Source: Phytohabitans maris (GTDB lineage: Bacteria > Actinomycetota > Actinomycetes > Mycobacteriales > Micromonosporaceae). Taken from it: a stretch of DNA of 64,000 bases. Under the pieces are notes generated by a model. It had not been told where the DNA came from. It saw only the letters and a program-made list of their open reading frames with translations, and searched no databases. The translations under genes and the position numbers were made by a program. The number at the start of each line of letters is the position of its first letter. Position 1 is the stretch's first letter. The stretch is from assembly GCF_031085175.1 (NCBI RefSeq), contig NZ_JAVHUY010000024.1:62001-126000 (forward strand), written 5' to 3'. Below, one piece after another: positions 1 to 64,000 of the stretch.

Positions 1-867
1 CGGGTAGGCCGCGACCAGCGCGCCGCCCAGGAAGCCGGGCAGGTCGGCGTAGCGCAGATAGCCGGGGCGGAGCAGGCGGAGGTGGGCCGGCACCTCGGCG
101 ACCGCGCGGTCGATGTCGTCGTCGTGCCCCTGGCCGCCGGCGATCACCAGGGCCGGCGGGTCGGTGCGGTCGCGCACCGCCTGGGCCCAGCCGCGGATCA
201 GGTTGGGCACGTTCTTACGGGGCTCCTTGGCGCCGAGGAACGCCACGTAGCCGCTGCTGCCGAGGCCCAGCCGGGCCCGGACCCGGGCCTTCTCCTCGTC
301 GGTCGGCGGGTGGAACGCGGCGTGGTCGACGCCGTGGTAGGCCACGTCGATGCGGGTCGGGTCGGCGTCGAGCAGGCGGATCAGCTCGTCGCGGGTCGCC
401 TTGCTCGGCACGATCACCCGCTCGGCCCGGCGGAGGGCGGTCTTGATCGCGCTGCGGAAGAACGTGCGGCGGGACTTGTCGTAGTGCTCCGGCTCGGTGA
501 AGAACGTGGCGTCGTGGACGGTCACCGTCACCGGGCAGCCGGCCCGCAGCGGGCAGGTGTAGAACGGCGAGTGCAGCACCTCGGCGCCGACCTGCTGGGC
601 CAGCAGCGGCAGCCCGGTCTGCTCCCAGGCCAGCCGGGCCGGGCGGTGGGCCACGGCCGCCGGCGCGGCGATCACCTCGGCGGCCGGCAGCATGCGGCCG
701 TAGCGCTCCACGTCGGTGCGGAGGGCCACGACGGCCAGCTCCACCCCGGAGCCGATGACCTTGGCGAGGGCGCCGAGCAACCCGTCGACGTATCTGCCGA
801 CGCCACCCCGGTCGGCGGGAACACTCGTAGCGTCGACGAGCACGCGGGGCGGACTACCGGGGGTCAC
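1..867 (-). CDS. Family 4 glycosyltransferase, C-terminus outside window
   Basis: Reading down the minus strand from a GTG at 867, the protein begins with a Rossmann-like segment (RVLVDATSVPADRGGVGRYV) and later shows SPFYTCPL, VHDATFFTEP and the nucleotide-sugar-binding stretch LGAKEPRKNVPNLI, as in GT-B fold family 4 enzymes. Such enzymes move a sugar from a nucleotide sugar to a lipid, glycan or small molecule at the cytoplasmic membrane; the substrate is not visible here. An AAGGAG box lies about 8 bases before the GTG, which decides the start. The frame is open to base 1, so about 289 residues are seen and the C-terminal part is missing. It is divergent from the TIGR03089 gene across about 150 bp. 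Confidence 0.85.
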   Translation of the reverse strand, partial: MTPGSPPRVLVDATSVPADRGGVGRYVDGLLGALAKVIGSGVELAVVALRTDVERYGRMLPAAEVIAAPAAVAHRPARLAWEQTGLPLLAQQVGAEVLHSPFYTCPLRAGCPVTVTVHDATFFTEPEHYDKSRRTFFRSAIKTALRRAERVIVPSKATRDELIRLLDADPTRIDVAYHGVDHAAFHPPTDEEKARVRARLGLGSSGYVAFLGAKEPRKNVPNLIRGWAQAVRDRTDPPALVIAGGQGHDDDIDRAVAEVPAHLRLLRPGYLRYADLPGFLGGALVAAYP

Positions 868-1013
868 TGGACGACTCCTTGCGACGGTCTGTGGTTGTGT
901 TCAACAACACGTACGTAAAGCCTACGCCGCACGGTTCGGCCATCGTTGTCTGCGACGCGACGGTAAGACTTTTCCCGGAGTGAGTGAGTCAGGAGTGAGT
1001 ACTGTCCGGCATT

Positions 1014-1706
1014 GTGATCGAACGCTTCGCCACCGCGGCCGCTGAGGATCCGGCCCAGCCGCTGCTCACCTGGTACGACGACGCGACCGGCGACCGCACC
1101 GAGCTGTCCGGCGCCACGCTCGACAACTGGGTCGCCAAGACCGCGAATCTGCTGGTGGACGGCTTGGGGCTGGGCTCGGGCGACCGCGCCGGCGTACTGC
1201 TCCCGCCGCATTGGCAGACCGCCGCCGTGCTGCTCGGCGCCTGGGCGGCCGGCGTCGAGGTCGTCGCTCCCGGTGCTCAGGTTACGAATGGGAAAATTTC
1301 CGTCGATGTCATTTTCGCGGCGGCTGATCGGGTGAACGACGCGGCGGAGTGGAGCGCCGGCGACCGCTTCGTGCTCGGCCTCGCCCCGATGGCCCTGCCG
1401 ATGCGGACAGTACCGTCCGGTTTTGTGGACTACGCGGCTGAGGTGCTGACGTTCGGGGACCACTTCACGCCGTACCCGGATCAGAGTGACCGCAGCCTGG
1501 TGGAGCGCGCGGCGGCCCGTGCCGCGGACCTCGGCCTGAAGGCCGGCGACCGCGTGCTGGTCGACGCCGCGAAGCACCCGGACCCGCTCGACTGGCTGCT
1601 CGCGCCGCTGGCCGGGGGCGCGACGCTGGTGCTCTGCGCCGCCCTCGACCCGGCCAAGCTGGACGACCGGGCGGCCGCCGAAAAGGTCACAGCTCGGCTG
1701 GTATGA
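1014..1706 (+). CDS. TIGR03089 family protein (AMP-binding-like)
   Basis: The 230-residue protein starts IERFATAAAEDPAQPLLTWY and contains ELSGATLDNWVAKTANLLVD, the hallmark of the actinobacterial TIGR03089 family. The family resembles the N-terminal part of AMP-forming acyl ligases but is too short to be a full adenylating enzyme, and its function is unknown. It is often found next to envelope glycosyltransferase and LytR-CpsA-Psr genes, which fits the glycosyltransferase next door. The GTG at 1014 is used here. An in-frame CTG at 1002 sits at ideal distance from AGGAG (991-995) and could be the true start, adding four residues. The 3' end overlaps the convergent gene by 20 bp. Confidence 0.8.
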   Translation: MIERFATAAAEDPAQPLLTWYDDATGDRTELSGATLDNWVAKTANLLVDGLGLGSGDRAGVLLPPHWQTAAVLLGAWAAGVEVVAPGAQVTNGKISVDVIFAAADRVNDAAEWSAGDRFVLGLAPMALPMRTVPSGFVDYAAEVLTFGDHFTPYPDQSDRSLVERAAARAADLGLKAGDRVLVDAAKHPDPLDWLLAPLAGGATLVLCAALDPAKLDDRAAAEKVTARLV

Positions 1707-2043
1707 CCTCGCGGAACGCGCCCTCCTCGGTCCACACGAAGAAGCCGGCCCGGTCGCTCAGCCACGGCCGGGACCGCACCTCACGCTCGGTGAGCACCTT
1801 TTCGTCCACGTCGAGGAGCACGTACCGGGAGCCGTCCGGGTTGCCGTCGCGCCAGCCGGGGCCGTAAAGCGCGTCGACCAGGCGGTCGCGCCGCCCGGGC
1901 GCGAGGGAGTCGCCGACCACCCAGTCGCTCGGCAGCCGGTACCAGCAGGTGCGGGTGACCTTGGCCAGCGGGCTGAACGCGTGGTTGCCGTCGACCCACA
2001 CCCCCAGCGTGTCGGTGACGGTCAGCCGCAGGTACGCGCTCAT
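1687..2043 (-). CDS. Hypothetical protein, 118 residues
   Basis: Compact soluble protein with no recognised family. Visible features are VTDTLGVWVDGNHAF near the N-terminus, a Trp/Arg-rich middle (ALYGPGWRDGNPDGSRYVLL) and a C-terminus FFVWTEEGAFREVIPAEL. The ATG at 2043 is preferred because GAGAAG lies 7 bases upstream; an in-frame ATG at 2061 would add six residues but has no clear ribosome binding site. It follows acetoacetate-CoA ligase on the same strand after 64 bp and overlaps the end of the TIGR03089 gene. The reading frame is clean with coding-like GC bias, so the gene is probably real, but nothing shows its job. Confidence 0.6.
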   Translation of the reverse strand: MSAYLRLTVTDTLGVWVDGNHAFSPLAKVTRTCWYRLPSDWVVGDSLAPGRRDRLVDALYGPGWRDGNPDGSRYVLLDVDEKVLTEREVRSRPWLSDRAGFFVWTEEGAFREVIPAEL

Positions 2044-2107
2044 GGCCGTCTTCTCGCTCATGGCGATGAGACGCCGTGGCGGCACCGCATCGTTGTCGGC
2101 TGAGTGG

Positions 2108-4039
2108 TCAGTGCTCTCGGGCGAAACGTCGGAACTCCTCCAGCGACTCGGGGTTGGCCAGCGCGCCGGTCGCCGCCGCCTGCTGGATGGGCGTGCCGGT
2201 GAGGATCCGCTTGACCGGCACCTCCAGCTTCTTCGCGCTGAGCGTGCGGGGCACCGCCCGTACCTGATGGATCTCGTCCGGCACGTGCCGGGGCGACAGG
2301 GCGGTACGAAGCTCGCGGGCGATCTTCTTGCGAAGGTCGTCGTCGAGCTCGCGGTCACCGGCCAGCACCACGAAGAGCAGCAGCTCACCCTGGCCGTCGC
2401 CGTCGATGTGGACGACCACCGAGTCGACCACCTCGTCCAGGCCCTCGACCACGGAGTAGAACTCGGCGGTGCCCAGCCGTACGCCGCCGCGGTTGAGCGT
2501 GGCGTCCGAGCGGCCGGTGATCACGCAGGTGCCCCGCTCGCTGATCGTGATCCAGTCGCCGTGCCGCCACACGCCGGGGTACACGTCGAAGTACGCCTCG
2601 CGGTAGCGGCTGCCGTCCGTGTCGCCCCAGAACCCGACCGGCATGCTCGGCATCGGCGCGGTGATCACCAGCTCGCCGAGCTCGTCGATCACCGGCTTGC
2701 CGCTCGGGTCGTACGCCTCCACCCGGGCGCCGAGGCAGCGGCAGGAGAGCTCGCCCTCGTACACCGGGACGAGCGGGGCGCCGCCGATGAAGCCGGTGCA
2801 GACGTCCGTGCCGCCGGACAGGGACTGGAGCTGGACGGTGGGGCTGACCGCCTCGTACACCCAGGCGAAGCCCTCGGGCGGCAGCGGCGCGCCGGTCGAG
2901 CCGACCCCGCGCAGCCCGGGGCCCATCCGCGGGGTGAGCCCGGCCTTGCGGCAGGCGAGCAGGAACGGCGCGCTGGTGCCGAAGTACGTGATGCCGGCCT
3001 CCTCGGCCATCCGCCAGAGCGCGCCGAGGCCCGGGTACCCAGGATTTCCGTCGAACAGGACGATCGCCGCGCCCACGGCCGGGGCGGAGACGAGGAAGTT
3101 CCACATCATCCAGCCGGTCGTGGTGAACCAGAAGAACCGGTCGCCCGGACCGAGGTCGTGGTGCAGCGCGAGCATCTTGAGGTGCTCGACCAGGATGCCG
3201 CCGTGGCCGTGCACGATCGGCTTGGGCAGCCCGGTCGTACCGGAGGAGTAGAGCACGTAGAGCGGGTGGTCGAAGGGGACCGGCTCGAAGGCGAGCTCCT
3301 CGTCGGTCTCGGCCGCCAGCTCGGCCCAGTCCCCGTCGCCGTGCAGGTACGGCAGCGTGACCGTGTGCCGCAGCGACGGCAGCGCCGCCCGGATCGCGGC
3401 CACCTCGGCGCGCCGGTCGACGGCCTTGTCCCCGTACCGGTAGCCGTCGACCGCGACCAGCACCGAGGGCTCGATCTGCTGCCACCGGTCGACCACGCTG
3501 CGCGTGCCGAACTCCGGCGCGCAGGAGGAGAAGGTCGCGCCGAGGCTGGCGGCGGCGAGCATCAGCACGTACGTCTCCGGGATGTTCGGGGCGTACGCGG
3601 CCACCCGGTCGCCCCGCCCCACGCCGAGCCGGCGCAGCCCGGCCCGCACCCGCCGTACCTGCTCGCGCAGCTCGGCCTTGGTGAGGGTCACCGGCGCGCG
3701 GCTCTGCGAGTACGCCAGCACGACCGGGTCGTCCGGCGCCAGGCCCGGCATCCGCAGCACGTGCTCGGCGTAGTTGAGCGTGGCGCCGGGAAACCAGCGG
3801 GCGCCCGGCATCACCTGTCGCTCCAGCACGGCGGCCGGCTGGTCGTACGCGATGATCTCGAAGTAGTCCCAGATGGACCGCCAGAAGCCGGGCAGGTCGT
3901 CGACCGACCACTGCCACAGCTCGGCGTACCCGGCGAAGTCCAGCCCCCGGTGCTCGCGCAGCCAGCGCAGGTAGTCCCCGATCCGGGACCGGTCCCGCAC
4001 GTCTGCCGGTGGTGTCCACAACACGGTGCCCTCGCTCAT
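2108..4039 (-). CDS. Acetoacetate-CoA ligase
   Basis: Adenylate-forming ligase of 643 residues, the normal length for acetoacetyl-CoA synthetase, which activates acetoacetate to acetoacetyl-CoA with ATP in the cytosol. The N-terminal WSVDDLPGFWRSIWDYF and the AMP-binding motif YSSGTTGLPKPIVHG (about residue 265) are typical of the family, as is ITGRSDATLNRGGVRLGTAE late in the protein. The C-terminal domain ends with LSAKKLEVPVKRIL, which holds the catalytic lysine. The ATG at 4039 is chosen because the domain begins there, GAGGAC lies about 10 bases upstream, and a short conserved mini-gene (4036-4119) ends in an overlapping TGA at this exact start. An upstream in-frame codon at 4069 gives only an artefactual extension. 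Confidence 0.93.
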   Translation of the reverse strand: MSEGTVLWTPPADVRDRSRIGDYLRWLREHRGLDFAGYAELWQWSVDDLPGFWRSIWDYFEIIAYDQPAAVLERQVMPGARWFPGATLNYAEHVLRMPGLAPDDPVVLAYSQSRAPVTLTKAELREQVRRVRAGLRRLGVGRGDRVAAYAPNIPETYVLMLAAASLGATFSSCAPEFGTRSVVDRWQQIEPSVLVAVDGYRYGDKAVDRRAEVAAIRAALPSLRHTVTLPYLHGDGDWAELAAETDEELAFEPVPFDHPLYVLYSSGTTGLPKPIVHGHGGILVEHLKMLALHHDLGPGDRFFWFTTTGWMMWNFLVSAPAVGAAIVLFDGNPGYPGLGALWRMAEEAGITYFGTSAPFLLACRKAGLTPRMGPGLRGVGSTGAPLPPEGFAWVYEAVSPTVQLQSLSGGTDVCTGFIGGAPLVPVYEGELSCRCLGARVEAYDPSGKPVIDELGELVITAPMPSMPVGFWGDTDGSRYREAYFDVYPGVWRHGDWITISERGTCVITGRSDATLNRGGVRLGTAEFYSVVEGLDEVVDSVVVHIDGDGQGELLLFVVLAGDRELDDDLRKKIARELRTALSPRHVPDEIHQVRAVPRTLSAKKLEVPVKRILTGTPIQQAAATGALANPESLEEFRRFAREH

Positions 4040-4119
4040 GCCCGTCCTCGCTTCGCCGCGGGCGGCCACGAGGCTCCAAGCGCCCTGCGCCCAATGATTC
4101 GCTCGCTGCGCTCGCTCAT
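4036..4119 (-). CDS. Leader mini-gene, 27 codons, coupled to acetoacetate-CoA ligase
   Basis: A short frame starts ATG at 4119 and ends in TGA at 4038-4036, overlapping the ligase ATG (GCATGA). The peptide begins MSERSERII, passes through ALGAS and ends PPAAKRGRA. A second copy with the same beginning and end lies at 49790-49864 in front of an unrelated cation transporter, again with a TGA/ATG overlap. Aligned over the shared codons, most differences are in third positions, and the one length difference is exactly two codons (AGC GAG). This is what a translated peptide would show. Its last codons also carry the GAGGAC that serves as ribosome binding site for the next gene. No clear Shine-Dalgarno sequence precedes this copy. 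Confidence 0.5.
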   Translation of the reverse strand: MSERSERIIGRRALGASWPPAAKRGRA

Positions 4120-4172
4120 TCGATCATCTTGCCCGCCTGCCACGTGGCGAGCTAACCCGGTACGGTGCGCGC

Positions 4173-4820
4173 ATGCGACATTTATGGAGTTTGCTCGCTG
4201 GCGTGGTCGTCGCGCCGCTCACCTGGGTGCTCGTCTCCGTGGGGCAGTCCAGGTCGTCCAGCACGGTGGCCGGGTGGGCCGAGGCCCGGCGGTACGACAC
4301 GATCGACCTCATCGAGCCCGCCGCCTACCTCGTGGTGGCCGGCATCCTGCTCGGCGTGATCGGCACGCTGCGCTTCTCGCCGCTCGGCCCGCTCCTCGCC
4401 GGGCTGCTGCTGATCACCCCGTATGCCGGGCTCTTCGCCGACCCGCTGGCCGTACGGGACACGGTGCCGGACAACTGGGCGGTCCTCGACCGCGACATCC
4501 CGCTGCTGGTACCGCTCGACAACGGCACGCTCCTGCTGCTCGGGGTGCTGCTCGTGATCGCCACGTTCAGCGTCCAGCGGTGGCGGCGGTGGCCGCTGGC
4601 GAGTGGGTACGCGCCCGAGCCGTTCGTCGTCAAGGACGAACCGGACACGCTGCCGGACGTGGTCACCGCGCCGGCGTCGCTCTCCTCCTTCAACGCTTTC
4701 GATACGCGGCCACTGGGCGAAGCGGACGAGACGCCCACGGTCCCCAGCCGGCCGTCCGGCGGTACTCCCTGGTCGGCGCCGCCCGCCGGTGCGGGCAAGC
4801 GCACAAGCGGCGAGTCGTAG
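4173..4820 (+). CDS. Four-helix membrane protein, paralogue of the next gene
   Basis: The 215-residue protein has four hydrophobic stretches: an N-terminal one (LLAGVVVAPLTWVLVSV), one after IEPAAYLVVAGILLGVIG, one around PLLAGLLLITPYAGLF, and one near residue 130 (LLLLGVLLVIATF). A polar Pro/Thr/Ser tail of about 70 residues follows. It starts MRHLWSLL and resembles the start of the downstream gene (MRHAGSLLL...APLIWV), so the two look like tandem duplicates. No enzymatic motif is seen. It is divergent from acetoacetate-CoA ligase; the leader mini-gene start at 4119 lies 53 bp away. Confidence 0.75.
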   Translation: MRHLWSLLAGVVVAPLTWVLVSVGQSRSSSTVAGWAEARRYDTIDLIEPAAYLVVAGILLGVIGTLRFSPLGPLLAGLLLITPYAGLFADPLAVRDTVPDNWAVLDRDIPLLVPLDNGTLLLLGVLLVIATFSVQRWRRWPLASGYAPEPFVVKDEPDTLPDVVTAPASLSSFNAFDTRPLGEADETPTVPSRPSGGTPWSAPPAGAGKRTSGES

Positions 4821-4882
4821 CAGTTCAAGGGGGTTGCCCCCGCGGGGTACGGTGCCCCTGCGGATGATGATGGGGAGGGCAC

Positions 4883-6010
4883 ATGCGCCACGCGGGTTCG
4901 CTCCTGCTGTCGCTGTTTCTGGCGCCGCTGATATGGGTCGGAGCCGGCTACGGCCTGACCGAGGTCAACCGGGCCCGGGTCCAGTTCGCCGGCGGGTTCC
5001 AGATCGAGATCGTGCTCGGCCTGCTCGCGCTGCTGGCGGCCGGCGGGCTGTACGCGCTGCTGACCATGGCGCGGCTCTCCCCGATCGGGCCCGCCCTCAT
5101 CGGGATCGTCTTCGTCGTGCTGGCCGCCTGGTCCGCGTTCGACCCGGCGTCGTACTTCGACACCATGCCCACCGACCTGCGCCGCGGTGACTTCGCGCTC
5201 ACCTACCCGGCACTCGGGTACTCCGCCCTCCTCGCCGTGCCGCTGCTCGCCACACTGCTGAGCCCGCGCCGCTGGCGCCGCTACGCCCACCCGGCCGCCG
5301 GCACGCCGGTCGCCGCACCGCCGTACCCGGTGCCGGGGCCCGGGATGCCCCCGGGCGCGGTCCCGCCGGGCGGCGCGTACCCACCGCCCTACCCCGGCCA
5401 GCCCTCCTTCGCCGCGGCGCCGGGCTACCTGGCCCCGCCGCCGCCCGGTGCGCCTTACCAGCCGGTGCCCGGCGGACCGGGTGCACCGCCGCCGCCCACC
5501 GCGCCGTTCCCGGTGACCGCGCCGCCCGTCCCGCCGCTGCCGTCGTCCGCGCCGCCCGCCCCGGTGCCGTCCTCGGCGCCACCGGTGCCGGCCGAGGCAC
5601 CGACCACCCGGATCCCGGCGCAGACCCCGCCCCCGCCACCCGAGCACGAGACGACGACGCGCCTCGGCCAGCCGCCGGCCGAGGCACCGACCACCCGGAT
5701 TCCCACCTCGCCGGCGGCGGTCCCGCCCGCGCCGGCGCCGGCCGAGGCCGCGACGACCCGGATCCCGACCTCGCCCACGGCACCGGTGCCGGCCGCCACG
5801 CCGCCCGCGACGCCGCTCGGCGACCAGACCACGCGGAGCATCGGCACGCCGGACACCGAGGCCACCCAGCTGCTGAAGGGCCCGCCGCCGAAGGACGCCT
5901 ACCCGCGGCCGGCCTGGTCCGCGCCGACCCCGCCGCCGATCACCCCGCCGGGTGCCCGCAAGCCGGACGACGACCTCGACGACCCCGAAGCCACCCAACC
6001 CGCCCGCTGA
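4883..6010 (+). CDS. Membrane protein with Thr/Pro-rich repeat tail
   Basis: Paralogue of 4173-4820. The first 140 residues hold four predicted membrane helices (LLLSLFLAPLIWVGAGYGL, VLGLLALLAAGGLYALL, ALIGIVFVVLAAWSAF, YSALLAVPLLATLL). The remaining 235 residues are a Pro/Ala/Gly-rich tail, probably cytoplasmic. In it the module TTR(I/L/S) recurs five times (PTTRIP, TTTRLG, PTTRIP, ATTRIP, TTRSIG), followed by EATQLL and EATQPAR near the C-terminus. In actinobacteria, threonines in such contexts are common Ser/Thr-kinase sites read by FHA domains; this is inference. The gene lies 62 bp after its paralogue, with GGGGAGGGC just before the ATG, so the two are probably co-transcribed. Confidence 0.78.
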   Translation: MRHAGSLLLSLFLAPLIWVGAGYGLTEVNRARVQFAGGFQIEIVLGLLALLAAGGLYALLTMARLSPIGPALIGIVFVVLAAWSAFDPASYFDTMPTDLRRGDFALTYPALGYSALLAVPLLATLLSPRRWRRYAHPAAGTPVAAPPYPVPGPGMPPGAVPPGGAYPPPYPGQPSFAAAPGYLAPPPPGAPYQPVPGGPGAPPPPTAPFPVTAPPVPPLPSSAPPAPVPSSAPPVPAEAPTTRIPAQTPPPPPEHETTTRLGQPPAEAPTTRIPTSPAAVPPAPAPAEAATTRIPTSPTAPVPAATPPATPLGDQTTRSIGTPDTEATQLLKGPPPKDAYPRPAWSAPTPPPITPPGARKPDDDLDDPEATQPAR

Positions 6011-6297
6011 CCTGTAGATCACTGACCCCGAAGGTCCATTAAGTGCTCTCCAAGCCATCAGTCACCGCGACGTCCGCGGACGGTCCGACCTCAACGCCAG
6101 CCCGCTGATCGTTCACCCGAAACCCGCGTCCTGCCCGGCGCGTCACGCGGAGAACGGGCGAACGATCACCGCCACCCCTTGGCTCGGGGCCCGAACCGGA
6201 CTTCAGCTGGCGATCGTGGTATTTCAACGCCCCTCTGGGGGCACCTGGATACCACGATCTGATTCCGCGACCCGACGTCGAAGCCCGCAGCCGGGCG
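6011..6297. repeat. Mosaic intergenic repeat region
   Basis: No gene is seen between the two convergent coding regions. The stretch contains modules that recur elsewhere in the window: GACCCCGAAGG (6024-6034, also near 36950 and several times between 62399 and 62700), a 26-27 bp element starting ACCGCGACGTCCGCGG (6064-6090, also 36995-37020 and, inverted, 62535-62560), and a 48-bp palindrome (6212-6259). GC content falls slightly compared with the flanking genes. Confidence 0.7.
6212..6259. repeat. 48-bp palindrome, copy 1
   Basis: Outer arms GATCGTGGTAT and ATACCACGATC are perfect 11-bp inverted repeats. An inner stem GCCCC/GGGGC closes around TCTG. The same 48-bp design occurs at 37184-37231 and 62209-62256. 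It lies between convergent genes and could fold as a bidirectional terminator or act as a protein site. Confidence 0.8.
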
Positions 6298-7278
6298 TCA
6301 GGCGGCCGTGCGGCGCCAGCCCAGGAGCCAGATCAGGTACGCGCCGCCGAGCGCGGCCGTCACGACGCCGACCGGTAGCTGGGTGGGTGCGAGGGCCCGC
6401 TGCGCCAGGAGGTCGCTGGCGAGCAGCAGCGCGGCGCCCATCGCGGCCGAGGGTAGCGGGTTTGGCCCGGTGGCCCGGGTGAGCCGGCGGGCAAGCTGGG
6501 GTGCGGCCAGCGCGACGAACGCGATCGGTCCCGCACAGGCGGTACCGACCGCGGCGAGGGCCACCGCCGTGGCGATCAGGGCCAGCCGGACCCGCTCCAC
6601 GGAGACGCCGAGCGAGCGGGCGGTCTCGTCGCCCATCTCCAGCACGAGCGTGCGCCGGTGCAGGGCCAGCACGACCGGCAGCAGCAGCGCGAGCGCCCCA
6701 CCGGCCACGGCCGCGTGCGCCCAGCCGCGGGCGTTCAGGCTGCCCATGATCCAGAGTGCGGCCCGCTGCGAGTCGAAGATGTTCGCTCGGGCCAGCAGGT
6801 ACGTGGTCATGGCGGTGAGCAGCGCCTGCACCGCCACCCCGATGATCACCAGCCGGTACCCCTGCGAGCCGCGCCGGTAGGCCAGCAGGTAGACCGCGGC
6901 CGCGGCGAGGGCCCCGCCGAGCACCGCGCCGGACGCGATCTCCAGCAGACCGCCGCCGACCAGGATGATCATGATGAGCGCGCCCACGCTCGCCCCGGCC
7001 GTGAAGCCGATGACGTCCGGGCTGCCCAGCGGGTTGCGGGTGAGGCTCTGGAAGATCGCCCCGCTCGCGCCGAACGCCGCGCCCACCGCGAGCGCGGTCA
7101 GCACCCGGGGCAGCCGCAGGTCGATCACGATGTACTCGGTCGCAGGGTTGCCCTGCCCCACCAGCGTCCGCAGCACGCCGGCGGGCGAGATCGGGTAGTC
7201 GCCGGTGCCGAGCGCGACGACGGCGACGGCGGCGCAGATGCCCAATAGTGCCAGGCCGACCGCGAAGGAGCGCTTCAC
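6298..7278 (-). CDS. Iron-siderophore ABC permease (FecCD)
   Basis: The 326-residue FecCD/BtuC-type inner-membrane permease has about ten hydrophobic segments. Family signatures are DLRLPRVLTALAVGAAFGAS near the N-terminus, SLTRNPLGSPDVIGFTAGAS, and the cytoplasmic coupling loop ETARSLGVSVERVR followed by CAGPIAFVALAAPQLAR, which docks to the ABC ATPase. The GTG at 7278 is chosen because it overlaps the stop of the upstream permease (GTGA); earlier in-frame codons lie inside that gene. With the other permease and the divergent binding protein it imports ferric siderophores. No ATPase gene is present in this cluster, so the pair must use an ATPase encoded elsewhere. Confidence 0.92.
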   Translation of the reverse strand: MKRSFAVGLALLGICAAVAVVALGTGDYPISPAGVLRTLVGQGNPATEYIVIDLRLPRVLTALAVGAAFGASGAIFQSLTRNPLGSPDVIGFTAGASVGALIMIILVGGGLLEIASGAVLGGALAAAAVYLLAYRRGSQGYRLVIIGVAVQALLTAMTTYLLARANIFDSQRAALWIMGSLNARGWAHAAVAGGALALLLPVVLALHRRTLVLEMGDETARSLGVSVERVRLALIATAVALAAVGTACAGPIAFVALAAPQLARRLTRATGPNPLPSAAMGAALLLASDLLAQRALAPTQLPVGVVTAALGGAYLIWLLGWRRTAA

Positions 7279-8336
7279 AGCCGGGGCAGCCTTCCCCGGC
7301 GGCGGACCAGCACGACGAGCAGCGGGGCGCCGATCACCGCGGTCACCACGCCGACGCCGACCTCGCCGGGGCGGGTCACCACCCGACCCAACACGTCCGC
7401 GACGAGCAGCAGGATCGGCGCGAGCACCAGCGAGTACGGCACGAGCCACCGGTAGTCCGGTCCGGTGATCATGCGGGCGGCGTACGGCACCATCAGGCCC
7501 ACGAACGTGATCGGCCCGGCCGCCGCGGTCGCCGAGCCGCAGAGCAGCGTGACCGCCACCGCACCGAGCACCCGCGTCTGTCCACGGTGGACGCCGAGCG
7601 CCTGTCCCGCCTCCTCGCCGAGCGCGAGCGCGTTGAGCGAGGGGGTCAGCCCCAGCGCGATCGCCGTCCCGATCACCATGAACGGCAGTACGCCCACGAT
7701 CACGCCCGGATCGGCGCTGGCCAGCGAGCCGACCATCCAGTTGCGCCACCGGTCGAAGGTCGCCGAGTCGGTGAGCAGGATCGCCCGGCCGATCGCGTGC
7801 AGCACGTACGTGAACGCGATACCGGCCAGCACCAGCCGTACCGGGCTCGCCCCTTCCCGGCCGCGCGCGCCGATCGCGTACACGAGTGCGGCGCTGGCGG
7901 CGGCCCCGGCGAAGGCGAACCACACGTACGCCCACGGGCTGGTCAGCCCGGCGATGCCGATCGCCACCAGCACGCCCAGGGCGGCCCCCTCGTTGATGCC
8001 GAGGATGCCCGGGTCGGCCAGGGGGTTGCGGGTCAGCGCCTGGATGAGCGCACCGGCGAGCCCCAGCCCGGCGCCGACGACGAGCCCGAGCAGCGTACGC
8101 GGGACCCGCAGGTCGTGGACCACCACGTGGTCGTCGATCCGCGCGTCGTAGTGCAGCAGCGCGTCGAAGACCGTGCCGATCGGGATCGATTTGGAGCCGA
8201 CCGCGATCGACAGCAGCGCCGCGGCCACCAGGGCGGCGCCGGCCGCGACCAGCCCCCAGGCGAGCGCCGGCCGCGACCGCACGCTCGTCGCGGGGACTCC
8301 CGCTGCGGTCGCCGTCACAAGATCCCTCCTCGACAT
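7275..8336 (-). CDS. Iron-siderophore ABC permease (FecCD)
   Basis: Second FecCD permease, 353 residues, partner of the 6298-7278 protein in a heterodimeric channel. It shows HDLRVPRTLLGLVVGAGLGL, ALTRNPLADPGILGINEGAA and the C-terminal AAAGPITFVGLMVPYAARM typical of the family. The first 40 residues form a polar N-terminal tail with a hydrophobic helix after it. The gene is divergent from the substrate-binding lipoprotein across 53 bp that hold an iron box, so both directions are probably repressed when iron is plentiful. The GTGA overlap with the next gene indicates translational coupling. Confidence 0.93.
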   Translation of the reverse strand: MSRRDLVTATAAGVPATSVRSRPALAWGLVAAGAALVAAALLSIAVGSKSIPIGTVFDALLHYDARIDDHVVVHDLRVPRTLLGLVVGAGLGLAGALIQALTRNPLADPGILGINEGAALGVLVAIGIAGLTSPWAYVWFAFAGAAASAALVYAIGARGREGASPVRLVLAGIAFTYVLHAIGRAILLTDSATFDRWRNWMVGSLASADPGVIVGVLPFMVIGTAIALGLTPSLNALALGEEAGQALGVHRGQTRVLGAVAVTLLCGSATAAAGPITFVGLMVPYAARMITGPDYRWLVPYSLVLAPILLLVADVLGRVVTRPGEVGVGVVTAVIGAPLLVVLVRRRGRLPRL

Positions 8337-8347
8337 CGCGGTGTCGG

Positions 8348-8366
8348 TTAGCTTAGCCTCCCCTTA
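8348..8366. promoter_or_regulatory. IdeR/DmdR-type iron box
   Basis: TTAGCTTAGCCTCCCCTTA matches the actinobacterial iron-box consensus TTAGGTTAGSCTAACCTAA at about 15 of 19 positions. It lies in the short gap between the divergent permease and binding-protein genes. Iron-bound IdeR/DmdR1 would be expected to repress both directions; this is inferred from the motif and the iron genes around it. Confidence 0.65.
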
Positions 8367-8389
8367 TCTAGGCGAGGAAAGGCCATGGC

Positions 8390-9382
8390 GTGAGTGGAGT
8401 GAGCCGGCGACGGCTGTTGATCGGTGGGGGCGCGGCACTGTTCGTGCTGGCCGGGTGCGGTGGCGAGGACGGCGGTGAGGCGCCCGCGGCGACCGGCGGC
8501 AGCGGTCCGTGGGAGTTCACCGACGACCGGGGCAAGAAGGCGACCCGGGAGAGCCGGCCTACCAAGATCGTGGCGCAGCTCAGCGCCGCCGCCACCCTCT
8601 GGGACCTCGGCATCCGTCCGGTCGGCACCTGGGGCGACACGAAAGACATGACCGCGCGCAAGGGCAACGTCGACACCGACGCGGTCACCTGGGTCGGCCA
8701 GACCTGGGGCGACTTCAACATCGAAAAGCTCGCGTCGCTCACCCCCGACCTGCTGGTCGCGCCGATGCAGACCAAAGACCAGCTCTGGTACGTGCCGGAG
8801 GACGCGGTCGCCAAGATCGAGCCACTCTGCCCGACCGTCGGCATCAACCAGTTCGAGGTGCCGGTCGACAAGGTGATCAGCCGCTTCGCCGAGCTGGCCA
8901 CCTCACTCGGCGCCGACCTGAACGCCAGCGCGGTCACCAGCGCCAAGACGGAGTTCGAGGCGGCCGGCACGGCCCTCGGCGAGGCGGTCAAGGCCAAGCC
9001 CGGCCTGCGGGTGGCGTTCGTCAGCGGTACCAAGGAAAACCTCTACCTCGGCAATGCGAAGATCTTCTCCGACCTGGCGTACCTGCAGAACCTCGGCGTC
9101 AACTTCGTCCAGCCGACCGTGCCGGCGAACGAGCCGCACTGGGAGGTGCTCTCCTGGGAGCAGGCCGGCAAGTACCCGATCGACGTGCTGCTCTACGACT
9201 CGCGCAACCCGTCGTACTTCACCACCGACCTCTCCCGCTACCCGACGGTGGCCAACCTGCCGGCCGTGAAGGCCAACCAGGCGATCTCGTGGAACCCGGA
9301 GACGCCCTCCACCTGGGCCGCGTTCGGGGCGGCGATGCGCGACCTCACCGGCAAGCTGAGCGCGTGCAAGACCGTCGCGTGA
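8390..9382 (+). CDS. Siderophore-binding lipoprotein of ABC transporter
   Basis: The 330-residue periplasmic-binding protein (FepB/FhuD type) begins SRRRLLIGGGAALFVLAGCGG. The twin-arginine pair followed by a hydrophobic core and a lipobox (LAGC) marks it as a lipid-anchored, possibly Tat-exported protein. The fold is the helical-backbone binding protein: TDDRGKKATRESRPTKIVAQ near the start, ASLTPDLLVAP in the middle and AGKYPIDVLLYD near the end. It captures ferric siderophores and delivers them to the FecCD pair encoded divergently. The GTG at 8390 is preceded by AGGAAAGG; a GTG at 8399 is a possible alternative start. Confidence 0.92.
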   Translation: MSGVSRRRLLIGGGAALFVLAGCGGEDGGEAPAATGGSGPWEFTDDRGKKATRESRPTKIVAQLSAAATLWDLGIRPVGTWGDTKDMTARKGNVDTDAVTWVGQTWGDFNIEKLASLTPDLLVAPMQTKDQLWYVPEDAVAKIEPLCPTVGINQFEVPVDKVISRFAELATSLGADLNASAVTSAKTEFEAAGTALGEAVKAKPGLRVAFVSGTKENLYLGNAKIFSDLAYLQNLGVNFVQPTVPANEPHWEVLSWEQAGKYPIDVLLYDSRNPSYFTTDLSRYPTVANLPAVKANQAISWNPETPSTWAAFGAAMRDLTGKLSACKTVA

Positions 9383-9388
9383 GTCGCC

Positions 9389-10153
9389 ATGCCGCTGGCC
9401 AACGCCCTCCTGGAGCGCTACAACGCGGCTGACGGCTACCCGCCCGCGGGTGCGGTCCGGGACGGCGCGGGCTGGCACACCCTCCGCGAGCTGCACGCGG
9501 ACGGGAGCGTGCTGGCGGCGCAGATGCGCGCGTTCGCCGCCTCGTCCGGCTGCCCGGCGCAGACCGCGGCGACGCACATGGCCGGCTGGGTGACCGGCTC
9601 GTTCATCCGGCCACTGGTCTACGCGTACCGGGAGGAGCGCCGGCTGCCACTGTTTACAATGGACGGTACGGCGCTCCGCGCGGACCCGGGTGGCTGGTTC
9701 AACGCGCTGGCCGTGGAGGCGCCCGTGCTCGCCGTCCTCCCCGGCGACCCGCTCGCCGGCAAACCGGGTGTCGTGGTGACGTCCACGATGGACGCCGATC
9801 TGATCGGCACCGTCCTCGCCCTGTCCGGCCCGGTCCTCGACACGTTGCGGGGCGTCTCGCGCCTCGGCCGGCGTACCGCTTGGGCGCTGGTCGCCGACAC
9901 CGTGATGAGCGCGTTCGCGGGGGAGCTGCCGCCCGGCCCGGCGCACGCCGCGGTGGCGGAGGCGGACCGGCTGCTCGCCGCCGGCGGCCCGCTCGCGGTG
10001 CGGCGGCGCTGGAGCGGGCCGGTGCCGCTCGCCGCGGCCTGCTGCCTCGCCTACAAGCGGCCCGGGCTGGAGCACTGCGAGCGGGTCTGCCCGAAGCTCG
10101 ACGACGTTACCCGGCGGGACCAGATCACAACCTGGCTGCGTCAGCCCACGTGA
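9389..10153 (+). CDS. FhuF-like siderophore-iron reductase
   Basis: The 254-residue protein ends with the cysteine cluster CCLAYKRPGLEHCERVC, the [2Fe-2S] ligand pattern of FhuF-type ferric siderophore reductases, which release iron in the cytoplasm by reduction. Classical FhuF has C-C-x10-C-x2-C; here the last spacing is x3, which is unusual. The body carries AATHMAGWVTGSFIRPLVYA and an actinobacterial FhuF-like domain. It begins 6 bp after the binding-protein gene, so the two are one operon under the iron box. The 3' end overlaps the convergent oxidoreductase by 29 bp. Confidence 0.78.
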   Translation: MPLANALLERYNAADGYPPAGAVRDGAGWHTLRELHADGSVLAAQMRAFAASSGCPAQTAATHMAGWVTGSFIRPLVYAYREERRLPLFTMDGTALRADPGGWFNALAVEAPVLAVLPGDPLAGKPGVVVTSTMDADLIGTVLALSGPVLDTLRGVSRLGRRTAWALVADTVMSAFAGELPPGPAHAAVAEADRLLAAGGPLAVRRRWSGPVPLAAACCLAYKRPGLEHCERVCPKLDDVTRRDQITTWLRQPT

Positions 10154-11429
10154 CTATCTTGCGGACCGTGTTGATGCCCATCCAGCGCAGCGGCTCCGGT
10201 GGCCACTGTGGAGACTGGTGGCCGACCCAGGGGAGCGAGGTCAGCTCGCTCTCCACGCCGAGGATCAGGTCGGCGAGCGTACGGCCGGCGAGGTTGGTCG
10301 TGCCGACCCCGTCACCGACGTAGCCGCCGGCCCAGGCCAGCCCGGTCTCCCGGTCGAGCCCCACCGAGGCGGCCCAGTCGCTCGCCACCCCGACCGCGCC
10401 GCCCCAGCTGTGCGTGATCGGTACGCCGGCGAGCGCGGGAAAGAGCTCGACCAGCGCCTTGTACAGCGCGGCGAAGACACGCGGCTCGCTGTCGTACGCG
10501 GCGTCGGTCTTCGACCCGAAGTGGTACGGCGCGCCCCGACCGCCGAACGCCAGCCGCCCGTCCGCGGTGCGCTGCCCGTAGATGATGAGCCGGCGGAAGT
10601 CGGTGAACGTCTCCCGCTCGGCCAGCCCGGCGGCGGCCCAGAAGTCGTCCGGCAGCGGGGGCGTGGAGATCATCAGTGAGTACACCGGCGCGATCGCGCG
10701 GCGGGTGCCGGGCAGCCGTGGCGTGTACGCCTCGGTCGCCCGCACGACCACCGGGGCCCGCACCGTGCCGACCGGGGTGTCGGCCGCGCCCTTGCGCAGC
10801 CCGACGACCGGCGTGCCCTCGTAGATGGTGACGCCCCGCCGCTCCACCGCCCGGGCCAGCCCGCGCACCAGCCGGGCCGGGTGGATCGCGGCGCAGTGCG
10901 GCGTGTACGCACCGCCCAGTACGCCCGTGGCGCCGCACCGCTTCGCGGCCTCCTCGGCGCTGAGCAGTACCAGGTCCTCGTCCTCCGCCACGGCGGCGCG
11001 GGCGCGGCGCAGCTGTGCCGGCGTACGGGCGAGCGCCACCGTGCCGCCCTTGCTCCAGTGGCAGTCGATGCCCTCCGCGGCGGCGACCCGCCCGACTTCG
11101 TCCACAGTGGAGTTCATGGTGCGGCGCAGCGCGGCGGCCGCCGCCGAGCCGTGCTGCCGCTCGATCCGGGACATCGGCGTGGGGAAGAGGGCCGAGCACC
11201 AGCCGCCGTTGCGGCCGGAGGCACCGTAGCCGGCGAACTCCTTCTCCAGCACCACGACGCGCAGCGAGGGCGCGGCGCTCGCCAGGTAGTACGCGGTCCA
11301 CAGGCCGGTGTACCCGGCTCCGACGATCGCGACGTCGGCCACGAGCGACCCACCCAGCGCCGGCCGCCGCGCCAGGTCGTCGTCCACAGTGGACATCCAG
11401 AGGCTGTCCGCCTTCAGAGACGTTGCCAT
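10125..11429 (-). CDS. FAD-dependent amine oxidoreductase (PuuB/DAO type)
   Basis: The 434-residue flavoprotein has a Rossmann FAD site DVAIVGAGYTGLWTAYYLA (about residues 29-47), followed by GYGASGRNGGWCSALFPTPM, the second signature of the DAO/gamma-glutamylputrescine oxidase group. The C-terminal half has GLAWAGGYVGDGVGTTNLAGR, the conserved FAD-contact loop. It likely oxidises a polyamine-derived amine to an aldehyde. No gamma-glutamylputrescine ligase (PuuA) is present here, so the exact substrate is open. The ATG at 11429 overlaps the upstream aminotransferase by 16 bp, so the two are one unit in a polyamine cluster. Confidence 0.85.
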   Translation of the reverse strand: MATSLKADSLWMSTVDDDLARRPALGGSLVADVAIVGAGYTGLWTAYYLASAAPSLRVVVLEKEFAGYGASGRNGGWCSALFPTPMSRIERQHGSAAAAALRRTMNSTVDEVGRVAAAEGIDCHWSKGGTVALARTPAQLRRARAAVAEDEDLVLLSAEEAAKRCGATGVLGGAYTPHCAAIHPARLVRGLARAVERRGVTIYEGTPVVGLRKGAADTPVGTVRAPVVVRATEAYTPRLPGTRRAIAPVYSLMISTPPLPDDFWAAAGLAERETFTDFRRLIIYGQRTADGRLAFGGRGAPYHFGSKTDAAYDSEPRVFAALYKALVELFPALAGVPITHSWGGAVGVASDWAASVGLDRETGLAWAGGYVGDGVGTTNLAGRTLADLILGVESELTSLPWVGHQSPQWPPEPLRWMGINTVRKIVTWADAARL

Positions 11430-12760
11430 GCCTCGGCCAGTACGGCGCGCAGGATCTGTTCCATCTCGTCGAACTGCTCCTGCCCGGCGATCAGCGGCGG
11501 CGCGAGCTGCACCACCGGGTCGCCCCGGTCGTCGGCCCGGCAGTAGAGCCCGGCCTGGAAGAGGGCGGTGGAGAGGAAGCCGCGCAGCAGCCGCTCGGAC
11601 TCGTCGTCGTCGAACGTGGCCCGGGTCTGCTTGTCCTTGACCAGCTCGATGCCGTAGAAGTAGCCGTCGCCCCGGACCTCGCCGACGATCGGCAGGTCGT
11701 TGAGCTTTTCCAGCGTGGCCCGGAAGGCGGCCTCGTTGGCCCGGACGTGCCCGGTGAGGTCTTCGCGGGCGAAGATGTCGAGGTTGGCCAGGGCCACCGC
11801 GCAGGAGACCGGGTGCCCGCCGAAGGTCACGCCGTGGGCAAACACGCCGGTCTCGGCGAGGAACGGCTCCATCAGCCGGTCGGTGGCGATCATCGCGCCG
11901 AGCGGCGAGTAGCCGGAGGTGAGGCCCTTGGCGGTGGTGATGATGTCGGGCTGGTAGCCGTAGCGGACCGCGCCGAAGTACTCGCCGAGCCGGCCCCAGG
12001 CGCAGATCACCTCGTCCGACACGAGCAGCACGTCGTACTCGTCGCAGATCTCCCGCACCCGCTGGAAGTAGCCGGGCGGGGGTGGGAAGCAGCCGCCGGA
12101 GTTCTGCACCGGCTCGAGGAAGACCGCCGCGACCGTCTCCGGCCCTTCGCGCTCGATGGCCCGGGCGATCTCGTCGGCCGCCCACCGCCCGAACGCCTCG
12201 ACGTCGTCGCCGTGCTCCGGTGCCCGGTAGAAGTTCGTGTTGGGCACCTTGATCCCGCCCGGTACCAGCGGCTCGAAGTCACTCTTGATGCCGGGCAGGC
12301 CGGTGATCGACAGGGCGCCCATCGACGTGCCGTGGTACGCGATGTAGCGGCTGACCACCTTGTGCTTGGTCGGCTTGCCGACCCGCTTGTAGTAGGCGCG
12401 GGCCAGCTTCCAGGCCGCCTCGACCGCCTCCGAGCCGCCGGTGGTGAAGAAGATCCGGTTGAGGTCGCCCGGCGTGAGCGCGGCGATCCGCTCGGCCAGC
12501 TCGACCGCGGTCGGGTGCGCGTACGACCAGAGGGGGAAGAACGCCAGCTCGGAAGCTTGCTTGGCGGCCGCATCGGCAAGCTCGGTGCGGCCGTGGCCGG
12601 CGTTCACCACGAAGAGGCCGGCGAGGCCGTCGAGGTAGCGGCGGCCCTGGGCGTCCCAGACGTAGGCACCCTCGCCGCGGACGATCGTGGGCACCTCGCC
12701 CTCGCGGTAGCTCGCCATGCGGGTGAAGTGCATCCAGAGGTGGTCGGTCGCGTTGCCCAT
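11414..12760 (-). CDS. Class III aminotransferase, putrescine/diamine type
   Basis: The 448-residue PLP enzyme opens NATDHLWMHFTRMASY. It has the cofactor-binding FTTGGSEAVEAAWKLAR, the acidic VSDEVICAWGRLGEYF and the Schiff-base lysine in TTAKGLTSGYSPLGAM, followed by FGGHPVSCAVALAN. This is the layout of omega-amino acid:pyruvate and putrescine aminotransferases. Neighbouring polyamine transport and agmatinase genes point to putrescine or a related diamine as donor, but beta-alanine or GABA remain possible. The ATG at 12760 is chosen by alignment with the family; the upstream in-frame codon at 12796 adds 12 residues without a ribosome binding site. No clear Shine-Dalgarno sequence is seen. 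Confidence 0.88.
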   Translation of the reverse strand: MGNATDHLWMHFTRMASYREGEVPTIVRGEGAYVWDAQGRRYLDGLAGLFVVNAGHGRTELADAAAKQASELAFFPLWSYAHPTAVELAERIAALTPGDLNRIFFTTGGSEAVEAAWKLARAYYKRVGKPTKHKVVSRYIAYHGTSMGALSITGLPGIKSDFEPLVPGGIKVPNTNFYRAPEHGDDVEAFGRWAADEIARAIEREGPETVAAVFLEPVQNSGGCFPPPPGYFQRVREICDEYDVLLVSDEVICAWGRLGEYFGAVRYGYQPDIITTAKGLTSGYSPLGAMIATDRLMEPFLAETGVFAHGVTFGGHPVSCAVALANLDIFAREDLTGHVRANEAAFRATLEKLNDLPIVGEVRGDGYFYGIELVKDKQTRATFDDDESERLLRGFLSTALFQAGLYCRADDRGDPVVQLAPPLIAGQEQFDEMEQILRAVLAEAWQRL

Positions 12761-12799
12761 GCAACGATTACCGCATAGTGCTGCCCCGGCGTGCAAGGG

Positions 12800-12833
12800 A
12801 ATCCGTCACGCGATAAACGGGATACAACGGATT
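12800..12833. promoter_or_regulatory. Inverted repeat upstream of aminotransferase
   Basis: AATCCGT (12800-12806) and ACGGATT (12827-12833) are perfect 7-bp arms around an AT-rich spacer in the 153-bp divergent gap. The right half (CAACGGATTTCG) resembles the palindrome near the Lrp gene (14117-14150), so this may be an Lrp operator. That link is inferred. Confidence 0.4.
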
Positions 12834-12913
12834 TCGCAGCGTCTCCTCCTTCTGGTCGATCCCCGGTCCGCTGGGAGGAGGGTTGCCGCCGCGCCGATCA
12901 CCAGACTGGCGGC

Positions 12914-13534
12914 GTGACCGACGATGCGATGCGCTTCTTCCGCGAGTTCGCCCGCGCACCCCTCTCGGTGGGTGCGATCGCCCCGAGCTCCGCCGTCCTG
13001 GCCCGCCAGATCTGCGCCACCGTCCCGGAGGGCGGCGACCCCGTGGTGGTGGAGCTCGGTCCCGGTACCGGTGCCTTCACCGACGTCATCCAGCGCCGGC
13101 TCGGCGGCCGCGGTCACCACCTGGCGGTCGAGCTCAACCCGGTCTTCGCCGCCCGGCTCGCGGACCGGTACCCCGGCCTGGACGTCGCGGTCTCCGACGC
13201 CGCGCACCTCGGCGACCTGCTGGCCGAGCGCGGCCGCGGCCAGGCCGACGTGATCGTGAGCGGGCTGCCGTGGGCGGCCTTCTCCGCCCGCCGGCAGGGG
13301 AGCGTACTGGACGCGGTGCGCTGGGCACTGGCCCCGACCGGCGCCTTCACCACGTTCGCGTACATCCACGCGCTCTGGGCACCCCCGGCCCGGCGGCTCC
13401 GGTCAGCGCTGGGCACGGCGTTCGAGGAGGTGGTCGTCGGCCGCACGGTCTGGCGCAACCTGCCGCCCGCCCTCGTCTACCACGCCCGCCGCCCCCGCAC
13501 CCTGCCCGCCGCTCTCCCCGCTCTCCCCGCGTGA
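12914..13534 (+). CDS. SAM-dependent methyltransferase (phospholipid N-methyltransferase-like)
   Basis: The 206-residue Rossmann methyltransferase carries the SAM motif VVVELGPGTGAFTDVIQRRL (about residues 39-58) and the N-terminal signature FFREFARAPLSVGAIAPSS, shared with COG3963 phospholipid N-methyltransferases and related to rRNA adenine dimethylases. VSGLPWAAFSA corresponds to the catalytic motif IV region. Possible substrates are membrane phospholipids; ribosomal RNA is less likely given the short length. The GTG at 12914 is used because homology starts there. The stop codon TGA lies inside the palindrome that begins at 13531. Confidence 0.78.
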   Translation: MTDDAMRFFREFARAPLSVGAIAPSSAVLARQICATVPEGGDPVVVELGPGTGAFTDVIQRRLGGRGHHLAVELNPVFAARLADRYPGLDVAVSDAAHLGDLLAERGRGQADVIVSGLPWAAFSARRQGSVLDAVRWALAPTGAFTTFAYIHALWAPPARRLRSALGTAFEEVVVGRTVWRNLPPALVYHARRPRTLPAALPALPA

Positions 13535-13584
13535 TCGAAGCTCCCTTCAAGTCGCTAGAACGACATGAGGGGAGCTTCGATCAC
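13531..13584. repeat. 54-bp palindrome, copy 1
   Basis: Begins GTGATCGAAGCTCCC and ends GGGGAGCTTCGATCAC, with a centre around AAGTCGCTAGAACGAC. Sister copies of exactly 54 bp are at 41489-41542, 59662-59715 and 62634-62687. Here it lies between two convergent genes and supplies the stop codon of the methyltransferase, so a bidirectional terminator role is plausible. Confidence 0.85.
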
Positions 13585-13596
13585 GGCGGGCCGGCC

Positions 13597-14082
13597 TCAG
13601 GCCGTGCCCCAGCTGTACGTCTGCTTGCGGAGCTTGAGGTAGACGAACGCCTCTGTCGCGACCACGCCCTCGACCTGGCGCAGCCGGCTGATGATCTCGA
13701 GCAGGTGGTCGTCGTTGCGGCAGACCACCTCGGTCAGCAGGTCGAACGAGCCAGCGGTGATCACCACGTAGTCGAGCTCCTCGACCTCGGCGAGCCGGTC
13801 GGCGATCGCCTCCAGGTCGCCGGTGGCGCGTAGGCCGATCATGGCTTGGCGGGGAAAGCCCAGCTGGAGCGGGTCGGTGACCGCCACGATCTGCATCACG
13901 CCGGCGTCGAGGAGCCGCTGCACCCGCTGCCGTACCGCGGCCTCGGAGAGCCCGACCGCCTTGCCGATGGTGGCGTACGGGCGCCGCCCGTCCTCCTGCA
14001 GTTGCTCGATGATCTGCTTGCCCACGTCATCGAGCAGTACGTGGGCCACACCCTCGCCCACGCCCTGCCGCGGCTTCGCCAT
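13597..14082 (-). CDS. Lrp/AsnC family transcriptional regulator
   Basis: The 161-residue regulator has an N-terminal winged HTH (KQIIEQLQEDGRRPYATIGK then GLSEAAVRQRVQRLLDAGVM, about residues 22-62) and a C-terminal RAM ligand-binding domain (FVYLKL near the end), the standard Lrp length and order. Lrp proteins bind amino acids and control their transport and breakdown. It is divergent from potD, and a strong 13-bp inverted repeat lies between them, so it most likely controls itself and the polyamine operon. The N-terminus MAKPRQGVGEGVAHVLLD is somewhat longer than usual, and the start may be internal. Confidence 0.92.
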   Translation of the reverse strand: MAKPRQGVGEGVAHVLLDDVGKQIIEQLQEDGRRPYATIGKAVGLSEAAVRQRVQRLLDAGVMQIVAVTDPLQLGFPRQAMIGLRATGDLEAIADRLAEVEELDYVVITAGSFDLLTEVVCRNDDHLLEIISRLRQVEGVVATEAFVYLKLRKQTYSWGTA

Positions 14083-14116
14083 CCAACGCCTCCCGCGAGA
14101 GCACTGTTACGTTCGC

Positions 14117-14150
14117 ATTTCGTTGCGGATTGGCTCTTCCGCAACGGAAT
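14117..14150. promoter_or_regulatory. Candidate Lrp operator between lrp and potD
   Basis: CGTTGCGGA (14121-14129) and TCCGCAACG (14138-14146) are perfect 9-bp arms separated by 8 bp. The symmetry extends to 13 bp per arm with one mismatch (14117-14129 and 14138-14150). The position between divergent genes and the size fit an Lrp-type dimer site. Confidence 0.6.
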
Positions 14151-14232
14151 CCTTGTGACTGAGCATTACATCATGCCAGGATCAGGCGTCGGGTCGTACG
14201 AACCATTCTCGCGAACCACTCTGGAGCCGCAC

Positions 14233-15456
14233 ATGCGCCTCACACATAGCCCCCTGTCACCTGAGGCCACCGCCGTGCTGTCGGCCACCAGGTTCTCACG
14301 GCGCACCCTCGTCCGCGGCGCGATGGCCTCCGGCGCGCTGGTCACCACCGGCGGCCTGCTCAGCGCCTGTGGCACCGAGGGGACCTCGCAGTCCGCCGAA
14401 AGCTGCGTCAGCGACGACACGTCGAGCACCGACAAGAAGCTGGCCTTCTCCAACTGGCCACAATATATGGACGTCGATGAGAAGGACGAGTCCAAGCACC
14501 CCACGCTGCTCGCCTTCCAGCAGAGCACCGGCATCCAGGTCACGTACACAGAGGACGTCAACGACAACGACGAGTTCTTCGGCAAGGTGCAAAACCAGCT
14601 CTCCGGCTGCCAGCCCACCGACCGCGACATCTTCGTCCTCACCGACTGGATGGCCGCCCGCCTGATCCGGCTCGGCTGGCTGCAAAAGCTCACCAAGGCC
14701 AACCTGCCGAACGTCCAGGCCAACCTCCTGCGCTCGCTGCGCGCCCGCCCGTTCGACAAGAACGACGAGTACGCGGTGCCGTGGCAGTCCGGCCTGACCG
14801 GCATCGCGTACAACGGCAGCGTGACCGGCGAGGTGCGCACGATCGACGAGCTGCTCACCCGCGCCGACCTCAAGGGCAAGGTGACCTGCCTGACCGAGAT
14901 GCGCGACACGATGGGCCTGATGCTGCTCTCCAACGGGCACGACCCGAGCAACTTCACCGAGGCCCAGTTCGACGACGCGCTGGAGAAGCTCAAGCGGGCG
15001 GTCGCCTCCGGCCAGATCCGCAAGTTCACCGGCAACGACTACTCCACCGACCTGGCCAAGGGTGACATCGCCGCCTGCGTCGCCTGGTCCGGCGACGTGA
15101 TCCAGCTGTCCGCGGAAGACGAAAAGATCAAGTTCGTCGCGCCGGAATCGGGGCTCATGCTCTGGTCGGACAACATGCTCGTGCCCAACAAGGCCGCCCA
15201 CAAGGCGAACGCCGAGAAGCTCATCGACTACTACTACGACCCGGGCGTGGCCGCCGAGCTCGCCGCGTACGTCAACTACATCTGCCCCGTGCAGGGCGCC
15301 CAGGAGAAGATCACGGACATCGACCCCGAGTTGGCGGAAAACCCGCTGATCTTCCCGGACGACGCGACGCTCGGCAAGACCAAGGTGTTCATGGCGCTCG
15401 ACGAGGCACAGGAGCGGTCGTACTCCACGAAGTTCCAGCAGGCAATCGGGGCGTGA
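14233..15456 (+). CDS. potD: Polyamine ABC transporter substrate-binding lipoprotein
   Basis: The 407-residue PotD/PotF-type binding protein starts MRLTHSPLSPEA and carries a Tat-like signal (FSRRTLVRGAMASGALVTTGG) ending in a lipobox LLSAC. The mature domain shows KLAFSNWPQYMDVDE near its start, EDVNDNDEFFGKVQNQL, CVAWSGDVIQLSAED and MLWSDNMLVPNKA, all typical of spermidine/putrescine receptors. The ATG at 14233 has GGAG 9 bases upstream; an ATG at 14174 is possible but less well supported. It is the first gene of a tightly packed potD-potA-potB-potC operon and delivers polyamine to the permeases outside the membrane. Confidence 0.92.
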   Translation: MRLTHSPLSPEATAVLSATRFSRRTLVRGAMASGALVTTGGLLSACGTEGTSQSAESCVSDDTSSTDKKLAFSNWPQYMDVDEKDESKHPTLLAFQQSTGIQVTYTEDVNDNDEFFGKVQNQLSGCQPTDRDIFVLTDWMAARLIRLGWLQKLTKANLPNVQANLLRSLRARPFDKNDEYAVPWQSGLTGIAYNGSVTGEVRTIDELLTRADLKGKVTCLTEMRDTMGLMLLSNGHDPSNFTEAQFDDALEKLKRAVASGQIRKFTGNDYSTDLAKGDIAACVAWSGDVIQLSAEDEKIKFVAPESGLMLWSDNMLVPNKAAHKANAEKLIDYYYDPGVAAELAAYVNYICPVQGAQEKITDIDPELAENPLIFPDDATLGKTKVFMALDEAQERSYSTKFQQAIGA

Positions 15457-16592
15457 CGATGGCGGCCGAAAACGGTGACCTGCGGCTGGTCAGCCTGACG
15501 AAGCGGTTCGGGATCTTCACCGCCGTCGACGACCTCAGCCTCACGATCCCGCAGGGTGGGTTCTTCGCCCTGCTCGGGGCCTCCGGCTGCGGAAAGACCA
15601 CCACGCTGCGCATGGTGGCCGGCCTGGAGGAGCCGACGAGCGGCAAGGTGCAGCTCGGCGGCCGGGACATCAGCCGGCTCCGGCCCTACAAGCGGCCGGT
15701 CAATACCGTGTTCCAGAGCTATGCGCTCTTCCCACACCTGGACGTCTTCGAAAACGTCGCGTTCGGCCTGCGCCGGCGCGGCATCGGCGACATCCGGGCG
15801 CAGGTCGAGCGGATGCTCGCCCTGGTGCAGCTGGAGGGGTACGGCAAGCGCCGTCCCGCCCAGCTCTCCGGCGGCCAGCAGCAGCGGGTCGCCCTCGCCC
15901 GCGCCCTCATCAACCACCCGCAGGTGCTGCTGCTCGACGAGCCGCTGGGCGCGCTCGACCTCAAGCTGCGCCGGCAGATGCAGATCGAGCTCAAGCGGAT
16001 CCAGACCGAGGTCGGGCTGACGTTCGTGCACGTCACGCACGACCAGGAGGAGGCCATGACGATGGCCGACACGGTCGCGGTGATGAACGCGGGGCGGATC
16101 GAGCAGCTGGGCGCGCCCGCCGAGATCTACGAGTTTCCGTCCACACCCTTCGTCGCCAACTTCCTCGGCCAGTCCAACCTCCTGGCCGGCCAGGTCGCCG
16201 GCCGTTCCGGCGACGACATCCTGGTTTCGGCATACGGTTCGCGCTTCTCGGTGCCCGCGGCCCGCTGCCGGGCCGTCGACGGAGACGTCTATCTGGGGGT
16301 ACGCCCGGAGAAGCTGCACCTCGCTCCGGACTCCGACTCGGTGCCGGCGGGCCACCAGTGGGTCACCGGGGTCGTCTCGGATTCCTCCTATGTGGGCGTC
16401 AGCACGCAGTACCTCGTCCGTACCCCCTGGGGCACCGAGGTTTCCGCGTTCGCCTCGAACGCCGGGGTGCTCGCCCAGGTCCCGCTCGGCGCGCACGTGG
16501 TGGCGTACTGGCGGCCGGACCACGCGTTCCTGCTCGGCCGCGAGGCGGGTGCCGGCGACGCCACCCAGCCTTTGCTGGAGCCGGTTCCGTGA
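15453..16592 (+). CDS. potA: Polyamine ABC transporter ATP-binding protein
   Basis: The 379-residue ATPase has Walker [10 protein letters not shown] (about residues 42-50), ABC signature [15 protein letters not shown], Walker [13 protein letters not shown] and the H-loop [13 protein letters not shown], followed by a C-terminal TOBE domain ([17 protein letters not shown], then [16 protein letters not shown]). It powers polyamine import with the PotB and PotC permeases. The GTG at 15453 overlaps the potD stop (GTGA); an ATG two codons later is the alternative. The next gene overlaps its end by 4 bp. Confidence 0.94.
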
Positions 16593-17488
16593 GTGTCCTG
16601 GCCCACCTGCCCGCCGAGACGCCGGCCCAGCAGACGAGGCGGGGGCACAGCCGCCTGCTGCCATACCTTTTGCTGCTCCCGGGCGGGCTGTGGCTGACCG
16701 TCTTCTTCGCGGTGCCCGCGGTGCAGCTCGCCGCCACCAGCCTGTACGACCCGAGCGGGTCGCTGCAGGAGGGCTACGCGATGACGTGGGAGTTCGGCAA
16801 CTACGCCGACGCGCTCTCCGCGTACTGGCCGCACTTCGTGCGCTCGCTCGTCTACGCGGGCATCGCCACGCTGCTCTGCCTGCTGCTCGGCTACCCGCTG
16901 GCGTACGCGATCGCGCAGAAGGCCACCCGCTTCAAAAACCTCATGCTGGTCTGCGTCATCGCACCGTTCTTCACCAGTTTTCTCGTGCGCACGCTGGCCT
17001 GGAAGACGATCCTGTCGGACAACGGCTTCGTGGTCGGCCTGCTGCGCGACGTCGGCATCCTCGGCTCGGACGGCCGGCTGCTGGCCACTTCCGTGGCGGT
17101 CGTGCTCGGCCTGACGTACAACTTCCTGCCGTTCATGGTGCTGCCGCTCTACGCCAGCCTCGACCGCCTCGACGGCCGGCTGCTGGAAGCGGCCAACGAC
17201 CTCTACGCCAGCCCGGTGCGCGCCTTCGCCAAGGTGACACTGCCGCTGTCGATGCCCGGCGTGGTGGCCGGCACGCTGCTCACGTTCATCCCCGCCGCCG
17301 GTGACTACATCAACGCGGAGCTGCTCGGCACGCCCAACCAGTACATGATCGGCAACGTGATCGACTCCGCCTTCCTCGTGCGGCTCGACTACCCGCAGGC
17401 GGCGGCGCTGTCGTTCATCCTGATGGCCATCATCCTGGCGATGGTGTTCGTGTACGTGCGGCGGGCCGGAACGGACGAGGTGCTCTGA
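16589..17488 (+). CDS. potB: Polyamine ABC transporter permease 1
   Basis: The 299-residue permease has about six membrane helices and the binding-protein-dependent transport loop LLEAANDLYASPVRAFAKVTL, the EAA-type loop that contacts PotA. The N-terminal LLPYLLLLPGGLWLTVFFAVPA is the first helix. The GTG at 16589 overlaps the potA stop; the upstream open frame from 16358 lies inside potA and is not real. It forms the channel with the next gene, 2 bp downstream. Confidence 0.92.
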   Translation: MSVLAHLPAETPAQQTRRGHSRLLPYLLLLPGGLWLTVFFAVPAVQLAATSLYDPSGSLQEGYAMTWEFGNYADALSAYWPHFVRSLVYAGIATLLCLLLGYPLAYAIAQKATRFKNLMLVCVIAPFFTSFLVRTLAWKTILSDNGFVVGLLRDVGILGSDGRLLATSVAVVLGLTYNFLPFMVLPLYASLDRLDGRLLEAANDLYASPVRAFAKVTLPLSMPGVVAGTLLTFIPAAGDYINAELLGTPNQYMIGNVIDSAFLVRLDYPQAAALSFILMAIILAMVFVYVRRAGTDEVL

Positions 17489-17490
17489 CC

Positions 17491-18279
17491 ATGAAGCTCG
17501 GGCGCTGGCTCTCCGACCACTGGGTGATGGGCGCGGGCGTACTCGTCCTCGCCTACCTCTTCCTGCCGATCGCGGTGGTCGTCGGCCTCTCGTTCAACGA
17601 GCCGTCGAGCCGCCTGTCGTACGACTTCAACGAGTTCACATTGGACAACTGGACCAACCCGTGCGGTCCCGGTGACATGTGCGACGCGGTCGTGCGCAGC
17701 GTGCAGATCGGCTTCCTCGCCACCGTCGTGGCCACCGCGCTCGGCACCCTGATGGCGTTCGCGCTGGTACGCCACCGCTTCCGCGGCCGGGGCGCCACCA
17801 ACCTGCTCATCTTCCTGCCGATGGCGACGCCCGAGGTGGTGATGGGCTCCTCGCTGCTCGCCCTCTTCGTGGCCGGCGGGGTCCCGCTCGGCTTCTGGAC
17901 GGTGGTCATCGCGCACGTGATGTTCTGTGTCTCGTTCGTCGTCGTCACGGTGAAGGCGCGACTGTCCGGATTGGACGGCCGGCTGGAGGAGGCGGCGATG
18001 GACCTGTACGCCAGCGAGCTACAGACCTTCCGCAAGGTGACGCTGCCGCTGGTCTTCCCGGGCATCGTGGCGGCCGCGCTGCTGGCGTTCTCGCTGTCGT
18101 TCGACGACTTCATCATCACGAACTTCAACTCCGGCACCACCGTCACGTTCCCGATGTACGTCTGGGGCGCCGCCCAGCGGGGCATCCCGCCGCAGGTGAA
18201 CGTCATCGGCACCGCCATGTTCCTGATCGCGCTGCTGCTGGTGCTCAGCACTTCGGTACGCCGCCGGCGGGCCGCATGA
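17491..18279 (+). CDS. potC: Polyamine ABC transporter permease 2
   Basis: The 262-residue permease starts MKLGRWLSDHWVMGAG. It has six helices, the PotC-type periplasmic stretch FNEPSSRLSYDFNEFTLDNW and the EAA loop LEEAAMDLYASELQTFRKVT. The C-terminal SLSFDDFIITNF is a conserved PotC feature. It pairs with PotB. The stop overlaps the start of the downstream dehydrogenase (ATGA), so uptake and metabolism are co-translated. Confidence 0.93.
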   Translation: MKLGRWLSDHWVMGAGVLVLAYLFLPIAVVVGLSFNEPSSRLSYDFNEFTLDNWTNPCGPGDMCDAVVRSVQIGFLATVVATALGTLMAFALVRHRFRGRGATNLLIFLPMATPEVVMGSSLLALFVAGGVPLGFWTVVIAHVMFCVSFVVVTVKARLSGLDGRLEEAAMDLYASELQTFRKVTLPLVFPGIVAAALLAFSLSFDDFIITNFNSGTTVTFPMYVWGAAQRGIPPQVNVIGTAMFLIALLLVLSTSVRRRRAA

Positions 18280-19478
18280 GGATCCTGCTGGTCGGCGCGG
18301 GCGGGGTGGGCTCCGCCGTCGTGTCGATCGCCGCCCGCCGCGACTTCTTCGGGTCGATGGTGGTGGCCGACCGCGACCCGCGCCGCGCCGATCGGGCTGT
18401 GTCCATTATGGATGGTCGCTTCACGGCGGTGGGACTCGACGCGTCCTCGCCCGCGGACGTGACGGCGCTCTGCCGCGAGCACGGCATCACCCACGTACTC
18501 AACGCGGTCGACCCGCGGTTCGTCATGCCCATCTTCGACGGCGCGTACGCCGCCGGCGCCGACTACCTCGACATGGCGATGTCGCTCTCCAAGCCGCACC
18601 CCGAGCGGCCGCACGCGGAGACCGGCGTGAAACTCGGCGACGACCAGTTCGCCCAGGCCGAGCGGTGGGTGGCGAGCGGGCGGCTGGCGCTGGTCGGCAT
18701 GGGCGTCGAGCCGGGGCTCTCCGACGTCTTCGCCCGGTACGCGGCCGACGAGCTGTTCAGCGAGATCGACGAGATCGGCGTGCGCGATGGTGCCAACCTC
18801 GTCGTGGACGGGTACGACTTCGCCCCCTCGTTCTCCATCTGGACCACCATCGAGGAGTGCCTCAACCCGCCGGTGATCTGGAGCGCGGACCGGGGCTGGC
18901 ACACCACCGAGCCGTTTTCCGAGCCGGAGGTCTTCGACTTTCCGGCGGGGATCGGCCCGGTCGAGTGCGTCAACGTCGAGCACGAGGAGGTGCTGCTCAT
19001 CCCGCGCTGGGTCGGCGCCAAGCGGGTCACCTTCAAATACGGCCTGGGCAGCGAGTTCATCGACGTGCTCCGTACCCTCCACAAGCTCGGCCTGGACGGC
19101 ACCGCGCCGGTGCGGGTGGGCGGAGTGTCGGTGGCGCCGCGCGACGTGGTCGCCGCCTGCCTGCCCGACCCGGCCACGCTCGGCGACCGGATGCGCGGCA
19201 AGACCTGCGCCGGCACCTGGGTGCGCGGCACCGGCAAGTCCGGCGAGCCGCGCGCCGTCTACCTTTACCACGTGGTCGACAACGAGTGGTCGATGCGCGA
19301 GTACGGGCACCAGGCCGTCGTCTGGCAGACCGCGATCAACCCGGTGGTCGCGCTGGAGTTGCTCGCCTCCGGCACCTGGTCCGGCAGCGGTGTACTCGGG
19401 CCGGAGGCGTTCGCGGCCCGGCCGTTCCTCGACCTGCTGACCGCGTACGGCTCGCCGTGGGGGATGGAGGAGCGGTGA
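18276..19478 (+). CDS. Saccharopine dehydrogenase-like oxidoreductase
   Basis: The 400-residue protein has an N-terminal NAD(P)-binding Rossmann fold (MRILLVGAGGVGSAVVSIAA), then ALCREHGITHVLNAVDPRFV, and a C-terminal saccharopine-dehydrogenase-like catalytic domain (VGMGVEPGLSDVFARYAADE, then YHVVDNEWSMREYGHQAVVW). The family includes lysine-pathway enzymes and carboxy(nor)spermidine synthase, which condenses a diamine with aspartate semialdehyde. Placement between potC and agmatinase, with an ATGA overlap to potC, suggests polyamine chemistry, but the substrate cannot be read from the sequence. The start at 18276 is fixed by the Rossmann motif. Confidence 0.82.
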   Translation: MRILLVGAGGVGSAVVSIAARRDFFGSMVVADRDPRRADRAVSIMDGRFTAVGLDASSPADVTALCREHGITHVLNAVDPRFVMPIFDGAYAAGADYLDMAMSLSKPHPERPHAETGVKLGDDQFAQAERWVASGRLALVGMGVEPGLSDVFARYAADELFSEIDEIGVRDGANLVVDGYDFAPSFSIWTTIEECLNPPVIWSADRGWHTTEPFSEPEVFDFPAGIGPVECVNVEHEEVLLIPRWVGAKRVTFKYGLGSEFIDVLRTLHKLGLDGTAPVRVGGVSVAPRDVVAACLPDPATLGDRMRGKTCAGTWVRGTGKSGEPRAVYLYHVVDNEWSMREYGHQAVVWQTAINPVVALELLASGTWSGSGVLGPEAFAARPFLDLLTAYGSPWGMEER

Positions 19479-19488
19479 GGTACACCCG

Positions 19489-20493
19489 ATGACCCGATAC
19501 GGCCCGATGTTCGGTCCCGACGTGACGTTCCTCGGCGTCGCGCGATGCGACATCGGCGAGCCAGCCACGTACGCGGACGCCGACGTCGTCATCGTCGGCG
19601 CGCCCTTCGACGGCGGCACCACCAACCGCCCGGGCACCCGCTTCGGCCCGTCCGCCATGCGCCAGGCCTGCTACCTGGAGCACGACGGCAGCCGCCCGTC
19701 GCTCGCGCTGCGCACCGACGGCCTGCGCGACCTCAAGGTGTACGACGCGGGTGACGTCGAGATGTTCAGCGGCGACATCGAGCGGGCGCTCGGCGCGCTG
19801 GAGGAGGCGGTCGCCGCGGTGGCGGCGACTGGCGCGATCCCGCTGGTGCTCGGCGGCGACCACTCCATCACGCTGCCGGACGCCAAGGGCGTGGCCCGCC
19901 ACCACGGGTACGGCCGGGTGTCGATGGTGCATTTCGACGCGCACGCCGACACCGGTGAGATCGAGTTCGGCTCGCTCTACGGCCACGGCCTCCCGATGCG
20001 CCGCCTCATCGAGTCCGGCGCCATCCGCGGCGACCGGTTCCTCCAAATTGGACTGCGCGGCTACTGGCCCGGCCCGGCGGTGCTCGACTGGATGGCGCAG
20101 CGGCGCATGCGCTCGTACGAGATGAGCGAGATCGTGGCCCGCGGCGTGGACGAGTGCCTGACCGAGGCGTTCACGATCGCGGTGGACGAGTGCGACGGCG
20201 TCTTCCTCTCGGTCGACATCGACGTGGTCGACCCCGGCATGGCGCCCGGCACCGGCACCCCGGAGCCGGGCGGCCTGACCGCGCGCCAACTGCTCGACGC
20301 GGTCCGCCGCTGCTGCCTGGAGCTACCCGTCGTCGGTGTCGACGTGGTCGAGGTCTCCCCGCCGTACGACCACGCCGACATCACCGCCTACCTGGGCAAC
20401 CGTGTCGTCCTGGAGGCCCTCTCCGCGATCGCCCGCCGCCGCCAGGGCGGCGAGCCCTGGGACCCCCGCCGACCCCTGCTCGACGGCCGCTGA
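19489..20493 (+). CDS. speB: Agmatinase / ureohydrolase family enzyme
   Basis: The 334-residue manganese ureohydrolase carries metal ligands in GGDHSITLPD (about residue 122), HFDAHADTGE (about 150) and SVDIDVVDPGMAPGTGTPEP (about 241). Agmatinase releases urea from agmatine to give putrescine; guanidinobutyrase or guanidinopropionase are possible alternatives in this family. It follows the dehydrogenase after 10 bp and closes the polyamine operon, so imported agmatine could feed the putrescine aminotransferase at 11414 and the aldehyde dehydrogenases at 39958-43035. A small GC hairpin (20501-20515) follows the stop. Confidence 0.85.
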   Translation: MTRYGPMFGPDVTFLGVARCDIGEPATYADADVVIVGAPFDGGTTNRPGTRFGPSAMRQACYLEHDGSRPSLALRTDGLRDLKVYDAGDVEMFSGDIERALGALEEAVAAVAATGAIPLVLGGDHSITLPDAKGVARHHGYGRVSMVHFDAHADTGEIEFGSLYGHGLPMRRLIESGAIRGDRFLQIGLRGYWPGPAVLDWMAQRRMRSYEMSEIVARGVDECLTEAFTIAVDECDGVFLSVDIDVVDPGMAPGTGTPEPGGLTARQLLDAVRRCCLELPVVGVDVVEVSPPYDHADITAYLGNRVVLEALSAIARRRQGGEPWDPRRPLLDGR

Positions 20494-20596
20494 CGCCAAG
20501 CCGGGCCCAGCCCGGGGCACCAGCGGGTTGACCTGGCGTGTCATGATCCTGGCTACGGGTTTTGGGGATTTTCGTAGCGGGGGTAGGCGCGGGTCG

Positions 20597-21187
20597 ATGG
20601 GTGAGTTCGTGGACGCGGCGCTCGGTTTCCCGGCCGTGCTGTTCACTTTCCTCCTCGTGGTCGTCGTCGGTTACTGGCTCCTCGTGCTTCTCGGTGCGCT
20701 CGACATCGAGGCCCTCGACTTCGACGCCGACGGTGACGTGTTGGGCGGTCTCGGCTTCGCCGGGGTGCCCGTGGCCGTCACCGCCTCGCTGCTCATCGCG
20801 ATCGCCTGGTTCGTGAGCCTCGCCGGCACGGTGCTTTTCGGCGGCGTGCTCGTGCTCGCGATCCTCGCGCTGTTCGTGGCGCTCGCGGCCGCGTGGTTCG
20901 TCACGCGACTGCTTGTCAAGCCACTCCAAAAGCTCTTTCCCAGCGGGCCGGAGGCGTCCCGCGCCGACTTCGTCGGGTCGGTGTGTGTCATCCGCACCGG
21001 GCGGGTCAGCCAGACATTCGGCCAAGCGGAGGTTACCGCCGCGGATGGTTCGTCCGCGATCATCCAGGTGCGGCAGACCGGCGCCGACACGTTCAAGGCC
21101 GGCACCACCGCGCTGATCTACGAGTATGACGCCGACGGGGAGTTCTTCTGGGTCACCCCCGTCCCACACAGCCAGCCACACGGATAG
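20597..21187 (+). CDS. NfeD-like / YqiJ-type membrane protein
   Basis: The 196-residue protein has three to four membrane helices: residues about 8-35 (FPAVLFTFLLVVVVGYWLLV), 50-70 and 75-105. A C-terminal OB-fold-like domain follows (ADFVGSVCVIRTGRVSQTFG to ALIYEYDADGEFFWVTP). This is the layout of YqiJ/NfeD partners, which are encoded next to flotillins and thought to scaffold them in the membrane. The ATG at 20597 is used because helix 1 begins right after it; the open frame upstream lies inside agmatinase. Flotillin follows after 13 bp, so the two form one operon. Confidence 0.85.
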   Translation: MGEFVDAALGFPAVLFTFLLVVVVGYWLLVLLGALDIEALDFDADGDVLGGLGFAGVPVAVTASLLIAIAWFVSLAGTVLFGGVLVLAILALFVALAAAWFVTRLLVKPLQKLFPSGPEASRADFVGSVCVIRTGRVSQTFGQAEVTAADGSSAIIQVRQTGADTFKAGTTALIYEYDADGEFFWVTPVPHSQPHG

Positions 21188-21200
21188 AGAAGGACCCCTC

Positions 21201-23267
21201 ATGGACGCCATCACCACCGGCTTCGGCGTGCTCATCGCCGTCGTACTTCTCGTCGTCATCGTGTTGCTGTTCATGGTGAGCCGGCTCTTCCGCAAGGTGG
21301 AGCAGGGCAAGGCGCTCATCATCTCGAAGATCCGGAAGGTCGACGTCACGTTCACCGGCGCGGTTGTCCTGCCGGTCTTCAACAAGGCCGAGATCATGGA
21401 CATCTCGGTCAAGACGATCGACATCGAGCGCACCGGCAACGAGGGGCTCATCTGCCGCGACAACATCCGGGCCGACATCCGGATCACGTTCTTCGTGCGG
21501 GTCAACAAGACGGTCGAAGACGTCATCAAGGTGGCGCAGGCGATCGGCACCGCGCGGGCCAGCGACCAGGAGACGCTGCAGGAGCTGTTCAACGCGAAGT
21601 TTTCCGAGGCGCTGAAGACGGTCGGCAAGCAGCTCGACTTCGTCGACCTGTACACGAAGCGGGACGAGTTTCGCGACCAGATCATCCAGGTGATCGGCAC
21701 CGACCTCAACGGGTACAGCCTGGAGGACGCGGCGATCGACTTCCTGGAGCAGACGCCGATGGCGCGGCTCGACCCGGCCAACATCCTCGACGCGCAGGGC
21801 ATCCGGAAGATCACCGAGCTGACCGCGATCGAGCACGTGCGGACCAACGAGTTCCAGAAGACCGAGCAGAAGGAGATCACCCGCCAAAACGTCGACGCCC
21901 GCCAGACGATCCTGGAGCTGGAGCGGCAGCAGGCCGAGGCGGAGATCAAGCAGCGCCGCGAGATCGAGACCATGCGGGCCCGCGAGGAGGCGGAGATCGC
22001 CACCGCGCACGCCCAGGAGCGGCAGCGGGCCGAGGGTGCCAACCTCCGCACCGAGGAGCAGCTGGGCGTCCAGCAGGAGAACAAGGCACGCGAGATCGCG
22101 GTCGCGGCGAAGAACCGGGAGCGGGTCATCGCGATCGAGACCGAGCGGATCGAAAAGGACCGCATGCTCGAGGTCATCGCCCGGCAGCGGGAGACCGAGC
22201 TGACCACGATCGCCAAGGACAAAGAGGTCGAAGCGGAGAAGCGGGCGATCGCCGAGGTGGTCCGGGAGCGGATCGCGGTCGAAAAGACCGTCGCCGAGCA
22301 GGAGGAAAACATCAAGCGCCTGCGGGTGGTCGAGGAGGCCGAGCGGGTGCGGCAGGCGACCGTCATCCAGGCCGAGGCCGAGGCGCAGGAGTCGCTGGTC
22401 AAGGACATCAAGGCGGCCGAGGCGGCGGAGGCGGCCGCCAAGCACAAGGCGCGCGAAGCGCTGGTGCTGGCCGAGGCGCGCCAGCAGGCGGCCGAGCTCG
22501 ACACCCGGGCGAAGATCCGGCTGGCCGAGGGGGCGCAGGCCGAGGCGGCCGCGGCCGGGCTGGCCGAGGTGCAGGTGCGCGAGCGGGACGCGGCGGCGAT
22601 CGAGAAGGTCGGTCGCGCCGAGGCGGCCGTCGAGCGGGAGAAGGCGCTCGCCGCTGCCGAGGGCGCGGAGAAGGTCGGCAAGGCGGAGGCCGTGGTCGAG
22701 CGGGAGAAGGCCCTCGCGATGGCCGACGCGGTGCGCGAAAAGCTGAAGGGCGAGGCCGAGGGCCTCACCGAGAAGGCCGCCGCGATGGCCGCGCTCGACG
22801 AGGCCACCCGCGAGCACGAGGAGTACCGGCTGCGGCTGGAGGCGGAGAAGGAGATCCGGCTGGCCGGTATCGACGTGCAGCGCCAGGTGGCCGAGGCGCA
22901 GGCGTCGGTCATCGGCAAGGGCCTGGAAAAGGCAAACATCGACATCGTCGGCGGCGACAGCATCTTCTTCGACCGGCTGATGGGCTCGATCGCGGCGGGC
23001 AAGGCGGTCGACGGCTTCGTCGGCCACTCCGACGTGGCGCAGACACTGGCCAAGCCGTGGCTGGACGGTTCGGCCGACTTCACCAAGGATCTGGCCGAGA
23101 TGCTCAAGTCGCTCAGCACGGCAGACGTGCAAAACCTGACGCTGTCCGCGTTCCTGCTCCAGCAGATCAAGGCCGGTGGTAACGCCGACAAGCTCAAGGA
23201 GCTGCTGGAGGCGGCCAAGCGGCTCGGCCTCGCCGACGCACCCCTGGCCGAGCTGAACGCCAAGTGA
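21201..23267 (+). CDS. Flotillin-like SPFH protein (YqiK type)
   Basis: The 688-residue protein has an N-terminal membrane helix (ITTGFGVLIAVVLLVVIVLL), an SPFH/PHB domain (about residues 30-230, KALIISKIRKVDVTFTGAVV onward) and a very long Ala/Glu/Arg-rich coiled coil (about 230-580) with heptad-like AEA repeats. The C-terminal helix bundle runs to LAELNAK. Flotillins form membrane cages that organise microdomains. AGAAGGACC precedes the ATG at 21201. Its stop overlaps the GTG of the giant ATPase (GTGA), linking the two in one operon with the NfeD-like gene. Confidence 0.92.
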   Translation: MDAITTGFGVLIAVVLLVVIVLLFMVSRLFRKVEQGKALIISKIRKVDVTFTGAVVLPVFNKAEIMDISVKTIDIERTGNEGLICRDNIRADIRITFFVRVNKTVEDVIKVAQAIGTARASDQETLQELFNAKFSEALKTVGKQLDFVDLYTKRDEFRDQIIQVIGTDLNGYSLEDAAIDFLEQTPMARLDPANILDAQGIRKITELTAIEHVRTNEFQKTEQKEITRQNVDARQTILELERQQAEAEIKQRREIETMRAREEAEIATAHAQERQRAEGANLRTEEQLGVQQENKAREIAVAAKNRERVIAIETERIEKDRMLEVIARQRETELTTIAKDKEVEAEKRAIAEVVRERIAVEKTVAEQEENIKRLRVVEEAERVRQATVIQAEAEAQESLVKDIKAAEAAEAAAKHKAREALVLAEARQQAAELDTRAKIRLAEGAQAEAAAAGLAEVQVRERDAAAIEKVGRAEAAVEREKALAAAEGAEKVGKAEAVVEREKALAMADAVREKLKGEAEGLTEKAAAMAALDEATREHEEYRLRLEAEKEIRLAGIDVQRQVAEAQASVIGKGLEKANIDIVGGDSIFFDRLMGSIAAGKAVDGFVGHSDVAQTLAKPWLDGSADFTKDLAEMLKSLSTADVQNLTLSAFLLQQIKAGGNADKLKELLEAAKRLGLADAPLAELNAK

Positions 23268-26200
23268 CGACGGCAACCGAGGCCAAGCCCGCGCTCGACG
23301 TCGGTACCTACGAGGTCCTGCGCGGGCGGCTCGCCGACCGGTCGGCCGAGCTGGTCCGCCGGGCGGAGGCGCTCAACGTGCGCCGCCTGGAGGTCTTCGG
23401 CAGCGCGGAGATGCGGCTGGTCGGCACCGAGCGGATCCGCACCGAAAACAACTGCGTGCCCCGCGACATCGTGTCGATCGGCGGGCTGATGCTCTTCGGC
23501 TACAACGTCTTCATCGGGCTCAAGCCGGAGACCACAGTGGACGATGTGTTCGCGGTGCACGCGTTCAGCCGCGAGGGCGAGGCGTTCCGCTTCGAGCCGG
23601 CGGCCGAGGTGCCGTGGCTGCGCGAGCCGCAGTTCCTGCGCGACTTCGGCGAGCTGTACCGGTACTACCGGGAGACCCGGCTGCTCCAGCTGCGCCGGCT
23701 CGACGGGCGGCTGCTCGCCGTCTTCCAGACCGGCCCCAACACCGAAGACATCCGCGTGCTGCGGTGGCAGGTGGCCACCGACGGCACCGTGTCCTACATG
23801 GACAACCGGGGCGAGCGCGACCACACGTTTCCGTCGCCGCACGACTTCGAGTGGGTGGAGACCACGCGGGAACACCACGTTCTCGGCCGCCACCCGCACA
23901 TCTCCATCAGCGACGAGGTCTTCGTGGAGACGGTCGGCGGCACGCTCACCGTCAAGGTGGAAAACAACACCGAGACCGGTGAGGGGATCTACGCCGAGCC
24001 GGTCGACGAGCCGCTGCAGAGCCTCGCCGACGCCGACGTCCACTACGCCCGGGTCGGCCCGCTGATCCTGCTCCGCGTACGGCCGTACAAGGAGACGGTC
24101 TGGCGGCACCTGGTCTTCAACACGCGCACCAAGTCGGTGGTGCGGCTCGACGGCATCGGGCAGGCGTGCCAGCGGCTGCCGGAGGACCACGGCATCATCT
24201 TCCCCGGCGGCTACTACCTGGCGACCGGCGTCAACAAGACGTTCGACACCGACGTGGCGAGCCTGGAGTTCGACCGGGTCATCCGCTCCACCAACGGCGA
24301 GGACGTGCTCTACGTCTTCCACGCGCGGGCCGAGGGGCGCACGCTCCTGTTGCCGTACAACGTGATCCGCAAAGAGGTCGCCACCCCGATCCCGTGCCAC
24401 GGGTACTCGCTCTTCGACGACGGCACGCTCGTCGTGTTCCGGGCGACTTCCGAAGAGCCGACCCGGGTGCACCCGATGCAGGTGTGGCAGTCGCCGTACC
24501 TCTCGGACGCGTACGCCGCCGCCCAGCCGACCGGCACCGGGCCGCTGGAGCGGGTAGGCAACGCCGACCTCGTCCGGGGCATCTCCGACTGCCTCTCCGT
24601 GGGGCGGATGGCCGACGAGACGACCCCGTCGACCGGAGTCTTCGAGGCCCTCATCGCCACCTGTGCCCGCATCTTCGACCACTATCACTGGCTCGGCGAG
24701 CCGGAACTGGGCGACCTGCGCTCGCCGCTGTCGGAGGTACGCGCCACCGCCGAGCAGGTGCTCGACGAGTTCGAGAAAGTGCAGGCGCTCACCGCGCAGG
24801 CGGCGACCGCGCTGGACGAGGCGGGCGCCCGGATCCAGTCGCTGGTCCGCCGCACGCGCGGTGAAGCTCCACAGTCGACGGACGGCTGGGTGGCGCAGCT
24901 CGCCGACCTCCGCTCGGCGCAGGGCCACCTGGTGACACTCCGCGAACTGCGCTATGTGGACACCGCCCGGATCGACGAGCTTTCCCGGGTACTCGACGAG
25001 GAGCTGGCGTCCGCGGCGCAGCGTGCGGTGTCGTTCCTGCGGCGGGACGACGCGTTCGCCGGCTACCACGCGGAGATCGACCGGCTGGTCGCGGACGCGG
25101 AGGGGATCGCGACCGTCGCGGCGGCCGAGCCGCTCGGCGAGCGGCTCGCCGAGCAGGCCGAGGGGATGCAGGTCATCACCGAGGTGGTCGGCTCGCTCGA
25201 CATCGCCGACGCCACCGTCCGCACCTCGATCCTGGAACGGATCGGCGAGGTGCTCGGCGGCGTCAACCGCGCTCGGGCCACATTGGAGGGTCGGCGCAAG
25301 GAGCTGCTCGCCACCGAGGGGCGGGCCGAGTTCGCGGCCGAGTTCGCGCTGCTCGGCCAGGCGATCACCGGTGCGCTCGCGGTCGCCGACACCCCGGAGC
25401 GCTGCGACGAGCAGCTGGGCCGGCTGCTGCTCCAGCTGGAAAACCTGGAGTCGCGGTTCGGCGAGTTCGACGACTTCCTCGCCGACCTCGGGGCCAAGCG
25501 CACCGATGTGTACGAGGTCTTCTCCGCCCGCAAGCAGGCGCTGCTGGACGAGCGGGCCCGCCGCTCCGACCGGCTCGTCGACTCGGCCGACCGCATCCTC
25601 GCCAGCGTCCACCGGCGGATCGCCACGCTCAAGACGATCGACGAGGTCAACACGTACTTCGCCGGCGACCCGATGGTGGCCAAGCTCCGCTCGGTGGCGC
25701 AGGAGCTGCGCGACCTCGGCGACCCGGTGCGCGCGGAGGAGCTGGACGGCCGGATCAAGGCGGCCCGCCAGGAGGCCGGCCGCAGCCTGCGCGACCGGCT
25801 CGACCTCTACAGCGACGGCGGCGAGACGATCGCGCTGGGCCGGCACCGCTTCGCGGTCAACACCCAGGCGATCGACCTCACGCTCGTGCCGCACGACGGG
25901 CGGATGGCGGTCGCGGTCACCGGCACCGACTACCGGGCCGCGGTGCGCGACGAGGCGTTCGAGGCGACCCGGCCGTACTGGGAGCAGCTTCTCGTCTCGG
26001 AGACGCCGGAGGTGTACCGGGCCGAGTTCCTCGCCGCGTCGATCCTGCTCGACGGCGACCTGGACGCTCTACACGAGGCCGCCGTGGTCGAGGGTGGACT
26101 GCGCGACCTGGTACGCCGCGCGGCCGAAACGCGCTACGACGAGGGGTACGAGCGCGGCGTGCACGACCAGGACGCGGCCGCCATTCTCGACGCCCTGCTC

Positions 26201-28156
26201 CGCCTGCACGCCGGCGCGGGCCTGCTCCGCTACCCACCCGCCGCTCGCGCCGCCGCCCAGCTCTTCTGGGCGTACGGCACCGACGGGGCCGCCCGCACCG
26301 CGTGGTCCACGAGGGCCGGCTCGCTGGCCCGGGCCCGGGCGGCGTTCGGCGCCACACCGGCGATCGAAGAGCTGCGGACCGAGCTGGCCGGCGCGGTGGG
26401 CGGCTTCCTGCGCGACCGCGGCCTGCCGCTGGACGCCCACCTCACCGGTGAGTACCTCTTCGAGGAGCTGGCGGGCGCGCCGTTCGGCTTCGTCACCAGT
26501 GCCGGCGCCCGAGACCTGCTGGACCGCTTTCACCGCGCGACGGTGGAGTCCTTCGACGAGGATCTGCGCGCGCTCGGCGGCGACCTGGCCGCCCGGCACC
26601 AGCTCGCGTCGGCCTGGCTGGCCGCGTTCGCCGGCGATCGGCCCGCGCCCGAGCTGTCCGAGGCGGTGGCGATCGAGCTCTGCGGCACCGAGCTGCCCCG
26701 CCACGACTCGTCCGCCGTCCTTTCCGCCACTGTGGACGGTGTACTGGGGACGCACCCGCGGGTCACCGGTCGCAAGCTGGAGCTGCGGCTCGACGAGGTG
26801 CTCACCCGCGTGCGGCGGTTCCGTGACGAGCGGGCGCCGGGCTTCCGGGCGTACCAGCGGCGGCGCAACGAGCTCGTCGCCCACGAGCGCACCCGGCTGC
26901 GCCTGGCCGAGCACCAGCCCAAGGTGATGAGCGCGTTCGTCCGCAACCGCCTGCTCGACGAGGTCTACCTGCCGCTTATCGGCGACAACCTGGCCCGCCA
27001 GCTCGGCGCGGTGGGCGATGCCAAGCGCACCGACCAGATGGGGCTGCTGCTGCTCATCTCGCCGCCCGGCTACGGCAAGACCACGCTGATGGAGTACGTG
27101 GCGAGCCGGCTCGGCCTGGTCTTCGTCAAGGTCAACGGTCCGGCGCTGGGGCACGCGGTCACCTCCGTCGACCCGGCCGAGGCGCCCAACGCCACGGCCC
27201 GGCAGGAGGTGGAGAAGATCTCGTTCGCCCTGGAGATGGGCAACAACGTCCTGCTCTACCTCGACGACATCCAGCACACCTCGCCGGAGCTGTTGCAGAA
27301 GTTCATCTCGCTCTGTGACGCCCAGCGCCGGATGGAAGGTGTGTGGGAGGGGCGCACGCGCACGTACGACCTGCGCGGCAAGCGCTTCGCGGTCTGCATG
27401 GCCGGCAACCCGTACACCGAGTCGGGGCAGCGCTTCCGGATCCCGGACATGCTCGCCAACCGCGCCGACGTGTGGAACCTCGGCGACGTGCTCTCCGGCA
27501 AGGAGGAGCTCTTCGCACTCAGCTACATCGAAAACTCGCTGACCGCCAACCCCGTGCTCGCCCCGCTCTCCACAAGGGACCGTGGTGACCTGGAGCTGCT
27601 CGTCCGGCTCGCCAAGGGCGACGAGGCGGTGCGCCCGGACCAGCTCGCCCACCCGTACTCGGCGGTCGAGCTGGAGCAGATCCTCGCGGTGCTGCGCAAG
27701 CTCCTGCGGGTGCAGCAGGTGGTGCTCACCAACAACCAGGCGTACATCGCCTCGGCCGCCCAGTCCGACGCGTCCCGCACCGAGCCGCCGTACCAGCTGC
27801 AGGGCTCGTACCGAAACATGAACAAGCTGGCCGAGCGGATCGTGCCGGTGATGAACGACGCCGAGCTGGAAGCCGTCATCGACGACCACTACCTTGGCGA
27901 GGCGCAGACGCTGGCCGCCAACGCCGAGGCCAACCTGCTCAAGCTCGCCGAGCTGCGCGGGCGGCTCAGCGGCGAGCGGGCCGCCCGGTGGAGCGAGGTG
28001 AAGGCGGGCTACCTGAAGGCCAAGGCACTCGGCGGCGCCGAGGACGACCCGATGAGCCGCGCGGTTGGCGCCGTGGGCCTGCTCGCCGACCGGGTCGGCG
28101 CGGTCGAGACGGCGATCGACCGCGCCGCCGAGCGGCTCTACGACGACAAGGCGTGA
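23264..28156 (+). CDS. DUF3686-type giant AAA ATPase
   Basis: Protein of 1630 residues. The N-terminal half matches the family annotated as DNA-repair ATPase/DUF3686 (EMRLVGTERIRTENNCVPRD, then GGLMLFGYNVFIGLKPETTV) and is rich in beta and coiled-coil segments. The C-terminal AAA domain has Walker A SPPGYGKTTL (about residues 1266-1275) and Walker B VLLYLDDIQ (about 1329-1337); AGNPYTESGQRFRIPDMLAN looks like the sensor/arginine-finger region. Despite the family name, operon coupling to flotillin and NfeD points to work at the membrane, perhaps remodelling or extracting complexes. The 3' end overlaps the convergent dynamin-like gene by 19 bp. Confidence 0.85.
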   Translation: MTTATEAKPALDVGTYEVLRGRLADRSAELVRRAEALNVRRLEVFGSAEMRLVGTERIRTENNCVPRDIVSIGGLMLFGYNVFIGLKPETTVDDVFAVHAFSREGEAFRFEPAAEVPWLREPQFLRDFGELYRYYRETRLLQLRRLDGRLLAVFQTGPNTEDIRVLRWQVATDGTVSYMDNRGERDHTFPSPHDFEWVETTREHHVLGRHPHISISDEVFVETVGGTLTVKVENNTETGEGIYAEPVDEPLQSLADADVHYARVGPLILLRVRPYKETVWRHLVFNTRTKSVVRLDGIGQACQRLPEDHGIIFPGGYYLATGVNKTFDTDVASLEFDRVIRSTNGEDVLYVFHARAEGRTLLLPYNVIRKEVATPIPCHGYSLFDDGTLVVFRATSEEPTRVHPMQVWQSPYLSDAYAAAQPTGTGPLERVGNADLVRGISDCLSVGRMADETTPSTGVFEALIATCARIFDHYHWLGEPELGDLRSPLSEVRATAEQVLDEFEKVQALTAQAATALDEAGARIQSLVRRTRGEAPQSTDGWVAQLADLRSAQGHLVTLRELRYVDTARIDELSRVLDEELASAAQRAVSFLRRDDAFAGYHAEIDRLVADAEGIATVAAAEPLGERLAEQAEGMQVITEVVGSLDIADATVRTSILERIGEVLGGVNRARATLEGRRKELLATEGRAEFAAEFALLGQAITGALAVADTPERCDEQLGRLLLQLENLESRFGEFDDFLADLGAKRTDVYEVFSARKQALLDERARRSDRLVDSADRILASVHRRIATLKTIDEVNTYFAGDPMVAKLRSVAQELRDLGDPVRAEELDGRIKAARQEAGRSLRDRLDLYSDGGETIALGRHRFAVNTQAIDLTLVPHDGRMAVAVTGTDYRAAVRDEAFEATRPYWEQLLVSETPEVYRAEFLAASILLDGDLDALHEAAVVEGGLRDLVRRAAETRYDEGYERGVHDQDAAAILDALLRLHAGAGLLRYPPAARAAAQLFWAYGTDGAARTAWSTRAGSLARARAAFGATPAIEELRTELAGAVGGFLRDRGLPLDAHLTGEYLFEELAGAPFGFVTSAGARDLLDRFHRATVESFDEDLRALGGDLAARHQLASAWLAAFAGDRPAPELSEAVAIELCGTELPRHDSSAVLSATVDGVLGTHPRVTGRKLELRLDEVLTRVRRFRDERAPGFRAYQRRRNELVAHERTRLRLAEHQPKVMSAFVRNRLLDEVYLPLIGDNLARQLGAVGDAKRTDQMGLLLLISPPGYGKTTLMEYVASRLGLVFVKVNGPALGHAVTSVDPAEAPNATARQEVEKISFALEMGNNVLLYLDDIQHTSPELLQKFISLCDAQRRMEGVWEGRTRTYDLRGKRFAVCMAGNPYTESGQRFRIPDMLANRADVWNLGDVLSGKEELFALSYIENSLTANPVLAPLSTRDRGDLELLVRLAKGDEAVRPDQLAHPYSAVELEQILAVLRKLLRVQQVVLTNNQAYIASAAQSDASRTEPPYQLQGSYRNMNKLAERIVPVMNDAELEAVIDDHYLGEAQTLAANAEANLLKLAELRGRLSGERAARWSEVKAGYLKAKALGGAEDDPMSRAVGAVGLLADRVGAVETAIDRAAERLYDDKA

Positions 28157-29565
28157 ATGATGCCCTCGCAGCTGCGGACCACGACGGCGGCCGCGCGCCG
28201 CTGTTCGAGGCTCAGCAGCGGGTCTTCGGTCTGCTCCTGCCAGCGGGCCAGCGCGCCGGTGGCCAGCTCCCACAGCTGGCCCGGGTTGGTGCGTGGGTCG
28301 ACGCCGAGCCGGGCGGTCGGCGTGGTGCCGCCCTCGCCGACGAGCCGGCGCGCCTCCGCCTCCAGCTCCGCGCCGAACTTGATCCGGTGCCCCTGTAGCG
28401 CGGCGACCAGCCGAAGCTCGCGAAAGTCGTGTGCGTTGGTCAGCGTGTGCTCCAGGTCGGCGAGGAGCTTTTCGCTGCCGGGCCTCGGCTCGGTGCGGAG
28501 CACCGCCTCCAGCGCGGCGAGCGCCGAGCGGGCCTTGAGCGCGTCGGCCCGGTCGACGAAGCAGCGGCCGACCGCCTCGCGCAGCTCGCTGAGGCCACTG
28601 CGGCGGACGAGCTCGGCGGCCAGCCCGGCCCGGGTGTCCGTACCGGTGCCGGTGCGGATCAGCGTGGTGGCCAGCCGTACGCCGAAGATGCCGAGCCGGT
28701 CGAGCAGGTCCTCCCGGGTCTCCACGTCGACCAGCGCGGGGAAGTCCTCACCCACGAAGCGGTCGGTGGTGAGCAGGTACGGCTCCAGCTCCGGCCGCGG
28801 GGTGCGGGCCAGTGTGGACAGTGCGGAGTAGTCCCGGTCGCTGAGGACCCGGCCGGCGAGCGCGATCAGGCCGCCGAGCGCCACCACGGCCAGGCAGAGG
28901 GAGCCGACGTGGTGGTCGCGGTGATGCTTGCGGGCGAGCTGCTTGGCGGCGAGCAGTGCGTCGATCCGGCCGCCGCCGATCTCGTCGGCCCGGGATAGCA
29001 CCAGGATCACGTTGACCGGAGCGGCCCGGGCCACGGTGCCGTCCTGCGCGGACTCCAGCCACTCCAGGTCGGTGCCGCGCCCGTCGCGGGTCAGGTAGAG
29101 CACCGCGTCGGCGTCCCGCAGCACCTTGTCGCCGGCGTCCGGCAGCGCCGGAGTGTCCACAATGGTGGCGTTGCGCAGCGCCCGGCTGGGCCAGGTGACC
29201 ACCAGGTCGTTGACCGGTGCCGGCCGCCACCGCCGGATGTCCACCCGCAGCCCGTTGGCGGTGCGCGCGACCGGCAGCTCGATCCCCGCCGGGTACGCGG
29301 TGGCGTGCGGCTCGGCGCCGTCCTGGTACCAGGTGAAGACCTGCTCGGCGTCCGGTACCTCGATCGGCGCGACCTCCTCGCCGACGATCGCGTTGACCAA
29401 TGTGGACTTGCCGGCCTGCCAGGGGCCGGCGATCGCGATCCGCAGCGGCTCGTCGAACCGGCTCAGGTGGTGGCGGAGCTGATCGGCCGCGGCCGGGCTG
29501 TCGTGGTAGAGGTCGAGCGCCTCGTGCATGAGCCGCCACACAGACTCTTCCAGGACGGACGTCAC
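28138..29565 (-). CDS. iniC: Dynamin-like GTPase, IniC type
   Basis: The 475-residue GTPase has P-loop AGPWQAGKSTLVNAIVGEE (about residue 46), switch II DTPALPDAGDKVL and the G4-like VLSRADE. It ends with a helical region (HDFRELRLVAALQGH). Position and pairing match mycobacterial IniC, the partner of IniA in the isoniazid-inducible iniBAC set; these dynamin-like proteins act on the cytoplasmic membrane under cell-wall stress. The GTG at 29565 overlaps the iniA-like stop by 4 bp. No membrane helix as clear as that of the iniA-like partner is seen. The stop is embedded in the end of the convergent ATPase gene. Confidence 0.85.
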   Translation of the reverse strand: MTSVLEESVWRLMHEALDLYHDSPAAADQLRHHLSRFDEPLRIAIAGPWQAGKSTLVNAIVGEEVAPIEVPDAEQVFTWYQDGAEPHATAYPAGIELPVARTANGLRVDIRRWRPAPVNDLVVTWPSRALRNATIVDTPALPDAGDKVLRDADAVLYLTRDGRGTDLEWLESAQDGTVARAAPVNVILVLSRADEIGGGRIDALLAAKQLARKHHRDHHVGSLCLAVVALGGLIALAGRVLSDRDYSALSTLARTPRPELEPYLLTTDRFVGEDFPALVDVETREDLLDRLGIFGVRLATTLIRTGTGTDTRAGLAAELVRRSGLSELREAVGRCFVDRADALKARSALAALEAVLRTEPRPGSEKLLADLEHTLTNAHDFRELRLVAALQGHRIKFGAELEAEARRLVGEGGTTPTARLGVDPRTNPGQLWELATGALARWQEQTEDPLLSLEQRRAAAVVVRSCEGIIHALSS

Positions 29566-31406
29566 CCTACGGGCTCCAGGCGGCGCTGCCGTTGCCCGGG
29601 GGCGCCGCCCAGCTCGGTCAGGGCCTGGGCCCGCTCGTACAGCGCGGCGAGCCGCCGCATCTGCTGCTGCACCTCGCGGCGGCGCTGCTCCCGCTCCAGC
29701 GCGTCGGCGTCGGCGGCCTGCTTCGCGCTGCGCAGCGAGTGGACGATCGCCTCCTGCAACTGCTCGGTCAGCCCGGTGAAGTGGTCGCGCAGCGCCCGCT
29801 GCACCCAGCGCGCGGTGTCTTTGCACTCCTTGTTGAGCCGGAGGAAGAAGTCGTCGACGTGCCGCTGCGAGGCGGCCTTGGCCGCGGCCTGCCGGCGCCG
29901 CAGCATCGACTTGCCCTCGTCGCGGATCGTCTTGCCGCCGAAGAGCGCGCCGGCGCCGAGGGAGACCGGATTGATCAGCGGCATGCCGGCGAGTGTCGTG
30001 GCGAGGCCGAACATGAGCAGGCCGCCGTACGAGCCGCGGAGTCCGCTGAAGATCTTCTGTACCGGCGTGAACCTCTCCACGCTCGGCCGCTCGATCTCCT
30101 CCAGCTGCTCGGCGAGCCGGTCCGGGATGCCCGCCCGCCACTCCGGGAGGATGTCCGCGCCGTACCGGACGAAGTGGTCGGCGACCCGCCCGGTGACCCA
30201 GTCGCAGCGCTGCACCAGCCAGGCGAAGTTGGCCTCGGCCGCCTCGGTCAGGCTCTGCTCCATCCACTCCTGGTAGTCGTCCCAGGTCTTCAGCGGGTCG
30301 GCCGTCTCGAACGCCTCGTCGACCTTGCGGATGATCTTTCGGGTGCGGTCGCGCAGGTCGTACTCGATGTCGGACATCAAATCCGTCATCTCGTCGGCGA
30401 GCGTGTTTTGCCAGCGGGTGGAGCAGCGGCGCAGCTCGTCGAGCCCGCGCTGCGCCTCGTACAGCCGGTGCAGCGACCCGGAGTCCTCATTGGACAGCTC
30501 GGCGCGCAGCGGCGCGGCGAGCTGCTCGATGACGGTGCTGGCCATCAGCCCCACCGCGGCCGGCGCGAGCACCTGCCCCTTGGAACCCTGCTCGCGCTTG
30601 AGCCGGGCGATCAGGTCGGGGAAGCCGGACTCCGCGTTGACCGCCTTGTCGTTGGTGCGCGCGGCCTGTAGCCGCAGCGTCGCCGAGACCGGCACGAGCG
30701 CGGCCGGCACGCCGGCGCTGGCGAGGTGGTCGCGGTTGCGCTCGGCCACCGCCCGCCAGTGCGGGGAGATGTCGATCTTGGTGAGCGCGACGACCACCCG
30801 CGGGTGCGACTGGATGATGTGCAGCAGCAGGTTGATCTCGGAGACCGAGAGCTCGCGGGTCGCGTCGGTGACCATCACGACGATGTCGGCCCGGGGGAGT
30901 GCCGCCACTCCACTGCCGGTGCTCGGGTCGTCGCCGTCCGCGCCGGGCGTGTCGATGAGCACGATGCCGCTCGCCAGGAGTCCACGAGGGACACCGATCT
31001 CGGCGTGCACCTCGCTCGCGCCCGGCCGGCGGCCCGGTGTGGTCGCGCTGATCCGGGCAGCGATGTCCGTTACGGGCATCGGCACCCGCTCGTCTTCGTC
31101 GCCCTCGTGCACCAGGGCGGCGGAGGGCGACTCCGCGTGCCGTACGACCGTGGGGATCGCGGTGGTCAGCCCGTCGCCCACGGGGCAGACGGGCGCGTTG
31201 ATCAGCGCGTTGACGAGCTGGCTCTTGCCCTGCTTGGGCTCGCCCACGACGAGCACCCGCAGGGTGGGGTCCAGCAGCTGCTCCCGCTTTTGCAGCAGCC
31301 ACCGGACCAGGTCGGTGCGGCTGTGCGCCGCGCATACCCGAGCCGTCTCGTCGAGGGTGTCGAGCCAGATCGGTGCCATCACCGGACCAAGTCTGCTGAT
31401 TTCCAC
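29562..31406 (-). CDS. iniA: Dynamin-like GTPase, IniA type
   Basis: The 614-residue dynamin-family GTPase has P-loop VVGEPKQGKSQLVNALI (about residues 52-68), switch I threonines in GDGLTTAIPTV, G3 DTPGADGDD and G4 ALTKID. A hydrophobic membrane-insertion pair lies at about residues 463-490 (LLMFGLATTLAGMPLINPVS), followed by a C-terminal charged coiled coil. This matches IniA, a mycobacterial dynamin-like protein that fuses or repairs membranes. The GTG at 31406 is shown; an ATG nine codons later is equally possible. Tandem 21-bp repeats lie immediately upstream, and iniC is translationally coupled downstream. Confidence 0.88.
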   Translation of the reverse strand: MEISRLGPVMAPIWLDTLDETARVCAAHSRTDLVRWLLQKREQLLDPTLRVLVVGEPKQGKSQLVNALINAPVCPVGDGLTTAIPTVVRHAESPSAALVHEGDEDERVPMPVTDIAARISATTPGRRPGASEVHAEIGVPRGLLASGIVLIDTPGADGDDPSTGSGVAALPRADIVVMVTDATRELSVSEINLLLHIIQSHPRVVVALTKIDISPHWRAVAERNRDHLASAGVPAALVPVSATLRLQAARTNDKAVNAESGFPDLIARLKREQGSKGQVLAPAAVGLMASTVIEQLAAPLRAELSNEDSGSLHRLYEAQRGLDELRRCSTRWQNTLADEMTDLMSDIEYDLRDRTRKIIRKVDEAFETADPLKTWDDYQEWMEQSLTEAAEANFAWLVQRCDWVTGRVADHFVRYGADILPEWRAGIPDRLAEQLEEIERPSVERFTPVQKIFSGLRGSYGGLLMFGLATTLAGMPLINPVSLGAGALFGGKTIRDEGKSMLRRRQAAAKAASQRHVDDFFLRLNKECKDTARWVQRALRDHFTGLTEQLQEAIVHSLRSAKQAADADALEREQRRREVQQQMRRLAALYERAQALTELGGAPGQRQRRLEPVG

Positions 31407-31410
31407 TCAC

Positions 31411-31452
31411 ATATCAAGTGGGGTCACTTAAATATCAAGCGGGGTCACTTAA
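31411..31452. repeat. Tandem 21-bp direct repeats before iniA
   Basis: Two adjoining 21-bp units (31411-31431 and 31432-31452) beginning ATATCAAG and ending GGGGTCACTTAA differ at one base; a third partial unit (ATCAAGAGGG) follows. They lie 5 bp from the iniA start, downstream of the iniB terminator, where a separate iniA promoter or operator would be expected. AT content is much higher than in the surroundings. Confidence 0.75.
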
Positions 31453-31463
31453 AGAAATCAAGA

Positions 31464-31501
31464 GGGATGGGAGACCGGGCCCGAGTCCGGTCTCCCATCC
31501 C
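31464..31501 (-). terminator. Intrinsic terminator after iniB
   Basis: Perfect 15-bp stem (GGGATGGGAGACCGG, 31464-31478, pairing with 31487-31501) around an 8-base loop. On the minus strand it is followed by a T-rich run (CTCTTGATTTCTTT), as expected for rho-independent termination of the iniB transcript. It separates iniB from iniA. Confidence 0.8.
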
Positions 31502-31557
31502 TGGGACCGCGGTAACGCTTAGAGAACCAGCCGTGACGGCGGGTTTTACGGACGGAA

Positions 31558-32469
31558 TCAGAACAGGATGTCGGTGACGCCGAGAAGGCCGCCGTCGGTG
31601 TGCGCGTCGGCACCCGCCGAACCGTGCACCGTGCCCTGCACGCCGCCCACGCTCGCCGAGCCGTGCGCCTCCGCGCCGCCGCCCAGCAGGCCACCCACGC
31701 CGAGGCCGTCGAGCGTGCTGTCCACCGTGCCGGTGGTGCCGCTCAGCAGCGAGTCGGCACCCAGCGTGTCGTCCAGCTCCGGCAGGTCGACCGGTGGGAC
31801 GCCGAGCGGGGCGGTCACCGAGCCGACCAGGCCGGTCACGCCGTCGAGCTGCGAGTCGACGGTGCCCAGGGTGTCGTCGGTGGTGTCGAGCACGCCGTCC
31901 ACCGGCGCGCCCGGGACCAGGCCCGTGGCGGTACCCAGCGTCGAGTCGATCGTGCCGGTCGCGTCCGCGCCGACCGTACCGACCACATCGGAGTCGAGGG
32001 TGCCGGCCACGTCGTGCACGCCGGAGAGGTCGACCGACGCGCCGGAGGTGCTGGCCGCGACGCCGATGCCGGGGATGATCCCGCTGGTGGTGAGGCTGAC
32101 ACCGGTGGTGTCGACGGTGATCGCACCGACCGCGGCGATGTTGACGTTGGCGTCGGCGCTGGGCGTGGGCACGGCGACGCCGAGCTGCTGGGTGACCGTC
32201 TGGAGCTGGCCGATCACGTTGGTGGCGTCACCGTCGAGTGCGCCGAGCTGGCCGAGGCTGAGGTCGCTCGTGGGCACCAGGCCGGTGATCCCCTGAACCG
32301 GCGCGTAGTCCACGACCAGAGGGACCACGTCCTGCACGTCCGCGGCGGTGATGTCACCGAGCCCGGCGGCGTTCAGCGTGCCCTCTGGGTCCAGCTCGAA
32401 CGCCGAGCGCGCCTCGGGGTTGGTGAGGAGGTTCAGCACGAAGTCGTGCAGTGTCTGGGTCGATTCCAT
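31558..32469 (-). CDS. iniB: IniB-like protein with low-complexity body
   Basis: The 303-residue protein has an IniB N-terminal domain (TLHDFVLNLLTNPEARSAFE, about residues 5-24, then LGDITAADVQDVVPLVVD). The rest is Gly/Ala/Thr/Val/Asp-rich with repeating units such as GTVDSTLDG, LDTTDDTLGTVDSQLDG and VGTVGADATGTIDSTLG, ending GGLLGVTDILF. No signal peptide is seen. In mycobacteria IniB is the first gene of the iniBAC operon induced by cell-wall inhibitors. Here a strong terminator separates it from iniA, so IniB can be made in excess of the GTPases. It is divergent from the Hsp70-like gene. Confidence 0.82.
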   Translation of the reverse strand: MESTQTLHDFVLNLLTNPEARSAFELDPEGTLNAAGLGDITAADVQDVVPLVVDYAPVQGITGLVPTSDLSLGQLGALDGDATNVIGQLQTVTQQLGVAVPTPSADANVNIAAVGAITVDTTGVSLTTSGIIPGIGVAASTSGASVDLSGVHDVAGTLDSDVVGTVGADATGTIDSTLGTATGLVPGAPVDGVLDTTDDTLGTVDSQLDGVTGLVGSVTAPLGVPPVDLPELDDTLGADSLLSGTTGTVDSTLDGLGVGGLLGGGAEAHGSASVGGVQGTVHGSAGADAHTDGGLLGVTDILF

Positions 32470-32530
32470 GCCGCAGACCGTAAAAGCGCGGTGATCGTCC
32501 GGGCATCGGGGACCGCGCCGGGTTTCCGGG

Positions 32531-32546
32531 TTAGGGGATTAGGGGG
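32531..32546. promoter_or_regulatory. Tandem TTAGGGG octamers in iniB/hsp70-like gap
   Basis: TTAGGGGA followed directly by TTAGGGGG in the 159-bp divergent gap, about 60-75 bp from the iniB start. The repeat and AT-rich flanks (CCAGAATTAG) suggest a shared control site. No known regulator can be assigned. Confidence 0.35.
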
Positions 32547-32628
32547 TCCCTCGCCCCAGAATTAGTGGCTCAGCAGCACGAACATCTCTGGTACGAACGT
32601 ATGGGTCCGCTGGGAGGAGAGCGCTCGG

Positions 32629-33888
32629 ATGCCGTACGTGCTGGGAATCGACATCGGTGGGACGACCACGACCGCCGCTGTCTCGCGACTGGGTAACGCG
32701 GGATGGCTGGCACCCGAGGTCGTGCGGCTGGGGACACGGTCCGCGGCCGTTCCGTCGGTGTTACACGTATCGGGAGACGGTGCGCTTACCGTGGGCGAGC
32801 CGGTGCAGTTGGACGCGGGGCGGGTAGCCCGTGGTTTCGTCCGGCGTATCGGCGATGACGTGCCGCAGATCGTCGGGGGTGAGCCCTGCACCCCGCAGGC
32901 GCTCACCGCCGTGCTGGCCATGTGGGTGGTCGAGCGGGTGTTGGCTCACGAGGGGGAGCCGGCCGAGCAGGTGGTGATCAGCCACCCCGCCGCATGGGGT
33001 ACGTATCGCCGGGAGCTGCTGCACCGGGCGCTCTGGGAGATCGGCCTGGCCAACGTCACGTTGCTGCCGGAGCCCGTCGTCGCTGCTGAGAGTCACACCG
33101 CACGCGGTTGGAGGGGCCGCACCTTCGGTGTGTACTCCCTGGGTGGCAGCGACTACGAGGCTTCGGTCGTGCGCTGGGCAGAGGGTGTCGGTTTCCAGCT
33201 CCTCGGCAGTGCGGGCGCGATCGAGCCGTTCGGCGGCGCGGACGTCGACGAAGCCCTCGTCGGCCATGTGCGGTCGCGGCTCGACCGGGACCTGCGGGAG
33301 GTGTTCGCGAGTGGCCCGCAGGCCCGGATCGCGCTTTTCGGCCTGCGCCGGGAGTGCCGGCGGGTGAAGGAGGAGCTGACCACGGCCACCGAGGCCGAGG
33401 TGGTGCTCAGCACGTCCCACGGGCACGTGCGGGTGCCGGTCAACCGGGCCGAGCTCGAAGAGCTGGTCCGGCCGGCGCTGGAGCTGAGCGTCGAGACGCT
33501 GGCGCAGGTGATCCGTACCTGTGGCCTGCGGCGGCGCGAGCTGGACGGCGTCCTCCTGGTGGGTGGCGCGGCGCGGATGCCGCTCGTCGCGGAGCTGATC
33601 CGCGCCGCACTGCCCGGTCCGGTCGGCGTCGAGGCCGAGCCGCAGACCACGGCCGCCACGGGTGGGGCGCTCGCCGCCGTGCAGGTGGTGTCGCCGCCGA
33701 CCGCGCGCCGCCAGGATCCAATGTGGATCCCGCAGCAGCGGGCCATCGAAGCATCGAACCATGAGCCGCCGCCGCTCGTTCAAGAGGGCATGGACGCCGG
33801 TCCACCGCCGCGCCCGCCCGTCGACATCACACCGTTGCGACTCCGCCCGACACAGCGCCTCTTCGGCCTGGTAGGAGGCCAAGCTTGA
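32629..33888 (+). CDS. Hsp70-like nucleotide-binding domain protein
   Basis: The 419-residue protein covers only the actin-like ATPase fold of Hsp70: phosphate-1 loop VLGIDIGGTTTTAAVSRLGN at the start, VTLLPEPVVAAESH, a degraded phosphate-2 region (YSLGGSDYEASVV in place of DLGGGTFD) and the adenosine motif DGVLLVGGAARMPLVAELIR (about residue 307). There is no substrate-binding domain; a short Pro-rich tail follows. It is therefore probably a specialised ATP switch rather than a folding chaperone. GGGAGGAG precedes the ATG. The downstream regulator starts at a TTGA overlap, so the two are coupled. Confidence 0.83.
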   Translation: MPYVLGIDIGGTTTTAAVSRLGNAGWLAPEVVRLGTRSAAVPSVLHVSGDGALTVGEPVQLDAGRVARGFVRRIGDDVPQIVGGEPCTPQALTAVLAMWVVERVLAHEGEPAEQVVISHPAAWGTYRRELLHRALWEIGLANVTLLPEPVVAAESHTARGWRGRTFGVYSLGGSDYEASVVRWAEGVGFQLLGSAGAIEPFGGADVDEALVGHVRSRLDRDLREVFASGPQARIALFGLRRECRRVKEELTTATEAEVVLSTSHGHVRVPVNRAELEELVRPALELSVETLAQVIRTCGLRRRELDGVLLVGGAARMPLVAELIRAALPGPVGVEAEPQTTAATGGALAAVQVVSPPTARRQDPMWIPQQRAIEASNHEPPPLVQEGMDAGPPPRPPVDITPLRLRPTQRLFGLVGGQA

Positions 33889-36410
33889 GTTCCCGGATCG
33901 TCCTGGCCCAGCGGCTCGTCCTGGACGACCCGACCACGGCGTTGCTCGACGCGGCCACCGCCGCGCCGCAGGCGCCGTTGCGGGTCGCCATCCAGGCCCC
34001 CGGTGGGTACGGCAAGAGCCTGCTGCTGCGCGAGCTGGCCCGGATCTACCGGCGCGCCGACGTGCCGGTGGTCGACGCGTGGCAAGAGGTGTCACTACAG
34101 GACGGTCCGTTCGTACTTTCCTTGGATGACGCCCACAGAGTGGGAGAGACGCGGCTGCGCGAACTGTGCGCGCTCGTCGGGTCACGGCGGGCCGGGATCG
34201 TCCTCGCGTACCGGCCGTGGCCCCGCTCCGCCGCGCTGGTCGAGCTGCTGGAGCTGCTCCGGCTGGACGGGCCGCCCCTGGTGCTGAGCCCGTTCACCGT
34301 CGAGCGGACGGCCAAGCACCTGGGCGTCGAGCCGGGCGCGGCGGCCGCCAGCTACGTGCACGCGCAGACCGGTGGCGTACCCCGACTGGTGGAGCGCCTG
34401 GCGCCGGCGGCCGAGCACCCGGAGGACGGCGTACCCCCGCAGGTGCTCGCCCAGTTCCGGACCGACCTGGACGACCTCGACGCCGACCTGCGCGCGCTGC
34501 TGCTCGCCGCCGCCACCGGCGTAGACCTCCCCACCGACCTGCTCGGCGGGCTGCTCGACCGCGCGCCGCACGAGGTCGACGACCTGCTCGACGCCGCGCG
34601 CGCCACCGGCCTGCTGGCGCCGGACGGCCGGCTGGTGCCGATCGCCCGCCGCGCGGTCGCCTCGCTCAGCCCGGCCGCGCAGCGTACCGCCGTGTGGCAG
34701 CGGCTCGCGCAGTTGCAGCTCGCCCGCGGCGGCGGCGTACTCCCGCTGGTGCGTGCCCTGCGCGAGGTCGGTGTGAGCGGCGGTGGCCTCGCCACCGTCT
34801 TCGAGGCCGCGGCCGAAGAGGCCCTCGTCGACGAGCCGGCGCTGGCCGCGGAGCTGTTCGCGGTCGCGGCGTCCGCCGGACGGCCGACCGACGCGCGCCG
34901 GGCGCTGGCCGCGGCGCTCTCCGGCGACCTCGACGCCGGCCTCCGCCTCGCCGACCGGCTGGTCGCCGCGGAGGGCTCGCCGGACCGGGCGGTGGGTGCG
35001 GCGGTATCGGGTTCCGCGCTCGCCCATCGCGGCCAGCTCGGTCGCAGCGCCGAGCTGTACCGGTGGTCGGGCACCACGTCGTCGGTGTCGTTCGCGGCGA
35101 TCGGCTTCATCGGTACCGGCCAGCTCGGCCGGGCCGACGACCTGGTCCCGCCGGACGGCCCGCCCACCCTGCTCACCGGCGCCGCCGCCTTGATGGCGAG
35201 CGGGATCCGGGAGTCCCTGTCCGGCTCCGCCACGGCCGCGCTGTCCACATTGGTCCAGGCGGCCGCCCTGCTGGAGCCGGCCGGCCGCGCGGTGCTGCTG
35301 CCGGACAGCCCGGCCGCGCTCGCCGCGCTCGTGGCCATCCACTGTGGCGAGTTGGACACCGGCGAGTCGGTGCTCGACCGGGCCATCGCCGCCGATGTCG
35401 GCGCCGCCCTGATGTCCCGCCGCCACCGGCTGTTGCAGGGCTGGATGCAGATGGTGCGCGGGCGCACCGCGGCGGCCGCCGAGCACCGCGCCGCTGCCGG
35501 GACCGGCCAGCTGGAGCCGCGCGACCTGCTCTTCGCCACCGCCCTCGACGCCGGCATCGCCCGGCGCAACAGCGACCTCGCCGCCCTGCACCGCGCCTGG
35601 GCGCAGGCCCGCGAGGCGGTCATGCGGCACCCGGTCGACCTGTACTCGCTGCTGCCGCTCGGTGAGCTGGCGGTCGCCGCCGCCCGGCTGGGCGAGCAGG
35701 CCCGCATCGCCACCCACCTGGCCGAGGCTTGGCGGCTGCTCGACCGGCTCGGCCGCCCACCACTGTGGACGGTGCCGCTGCACTGGTGCGGCCTGCACGC
35801 CGCGATCATCGCGGAGGAACCCACAACCGCCGATGAACACGCCGCCGCGTTGGTGGCGACGGCCCAGCACAGCCGGTACGGTGCGGTGGTAGCGGCGGCC
35901 GCGGAAAGTTGGCTCGAGACACTGCGCGGGGCGGTCGATCCGGCCAAAGTGGAGGCTGCCGCCAGGGGGTTGCACGGTGCGGGACTGTGGTGGGACGGGG
36001 CCCGGCTGGCGGGGCAGGCGGCGATCCGTACGTCGGATCGCAAGGCCATGACCGCGTTGCTGGACTGCGCCCGGCTGCTCCAGGGTTCCGCTCGTGGTGG
36101 CGGCGCACAGTCGGCGGCCCAGCCGGCCGTGGCGCAGGTCACAGAGGCGTTCACCGCGCCGGCGGAAAGCCTGCTCAGCGAGCGGGAACAGGAGGTGGCG
36201 GATCTGGTACTCGACGGGCTGACGTATCGACAGATCGGCGACCGCCTCTTCATATCGGCCAAGACGGTCGAGCACCACGTGGCACGTATGCGCCAGCGGC
36301 TGGGCTGCGCCAACCGGGGCGACCTGCTGGCCAAGCTGCGTGCCATGTCCGCGGACCGGCCGGGCGCGGGGTCGCGCCGGGCGCCTTGGCCGCGACGCCC
36401 GATGGACTGA
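33885..36410 (+). CDS. Large LuxR-family ATP-binding regulator (LAL/MalT type)
   Basis: The 841-residue regulator has an N-terminal ATPase (Walker A APGGYGKSLLLREL, about residues 37-50; Walker B-like FVLSLDDAHR), a long Ala/Leu-rich helical repeat region of TPR type in the middle, and a C-terminal LuxR HTH (about residues 763-820: LLSEREQEVADLVLDGLTYR then QIGDRLFISAKTVEHHVARM). LAL proteins are typically activated by a ligand or partner. Its TTG start (33885) has GTAGGAGG upstream and overlaps the Hsp70-like stop. It is the natural candidate to regulate the iniBAC-like genes; this is inferred from position. Confidence 0.9.
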   Translation: MSSRIVLAQRLVLDDPTTALLDAATAAPQAPLRVAIQAPGGYGKSLLLRELARIYRRADVPVVDAWQEVSLQDGPFVLSLDDAHRVGETRLRELCALVGSRRAGIVLAYRPWPRSAALVELLELLRLDGPPLVLSPFTVERTAKHLGVEPGAAAASYVHAQTGGVPRLVERLAPAAEHPEDGVPPQVLAQFRTDLDDLDADLRALLLAAATGVDLPTDLLGGLLDRAPHEVDDLLDAARATGLLAPDGRLVPIARRAVASLSPAAQRTAVWQRLAQLQLARGGGVLPLVRALREVGVSGGGLATVFEAAAEEALVDEPALAAELFAVAASAGRPTDARRALAAALSGDLDAGLRLADRLVAAEGSPDRAVGAAVSGSALAHRGQLGRSAELYRWSGTTSSVSFAAIGFIGTGQLGRADDLVPPDGPPTLLTGAAALMASGIRESLSGSATAALSTLVQAAALLEPAGRAVLLPDSPAALAALVAIHCGELDTGESVLDRAIAADVGAALMSRRHRLLQGWMQMVRGRTAAAAEHRAAAGTGQLEPRDLLFATALDAGIARRNSDLAALHRAWAQAREAVMRHPVDLYSLLPLGELAVAAARLGEQARIATHLAEAWRLLDRLGRPPLWTVPLHWCGLHAAIIAEEPTTADEHAAALVATAQHSRYGAVVAAAAESWLETLRGAVDPAKVEAAARGLHGAGLWWDGARLAGQAAIRTSDRKAMTALLDCARLLQGSARGGGAQSAAQPAVAQVTEAFTAPAESLLSEREQEVADLVLDGLTYRQIGDRLFISAKTVEHHVARMRQRLGCANRGDLLAKLRAMSADRPGAGSRRAPWPRRPMD

Positions 36411-36435
36411 AGATTTCAACGAGGGGGAGACGACG

Positions 36436-36843
36436 TTGGCGCATCCGGCGGTTACGAGCGATGACCTGGCATGGCTTCTCGACGACGTCGTCGACCGCGT
36501 TCCGGGCGCGGAGCATGCGGTAGCCATTTCCCCTGACGGCCTGCTGCTGGCCGCCTCCCGCCACGCCGGCCCGATGGCCGCCGATCAGCTGTCCACTGTG
36601 GCCGCCGGCCTCTACGCGCTGGCGGTCGCCGCCGGCCGCCACACCGAGAGCGGCGCCGTCCGCCAGATCACCATCGAGATGCGGGAGAAGTTCCTCTTCG
36701 TGACCGCCACCGCGGGCGGCGCCATCCTCGCGGTGGTCTTCGAAGGCGACTCCGACGTCGACGCGATCGCCTACGAGATGGCCCTCTTCGCCGGCCGCGC
36801 CGACCACCACCTGCCCGCCTTCACCGCGCTGGCCGCGTCCTAG
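36436..36843 (+). CDS. Roadblock/LC7 domain protein
   Basis: The 135-residue single-domain roadblock/LC7 protein (AWLLDDVVDRVPGAEHAVAI, then SPDGLLLAASRHAGPMAADQ, then FLFVTATAGGAILAVVFEGD). In actinobacteria such proteins act with small Ras-like GTPases and sensor proteins in conservon-type switches, but no MglA-like GTPase lies here. A TTG start is chosen because GGGGGAGA lies just upstream at the right distance; earlier in-frame codons belong to the LuxR gene end. It follows the regulator after 25 bp, probably in one operon. Confidence 0.85.
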   Translation: MAHPAVTSDDLAWLLDDVVDRVPGAEHAVAISPDGLLLAASRHAGPMAADQLSTVAAGLYALAVAAGRHTESGAVRQITIEMREKFLFVTATAGGAILAVVFEGDSDVDAIAYEMALFAGRADHHLPAFTALAAS

Positions 36844-37307
36844 CCCGGCGGTTGCGGTTACCTCCTCATCCCGGGATGGTCGCGGTTGTCGGGTGCCCCG
36901 TTCGCGCGTGCAGCTCGAGAGCTCTGCGGACGCACACCATGTTCGGCCGTGACCCCACTCCGAAGGCTCTACGATCTGTTCGAAGATTTGGGCTACCGCG
37001 ACGTCCGCGGTGGTCGGACCCAATGCCACTCACCTTAAGTCGATCATGAAGCTGGGCCCGTGCCTAGGGGCACGCCGTCCGACCTTGTCCACGGCTGTCG
37101 AGCCGCAAGCCCTTCCGTGATCGACGCGGGAAGAGCGGGGGTTCGGACGGCTTGCCCTGCGTCAAATTCGGTCGGCGCACGGCGATCGTGGTATTCCAGT
37201 GCCCCCTGTGGGGCACCTGAGTACCACGATCTCGGCGAACGGCCTGGATCTGGTCATTGTCCGCGCGGAACGCGGGCCGAACGTGGGCTGGTGGCGGGCT
37301 TTGGCAT
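36844..37307. repeat. Mosaic intergenic repeat region
   Basis: A 464-bp stretch between convergent genes with no supported gene. It holds a version of the 26-bp module (36995-37020, preceded by GATTTGGGCT as in the inverted copy at 62561-62570), a degenerate GACCCC...CCGAAGG block near 36950, and a 48-bp palindrome (37184-37231). The order of modules resembles 6011-6297 and 61754-62704. Confidence 0.7.
37184..37231. repeat. 48-bp palindrome, copy 2
   Basis: Begins GATCGTGGTA and ends TACCACGATC with inner GCCCC/GGGGC stem around CTGT. Same length and layout as 6212-6259 and 62209-62256. Confidence 0.8.
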
Positions 37308-38582
37308 CTAGCCCTCCGCCAGCGCCGCGCGGCACCGCTCGGCGTGTGCGGTGACCCGGTGGCAGAGCCGCTCCGCGAGGTCACCGTCCGCGCCGGGCGC
37401 GGCGGCCGCCTTGACCGCCTCGGGCGTACGCGCCGCCAGCTCGTCCACCCGCGCCACGGTGGCATCCGGGTCGAGCCCAGCGGCCTCGGCGAGCCGCCGC
37501 CAATGCCGCGCCCGGAGCGCCGCGACCCGGTACTCGCCGCCGATGCGCATCGCCATCCGCAGCTTCGGCGCGTACATGTCGTCGTAGGGGAGGGCGCTGG
37601 CCAGGTCGTAGAGGGGCGCGAGGCGCACCTGCCGGCCGGCGAGCAGCAGGGAGTAGTTCTTCGCGTGCGCGTCCGTACCCGCGATGATCCAGTTGAACGC
37701 CAGCGCGTCCACGAACCGCCGTACCTCCGCGTCGCCGTCGGCGCTTTCCGCCCGGAGGAGAGCGATGATCTGCTCCGGGCTCGGACCGCCCTCGCTCTGG
37801 TACTTGATCACGGGCGGTATGCCCAGCGCCTGGCACAGGTCTTCCTGATGCAGCCGGTCGACCGTCCCGTCCGCCCGCCGCGTCCGGTCGTAGCGGTCGA
37901 TGACGATGACCCGCTCCCCGGCGAACGACGCGACGCGCGAGGCCGCCGCGTCCAGGCCGAGGTGCCGGGCGGCCGCGAGGCACATGTGTTCGTTGAGGTC
38001 GTGGTCGTCGAGCCCGGTGATGGCCGGCTTGAGGATGTGCGTGGTCGGCACGGCGCCCCAGGGCGCACCCCAGCGGTCCGTGGTCTCGTCGTGGTAGAGG
38101 GCGGTCTTCGACTGCGCGCCGCCGAGGCTGAAGTTTCCGGTGGTGGCGACGTGCCACGCCGCCGGATCCCGCCGCAGGAGCCGGATCCGGTCGGCGATCT
38201 CCGCCTCGCTCATCCAGGTGACTCCACCGTCGCGGGCGAGTTGGGCCTCGACCCGGTCCGGTGTGACGAACTGCACGGCCCCGGCGCAGTCCTCACCCAC
38301 GTGGCCGAGCAGCGCGAACGGGTTGCGCGCAGACGCGTGGTATGACCGGGCCCACCGTTCGAGGACCCTCTCGTTGTCCGGCAGCAGGCCTAGGAGATAG
38401 GGGCGGATGGCGTCGTCATGTGTTCGCTGCGTCAACGGCATTGATACCGACAGCGGCGTCGAGGTTGTGGATGCCCGCCACTCGTCGTCGTAGGTGAGCG
38501 TGAGCTCGCCAGCGCGGTTTTGTTTCACCGCACCGGCCACCTGACCGTCCATCAGGACGACGAGCGTCATGAGCCACATCAT
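37308..38582 (-). CDS. HipA-like kinase without a HipB partner
   Basis: The 424-residue protein of the HipA Ser/Thr kinase family has an N-terminal HipA_N-type domain (PLSVSMPLTQRTHDD), ATP-binding GGAQSKTAL (about residue 151), kinase-core VIVIDRYDR and HQEDLCQALGIPP, catalytic loop NWIIAGTDAHAKNYSLLL (about residues 295-312) and the metal-binding YDLASALPY. HipA toxins phosphorylate glutamyl-tRNA synthetase and are normally silenced by a HipB antitoxin. No HTH gene adjoins it on either side. It begins 32 bp after the GABA aminotransferase. Several ATG codons (38582, 38579, 38570) are possible and none has a strong ribosome binding site. Confidence 0.83.
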   Translation of the reverse strand: MMWLMTLVVLMDGQVAGAVKQNRAGELTLTYDDEWRASTTSTPLSVSMPLTQRTHDDAIRPYLLGLLPDNERVLERWARSYHASARNPFALLGHVGEDCAGAVQFVTPDRVEAQLARDGGVTWMSEAEIADRIRLLRRDPAAWHVATTGNFSLGGAQSKTALYHDETTDRWGAPWGAVPTTHILKPAITGLDDHDLNEHMCLAAARHLGLDAAASRVASFAGERVIVIDRYDRTRRADGTVDRLHQEDLCQALGIPPVIKYQSEGGPSPEQIIALLRAESADGDAEVRRFVDALAFNWIIAGTDAHAKNYSLLLAGRQVRLAPLYDLASALPYDDMYAPKLRMAMRIGGEYRVAALRARHWRRLAEAAGLDPDATVARVDELAARTPEAVKAAAAPGADGDLAERLCHRVTAHAERCRAALAEG

Positions 38583-38614
38583 GCCCGATACGGAGCGTGG
38601 TGGGAGGCCGTCAA

Positions 38615-39955
38615 TCAGGTGGTGGAGAAGGCTTCTTCGAGGATCCGCAGGCCGCGCTCCAAGGTCGGGTCGTCGATCACCAGGGGTGGTAGGAAGCGCA
38701 GCACGTTGCCGTACGTGCCGCAGGTCAGGGTGAGCAGGCCGGCGCGGTGGCAGGCGGCCGAGACGGCGCCGGCGGTGGTCGGGTCCGGGGTGGTGGTGCC
38801 GGGCTGGACGATCTCGACGGCGAGCATGGCGCCGCGGCCGCGTACGTCGCCGATGCGCTGGTCGCGTCCGGCCAGTGTGCGCAGGCGGGGCATCATCACC
38901 GACTCGATGTGGCGTGCGGCGGCGGCGAGGTCGAGTTCGCGCATGGTCTCGATGGCGGCCAGGGCGGCGGCGCAGGCGAGCGGGTTGCCGCCGTACGTGC
39001 CGCCGAGGCCGCCCGGGTGCACGGCGTCCATGATCTCGGCGCGCCCGGTGACCGCGGCCAGGGGCAGCCCGCCGGCGATGCCCTTGGCGGTGGTGACCAG
39101 GTCGGGCACCCACTCCGCCTGCCCCTGGTGCTCGGGGCGGGTGCCCGCGACCCGCGCGCCGGGGCCGGGCACACCGCCCTCGTGCTCGCAGGCAAACCAC
39201 GAACCGGTGCGGCAGAAGCCGGTCTGGATCTCGTCCGCGACGAAGAGCGCGCCAGCGGACGCGGCCCATGTGGCGAGCGCGGGCAGGAAGCCGCCGGCGG
39301 GTACGACGAAGCCGCCCTCGCCCTGGATCGGCTCGGCGACGATCGCGGCCACGTTGGCGGCGCCGACCTGCTTGTCCACCTGGTCGAGCGCGCGGGCGGC
39401 GGCCTCCGTGCCGCTGAGGCCGCCGTCGCGGAACGGGTACGACATCGGCACCCGGTAGACCTCGCCGGCGAACGGGCCGAAGCGGTGCTTGTACGGCATG
39501 TTCTTGGCGGTCATCGCCATCGTGAGGTTGGTCCGCCCGTGGTACGCGTGGTCGAAGACGACGACGGCCGGCCGCCCGGTCGCGTGCCGGGCGATCTTCA
39601 CGGCGTTTTCGACCGCCTCGGCGCCGGAGTTGAAGAGGGCCGAGCGCTTCTCGAACGCGCCCGGGGTCAGCGCGTTCAGCGTCTCGGCGACGGCCACATA
39701 GGACTCGTACGGGGCGACCATGAAGCAGGTGTGGGTAAAGCGGGCGACCTGCTCGCGTACCGCCGCGACGACACGGGGTGCCGCGTTGCCGACGGAGGTG
39801 ACCGCGATGCCGGACGCGAAGTCGATCCACTCCCGACCGTCCACATCGGTCAGCGTGCCGCCACCGGCATGGTCCACATAGGAGTCGATGACGCTGCCGA
39901 CCCCGCGGGCCACCGCCGCCGTACGCCGCTTGTGCAGTTCCTCGGAAGTGGTCAC
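38615..39955 (-). CDS. gabT: 4-aminobutyrate aminotransferase with loop insertion
   Basis: The 446-residue class III PLP aminotransferase has FNSGAEAVENAVKIARHATG, FDHAYHGRTNLTMAMTAKN, AEPIQGEGGFVVP, VADEIQTGFCRTG and the PLP lysine in LVTTAKGIAGGLPLAAVTGR, all typical of GABA transaminase, which makes succinate semialdehyde. Unusually, about 21 extra residues (GGVPGPGARVAGTRPEHQGQ and neighbours) separate CEHE from VPDLVTTAKG just before the active lysine, where homologues are contiguous. The GTG at 39955 has GGGGGT upstream; another GTG at 39958 overlaps the stop of the preceding dehydrogenase gene. It is downstream of the aminobutyraldehyde dehydrogenase. Confidence 0.9.
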   Translation of the reverse strand: MTTSEELHKRRTAAVARGVGSVIDSYVDHAGGGTLTDVDGREWIDFASGIAVTSVGNAAPRVVAAVREQVARFTHTCFMVAPYESYVAVAETLNALTPGAFEKRSALFNSGAEAVENAVKIARHATGRPAVVVFDHAYHGRTNLTMAMTAKNMPYKHRFGPFAGEVYRVPMSYPFRDGGLSGTEAAARALDQVDKQVGAANVAAIVAEPIQGEGGFVVPAGGFLPALATWAASAGALFVADEIQTGFCRTGSWFACEHEGGVPGPGARVAGTRPEHQGQAEWVPDLVTTAKGIAGGLPLAAVTGRAEIMDAVHPGGLGGTYGGNPLACAAALAAIETMRELDLAAAARHIESVMMPRLRTLAGRDQRIGDVRGRGAMLAVEIVQPGTTTPDPTTAGAVSAACHRAGLLTLTCGTYGNVLRFLPPLVIDDPTLERGLRILEEAFSTT

Positions 39956-39957
39956 CA

Positions 39958-41391
39958 CTACCCCCAGTTGTGCATGACGTGCTTGACCCGGGTGTAGTCC
40001 TCCAGGCTGTACACGGAAAGGTCCTTGCCGTGTCCGGAGTGCTTGAACCCGCCGTGCGGCATCTCCGAGACGAACGGGATGTGGGTGTTGACCCACACGC
40101 AGCCGAAGTCGAGCCGCCGGGTCATCCGCATCGCGCGCCCGTGGTCCTTGGTCCACACGGAGGCGGAGAGGCCGTACTCGACGCCGTTGGCCCAGCGCAC
40201 CGCCTCCTCCTCGTCGGTGAAGCGCTGCACGGTGATCACCGGCCCGAAGACCTCGTCCTGGATGATCTCGTCCTGCTGCTGGACGCCGGAGACGACGGTG
40301 GGCGCGTAGAAGAAGCCGCGGTCGCCGACCCGGGAGCCGCCGATGCCGACCGAGGCGTGGCCGGGCAGGCGGTCCACGAAGCCGGTGACGCGGGCGAGCT
40401 GGTTGGCGTTGTTGAGCGGGCCGTAGAGCACGTCCTCCTCGTCCGGCCCGCCGGTCTTGGTCTCCCGCGCCTGCTCGACCAGTGCGGCCACGAAGTCGTC
40501 GTGGATGCCGGGGCCGGCGAGCACGCGGGTGGCGGCGGTGCAGTCCTGGCCGGCGTTGAAGTAGCCGCCGACCGCGATCGCCTCGGCCGCGGCTGCCAGG
40601 TCGGCGTCGTCGAAGATCACGACCGGTGCCTTGCCGCCCAGCTCCAGGTGGGTGCGCTTGAGGTCGGGTGCGGCGGCCGAGGCGACCTCCTTGCCGGCCC
40701 GGGTGGAGCCGGTGATCGACACGAGCTGCGGGGTCGGGTGGGCGACGAGCGAGCGTCCGGTGTCGCGGTCACCGCAGACCACGTTGAAGACGCCGGCCGG
40801 CAGGAACTCCGACGCGATCTCGGCGAGCAGCAGTGTGGAGACCGGGGTGGTGTCCGACGGCTTGAGCACGACCGTGTTGCCCGCCGCCAGCGCCGGCGCG
40901 ATCTTCCAGATCGCCATCATCAGCGGGTAGTTCCACGGGGTCACCTGGGCGCAGACGCCGATCGGCTCGCGCCGCACGTACGAGGTGTGCCCGGCCATGT
41001 ACTCGCCGGCCGAGCGCCCCTCCAGCACCCGCGCCGCCCCGGCGAAGAAGCGCAGCTCGTCGGCGCAGGGCGGGAGCTCCTCCTCGGCGGTGAGCTGGCG
41101 CGGCTTGCCGGTGTTGCGCACCTCGGCGTCGACCAGCTCGGCCGCCCGCGACTCCACCGCGTCGGCAAACTTCAGCAGTGCCTTCTGCCGCTCGGCCGGC
41201 GTCGCGTCACGCCACGACTCGAAGGCGGTGGCGGCGGCGCCCATCGCGATGTCGACGTCGCGCTCGGCGGAGACCGGGGCCTGGGCGAAGACCTCGCCGG
41301 TACAGGGGTCCACCAGATCGCTGTAGCCGCCGTCGACCGGATCGACGTACTCCCCGTTGACGAAGTTGCGCAGGATTTGCTTATCAGTCAT
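39958..41391 (-). CDS. Gamma-aminobutyraldehyde dehydrogenase
   Basis: The 477-residue NAD-dependent aldehyde dehydrogenase has QVTPWNYPLMMAIWKIAPAL and SITGSTRAGKEVASAAA (cofactor site), catalytic Glu in HLELGGKAPVVIFDDAD, catalytic Cys in FNAGQDCTAATRVL and the C-terminal MPHGGFKHSGHGKDLSVYSL. This combination marks the PatD/aminobutyraldehyde group, which oxidises 4-aminobutanal made from putrescine to GABA. Its product is the substrate of the next gene, so the pair forms the second half of putrescine breakdown. It is divergent from another aldehyde dehydrogenase, with a 54-bp palindrome between them. Confidence 0.9.
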   Translation of the reverse strand: MTDKQILRNFVNGEYVDPVDGGYSDLVDPCTGEVFAQAPVSAERDVDIAMGAAATAFESWRDATPAERQKALLKFADAVESRAAELVDAEVRNTGKPRQLTAEEELPPCADELRFFAGAARVLEGRSAGEYMAGHTSYVRREPIGVCAQVTPWNYPLMMAIWKIAPALAAGNTVVLKPSDTTPVSTLLLAEIASEFLPAGVFNVVCGDRDTGRSLVAHPTPQLVSITGSTRAGKEVASAAAPDLKRTHLELGGKAPVVIFDDADLAAAAEAIAVGGYFNAGQDCTAATRVLAGPGIHDDFVAALVEQARETKTGGPDEEDVLYGPLNNANQLARVTGFVDRLPGHASVGIGGSRVGDRGFFYAPTVVSGVQQQDEIIQDEVFGPVITVQRFTDEEEAVRWANGVEYGLSASVWTKDHGRAMRMTRRLDFGCVWVNTHIPFVSEMPHGGFKHSGHGKDLSVYSLEDYTRVKHVMHNWG

Positions 41392-41438
41392 CGAGGTCTC
41401 CCGGTGAACGGCGGTTATCGCATCCCACCCGCCATCTT

Positions 41439-41454
41439 CGCGACTGAATTCGCG
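41439..41454. promoter_or_regulatory. Short inverted repeat upstream of aldehyde dehydrogenase
   Basis: CGCGA (41439-41443) and TCGCG (41450-41454) are perfect arms separated by 6 bp, about 50 bp before the 41391 start. A regulator site is possible but the arms are short. Confidence 0.3.
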
Positions 41455-41488
41455 GCAGACAAGGTTCTGTGCGACCGTTTTCGTTTTG

Positions 41489-41542
41489 GTGATCGAAGCT
41501 CCTCTGAAGTCGTTAGAACGACTTCAGAGGAGCTTCGATCAC
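41489..41542. repeat. 54-bp palindrome, copy 2
   Basis: Near-perfect palindrome GTGATCGAAGCTCCTCTGAA...GGAGCTTCGATCAC with centre CGTTAGAACG. Unlike the other three copies it lies between divergent genes, 54 bp before the 41596 start, so it cannot be a simple shared terminator here. Confidence 0.85.
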
Positions 41543-41595
41543 AGGCGGACCCGGCGCCGGCACCCCCTGACTCCGGGGCCCTCTAGAGTCTGACC

Positions 41596-43035
41596 ATGGA
41601 GATCACGCCCTTCTACGTGGCCGGCCAGAAGAGCACCAGCGACGACATCCTCGACGTTCACCACCCTTACGACGGCCGGATGGTGGGGCGTACCGCGAAC
41701 GCGACTCCGGAACAGGTCGAGCGGGCGCTGGCGGCGGCGGCCGGCGTGGCCGCGGATGCCTCCGCACTCCCTGCCTCCGCCCGCGCGGCGGCGCTGGACC
41801 ACGTCTCCCGCCGGCTCGCCGAGCGGGCCGACGAGGTGGCCCAGCTGATCACGGCGGAAAACGGCAAGCCGCTCAAGTGGGCGCGGGTCGAGGTGGGGCG
41901 GGGCGTCTCCACGTTTCGGTGGGCGGCGGAGGAGGCGCGCCGCTTCGCCGGCGAGCTCCAGCGACTCGACACCGAACCGGCGGCGGCCGGCCGGATCGCC
42001 CTGGTGCGCCGCTTCGCCCGCGGGCCGGTGCTCGGCATCAGCCCGTTCAACTTCCCGCTCAACCTGGTCGCCCACAAGGTCGCCCCGGCCATCGCGGTCG
42101 GCGCCCCGATCGTCCTCAAGCCGGCGCCGGCCACCCCGCTGACCGCGCTGCTGCTCGGCTCGCTCCTGGCCGAGACTGACCTGCCGGCGGGCATGTTCTC
42201 GGTGCTCCCGGTCCCCAACGACCGGGCCGGTGCGCTGGTCGAGGACCCGCGGCTGCCGGTCGTCTCGTTTACCGGCTCGGGCCCCGTGGGGTACGCGATC
42301 CGCGACAGGGTGCCGCACAAGCACGTGACGCTGGAGCTGGGTGGTAACGCGGCCGCCCTGGTCTGCGGCGACTGGTCCTCGCTCGACGACCTGGACTGGG
42401 CCGCCCAGCGGATCGCCCTCTTCTCCAACTACCAGGCCGGGCAGAGCTGCATCGCGGTGCAGCGGGTCTTCGTGCACGAGTACCTGGAGGACGCGTTCGT
42501 GCCCCGCCTGGTCGCGGCCGTCGAGGCGCTGAAGACCGGCGACCCCGCCGACGAGACCGTCGACGTCGGCCCGATGATCAACGAGGACGCGGCGAAGCGG
42601 GTGGAGAGCTGGGTCGACGAGGCCGTCGCCGGCGGCGCCACCCTCGTGTCGGGCGGCCGCCGGCAGGGCGCGACCTTCCCGCCGACAGTGCTGACCGGCG
42701 TACCGGCCGGCGCCAAGGTCCTCACCGAAGAGGTCTTCGGCCCGGTGCTCGCGGTGGCCCGGGTCACCGACGACGCCACCGGGCTCGCGGCGATCAACGA
42801 CTCCGCGTTCGGCCTCCAGGCCGGCGTCTTCACGCACGACCTGCAGACCGCCTTCACCGCCCACCGCACGCTCGAGGTGGGCGGCGTGATCGTCGGGGAC
42901 GTGCCGTCGTTTCGCGCCGACCAGATGCCCTACGGCGGCCTGAAGGGCAGCGGCGTCGGCCGCGAAGGCCTCCGCAGCGCCATGGACGACTACACCGAGC
43001 CGAGGGTCATGGTCCTCACCGGCGTCGATCTCTGA
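41596..43035 (+). CDS. NAD(P)-dependent aldehyde dehydrogenase
   Basis: The 479-residue aldehyde dehydrogenase has GISPFNFPLNLVAHKVAPAI, SFTGSGPVGYAIRD, catalytic Glu in TLELGGNAAALVCG and catalytic Cys in NYQAGQSCIAVQRV, ending MPYGGLKGSGVGREGLRSAM. It resembles lactaldehyde/glycolaldehyde-type and non-phosphorylating dehydrogenases. Next to the GABA genes it may oxidise succinate semialdehyde, which would complete putrescine to succinate, but succinate semialdehyde dehydrogenases usually differ around the Cys, so the substrate is uncertain. The ATG at 41596 follows a weak purine stretch. Confidence 0.85.
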   Translation: MEITPFYVAGQKSTSDDILDVHHPYDGRMVGRTANATPEQVERALAAAAGVAADASALPASARAAALDHVSRRLAERADEVAQLITAENGKPLKWARVEVGRGVSTFRWAAEEARRFAGELQRLDTEPAAAGRIALVRRFARGPVLGISPFNFPLNLVAHKVAPAIAVGAPIVLKPAPATPLTALLLGSLLAETDLPAGMFSVLPVPNDRAGALVEDPRLPVVSFTGSGPVGYAIRDRVPHKHVTLELGGNAAALVCGDWSSLDDLDWAAQRIALFSNYQAGQSCIAVQRVFVHEYLEDAFVPRLVAAVEALKTGDPADETVDVGPMINEDAAKRVESWVDEAVAGGATLVSGGRRQGATFPPTVLTGVPAGAKVLTEEVFGPVLAVARVTDDATGLAAINDSAFGLQAGVFTHDLQTAFTAHRTLEVGGVIVGDVPSFRADQMPYGGLKGSGVGREGLRSAMDDYTEPRVMVLTGVDL

Positions 43036-43099
43036 GACGCTTTCCAACTTCAGAGTCACTTTCAGATAGCTTGCCCCGGTCCGCCGCAGCTGTAGGCCG

Positions 43100-43821
43100 T
43101 CGCTCCCGCGGAGACCGCTGCCTGTTGGTCGTGCGGTGGAGTAGCCAGCCTGCGGTGATGATGTTGTATATGTGGGCGATGCTGGACGCGGTGGTGGTCG
43201 ATGTGCTGGCGGCGCGGCGGTAGTCGCGCGGGATCTTCCATTCCTTCATTCGGGGCGAAGGTGTGCTAGATGCGGGCCCGGACGCCGCGATGGATCGGGT
43301 TTGGCGTCCTGTTTCCGCTGCGGCGGTTCGGTGCCGTCAGCGGGCTTGCGGTGCGGGATGACTACGTCCGGGTTGCCGCGGTAGGCGCGAGTTTCTGGTT
43401 GATGCCGCTGGTGCGGTAGACGATCGTGTCGTTGCGGCCCGCCGGTGGCCCCGGGTCGGTATCAGCCTGCCAGCGACGATCGTGACCTGATCTGGGCCCG
43501 CGACGCCGCACCGGCCCCAACGCCAACAGCGGCCTGAGGGTGTCGATGGCCGGTGGGCGGCGGAGTGCGAGATCCCGAACGGCGGTCCGATCTGCCGCAA
43601 GGTCAGGTTGGTGCGCCAGTAGGCGGCGACCAACAGCATCCGGTCCCACAGGTTCGAGGCCCCACTGGCGTCCTGGGCGACCGTCCGCGATTTGGTCCCC
43701 AACCGCGCCGGGCGACCAGTCGGACCAGCTTGCGGAACTGCCTGGGCTTGCAGCCGGAGCAAATTAGATCTACCTGGTCAGCCGCTATTCGGGCAGCGGA
43801 TTTCCGTGACGTGCGGGACAA
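43100..43821 (-). pseudogene. Decayed IS5-type transposase (DDE_Tnp_4)
   Basis: Fragments in several minus-strand frames line up in order: CSGCKPRQFRKLVRLVARRG (N-terminus), DRMLLVAAYWRTNLTLRQIG with FGISHSAAHR, AIDTLRPLLALGP, DQVTIVAGRLIPTRGH (first catalytic Asp degraded), NDTIVYRTSGINQKLA, YRGNPDVVIPHRKPADGTEP, and EWKIPRDYRRAAS followed by SIAHIYNI. This is the typical order of HARBI1-like IS5 transposases. At least four frameshifts and the loss of the DDE context make it inactive. No clear terminal repeats were found. End points are approximate. Confidence 0.75.
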
Positions 43822-43828
43822 TTATCGC

Positions 43829-44485
43829 ATGCGGCAGCTTCAGCTATTCACTCCGGCCGCACTAGCCGAAATGCGTGACCGCACCGCATCCCGTAACTAC
43901 TCTCCCGAGCGAGACGAGTTTCGCCGCGAGCACGAGCGTCACCGCGCCTGGGGCCTCATGCAACGCCACGGCCACAAGCTAAATCGCCTACGCCACGGAG
44001 CTCGCACCGCCGTCCAGGAGGCGAGCCCACTCGCCTCCACGCGCTGCGGCGAGACACCGACCGGGGTCACACCGCCAGCCGAGAAAAGCCAGCCCATCCC
44101 TCATAAGCGCGACGAGCGCGACAGCCGCGACGACAGTGCCGAGCCGTCGCGAAGCCTGGCACCGGCGCCGAGCAAATCACCGACGCGCCCGACGCGCACC
44201 GCACCTGGCCGACGTGTCTGCGCCTTCAGACCCCGGTCGCGGTCCACGCTGACGCCACCAAACGCAGCCATCGCGCGCCTCTCGAAAACGCCGACAGCTA
44301 TTGGTATACGCCGTACCAAGATTCGTAATCCATTGGCCAGACATCTCGCCAAAGGAGCCGTAAGAGCACGAGCCGGCCCCAATACCTCAGGATGCGTTCC
44401 AGCCACACCGCACGCGAAGCGAGCTGGCGGCCACGCCGCGATCCACGCACCGAGACGATCTATTCCAAGGGGTCAGTGGTCGTAG
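43829..44485 (+). CDS. Hypothetical gene truncated by the IS982 element
   Basis: The N-terminal 50 residues (QLQLFTPAALAEMRDRTASR, then NYSPERDEFRREHERHRAWG) look like a conserved small actinobacterial protein of unknown function, highly charged and helical. After residue about 60 the frame becomes Arg/Pro-rich with no clear coding signal. It runs into the left end of the IS982 element at 44454, so the last 10 codons come from the inverted repeat. The original 3' end is lost or the real protein stopped earlier. No ribosome binding site is obvious. Confidence 0.45.
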   Translation: MRQLQLFTPAALAEMRDRTASRNYSPERDEFRREHERHRAWGLMQRHGHKLNRLRHGARTAVQEASPLASTRCGETPTGVTPPAEKSQPIPHKRDERDSRDDSAEPSRSLAPAPSKSPTRPTRTAPGRRVCAFRPRSRSTLTPPNAAIARLSKTPTAIGIRRTKIRNPLARHLAKGAVRARAGPNTSGCVPATPHAKRAGGHAAIHAPRRSIPRGQWS

Positions 44486-45474
44486 GCGGTCAGTGATCGC
44501 ATGATCGGTTGGCCGGTGTGCCAGTTGTGCCAGATGGCTGCGGTCAGGGCGAGGAGTCGTTGCAGGACGCGGACGGCGACGCCGGCGGCGGTTCGGCCGC
44601 CGTGGCGTTCGAGGTTGAGTTGGTCTTTGAGGGTGTCGTTGACGGACTCGATGTTATGCCGGACGGCTCGTAGGAGTGTCTTTCCGGGTCGTGGTGGGTC
44701 GGTGCGGTAGGTGGGCCGGATGACTTCGACATTGCGTTCGTTGAGCCATTTCTCGGTGGCTCGGTCGCGGTAGCCCTTGTCCACGACCAGGATCAGGCCG
44801 TCGGGGTGGTGGAACATGGCCGGTTGCAAGCAGACCAGGTCGGCCAGGATGTCACGCTCGTCGGCCTTGGGGTTGGTCGGGGCGAACGCAACGGGCAGTC
44901 CGTGCACGGTGGTGACCAGATGTAGCCGTAGTCCCCAGAATCTGCGGGAGTGGGAGGCGCAGTAGCCGCACCCGGCCCACCCGGCGAGGTCGGAGTTTCG
45001 GGCGGTGGTGCGGGAGGTGCCGCACTGCACCGGGGTGGAGTCGGCTAGGCGGATGGGGTGTTGCCACAGATCGGTGTCGGCGGCCAGAAGAGCGATCAGG
45101 TGCGCCAGTTGCGTTGTCAGGGCGCGTAGGCGCTTGTTGTAGCCGGGCTGTTTGGGCAGGTACGGGGACAGATGCCCGATGTCCTTGCGGGCCCGGCGTA
45201 GCCACCGGGTCTCGTGGTGGTGGCCGAGCAGCACCTGCAGGACCGCGGCGGTGATCAGCTCGGCGTCGGCGTTTTTCGGGTCGATGCCGATCGTGGGTCG
45301 GTACCGGTTGAGCTGCGGGGACGCCTTCAACTCGTCATCGAACTTCACGTACAGTGCGGTGGCTAGGGTGTCCAGATCGACGTGCACGTGGCCTCCATGG
45401 TCATCGTTGCTCAGCAACGTCGATCATGGACGCCCGTCTTCGCTGCTGCCCCGTACCCCTTGGAATAGATCGTC
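44454..45474. mobile_element. IS982-family insertion sequence
   Basis: A complete element of about 1021 bp. Its ends GACGATCTATTCCAAGGGGT (44454-44473) and the exact reverse complement at 45455-45474 are 20-bp perfect inverted repeats. It carries one transposase on the minus strand. No clear target duplication was seen in the first bases outside each end, which may mean small later deletions or that the true ends lie a few bases further out. Confidence 0.9.
44473..45387 (-). CDS. IS982-family transposase
   Basis: The 304-residue DDE transposase has DLDTLATALYVKFDDELKAS at the N-terminus, catalytic Asp in IRLADSTPVQCG, FWGLRLHLVTTVHGLPVAFA, second Asp in LILVVDKGYRD and the last acidic residue in RHNIESVNDTLKDQLNLERH. 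The frame is intact, so it may be active. The GTG at 45387 is chosen because GGAGG lies 6 bases upstream; an in-frame TTG at 45417 is less likely. The stop lies at the edge of the left inverted repeat. Confidence 0.9.
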   Translation of the reverse strand: MHVDLDTLATALYVKFDDELKASPQLNRYRPTIGIDPKNADAELITAAVLQVLLGHHHETRWLRRARKDIGHLSPYLPKQPGYNKRLRALTTQLAHLIALLAADTDLWQHPIRLADSTPVQCGTSRTTARNSDLAGWAGCGYCASHSRRFWGLRLHLVTTVHGLPVAFAPTNPKADERDILADLVCLQPAMFHHPDGLILVVDKGYRDRATEKWLNERNVEVIRPTYRTDPPRPGKTLLRAVRHNIESVNDTLKDQLNLERHGGRTAAGVAVRVLQRLLALTAAIWHNWHTGQPIMRSLTAYDH

Positions 45475-45839
45475 GGGGCCGCAGGCGGCCCGCGGCCCGC
45501 AGGCCGGAGGACCGGTCGGCCGATCGTCGGGTTTGTCGGTCACGGACCAGCCTCGTGCGTATAGCTGCGTAGCGGCTCGGAAAGCCCGCTGAAGCCCGGG
45601 TCCGGATCGTGGCTCGGCAATTCGCCTGGACCGCTTCCTCCTTCTGCCGGTTGCTCTCGCCATGATCGGGTGCCAGCCGCGACGTTTCCGCGAGCCCTGG
45701 CGAGCCGCCGGGGCGCGGCGGTGTCCGCGGCGGCAGCGACCCGCAGCCGGCGCGGACCGGGCAACGCCTATGGCCAAAGCCCCTCTGAGCAGCTAGAAGA
45801 GCCCGGCGCGGCCTGGCAAGGGCGCTGCAAAAACAGGCC
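45475..45839. other. Gap between IS982 and pgm
   Basis: A 365-bp stretch. The first 40 bp are GC-rich inverted sequence (GCAGGCGGCCCGCGGCCCGC). A minus-strand frame from ATG 45663 (MARATGRRRKRSRRIAEPRS, then GPGLQRAFRAATQLYARGW) runs into the IS right end and could be the remnant of a gene cut by the insertion, but it matches nothing I recognise. No promoter or RNA is evident. Confidence 0.4.
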
Positions 45840-47495
<1,656 letters not shown>

Positions 47496-47555
47496 GACGT
47501 ATCCTCTCGGGAAGTTGGGAAGCGGTTTCGATCGTAGTCGCGTGGGAGGCTTCTG

Positions 47556-48335
47556 TTGGCGGGGAACATTCGGGTCGTGGCATTCGATCTCGACGACACA
47601 CTCGCCGTGTCGAAGTCCCAGATCGACGACCGGATGGCGAAGCTGCTGGCGGAGTTGCTGGCCCAGGTGGACGTCTGTGTCATCTCGGGCGGACGGTTCG
47701 AGCAGTTCGACACCCAGGTGCTGCGCTATCTGGACCTCGACTCCGGCGTACGCGAGCGGATGCACCTCATGCCCACCTGCGGCACCCGCTACTACCGGTG
47801 GATCGACGGCGACTGGGGCCTCGTGTACGCGGAGGACCTCAGCGAAGAGGCCAAGGAGCGGGTCGTATCCGTGCTGGTCGAGGGGGCGAAGGCCCTCGGC
47901 ATCTGGGAGCCCGAGCCGTGGGGCGAGATCATCGAAGACCGCGGCAGCCAGGTGACGTTCTCCGCGCTGGGGCAGCGCGCGCCGGTCGACGCCAAGTACG
48001 CGTGGGACCCGGACGGGGCCAAGAAGGGGGCGCTGCGCGACTACGCCGCCGCCCGCCTGCCCGACCTCGAGGTGCGCAGCGGCGGCTCGACATCGGTCGA
48101 CGTGACCAAGAAGGGCGTCGACAAGGCGTACGGCATGGGCAAGCTCATGCGGCACCTGGGGCTGACCACCGAGGAGGTGCTCTTCGTCGGCGACCGCCTG
48201 GACGAGGGGGGCAACGACTACCCGGTCAAGGCGATGGGCATCCGGTGCGTGGCGGTGACCCGCTGGCAGGACACCGCCGACTACGTCGAGCGGCTGCTCA
48301 CCACGCTCCCCGACGCCCTACCCGGCGACGTCTAG
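47556..48335 (+). CDS. HAD-IIB phosphatase, phosphomannomutase-like
   Basis: The 259-residue HAD-superfamily protein has motif [17 protein letters not shown], motif [15 protein letters not shown], a lysine motif in [15 protein letters not shown] and motif [22 protein letters not shown]. The C2-type cap and these motifs resemble eukaryotic-type phosphomannomutase (PMM2) and related sugar phosphatases. With SIS isomerase and manA nearby, a role in mannose phosphate metabolism is likely. The start is TTG at 47556 with GGGAGG upstream. Confidence 0.85.
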
Positions 48336-48429
48336 GATCATCGCAGCGCCCCGATACTTTGGGCGCTGGTCGCGTCGGCTCGTGGGCCCGGGACCAGCGC
48401 GGGAGCACAGTGCTTGGAAGGAGCGTCCG

Positions 48430-48612
48430 GTGTCGCTGGACACGCAGTTGCTGGAGATCCTCGCGTGCCCGGACACGCATCACGCACCGCTGGATTACGA
48501 CGCCGCGGCCGAGACCCTGACCTGCACCGAGTGCGGGCGGATCTTCGAGGTGCGCGACGGCATCCCGGTGCTGCTGCTGGACGAGGCCCGCTCTCCCGAA
48601 GGCGAGAAATGA
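48430..48612 (+). CDS. Trm112-like zinc-ribbon protein
   Basis: The 60-residue protein shows LLEILACPDTHHAPLDYD and LTCTECGRIFEVRDGIPVLL, the Trm112 fold. The second Cys of the first pair is replaced (CPDT), so metal binding would use three Cys or be lost. Trm112 proteins activate methyltransferases; in actinobacteria the gene is conserved beside SIS-isomerase genes. The GTG at 48430 has AAGGAG upstream, and its stop overlaps the next ATG (ATGA). Confidence 0.88.
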   Translation: MSLDTQLLEILACPDTHHAPLDYDAAAETLTCTECGRIFEVRDGIPVLLLDEARSPEGEK

Positions 48613-49793
48613 GCGCGAGCGTTCGCGGCCGGCGTTCGGTCGACGAGGCGGTGCTGGACGACGCGGCCGCCATCGAGGAAAACGACCCGGGCGGCATGCT
48701 GCGGGCCACCGCCTCCGCCGGCGCGCAGGTCCGCGAGTCGGCGGCCCTGGCCGCGGAGGCCAACCTGGCCGTGCTCGGTGACGAGGGGCGCCCCCGGGCC
48801 GTCGTGATCGCGGGCATCGGCACCGCCGGCCGCACCGGCGAGATCCTGGCCACGGTGGCCGGACCGCGCTGCCCGGTACCCGTGATCCCGCACCGCAGCG
48901 CCGGCGTGCCCGGCTGGGTCGGCGCGGCCGACGTGGTCATCGCGGTCAGCGCCTCCGGGCGCAGCCCCGAGGCGCTCGGTGCCGCCGAGGCGGCCGCCCG
49001 CCGGGGTGCCCGATTGGTGGCGGTCGGCGCGCCCGACTCGCTGCTCCAGTCGGTCGCCGAGAGCGCCCGGGCGCCGTTCATCCCGGTGCCGCGGCGCGCG
49101 CCGGCCCGCGCCAGCCTGTGGGGGCTGACCGTGCCGGTGCTGCTCGCCGCCCGTACGTTCGGCCTGGTCAAGGTCAATGAGGCAGACCTGGCGGAGACCG
49201 CGGCCCGGCTCGACGCGGACGCCGACCGCTGCCGCCCGACGGCCGAGTCCTTCGTCAACCCGGCCAAGTCGCTCGCGCTGGGCCTGGCCGGCTCGGTGCC
49301 GATCGTGTGGGGCTCCTCGCCGCTGGCCGCCGTGGCGGCCCGGCGCTTCGCCGACACGATCTCCGCGAACGCCCGCTACCCCGTGGTCGCCGGCGCGCTC
49401 GGCGAGGCCGGCCGTGGCCGGGTGGGCCTGCTCGACGGCGTCTTCGGCGGGCTGGTGGAGTCGTCCCGCGACATCTTCGCGGACCCCGGGGACGAGCAGG
49501 AGGTGACCCGGCTGCGGGTCGTGCTGCTCCGCGACGGCGGCCTCGGCAACGAGGAGGACGCCGACGAGCCGGTGGCGGTCGAGGAGCGGCGGGCCGACGC
49601 GGTGCAGACCCTCGCCGAGCGGCGCGGCGTCCGCTGCGACGTGGTGACCGCCGAGGGCGGCTCCCCGCTGGAGCGGCTCGCCTCGCTGGTGGCCGTCCCG
49701 GACTTCGCCTCGATCTACCTCGCTCTCGCGCACGGACTCGACCCCATGGCCGTGCCCGCTGTCACTGAGATGAAGGAGCTGAGCAACCCATGA
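48609..49793 (+). CDS. SIS-domain phosphoglucose/phosphomannose isomerase
   Basis: The 394-residue protein has two SIS domains: AVVIAGIGTAGRTGEILATV with VVIAVSASGRSPEALGAAE in the first, and VPIVWGSSPLAAVAARRFAD with YPVVAGALGE in the second; the C-terminus is FASIYLALAHGLDP. It matches bifunctional PGI/PMI enzymes that make mannose- or glucose-6-phosphate from fructose-6-phosphate. The 48609 ATG overlaps the Trm112 stop, and its own stop overlaps the start of the leader mini-gene, so the chain is translationally coupled. Confidence 0.9.
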   Translation: MSASVRGRRSVDEAVLDDAAAIEENDPGGMLRATASAGAQVRESAALAAEANLAVLGDEGRPRAVVIAGIGTAGRTGEILATVAGPRCPVPVIPHRSAGVPGWVGAADVVIAVSASGRSPEALGAAEAAARRGARLVAVGAPDSLLQSVAESARAPFIPVPRRAPARASLWGLTVPVLLAARTFGLVKVNEADLAETAARLDADADRCRPTAESFVNPAKSLALGLAGSVPIVWGSSPLAAVAARRFADTISANARYPVVAGALGEAGRGRVGLLDGVFGGLVESSRDIFADPGDEQEVTRLRVVLLRDGGLGNEEDADEPVAVEERRADAVQTLAERRGVRCDVVTAEGGSPLERLASLVAVPDFASIYLALAHGLDPMAVPAVTEMKELSNP

Positions 49794-49864
49794 GCGAGCG
49801 AATCATCAGGCACAGCGCTTTGGGTGCCTCATGTCCGCCCGCAGCGAAGCGAGGACGGGCATGA
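49790..49864 (+). CDS. Leader mini-gene, 24 codons, coupled to CDF transporter
   Basis: Starts ATG at 49790, overlapping the SIS stop (ATGA), and ends TGA at 49862-49864, overlapping the CDF ATG (GCATGA). The peptide begins MSERII, contains ALGAS and ends PPAAKRGRA. It closely matches the mini-gene before acetoacetate-CoA ligase (4036-4119), with changes biased to third codon positions. AAGGAG lies 11 bases upstream of its ATG, and its end supplies GAGGAC as binding site for the CDF start. Two unrelated genes share this front piece. Confidence 0.55.
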   Translation: MSERIIRHSALGASCPPAAKRGRA

Positions 49865-50802
49865 GTGCTTCTGGCGGCACGCGGGCGATCGTCGCCGCCC
49901 TGCTGGCCAACCTGGGCATCGCGGTCACCAAGTTCATCGCGTGGTTGCTCACCCAGTCGTCGTCGATGCTGGCCGAGTCGATCCACTCCGTGGCCGACTC
50001 CGGCAACCAGGCGCTGCTGCTGCTCGGCGGGCGCCGGGCGCAGCGGCGGGCCACCCCGCAGCACCCCTTCGGGTACGGGCGGGAGCGCTACATCTACGCG
50101 TTCATCGTGTCGATCGTGCTCTTCAGCGTCGGTGGTCTGTTCGCGCTCTACGAGGCGTACCACAAGTTCCAGGACCCGCACGGCATCGACAGCTGGCACT
50201 GGGTGCCGGTACTTGTGCTGTGCGTGGCGATCGTGCTGGAGTCGTTCTCGTTCCGTACCGCGATCCTGGAGTCCAACCACGTACGCGGGAAGTCGTCGTG
50301 GGTGCAGTTCGTCCGCCGGGCCCGGGCACCCGAGCTCCCCGTCGTACTGCTGGAGGACCTCGGCGCGCTGGTCGGTCTGGTCTTCGCGCTCTTCGGGGTC
50401 GTGCTCACGCTGGTCACGGGTGACGGCATCTGGGACGCGTTCGGCACCGCCGCGATCGGCATCCTGCTCGTCACCATCGCGGTCGTGCTGGCGATGGAGA
50501 CCAAGAGCCTGCTGCTGGGCGAGAGTGCCACGCCGGAAGACCAGGCCAGGATCGAGGCGGCGATCACCGCGGGCTCCGAGGTCGAGCGGATCATCCACAT
50601 GAAGACGCTGCACCTCGGCCCGGAGGAGCTGCTCGTCGCCGCCAAAATCGCGGTACGCGAGCACGAGACCGGCGAGGACATCGCCCGGCACATCGACGCC
50701 ACCGAGGCCCGCATCCGCGAGGCCGTGCCGATCGCCCGGGTGATCTACCTGGAGCCCGACATCTACCAGGTCCGCGCCGAGCCGGCTCCGGCCACGAGCT
50801 GA
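49861..50802 (+). CDS. Cation diffusion facilitator (CDF) transporter
   Basis: The 313-residue divalent cation exporter has LLANLGIAVTKFIAWLLTQS, the metal-site motif MLAESIHSVADSGNQALLLL, the QHPFGYGRERYIYAFIVSIV block and the second metal-site helix LEDLGALVGLVFALFGV. A C-terminal cytoplasmic domain follows (SEVERIIHMKTLHLGPEELL). CDF proteins move Zn, Co, Fe or Mn out in exchange for protons. The ATG at 49861 follows the leader mini-gene. A polar insertion (GKSSWVQFVRRARAPELPVV) between helices 4 and 5 places it near the larger FieF/EmfA-like group. Confidence 0.92.
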   Translation: MSASGGTRAIVAALLANLGIAVTKFIAWLLTQSSSMLAESIHSVADSGNQALLLLGGRRAQRRATPQHPFGYGRERYIYAFIVSIVLFSVGGLFALYEAYHKFQDPHGIDSWHWVPVLVLCVAIVLESFSFRTAILESNHVRGKSSWVQFVRRARAPELPVVLLEDLGALVGLVFALFGVVLTLVTGDGIWDAFGTAAIGILLVTIAVVLAMETKSLLLGESATPEDQARIEAAITAGSEVERIIHMKTLHLGPEELLVAAKIAVREHETGEDIARHIDATEARIREAVPIARVIYLEPDIYQVRAEPAPATS

Positions 50803-50804
50803 GC

Positions 50805-51902
50805 GTGCGCCGTCTCGCCGGCCGCATCCGGCCGTACGCCTGGGGCTCCCGCAGCGCGATCGCCCGGCTGCAAGGACGGCCGGTGCCGAGCGACGGGCCG
50901 GAGGCGGAGCTGTGGCTGGGGGCCCACCCGCGCGACCCGGCCACGGTCGACGGGACGAGCCTGGCCGACCTGATCGCCGCCGAGCCGGAGCGCCTGCTCG
51001 GCGGCGCGGTCGTGGCGCGCTTCGGGCCGCGCCTGCCGTACCTGATGAAGGTGCTCGCCGCCGCCGCGCCGCTGTCGCTCCAGGCGCACCCGGACGCGGA
51101 GCAGGCCCGGGAGCGGTTCGCGGCCGGGCATCCGAGCTACGTCGACGCGTACCACAAGCCGGAGATGCTCGTGGCGGTCTCGGACTTCGAGGCGCTGTGC
51201 GGGTTTCGCGACCCGGCGGCCGCCGCGGCCGTACTGTCCACACTGGATGCGCCAGCGCTCGACCCGGTCCTCTCCGCGCTCGGCCGCGGCGACCTGCGCA
51301 CCGCGGTGGCCGGCCTGATCGAGCTGCCGGCCGCCGTGGTCACGGAGGCCACGGCGGCGCCCGACGCGCCCGAGCTGGTCCGTCGGCTCGCCGCCCTCTA
51401 TCCGGGCGATCCGGGGGCACTGGTGGCGCAGCTGCTCAACCACGTCACGCTCGCGCCCGGCGAGGCGATCTGGATGCCCGCCGGCAACCTGCACGCGTAC
51501 CTCGACGGCACCGGCGTGGAGATCATGGCGGCCAGCGACAACGTGCTGCGCGGCGGCCTGACGCCAAAGCCGGTCGACGTCGCCGAGCTGCTCCGGGTGC
51601 TCCGCTTCGAGGTGCTGGACGACCCGGTGGTACGGCCCGAGCCGGTCTCGCCCGGGATCGTGACCTGGCCGGCGCCGGTCGAGGAGTTCGTCCTGCACCG
51701 GGTACGGCCCGCCGGAGGCGTGGTGGAGCTGCCGGTGACCGGGCCGCGGGTGGTCCTCTGCGCCGCCGGCGAGGTGACCGTCGACGACGGCGCGGGCGCG
51801 GTGCAGCTGGCCGGTGGCGAGGCGGCGTTCGCGGCGGCCGGGCCGGCCGGACTCTCGTTCGAAGGGGCCGGAGAGGCGTACGTCGCGTCGGTACCGGCGT
51901 AG
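50805..51902 (+). CDS. manA: Mannose-6-phosphate isomerase, class I
   Basis: The 365-residue zinc enzyme starts RRLAGRIRPYAWGSRSAIAR. It has the metal site LSLQAHPDAEQA (about residues 90-101), YHKPEMLVAVSDFEALCGF and the active-site stretch MPAGNLHAYLDGTGVEIMAA with SDNVLRGGLTPK. It interconverts mannose-6- and fructose-6-phosphate, feeding GDP-mannose for envelope glycans. The GTG at 50805 is 2 bp after the CDF stop. It is the last gene before a 359-bp control region. Confidence 0.93.
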   Translation: MRRLAGRIRPYAWGSRSAIARLQGRPVPSDGPEAELWLGAHPRDPATVDGTSLADLIAAEPERLLGGAVVARFGPRLPYLMKVLAAAAPLSLQAHPDAEQARERFAAGHPSYVDAYHKPEMLVAVSDFEALCGFRDPAAAAAVLSTLDAPALDPVLSALGRGDLRTAVAGLIELPAAVVTEATAAPDAPELVRRLAALYPGDPGALVAQLLNHVTLAPGEAIWMPAGNLHAYLDGTGVEIMAASDNVLRGGLTPKPVDVAELLRVLRFEVLDDPVVRPEPVSPGIVTWPAPVEEFVLHRVRPAGGVVELPVTGPRVVLCAAGEVTVDDGAGAVQLAGGEAAFAAAGPAGLSFEGAGEAYVASVPA

Positions 51903-52261
51903 TTTTGGCCCTGTAGCCCTCTGTGGGCGTACCTCCCTGAGCGGTCTCCGCCCTCATCTGGGCGTTTGCGCCATCAGCACAGAGGTACAGATCAAGAAAT
52001 TTCCTGATTCGCTTGACACCGCTATAGCGCAATGTAACGCTATAACCACGCAGCGTTATCGCGACGAAGGTCCGAGTCACGCGCGGGGGAACCAAACCGG
52101 GGGGATGCGCGGGGCGGTGGGAGTTGAGCGGAAAGACCGCTCATGACCCGCCGCCCCGCGCGCTGCGTGGGGTACCCAGGGCCCGAGCCTTCTGTGTGGC
52201 TTCGACGGCGCCCGCGTATGGTGTGTGGTCGTTGCAACGGACGCGTTCGACAGGAGCTTTC
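51903..52261. other. manA-ahcY intergenic region with AT-rich operators
   Basis: The 359-bp gap contains an AT-rich island (about 51980-52070) with TTGACA at 52013-52018 and two palindromes: ATCAAGAAATTTCCTGAT (51991-52008, one mismatch) and TATAGCG/CGCTATA (52023-52029 and 52038-52044). A GC-rich leader of about 180 bp follows before the ahcY start. No coding frame convinces. I could not match the leader to a SAH or SAM riboswitch. Confidence 0.6.
51991..52044. promoter_or_regulatory. Paired palindromes upstream of ahcY
   Basis: An 18-bp palindrome (51991-52008) and a 7-bp inverted repeat with 8-bp spacer (52023-52044) flank a TTGACA at 52013. A further AACGCT/AGCGTT pair overlaps the second one (52037-52058). 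Such AT-rich symmetry inside a GC-rich genome suggests a repressor site on the ahcY promoter. Confidence 0.5.
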
Positions 52262-53755
<1,494 letters not shown>

Positions 53756-53774
53756 GACGCGCCTTCTGCTCTCA

Positions 53775-53809
53775 CGGCTGACCGGCGGCCTTCGGCCGCC
53801 GGTCAGCCG
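53775..53809 (+). terminator. Strong hairpin terminator after ahcY
   Basis: A perfect 16-bp stem (CGGCTGACCGGCGGCC, 53775-53790, with 53794-53809) closes on a 3-base TTC loop. There is no T run, as is common in high-GC actinobacteria. It also lies just beyond the convergent 53832 gene, so it may act both ways. Confidence 0.75.
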
Positions 53810-53831
53810 GTGAACGCTAGCGGCCACCGCA

Positions 53832-54041
53832 CTAGCTGGCCCGATTTCGGCCTTTGGGCCGGACCCCGGTGCCGACGCAGTAGACGAGCCAGCTCACGGC
53901 GACCGCGGTGGCCAGGAAGCTGAGGTGCATGGCGTCGAGCAGGAGGACCACGGCCAGCACGGCGAGCCAGGGGAGGAGCACCTTCACCCACGCAACGGTA
54001 CTGGCTCGGGGCGCTCTTTCGGTGGGGTCGGTGCGGCGCAT
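53832..54041 (-). CDS. Small two-helix membrane protein
   Basis: The 69-residue protein MRRTDPTERAP... has two hydrophobic segments (VLLPWLAVLAVVLLLDAM and LATAVAVSWLVYCVGTGV) and a basic C-terminus (RPKGRNRAS). No family is recognised; actinobacteria often carry such small hydrophobic proteins. The ATG at 54041 fits the start of the polar N-terminus; the longer frame to 54227 is judged an artefact. A weak GGA precedes the start. Confidence 0.55.
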   Translation of the reverse strand: MRRTDPTERAPRASTVAWVKVLLPWLAVLAVVLLLDAMHLSFLATAVAVSWLVYCVGTGVRPKGRNRAS

Positions 54042-54160
54042 CTCGCGTCCGCTCGTTGCGGCGGCTCGCGTTCCTGGCTGCGGCGCCGTTCGGGTGCGGG
54101 CAAGGAGCGGCGGGCCGGTGTTTGCCGCCACCGACCCGCCGTCCGGTCCCTGCGACTCGA

Positions 54161-54646
54161 TCAGAGCATGTGCTGGGCCTGTGGGCCTACCACCTGTACA
54201 AGTTCTGACTCGAGGAGTCGAAGCCACCGCCGCTGGACGCTCCGCAGCGTCGTGACGATCGGGCGGCTCGGCGTCTCGTCGGCCGGGATCAGCACCGCCT
54301 GGTCGCCCGGGAGAACCATCAGCCAGGCGGCCACCCGCCCGCCCCCGTCGCTCCCGCCGGGCGCGTGGGCCTCGCTGTGCGTGCTGCCCTTGCTGTCCGT
54401 GCTGCCCTCGCCCTCCGTGTGGGCCTCGCCGTCCGCGCGACCTTCGCCACCCGTGTGGCCCTCGTCGGCCGTGTGGCCTGCGCCGTCCGCGCGGCCGTTG
54501 CCGGGCGTGTGGCCTTCGCCGTCCCGGCCCTTGTCGCGCCGGTAGAGGGCGAAGAGGGTCGGCTTCTCGTCGACGAAGACCAAGCCGAGCCGCAGCTGCC
54601 AGGGCAGCTCAGGAAGCTCGGGAACCAACGTCCGCTCGTCCAGCAC
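54161..54646 (-). CDS. Hypothetical protein with hexapeptide repeats
   Basis: The 161-residue protein has a folded N-terminal part (VPELPELPWQLRLGLVFVDE, then KPTLFALYRRDKGR, residues 1-41), then nine 6-residue repeats (DGEGHT, PGNGRA, DGAGHT, ADEGHT, GGEGRA, DGEAHT, EGEGST, DSKGST, HSEAHA; residues 42-95, bases 54362-54523), then a folded C-terminal part (VAAWLMVLPGDQAVLIPADE to VQVVGPQAQHML). The repeat looks like an 18-bp expansion inserted in a conserved domain. The GTG at 54646 has GGGAGG upstream. It is divergent from the XRE regulator and may be part of that locus. Confidence 0.6.
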   Translation of the reverse strand: MLDERTLVPELPELPWQLRLGLVFVDEKPTLFALYRRDKGRDGEGHTPGNGRADGAGHTADEGHTGGEGRADGEAHTEGEGSTDSKGSTHSEAHAPGGSDGGGRVAAWLMVLPGDQAVLIPADETPSRPIVTTLRSVQRRWLRLLESELVQVVGPQAQHML

Positions 54647-54734
54647 GGCTGCCTCCCACGGTCTTCGCCCGACTCGGTGGCTGCGCGTCGACGCCGTTGT
54701 CGTCGTACATTCCAGGGTGCATGCCGCGCCTGCG

Positions 54735-54750
54735 AGATGCAAGTGCATCT
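54735..54750. promoter_or_regulatory. Palindrome upstream of XRE regulator
   Basis: AGATGCA (54735-54741) and TGCATCT (54744-54750) are perfect 7-bp arms around AG, about 53 bp before the regulator start. A second looser pair (GCAAC ... GTTGC) follows before the start. Autoregulation by the HTH protein is a reasonable guess. Confidence 0.45.
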
Positions 54751-54802
54751 GATGCCATCTTGTTGCAACCTAGTTCATGAAGTTGCGTGTACGGTATGCA
54801 CG

Positions 54803-55654
54803 ATGGCAGTGAAGCCAAGCCCGACCACTTTGCGACGGCAATTGGGCGCGGAATTGCGCCGCTTGCGTGCCGACCGCACAGTGGCGGACGTGGCCGCTGA
54901 GCTCGGCTGGTCAGAATCCAAGCTGAGTCGCATCGAGACCGCCCACACGGGCGTCCGGCCCAAAGACCTGGACCGGCTCCTTGAGGCGTACGCCGTCGCC
55001 GAAGAAGCCCGAGCACGAATCCGGGCGCTCGCGGGGCAGTCCCGGCAGCGGGCGTGGTGGGAGGCGTACGGTGACGTGCTGCCAAACGCCTACGAGACGT
55101 ACATCGGGTTCGAGGCCGAAGCGGTCGGCATCTACAACTACGAGGCACAGATCGTGCCCGGCCTGTTGCAGACCGCCGAGTACGCGAGCGCGGTCATCCA
55201 GGCGGACGGAATCTACGAAGACGACGAGGTGCACGGCCAGCGGGTGGCCGTGAGGATGGCACGTCAGGCCGTGTTGACGCGCGATCCTCCGCCCAAGCTC
55301 TCCGTCATCCTCGACGAAGCGGTCCTACGCCGCCAGATCGGCGGTCCGGACGTCATGCGCCGCCAGCTCACCCGCCTCGCGGAGGCGAACGAACGAAAGA
55401 TGATCACGGTCCAGGTCCTCCCCTTCTCGGCCGGTGCCCACCGTGCCTTGGCTGGATCGTTCGTCGTCCTTGAGTTCTCCGGCGAGTCGGACCAACCGCT
55501 CGTCTACTGCGAGGGCATGACCGGCGGTGTGTTCCGGAGCCGGCAGGATGAGTTGCGAAGCTATTGGATGAGCTTCGAATCGCTTCGCTCGGTCGCGTTG
55601 AGCCCGAAGCTCTCTGTCGAGTTCATCAACAAGGTCGTGCACGACAGTCAGTAG
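54803..55654 (+). CDS. XRE-type HTH regulator with DUF5753
   Basis: The 283-residue protein has an N-terminal HTH (LRRQLGAELRRLRADRTVAD, then VAAELGWSESKLSRIETAHT, residues 9-48) and a C-terminal DUF5753 ligand/partner domain (WEAYGDVLPNAYETYIGFEA, then EAQIVPGLLQTAEYASAVIQ, then ITVQVLPFSAGAHRALAGSF). This is the WhiJ/BldB-linked regulator type widespread in differentiating actinobacteria, normally paired with a small DUF397 protein, as found 32 bp downstream. The ATG at 54803 is chosen from the domain start. Palindromes lie just upstream. Confidence 0.93.
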   Translation: MAVKPSPTTLRRQLGAELRRLRADRTVADVAAELGWSESKLSRIETAHTGVRPKDLDRLLEAYAVAEEARARIRALAGQSRQRAWWEAYGDVLPNAYETYIGFEAEAVGIYNYEAQIVPGLLQTAEYASAVIQADGIYEDDEVHGQRVAVRMARQAVLTRDPPPKLSVILDEAVLRRQIGGPDVMRRQLTRLAEANERKMITVQVLPFSAGAHRALAGSFVVLEFSGESDQPLVYCEGMTGGVFRSRQDELRSYWMSFESLRSVALSPKLSVEFINKVVHDSQ

Positions 55655-55686
55655 TGACTTCGTGGTCCAAGAGAGGAACGGCGCAA

Positions 55687-55896
55687 ATGTCTGCGTCTAT
55701 CAGTGCCCCCGTCAACTGGCGCAAGAGCACCCGCAGCGCGGGCAACGGCCAGTGTGTAGAGGTCGCCGCGATGTCCGAGGGTATCGCGATGCGTGACTCC
55801 AAGGACCCCGAGGGTCCCGTTCTTCGGTTCCGTGCGGCCACGTGGCGGGACTTCGTCGGTTCGCTCCGCGCCGGAGAGTTCGACCGCTCGATGTAG
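55687..55896 (+). CDS. DUF397 small protein
   Basis: The 69-residue protein contains VNWRKSTRSAGNGQCVEVAA, then AMRDSKDPEGPVLRF and WRDFVGSLRAGEF, the full DUF397 pattern. These proteins bind or modulate the neighbouring DUF5753 regulator; some have been proposed to form toxin-antitoxin-like pairs. The ATG at 55687 follows GAGAGGAACGGCGCAA, and a hairpin terminator follows the stop. Confidence 0.93.
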   Translation: MSASISAPVNWRKSTRSAGNGQCVEVAAMSEGIAMRDSKDPEGPVLRFRAATWRDFVGSLRAGEFDRSM

Positions 55897-55910
55897 CAGT
55901 TTCCTTGGCC

Positions 55911-55937
55911 GAGGTGGTCCGGTTGCCGGACCACCTC
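55911..55937 (+). terminator. Hairpin terminator after DUF397 gene
   Basis: Perfect 12-bp stem GAGGTGGTCCGG/CCGGACCACCTC around a TTG loop, 15 bp after the stop codon. No T run follows. Confidence 0.7.
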
Positions 55938-55946
55938 ACAACCGCG

Positions 55947-56069
55947 CTACGAATCTGCTATCGGCTGACCCGGTGTGGAACTGGCGGATCGCGAGCCGCC
56001 GCGCTTCGCGCATTTGGCGTTGCTGGCGAGTGTGAGGGCGACGCCGACGACCGCTGCGGCGGCGAGCAT
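55947..56069 (-). CDS. Possible 40-residue secreted or membrane peptide
   Basis: A minus-strand frame from ATG 56069 to TAG 55947 encodes MLAAAAVVGVALTLASNAKC then a polar Ser/Arg/Gly-rich tail. The hydrophobic start resembles a signal anchor, and GGAGG (56080-56084) sits 10 bases before the ATG. There is no homology evidence and the frame is short, so it may be chance. It lies in the 327-bp gap between the DUF397 gene and efeU, together with a terminator and an iron box. Confidence 0.35.
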   Translation of the reverse strand: MLAAAAVVGVALTLASNAKCAKRGGSRSASSTPGQPIADS

Positions 56070-56186
56070 GGCCGATATACCTCCGCTAATCGATCTTGAT
56101 TGAGTCCAAAGTGCCTGGTGGGGCGGTGTGGGTCACAAAGGGCTCAACTTGACTCGCGCCCTGGTGAAGAGAGAAGGTGTGGCTGC

Positions 56187-56206
56187 CCTAAGTTAGGGGT
56201 GCCTAA
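56187..56206 (+). promoter_or_regulatory. Iron-box-like operator upstream of efeU
   Basis: CCTAAGTTAGG (56187-56197) and TTAGGGGTGCCTAA (56193-56206) give three overlapping TTAGG/CCTAA half-sites, 18 bp before the efeU start. This is the half-site of actinobacterial IdeR/DmdR boxes, although the central spacing differs from the 19-bp consensus. Confidence 0.55.
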
Positions 56207-56223
56207 GGATCCGGAGTCACACC

Positions 56224-57105
56224 ATGGGCGACAACCCCCTGTTCGCGACCTACCTGATCGGCCTTCGCGAGGGTCTCGAGGCCACGCTGGTGGTCAGCAT
56301 CCTCGTCGCCTTCCTCGTCAAGTCGGACCGGCGCAACCGGCTTCCCTGGGTGGCCCTCGGCGTCGCCGTGGCCGTGGTGCTGTCGGTCGGGTTCGGGGCG
56401 CTCCTGACGTACACGCGGACCACACTGCTCGCCGACTACCGGGACCGGGAGCTCTTCGAGGCGATCACGTCCGTGGCCGCGGTCTGCTTCGTCACCTGGA
56501 TGATCTTCTGGATGCGCCGCGCCGCCCGTTCGATCGCCGGCGAGCTGCGCGAGGGGCTCGACCGCGCGATCGCCGTCGGGCCGATCGCGGTGGTCCTGTT
56601 CGCCTTTCTGGCGGTGGCGCGCGAGGGGTTGGAGACGGCACTGCTGTTCTTCGCCGCCGTACAGGGCGCGGAGAGCGACACCGGCCCGCTCCTCGCGATC
56701 ATCGGCGGCATCATCACCTCGATCGTGATCGGTGTGCTGCTGTACGCCAGCGCCGTGCGGATCAACCTCACCAAGTTCTTCACCTGGACCGGCGTGCTGC
56801 TGGTGCTGGTCGCGGCCGGCATCCTCAAGTACGGCGTGCACGACTTCCAGGAGGCTGACGTCCTGCCCGGCCTCAACACCCTGGCCTTTGACATCAGCGG
56901 CACTCTCGACCCGTCGACCTGGTACGCGGCGCTCCTCGCGGGGATGTTCAACATCACGCCGGCACCCACAGTGCTAGAGGTCATCGCCTGGCTGGCGTAC
57001 GCCGTACCCGTGCTGTTGCTCTTTCTCATCCCCGGCCGCAAGCGGCCGGCGCCACCTCAGCCATCCCCGGAAAGCCCCGCGCCCGCGGCGTCACAGGCAG
57101 CTTGA
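56224..57105 (+). CDS. efeU: Iron permease EfeU (FTR1 family)
   Basis: The 293-residue membrane protein has seven helices and two iron-binding REGLE motifs (LIGLREGLEATL at residues 11-22 and AREGLETALLFFA at about 133). It imports iron with the EfeO and EfeB partners. The ATG follows CGGAGTCACACC. The Pro-rich C-terminal tail is cytoplasmic. It is first in efeUOB, 20 bp before efeO. Confidence 0.95.
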   Translation: MGDNPLFATYLIGLREGLEATLVVSILVAFLVKSDRRNRLPWVALGVAVAVVLSVGFGALLTYTRTTLLADYRDRELFEAITSVAAVCFVTWMIFWMRRAARSIAGELREGLDRAIAVGPIAVVLFAFLAVAREGLETALLFFAAVQGAESDTGPLLAIIGGIITSIVIGVLLYASAVRINLTKFFTWTGVLLVLVAAGILKYGVHDFQEADVLPGLNTLAFDISGTLDPSTWYAALLAGMFNITPAPTVLEVIAWLAYAVPVLLLFLIPGRKRPAPPQPSPESPAPAASQAA

Positions 57106-57125
57106 CCGCAAGGAGAACCCGCACG

Positions 57126-58265
57126 ATGCGTACCCCTAGAATTCTCGCCCTCGCCGCGGCCGGCGCATTGGCCGGCGGCGCCCTCGCGGCCTGTGCCGAC
57201 GACGCCGGCTCGGATGGCGACGCGGCCGCCGCCGGCGGCCCGATCGCGGTGAACGCGACCGACAGCGCGTGTGAGGTCGCGAAGACCGACGTCGACGCCG
57301 GCACGGTGACCTTCAAGGTGACCAACAAGGGTGTCAAGGTCACCGAGTTCTACGTGTACGCCCAGGGTGACCGGGTGATGGGCGAGGTGGAGAACATCGC
57401 GCCGGGCCTCAGCCGCGAGCTCCACGTGGAGCTGCCCGCCGGCAGCTACGAGACGGCCTGCAAGCCGGGCATGGTGGGCAAGGGCATCCGCGGGGCGCTC
57501 AAGGTGAACGGGTCGGCCGCGCCGCTGACCGCCGACGCGGCGCTCGCCTCGGCCACCGAGAACTACCAGCGGTACGTCAAGAGCCAGACCGCCGCGCTGC
57601 TGGAGAAGACGCAGGAGTTCGTGACCTCGGTCAAGGCGGGCGACGTGGCGAAGGCCAAGGAGCTGTTCCCGGTGGCGCGCACGTACTGGGAGCGGATCGA
57701 GCCGGTCGCGGAGATCTTCGGTGACCTCGACCCGAAGATCGACGGGCGCGAGGAGGTCGTCGAGGAGGGCATGGAGTTCACCGGGTTCCACCGGATCGAG
57801 AAGGACCTGTGGACGACCGGTGACATCTCCAAGGACGGGCCGCTGGCCGACCGCCTGATGGCCGACGTCAACGAGATCGTGGCCAAGGCGAACGCCGAGA
57901 AGCTCTCCCCGCTCCAGCTCGCCAACGGCGCCAAGGAGCTGCTGGACGAGGTGGCGACCGGCAAGATCACGGGCGAGGAGGACCGCTACTCGCACACCGA
58001 CCTGTGGGACTTCGCCGCCAACCTGGAGGGTTCGAAGGCGGCGATCGCCGCGCTCCGCCCCGCGCTGGAGCAGCGGGCGCCCGACCTGGTCAAGCAGCTC
58101 GACACCGAGTTCGCGAACGTGGAGACCACGCTGGGCAAGCACCGGGCCGGCGACGGGTGGAAGCTGCACAACCAGCTCAACCAGGACGAGCTCAAGGAGC
58201 TGTCCGACTCGATCAACGCGCTGGCCGAGCCGATCAGCAAGGTGGCGGCGGTCGTCGCGAAGTGA
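57126..58265 (+). CDS. efeO: EfeO iron-binding lipoprotein (cupredoxin-M75)
   Basis: The 379-residue protein has a signal with lipobox (LALAAAGALAGGALAACADD), a cupredoxin-like domain (IAVNATDSACEVAKTDVDAG to VNGSA) and an M75/imelysin-like domain with the metal-binding helix MEFTGFHRIEKDLW (HxxE at about residues 221-224). It binds iron on the cell surface for EfeU. AAGGAG precedes the ATG at 57126; an upstream in-frame codon at 57102 lies in the efeU end and is less likely. Confidence 0.95.
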   Translation: MRTPRILALAAAGALAGGALAACADDAGSDGDAAAAGGPIAVNATDSACEVAKTDVDAGTVTFKVTNKGVKVTEFYVYAQGDRVMGEVENIAPGLSRELHVELPAGSYETACKPGMVGKGIRGALKVNGSAAPLTADAALASATENYQRYVKSQTAALLEKTQEFVTSVKAGDVAKAKELFPVARTYWERIEPVAEIFGDLDPKIDGREEVVEEGMEFTGFHRIEKDLWTTGDISKDGPLADRLMADVNEIVAKANAEKLSPLQLANGAKELLDEVATGKITGEEDRYSHTDLWDFAANLEGSKAAIAALRPALEQRAPDLVKQLDTEFANVETTLGKHRAGDGWKLHNQLNQDELKELSDSINALAEPISKVAAVVAK

Positions 58266-58303
58266 TGGAGTCCGGTGAGTGAGCGACCCAGCAGGAGGTG
58301 GTC

Positions 58304-59629
58304 ATGAACCGGCGCAGGGCCCTCGCCTTGGCGGGCGTCGGTGTGGTCGGTGCGGGCGCGGCGGCGGGGGGGGGGGCGCGGCGGCGGGGGGGCCCCCCCG
58401 GCCCGGGGGGGGGGGGCGGGGGGGGGGGGGGGGAAGGGGGGGGCCCCGCCCCGCTCCTGCGGGACGACGACCCGGCCACGGCGGGAGTGTCCGGGGCGGT
58501 CGAGTTCTACGGCGAACGGCAGGCCGGCATCGTCACGCCGGCGCAGGACCGGCTGCATTTCGTGGCGTTCGACGTGGTCACCAAGAGCCGCGACAAGCTG
58601 GTCGAGATGCTGCGGGAGTGGACCGAGGCGGCCGCCCGGATGACGGCGGGCAAGGACGCCGGCCTCATCGGCGCGGTGGACGGCATCCCCGAGGCGCCGC
58701 CGGACGACACCGGTGAGGCGCTGGGGCTGCCGCCCTCCGGCCTGACGCTGACGATCGGCTTCGGGCCGTCGCTGTTTCGCAACGCGGACGGCGTCGACCG
58801 GTTCGGCCTGGCCGCCCAGCGCCCGGCCGCGCTGGCCGACCTGCCCCGCTTTCCCGGCGACGCGCTGGAGGCGAAGATCTCCGGCGGCGACCTGTGCGTA
58901 CAGGCCTGCGCCAACGACCCGCAGGTGGCGGTGCACGCGATCCGCAACCTGGCCCGGATCGGGTTCGGCACGGTGAGCGTGCGCTGGTCGCAGCTCGGCT
59001 TCGGGCGTACCTCCTCCACGTCGACCAGCCAGGCCACGCCGCGCAACCTGTTCGGCTTCAAGGACGGCACCGCCAACCTCAAGGCCGAGGAGGAGGCGCT
59101 GCTCCGCGAACACCTGTGGGTGCAGCCCGGCGACGGACCGTCCTGGATGGAGGGTGGGTCGTACGCGGTCACCCGCAAGATCCGGATGCTCGTCGAGACC
59201 TGGGACCGCACGTCGCTGGCGGAGCAGGAGGCGATCGTCGGGCGGACCAAGGGCTCCGGGGCGCCGCTGGGCGGCAAGGACGAGTTCGAGGAGCTCGACT
59301 TCACCCGCAAGGGCGCGGACGGCGAGCCGGCCATCCCCGAGGTGGCGCACGTGCGGCTGGCCCACCCGGACCAGAACGGCGGCGCCCGCCTGCTCCGGCG
59401 CGGCTACAACTTCGTCGACGGCTCGGACGGGCTGGGGCGGCTCGACGCGGGGCTGTTCTTCATCGCCTACCAGCGCGACCCGCACAAGCAGTTCGTGCCG
59501 GTACAGACCGCGCTGGCCCGCAACGACGTCATGAACGAGTACATCCGGCACGTCTCCAGCGGGCTCTTCGCCTGCCCGCCCGGCGTACGCGAGAAGGGCG
59601 ACTTCTGGGGCCGGGCACTTTTCGGCTGA
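58304..59629 (+). CDS. efeB: EfeB deferrochelatase/DyP-type peroxidase
   Basis: The 441-residue haem peroxidase has a Tat signal (NRRRALALAGVGVVGAGAAA). The DyP domain includes FYGERQAGIVTPAQDRLHFV, the GxxDG motif in NLFGFKDGTANLK (about residue 250) and VAHVRLAHPDQNGGARLLRR with GYNFVDG. It removes iron from haem or oxidises Fe(II) for EfeUO. GGAGG precedes the ATG. Just after the signal the DNA is an extreme G run (58362-58446) that encodes RRRGGPPGPGGGGG and looks like sequence error, so the linker length is unreliable, although the frame is kept. Confidence 0.93.
   Translation: MNRRRALALAGVGVVGAGAAAGGGARRRGGPPGPGGGGGGGGGEGGGPAPLLRDDDPATAGVSGAVEFYGERQAGIVTPAQDRLHFVAFDVVTKSRDKLVEMLREWTEAAARMTAGKDAGLIGAVDGIPEAPPDDTGEALGLPPSGLTLTIGFGPSLFRNADGVDRFGLAAQRPAALADLPRFPGDALEAKISGGDLCVQACANDPQVAVHAIRNLARIGFGTVSVRWSQLGFGRTSSTSTSQATPRNLFGFKDGTANLKAEEEALLREHLWVQPGDGPSWMEGGSYAVTRKIRMLVETWDRTSLAEQEAIVGRTKGSGAPLGGKDEFEELDFTRKGADGEPAIPEVAHVRLAHPDQNGGARLLRRGYNFVDGSDGLGRLDAGLFFIAYQRDPHKQFVPVQTALARNDVMNEYIRHVSSGLFACPPGVREKGDFWGRALFG
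58362..58446. repeat. Extreme poly-G/C tract inside efeB
   Basis: About 85 bp that are almost entirely G or C, with G runs of 11 to 16 and only a few other bases, between the Tat signal and the DyP domain. Nothing comparable occurs elsewhere in the window. It may be an assembly or base-calling artefact, or a true hypermutable tract. Confidence 0.8.
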
Positions 59630-59661
59630 GCTCGACCTTTCCGTGCGCTCTCCCCACGGCG

Positions 59662-59715
59662 GTGATCGAAGCTCCCCTCAAGTCGTTCTAACGACTTGAA
59701 GGGAGCTTCGATCAC
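59662..59715. repeat. 54-bp palindrome, copy 3
   Basis: GTGATCGAAGCTCCCCTCAA...GGGAGCTTCGATCAC with perfect centre AAGTCGTTCTAACGACTT. It lies between convergent efeB and the RDD gene, consistent with a bidirectional terminator. Confidence 0.85.
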
Positions 59716-59724
59716 CGGAAGCGC

Positions 59725-60744
59725 TCAGTCGGGCGCGGCTTGGCGGAGCGTGCTGGCCACCGGCGGGCGGCGCATGCCGGTCCAGTCGGGCTGCTCGGCG
59801 GTGGGGCCCAGCCACGGCGGCCGCGGCCAGGCGTGGCTCGGCCACTCGTGCGGCGGGCCCGGCGGCACCGGCACCGGCGGCCGGGTGAGCGTCGTCGCCG
59901 GGCGGGACGGCACCGCGAGCCCGGGCCAGAGGGCCGCGGTGGCCGAACGGGCGCGGGCGAGGCGGTGGGCGGCCCGCCGGTGCCGCTCGGCGAGCACGGC
60001 CGCGAGGTAGGCCCAGCCCGGTACGCCGGGCGGTGGCGGTGGCGTGGTCCGGGCCAGGATCTCACCCGCCAGCGCCTGCCCCAGCCGGCTCCGCTCCGGC
60101 TCGGAGAGGCCGTGGCCGCGGGCCAGGAAGTGGCGTACGGCCAGCGCGAGGTCGTCGTCGAGCCCGGTCAGGTCGAGCGTGGACGCCCAGCCAGCCAGCG
60201 GCGGCGGCATGCCCGGCACCCAGCCCCACGAGGCCGGGGTGCGGTCGTGGATCACCATCGTGCCGGCGGCGAGGTCGCCGAGGCGTTTGCCGCGCGGGTT
60301 GGCCAGCATCGTGGCGAGGCTGGCGACCCAGGTGACCAGCGGCAGTACCAGCCCCGGCCACTCCACCGCGACCCCCACTAGGCTGCGGGTGAGCGCGTGG
60401 CGGAAGCGCACCGGCCCGCCGTCGTCCCGCACGACCCGCAGGCCGACCGCGAGCTTGCCGACGGTGCGGCCGCCCATGAACGTCTCGCACAGCGTCGGGT
60501 AACCCACGAGCACGAGCACAGCACCCACGGTGAACAGCGCGCCCTCCAGCGCGGCATCGACCACCGGCGCGGTCGAGAGGGAGACCGCCACGATGACCAG
60601 CAGCGCGAAGGCGAGCATCAGCTGGACGGCGATGTCGACCAGCAACGCGAGGACCCGGGAACCGACCCGGGCCACGCGTACCTCGACCTCGACCGCCTCC
60701 CCGCTGACGAGGACGCCGGCGGAGGAGTGGACTTGCGCGCTCAC
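59725..60744 (-). CDS. RDD family membrane protein
   Basis: The 339-residue protein has an N-terminal RDD domain with helices (VGSRVLALLVDIAVQLMLAF), GYPTLCETFMGGRTVGKLAV and GLRVVRDDGGPVRFRHALTR, then a soluble C-terminal region with ALAVRHFLARGHGLSEPERS and a Pro-rich end. RDD proteins sit in the cytoplasmic membrane and some act in transport. The GTG at 60744 is chosen to match family starts; ATG 60762 overlaps the start of the divergent SpoIIM gene. RDD-SpoIIM-DUF58 is a recurring actinobacterial neighbourhood. Confidence 0.82.
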   Translation of the reverse strand: MSAQVHSSAGVLVSGEAVEVEVRVARVGSRVLALLVDIAVQLMLAFALLVIVAVSLSTAPVVDAALEGALFTVGAVLVLVGYPTLCETFMGGRTVGKLAVGLRVVRDDGGPVRFRHALTRSLVGVAVEWPGLVLPLVTWVASLATMLANPRGKRLGDLAAGTMVIHDRTPASWGWVPGMPPPLAGWASTLDLTGLDDDLALAVRHFLARGHGLSEPERSRLGQALAGEILARTTPPPPPGVPGWAYLAAVLAERHRRAAHRLARARSATAALWPGLAVPSRPATTLTRPPVPVPPGPPHEWPSHAWPRPPWLGPTAEQPDWTGMRRPPVASTLRQAAPD

Positions 60745-60760
60745 CCGACAAGTGAACACC

Positions 60761-61753
60761 ATGTCGGGCGTGGACCTCGACGCGTACGTCGCCGAACATG
60801 ACGCCGAGTGGCGGCGGCTGGAGCAGCTGTCCCGTGGCCGGCGGCTGACCGCGGCCGAGGTCGACGAGCTCGTGGCCCTCTACCAGCGGGCCGCCACGCA
60901 CCTGTCGGTCGTCCGCAGCCGCTCGCCCGACCCGGCGCTCGTCGCGCGCCTGTCCCGGCTGGTGCTCGCCGCCCGTGCCACGATCACCGGGGGCAGCCGC
61001 CTCTCCTGGCGCGAGGTGGGGCGCTTCTTCACCGAGGGTTTCCCGCTCGCCGTCTACCGGGCCTGGCCCTGGTGGTCCGGCGTCGCGGTGGCGTTCACCG
61101 TGCTCACCGGCTTTCTCATGTGGTGGGTGGCCGGCCACCCGGAGAGCGCGGCCGCGTTCGTCGGCGAGGAGGCGGCCGAAGACCTGGTCGCGTCGGAGTT
61201 TGCCGGGTACTACACGGAGTTCCTTCCACCCACGTTCGCGTTCCACCTGTGGACGCACAACGCCTGGCTGGCCGCCCAGTGCCTGGCCTCCGGCGTGCTG
61301 ATCGTGCCGGTCCTCTGGCTGCTCTGGAACAACGCGCTCAACATCGCCGTGGTCGGCGGCGTGATGATCTCGTACGGTCGCGCCGACCTCTTCTTCGGCC
61401 TGATCACGCCGCACGGGCTGCTGGAGCTGACCGGCATCTACGTGGCGGCCGGCGCCGGCCTGCGCATCGGCTGGTCGTGGATCGCCCCCGGCCCGCACCG
61501 CACCCGCGGCCGGGCTGTGGTCGAGGCAGCCCGCGATGGCATGCTGGTGGCCGTCGGGCTGGTCGGCCTCTTCGCGGTGTCCGCGGTGGTCGAGGCGTTC
61601 GTGACGCCCTCGCCGCTGCCCACCGCCTTCCGCATCGGCATCGGCGCCGCGGTCTGGCTGGGCTTCCTCGGCTACGTCGTGATCCTCGGCGGCGCCGCGG
61701 CGAGAAGGGCCGGCGAGCTTTCGGAGCCGCGCTCACGGCCGAGGGCGTCATAG
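60761..61753 (+). CDS. Stage II sporulation protein M family membrane protein
   Basis: The 330-residue SpoIIM-family protein has a cytoplasmic N-terminal region (YVAEHDAEWRRLEQLSRGRR), then helices around SGVAVAFTVLTGFLMWWVAG, NAWLAAQCLASGVLIVPVLW, NNALNIAVVGGVMISYGRAD, LITPHGLLELTGIYVAAGAG and two more at the C-terminus. In Bacillus SpoIIM acts in engulfment; in actinobacteria its role is unknown. It is divergent from RDD with starts only 16 bp apart, so promoters must overlap the coding starts. Confidence 0.88.
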   Translation: MSGVDLDAYVAEHDAEWRRLEQLSRGRRLTAAEVDELVALYQRAATHLSVVRSRSPDPALVARLSRLVLAARATITGGSRLSWREVGRFFTEGFPLAVYRAWPWWSGVAVAFTVLTGFLMWWVAGHPESAAAFVGEEAAEDLVASEFAGYYTEFLPPTFAFHLWTHNAWLAAQCLASGVLIVPVLWLLWNNALNIAVVGGVMISYGRADLFFGLITPHGLLELTGIYVAAGAGLRIGWSWIAPGPHRTRGRAVVEAARDGMLVAVGLVGLFAVSAVVEAFVTPSPLPTAFRIGIGAAVWLGFLGYVVILGGAAARRAGELSEPRSRPRAS

Positions 61754-62704
61754 AGTTCAGACAGATGTGCCCCGGTCCGGACCGTTTTCTTCGGGTGCTT
61801 TCCCGCGGGCACTGCTGCGGTCGGGGCTCGCTGGCGCTCGCCGAGTTCCCCGGTCTCCGCTGCCAGGTCCGCGCCCTTTCCCCGCGCAGCACCTTCCCCA
61901 TCCGGATGGTCTGGAGTGCTCCCGCCGGAACCGCTGTTCGTCACGGACGCACCGCGCCCCCATGATCTACGTCGTGCAAGGAAGGGCGCGGCCAACGGTC
62001 TTCCGGCCGCACCGGTGGCCTTGATCGAAGGCGTCGCCTGAAGCCCGGCCCCCGGCGGCCGATTCTCAGCCCGAACGGGCCGCCCACCAAGGCGACAGGG
62101 ACCATGTCGTGCCGCGTTGGCCGCTGGTGATCGTTGTATCACGCTGATTCCGGGCGCGCCTACCACCCGTTTCCCTTGATCGACGCCCGGAGAGCGACCC
62201 AAGGCGCAGATCGTGGTACACGACTGCCCCTACAAGGGCAGCTGTGTGCCACGATCTGCCCGGAGCCAGCCGACGTCAACGCCGATCAAGGGCCGCCACC
62301 CGCCCGGTGCCGCCTGCTTCCGATGACAAAGCAGGGCCCGAGCCCGAACCTCCAGGGGAGTGCGGGTCGGCGACCAGTCGGGGTCAGGGTGAGCTTCGAC
62401 CCCGAAAGGTCTCCTGGATCGCGGGCGGTCGTGCGGGCGGCAAGGGGCGTCGCTGCCTGGAGGTGCCCGCCCGCTCGGGCCGGCGGTCGGGGGCGGGGTG
62501 TGAAATCGCGGAGGGTGAGGCCGCGGGAGTAGCGGTCCGGACCACCACGGACGTCGCGGTAGCCCAAATCTGTGTCTGGAAAGGGATTCTCTAGAGACTT
62601 TTCGGGGTCAGGTTCCCGCGCGAGACCCCGCCGGTGATCGAAGCTCCTCTGAAGTCGTTAGAACGACTTGAGGGGAGCTTTGATCACCCTGACCCCGAAA
62701 GTCT
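61754..62704. repeat. Mosaic intergenic repeat region, 951 bp
   Basis: The largest gene-free stretch, between convergent SpoIIM and DUF58. It holds a 48-bp palindrome (62209-62256), the 26-bp module in inverted orientation (62535-62560, with AGCCCAAATC beside it), GACCCCGAAAGG (62399-62410), and a nested inverted structure: arms 62589-62612 and 62688-62710 (CTCTAGAGACTTT...CGGGGTCAGG and its complement) flanking a 54-bp palindrome. Short frames here are Arg/Pro-rich and unconvincing. Confidence 0.75.
62209..62256. repeat. 48-bp palindrome, copy 3
   Basis: GATCGTGGTACAC...GTGTGCCACGATC with inner GCCC/GGGC stem around a CTACAA loop. Same length and layout as 6212-6259 and 37184-37231. Confidence 0.8.
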
Positions 62705-62710
62705 CTAGAG
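62589..62710. repeat. Nested inverted repeat around 54-bp palindrome, copy 4
   Basis: Outer arms (62589-62612 and 62688-62710) match over 23 bp with one extra A. Inside lies the fourth 54-bp palindrome (62634-62687). The right arm contains the TAG stop of the DUF58 gene (62705-62707). The design looks like one mobile palindrome inserted inside another element. Confidence 0.8.
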
Positions 62711-63985
62711 CTTTCCGGCCTGCTTGAGTGCCAGGTAGGTGTCGGCCACGCGGGAGGCGAAGGTGTCGACCGGGGCGTCCAGCACCTCGACGCCGTGGCG
62801 GGTGAGGGCCGACCGGACGCGGTCGCGTTCGCCGAGGGTGCGGAGCGTGGCGGCGGCGAGGTAGGGGTCGCCCTTGGCTTCGGCGAGCAGTGGGTCGTGC
62901 ACCGCGGCCACCAGTATCTTGTGCCGTGTGGCCAGGCGGGGCAGCACCGGCAGGAGGCCGTCGCCGAGCGCGCCCGGCTCCAGGGCGGTGAAGAGCACTA
63001 CCAGCGCCCGCTTGCGTTCGCGCCGCAGCACCTCGCCGACCACGAGCTCGAAGTCGGTCTCCACAAGGGAGGGTTGCAGCGGCGCCAGGGCGTTGACCAG
63101 GCGGGGGAGCAGCACGTGCCGGCCGCCGGAGACGGTGGCCCGTACCGCCGTGTCGACCGCGAGCAGGTCGACCTGGTCGCCGGCGCGCAGGGCGAGCGCG
63201 GCGAGCAGGAGGGCGGCGTCGATGGCCGCGTCCAGCCGGGGCTCGGCGCCGGCGAGCACAGCGGAGGTCCGGCCGGTGTCGAGTACGCAGACCACGCGCC
63301 GGTCGCGCTCCGGGCGCCAGGTGCGTACGAGCACGTCGGAGCGGCGCGCGCTGGCCCGCCAGTCGATGGAGCGGACGTCGTCGCCGATGACGTACTCCCG
63401 CAGCGCGTCGAACTCGGTGCCCTGCCCGCGCCCGCGGGTGACCGTCGAGCCCTCGAGCGTACGCAGGCGGGCGGTCTTCTCCGGCAGGAAGCGCCGCGAG
63501 TCGAAGCGGGGCAGTACCCGAAGCGTCCACTGTGGTGTCTCGGGCCGCCCGGCGCGCTGGCGGAAGGCGAGCCGCAGCGGCCCGTACGAGCGGAGGGTCA
63601 GCCGCACCGCCGGCCGGTCGCCGCGCCGGGTCGGGGTCAGCGACGTCTCCACCGTCACGGCGCTGCCCGGCTCCACCACCACCCGGTGTACCGCAGGGGT
63701 GGCGCCGGCCGACGGCACCCACGCGTCGCGGAGGTCGGCGTGCAGCACCCGGGGCGAGCGGTTGGCCACGCGCAGCGCCACCGTCGCGGTCTCGCCAGAG
63801 CGCACCGTGCGGGCGCCGTCCCGGGTGAACTCGACGTCGCGCAGCGGGGCGGCGAGCGCGAAGTCCACCATGGACAGAATGAGCACGGCGCCGGCGAGCA
63901 CCGCCAGCCCCAGCCAAGGCGACGGCCACAGCGGGAGCGTGGCGGCCGCGAGGATCAGCAGCAGGGCGGCGCGGCCGGTGACCAT
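62705..63985 (-). CDS. DUF58 domain membrane protein
   Basis: The 426-residue protein has two N-terminal helices (LLLILAAATLPLW and LGLAVLAGAVLILSMVDFAL), a beta-rich segment (LRVANRSPRVLHADLRDAWV) and the DUF58 signature GQGTEFDALREYVIGDDVRS with IDWRASARRSDVLVRTWRPE (about residues 190-220), then a vWA-like fold (VVCVLDTGRTSAVLAGAEPR). DUF58 genes usually follow a MoxR AAA ATPase gene, expected just outside the window. The ATG at 63985 is near the window edge and an earlier start cannot be excluded. Confidence 0.88.
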   Translation of the reverse strand: MVTGRAALLLILAAATLPLWPSPWLGLAVLAGAVLILSMVDFALAAPLRDVEFTRDGARTVRSGETATVALRVANRSPRVLHADLRDAWVPSAGATPAVHRVVVEPGSAVTVETSLTPTRRGDRPAVRLTLRSYGPLRLAFRQRAGRPETPQWTLRVLPRFDSRRFLPEKTARLRTLEGSTVTRGRGQGTEFDALREYVIGDDVRSIDWRASARRSDVLVRTWRPERDRRVVCVLDTGRTSAVLAGAEPRLDAAIDAALLLAALALRAGDQVDLLAVDTAVRATVSGGRHVLLPRLVNALAPLQPSLVETDFELVVGEVLRRERKRALVVLFTALEPGALGDGLLPVLPRLATRHKILVAAVHDPLLAEAKGDPYLAAATLRTLGERDRVRSALTRHGVEVLDAPVDTFASRVADTYLALKQAGKL

Positions 63986-64000
63986 CAGCGTGGCGTCGGC

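Follow-up and report, generated by a model that had tools for sequence, protein, structure and literature searches.

The two mini-genes lying in the window, i.e. the whole stretch of 64,000 nucleotides analysed here, are very probably copies of a short, non-autonomous, MIRU-like mobile element which is found at RTGA start codons and carries a small ORF that would serve as a ribosome relay. We hold the insertion of the element and the retention of its reading frame with high confidence, and the predicted mechanism by which its hairpins would act with moderate confidence. It was observed directly that the element is dispersed, has empty sites, varies in tandem copy number, is positioned at start codons, retains its frame and possesses covarying hairpins, and that its peptide is not conserved.

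Two copies in the window and a repeat family in the home genome

The features of the window which bear on the element are as follows.

2108..4039, minus strand: acetoacetate--CoA ligase gene, coupled to copy 1
4036..4119, minus strand: element copy 1, long form, 84 nt including both RTGA ends (80-nt unit)
4036..4071, minus strand: right hairpin of copy 1, surrounding an SD-like GAGG (4046-4049) and the ATG of the next gene
4097..4119, minus strand: left hairpin of copy 1, with RTGA, tandem G.A mismatches and a GNA triloop
48414..49793, plus strand: phosphoglucose/phosphomannose isomerase-like gene upstream of copy 2, start predicted
49790..49864, plus strand: element copy 2, short form, 9 nt shorter than copy 1, left hairpin truncated
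49829..49864, plus strand: right hairpin of copy 2, surrounding an SD-like GAGG (49851-49854) and the transporter ATG
49861..50802, plus strand: CDF cation-efflux transporter gene, coupled to copy 2

The ORF of copy 1 has 27 codons (MSERSERIIGRRALGASWPPAAKRGRA and a stop) and ends in a TGA which shares bases with the ATG of the acetoacetate--CoA ligase gene; that of copy 2 has 24 codons (MSERIIRHSALGASCPPAAKRGRA and a stop), and its TGA overlaps the ATG of the CDF transporter gene. At its other end, the ATG of copy 2 is overlapped by the TGA of the isomerase-like gene, which scored above the Pfam bact-PGI_C cut-off and under the curated NCBIfam cut-offs. Model column 23 is the partner of the start codon's first base in the left hairpin of copy 1, whose right hairpin contains a single G-G mismatch (model columns 54/79). 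The covariance model scored copies 1 and 2 at 102 and 83 bits, the next match in the window reaching 12 bits, and Rfam at gathering thresholds gave no match anywhere in the window. An earlier, sequence-only reading of this DNA had placed two mini-frames at 4036-4119 (minus) and 49790-49864 (plus), each with a TGA overlapping the ATG of the following gene, and had counted 11 base differences between them, 8 of these in third codon positions; all of this was reproduced, and the genes behind the two copies, an acetoacetate--CoA ligase and a CDF cation transporter, are unrelated, as it had said. The length change, which it gave as two codons, came to three codons (9 nt) in our recount. The gene before which copy 1 sits is the first of a pair that looks divergent (window 4120-4172).

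BLAST against the home genome (G000; 9.87 Mb in 95 contigs, a draft, 97% complete) gave at least 53 matches (40 of 151 candidates scored), several of them arranged head to tail with a period of 80 nt. The right-end 20-mer, allowing up to 2 mismatches, occurred at 80 sites of this genome against 0 for the reversed control, and the left-end pattern at 52 sites against 0 for the control. This is a repeat family far above chance expectation. Among the 80 distinct extracted sites, NTGA was present at the right end in 78 and the left end was recognisable in 75; the 5 sites lacking a left end, some of which may be chance matches, were omitted from the frame counts, and left-end sites with no listed right end (four were read) stand outside the 80. 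The frame was kept and free of stops in 71 of the 75 copies having a left end, and was off in the other 4. Units of 80 nt accounted for 45 copies and units of 71 nt for 18, and among the 12 copies of other lengths 8 were in frame (binomial P 0.019). Downstream of the 75 copies we found an ORF of at least 60 codons in 62 cases, another unit in 12 and a 52-codon ORF in one. On the upstream side, a coding-like frame ended in a TGA overlapping the left RTG in 35/75 copies, the two remaining frames giving 1 and 0; no such coding-like frame preceded 39/75 copies, partly because copies are located inside arrays. Being short and dispersed and varying in tandem copy number (80-nt and 71-nt units; 0, 1 or 3 at one locus), the repeat is like a MIRU in these respects.

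Two loci deserve separate mention. At one (L131, 519-) a longer frame opens MSERSERNGWLSAAELGYAAG, and the left end of the element may now be the N-terminus of a host protein. At the other (L134, 636-) an intact left hairpin is followed by a right half of other sequence, and the TGA of the 26-codon ORF still overlaps a GTG.

Empty and filled sites

We examined the insertion at three loci, those of copy 1, copy 2 and a tandem array, in five relatives of the same genus (G397-G401). At the copy 1 locus zero inserted bases were present in four of the five relatives (G397, G398, G399 and G401), and G400 had a 71-nt remnant without the left start codon. At the copy 2 locus three of the five (G397, G399 and G401) have no intervening sequence, the end of the isomerase-like gene and the start of the transporter sharing one RTGA; an element is present in G398 and a shortened one in G400. 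The tandem locus holds three units in G000, one in G399 and none in G397, G398, G400 and G401. These clean empty sites at three loci imply that the insertion is precise and variable within the genus, and that neither the start nor the codons of the host gene are altered. In the relatives with an empty copy 1 locus, gggcaagatg plus five bases stand before the start codon and no clear Shine-Dalgarno stretch is seen, and therefore a leaderless start may have been the original target.

The copy 2 locus was surveyed further by fetching 30 loci, of which one (G425) was dropped since its downstream gene was not found, and both genes were placed in the remaining 29. Among these 29 genomes, 14 were empty, 1 had a short gap and 14 had an insert. 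An ORF runs from an RTG overlapping the upstream stop to a TGA overlapping the downstream RTG in 13 of these inserts (P 6e-6, taking a chance of 1/3 for each); the remaining one, in G418, is entered a short way by the upstream gene, and the TGA of the element's ORF still overlaps the downstream ATG. Since the three inserts from the same genus are not independent, we counted the other 11, which come from 11 genera, separately and found the link kept in 10/11 (P 1.3e-4). The linking ORFs are 5 to 33 codons long and their peptides, which include MRAAA, VSVTL and VNGQSDQQGTRT, are largely unrelated apart from three same-genus ones. It is the relay that is kept and not the peptide. The mini-gene had been described from the sequence as portable and as built like a translation-coupling cassette, and on both counts our results agree, with empty sites in same-genus relatives at all three loci tested, 71/75 home copies in frame and stop-free, and a linking ORF in 13/14 inserts at one locus.

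At the same gene junction, G415 (L327) carries a larger insert of other sequence (MSERLRERITRSGFAHALTERGEVSSELAEVSA), and judging from the inserts of G415 and G418 this junction may be a hot site.

Hairpins, coding signal and the proposed relay

RNAalifold folded the element into two hairpins. In 42 home copies 97.6% of the cells were paired, with 32 double-change cells against 10.0 in the shuffled ones, and on sliding the structure along these copies the paired share went down to 20-40%. In 63 distinct copies of other genomes, in an alignment fitted to the model and so biased towards it, 92.7% were paired, and double changes numbered 175 against 54.8. Column 23 and the base that opens the left start codon formed A-T in 43 and G-C in 20 of these 63 foreign copies from eight families, with 0 exceptions, and in the 42 home copies the same pair was AU in 32, GC in 6, GU in 3 and another combination in 1, so that 41/42 pair; the right RTGA is likewise paired. 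The mutual information in the home genome was 0.303 between the two start-codon bases at opposite ends and 0.299 between the base and its partner, and this equality suggests that subfamily history or a shared target also contributes, which argues against a purely structural reading.

Both the GAGG stretch and the start codon downstream lie within the right hairpin. The mean predicted openness was 0.13 for the right RTG and 0.42 for the left RTG, the right one being lower in 51/67 copies and predicted to be no less open than the left in 16/67, and after removal of the 5' arm the predicted openness of the right RTG was 0.55. The wider Shine-Dalgarno windows were nearly alike in openness (0.39 right, 0.43 left). 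Copy 1, with its right-hairpin mismatch, was predicted to fold no more stably than shuffles (z -0.45), and copy 2 with short flanks was stabler than shuffles (z-score -2.62). In short-form copies, copy 2 among them, the left hairpin is truncated.

For codon statistics we took 42 distinct 80-nt home copies and ran 1000 null simulations. Substitutions by codon position were 4/13/44 in the left hairpin, 20/9/41 in the right hairpin and 70/81/78 in the spacer. Synonymous changes numbered 40 against 10.3 expected in the left hairpin and 28 against 16.6 in the right hairpin, and there was no excess in the spacer (28 against 32.2). Within the hairpins, third positions vary most at column 12, which is the N of the GNA loop, and at columns 51, 54 and 81, which belong to covarying or wobble pairs. 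The third-position coding signature is largely a hairpin footprint; the sequence-only reading had taken it for a coding signature as opposed to that of a structural DNA repeat, and this could not be upheld, as the synonymous excess over the null is confined to the two hairpins. Across the whole ORF we counted 0 stops against a null mean of 10.9 (lowest simulation 1). In the spacer alone the count was 0 against 2.1, which is not significant (P 0.11), and hence the hairpin constraint may explain part of the stop-free signal.

We propose that the element would insert at an RTGA start codon, oriented with the gene, such that the host gene would stay whole. The small ORF would take over the old initiation context, be it the RTGA overlap of the upstream gene or the old leader, and its terminal TGA would overlap the gene's own RTG. 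The right hairpin is predicted to fold away the Shine-Dalgarno stretch and the start codon of the gene; a ribosome translating the small ORF would probably open this hairpin, halt at the TGA and restart on the overlapping RTG. The gene's translation would still be tied to its former driver, and the insertion would thus be nearly neutral.

It is very unlikely that these observations reflect a gene whose product, a small functional protein or leader peptide, is conserved for its amino-acid sequence. Such a protein would account for the MSER start and PPAAKRGR end, which are conserved in the home genome, and for the synonymous excess over the whole frame (96 vs 60.3), but this excess belongs to the hairpins only and the spacer has none. 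Furthermore, subtypes of the element differ in the left loop, which is GNA or TT, and the frame following it shifts (MSERSER vs MSELASE) while the hairpin stays, so relatives share the left hairpin and differ in the frame after it; the linking ORFs at the copy 2 locus likewise encode the unlike peptides named above. We rejected a peptide function on the spacer statistics together with the lack of peptide conservation, and the leader peptide which the sequence-only reading had offered as one possibility finds no support as a conserved sequence in the largely unrelated peptides of one locus and the differing frames of relatives. We give hardly any credence to a regulatory leader controlling the downstream genes, e.g. 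by attenuation or stalling. Its location at the start codon, which it is predicted to hide, would suit such a role, but unrelated genes stand behind the two window copies, the spacer is without codon-position bias, and the element is present or absent at the same gene across species of one genus.

A structural repeat of the REP or IS200/IS605 type, of which a Y1 transposase would read the hairpins and the RTGA and in which the open frame would be incidental, is improbable, though it would explain the presence of two hairpins, one with a GNA triloop and G.A mismatches, as well as the covariation of the first base of the left RTGA with an inner base (63/63 foreign copies; 41/42 home copies pair) and the pairing of the right RTGA. 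It does not predict the retention of the frame through decay or the position at gene starts, and PF01797 was without a match in G000 and in 11/12 other carriers. A mobile element at start codons, carrying its own ribosome relay, is the reading that we prefer.

Spread, mobiliser and comparison with known systems

In a sample of the order comprising 397 genomes, 122 matched the element at E <=1e-3, representing 32/86 genera, and matches in its own family amounted to 64/79, the home genome counted. In a sample of the phylum, at E <=1e-5, 5/396 matched, the home genome counted, and two of these lie outside the order and are only partly element-like. In other genomes of the order 53/63 distinct copies were coupled and 10/63 were not (mostly best-scoring loci). 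Copy 1 searched in plasmid and phage collections gave no match, and none was found in viral contigs, which were searched with the exact long-form pattern only. In one genome outside the order (L395, about 1501-1578) the left hairpin alone is present (GTGAGCGAGCGCAGCGAGCGAAC), there is no right half and the frame stops early; in another (L394, about 1510) only a right-hairpin-like stretch is present (model columns 50-83), with no terminal start codon. In a different family of the order, a 95-nt version (MSELASESLDPARSAIG...) is arrayed head to tail (L179 and L193, G030).

The paired RTGA ends pointed to an IS200/IS605-like enzyme as a candidate mobiliser. The home genome (draft, 97% complete) gave no match to PF01797 (Y1 transposase), which was present in 1/12 other element-bearing genomes and absent in 11/12. 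On these counts (0/1 home genome, 1/12 other carriers) a resident Y1 transposase finds no support as the mover, and it is possible that the mover belongs to another enzyme family or acts from outside. We suggest, tentatively, that mobile elements which seek out start codons may form a superfamily throughout the order, to which MIRUs would be a branch or a parallel; the RTGA target might be chosen through pairing with inner guide bases at the hairpin feet, by an enzyme of unrecognised kind, and neutrality might be ensured by the built-in ribosome relay. The guide-base pairing behind this suggestion is that of R with Y, seen in 63/63 foreign copies from eight families.

These results indicate that the MIRU strategy, in which entry is at start codons and the cost is paid by a ribosome relay, is apparently not confined to mycobacteria and occurs in several families of the order. 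The element family provides a natural experiment on translational coupling, in which peptides drift and the TGA/RTG hand-over is kept. The presence/absence pairs can be used to measure the effect of a coupled mini-ORF on expression, and a comparative approach to what moves such elements is now possible.

REP/BIME and IS200/IS605-derived elements have hairpin ends, a tetranucleotide at the hairpin foot and no coding capacity for their own movement. The present element is like them in its hairpin ends, in the foot tetranucleotide and in the lack of own mobility coding; unlike them, its position and direction are fixed at start codons, and its home genome is without a Y1 transposase match.

Supply et al. 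reportedly placed MIRUs at DTGA sites in 1997. We searched with a MIRU query fragment, and at least 117 stretches were matched by it, which we take to be MIRUs; all but one of the 80 matches listed named Mycobacterium or Mycolicibacterium. Among the matches listed, DTGA was present at both ends in 61/91 mycobacterial MIRU copies. The two ends of these 61 copies, again among the matches listed, agree at bases 5 and 6 with frequencies of 0.80 and 0.66 against 0.39 and 0.36 in shuffled pairs, and 43/61 keep the coupling frame length. MIRU ends appear to share RTGANN, and the ends of the present element apparently only RTGA, with base R concordant: in the home genome R was concordant between the ends in 45/53 copies against 35.7, and bases 5-6 in 30/53 against 30.7 expected. 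The core GAGCGNAGCGA is common to MIRUs and to the left hairpin of the present element; beyond the hairpin tip, however, the MIRU sequence is unlike it, and the present element has two covarying hairpins. Covariance model R1, applied to 34 of the 80 listed MIRU loci, did not recover MIRUs above chance. On these 34 loci R1 reached at most 11.9 bits at the MIRU places (E 0.46), most giving 7.3 bits at the tip only, and its best match, of 19.1 bits, lay off the MIRU and was not element-like. With at most 11.9 bits at MIRU places, R1 did not demonstrate sequence homology with MIRU. Since R1 fails on MIRUs, the element works like a MIRU but is not classed as one.

Actinobacterial leader genes, according to the available part of PMC4833913, consist of a short ORF near a gene, proposed to feed it ribosomes by reinitiation; they are listed there by distance, with a peak for Actinobacteria at 10-11 bp. 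The present element is like these leader genes in having a short ORF proposed to supply ribosomes (PMC4833913, available part), and neither 'repeat' nor 'MSER' was found in the available text of that paper. MIRU repeats are about 40-100 bp long and their copy number differs between isolates, as given in the accessible portion of PMC2734929. MIRUs are described as apparently mobile units which enter at start codons and bear an ORF with a coupling distance of -4 nt (accessible portion of PMC12548453, citing Supply et al. 1997). In the literature searched, which included few subscription papers, the family was not described outside mycobacteria. The earlier statement that no description was known may hold for the element family itself, and did not hold for its architecture, as mycobacterial MIRUs of equal architecture are already described in what is accessible of PMC12548453. 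As a short dispersed start-codon repeat with an ORF coupled at -4 nt spacing, a MIRU (as portrayed in the same portion of PMC12548453) is what the present element most resembles in its organisation, and the element is a MIRU-like family of one bacterial order.
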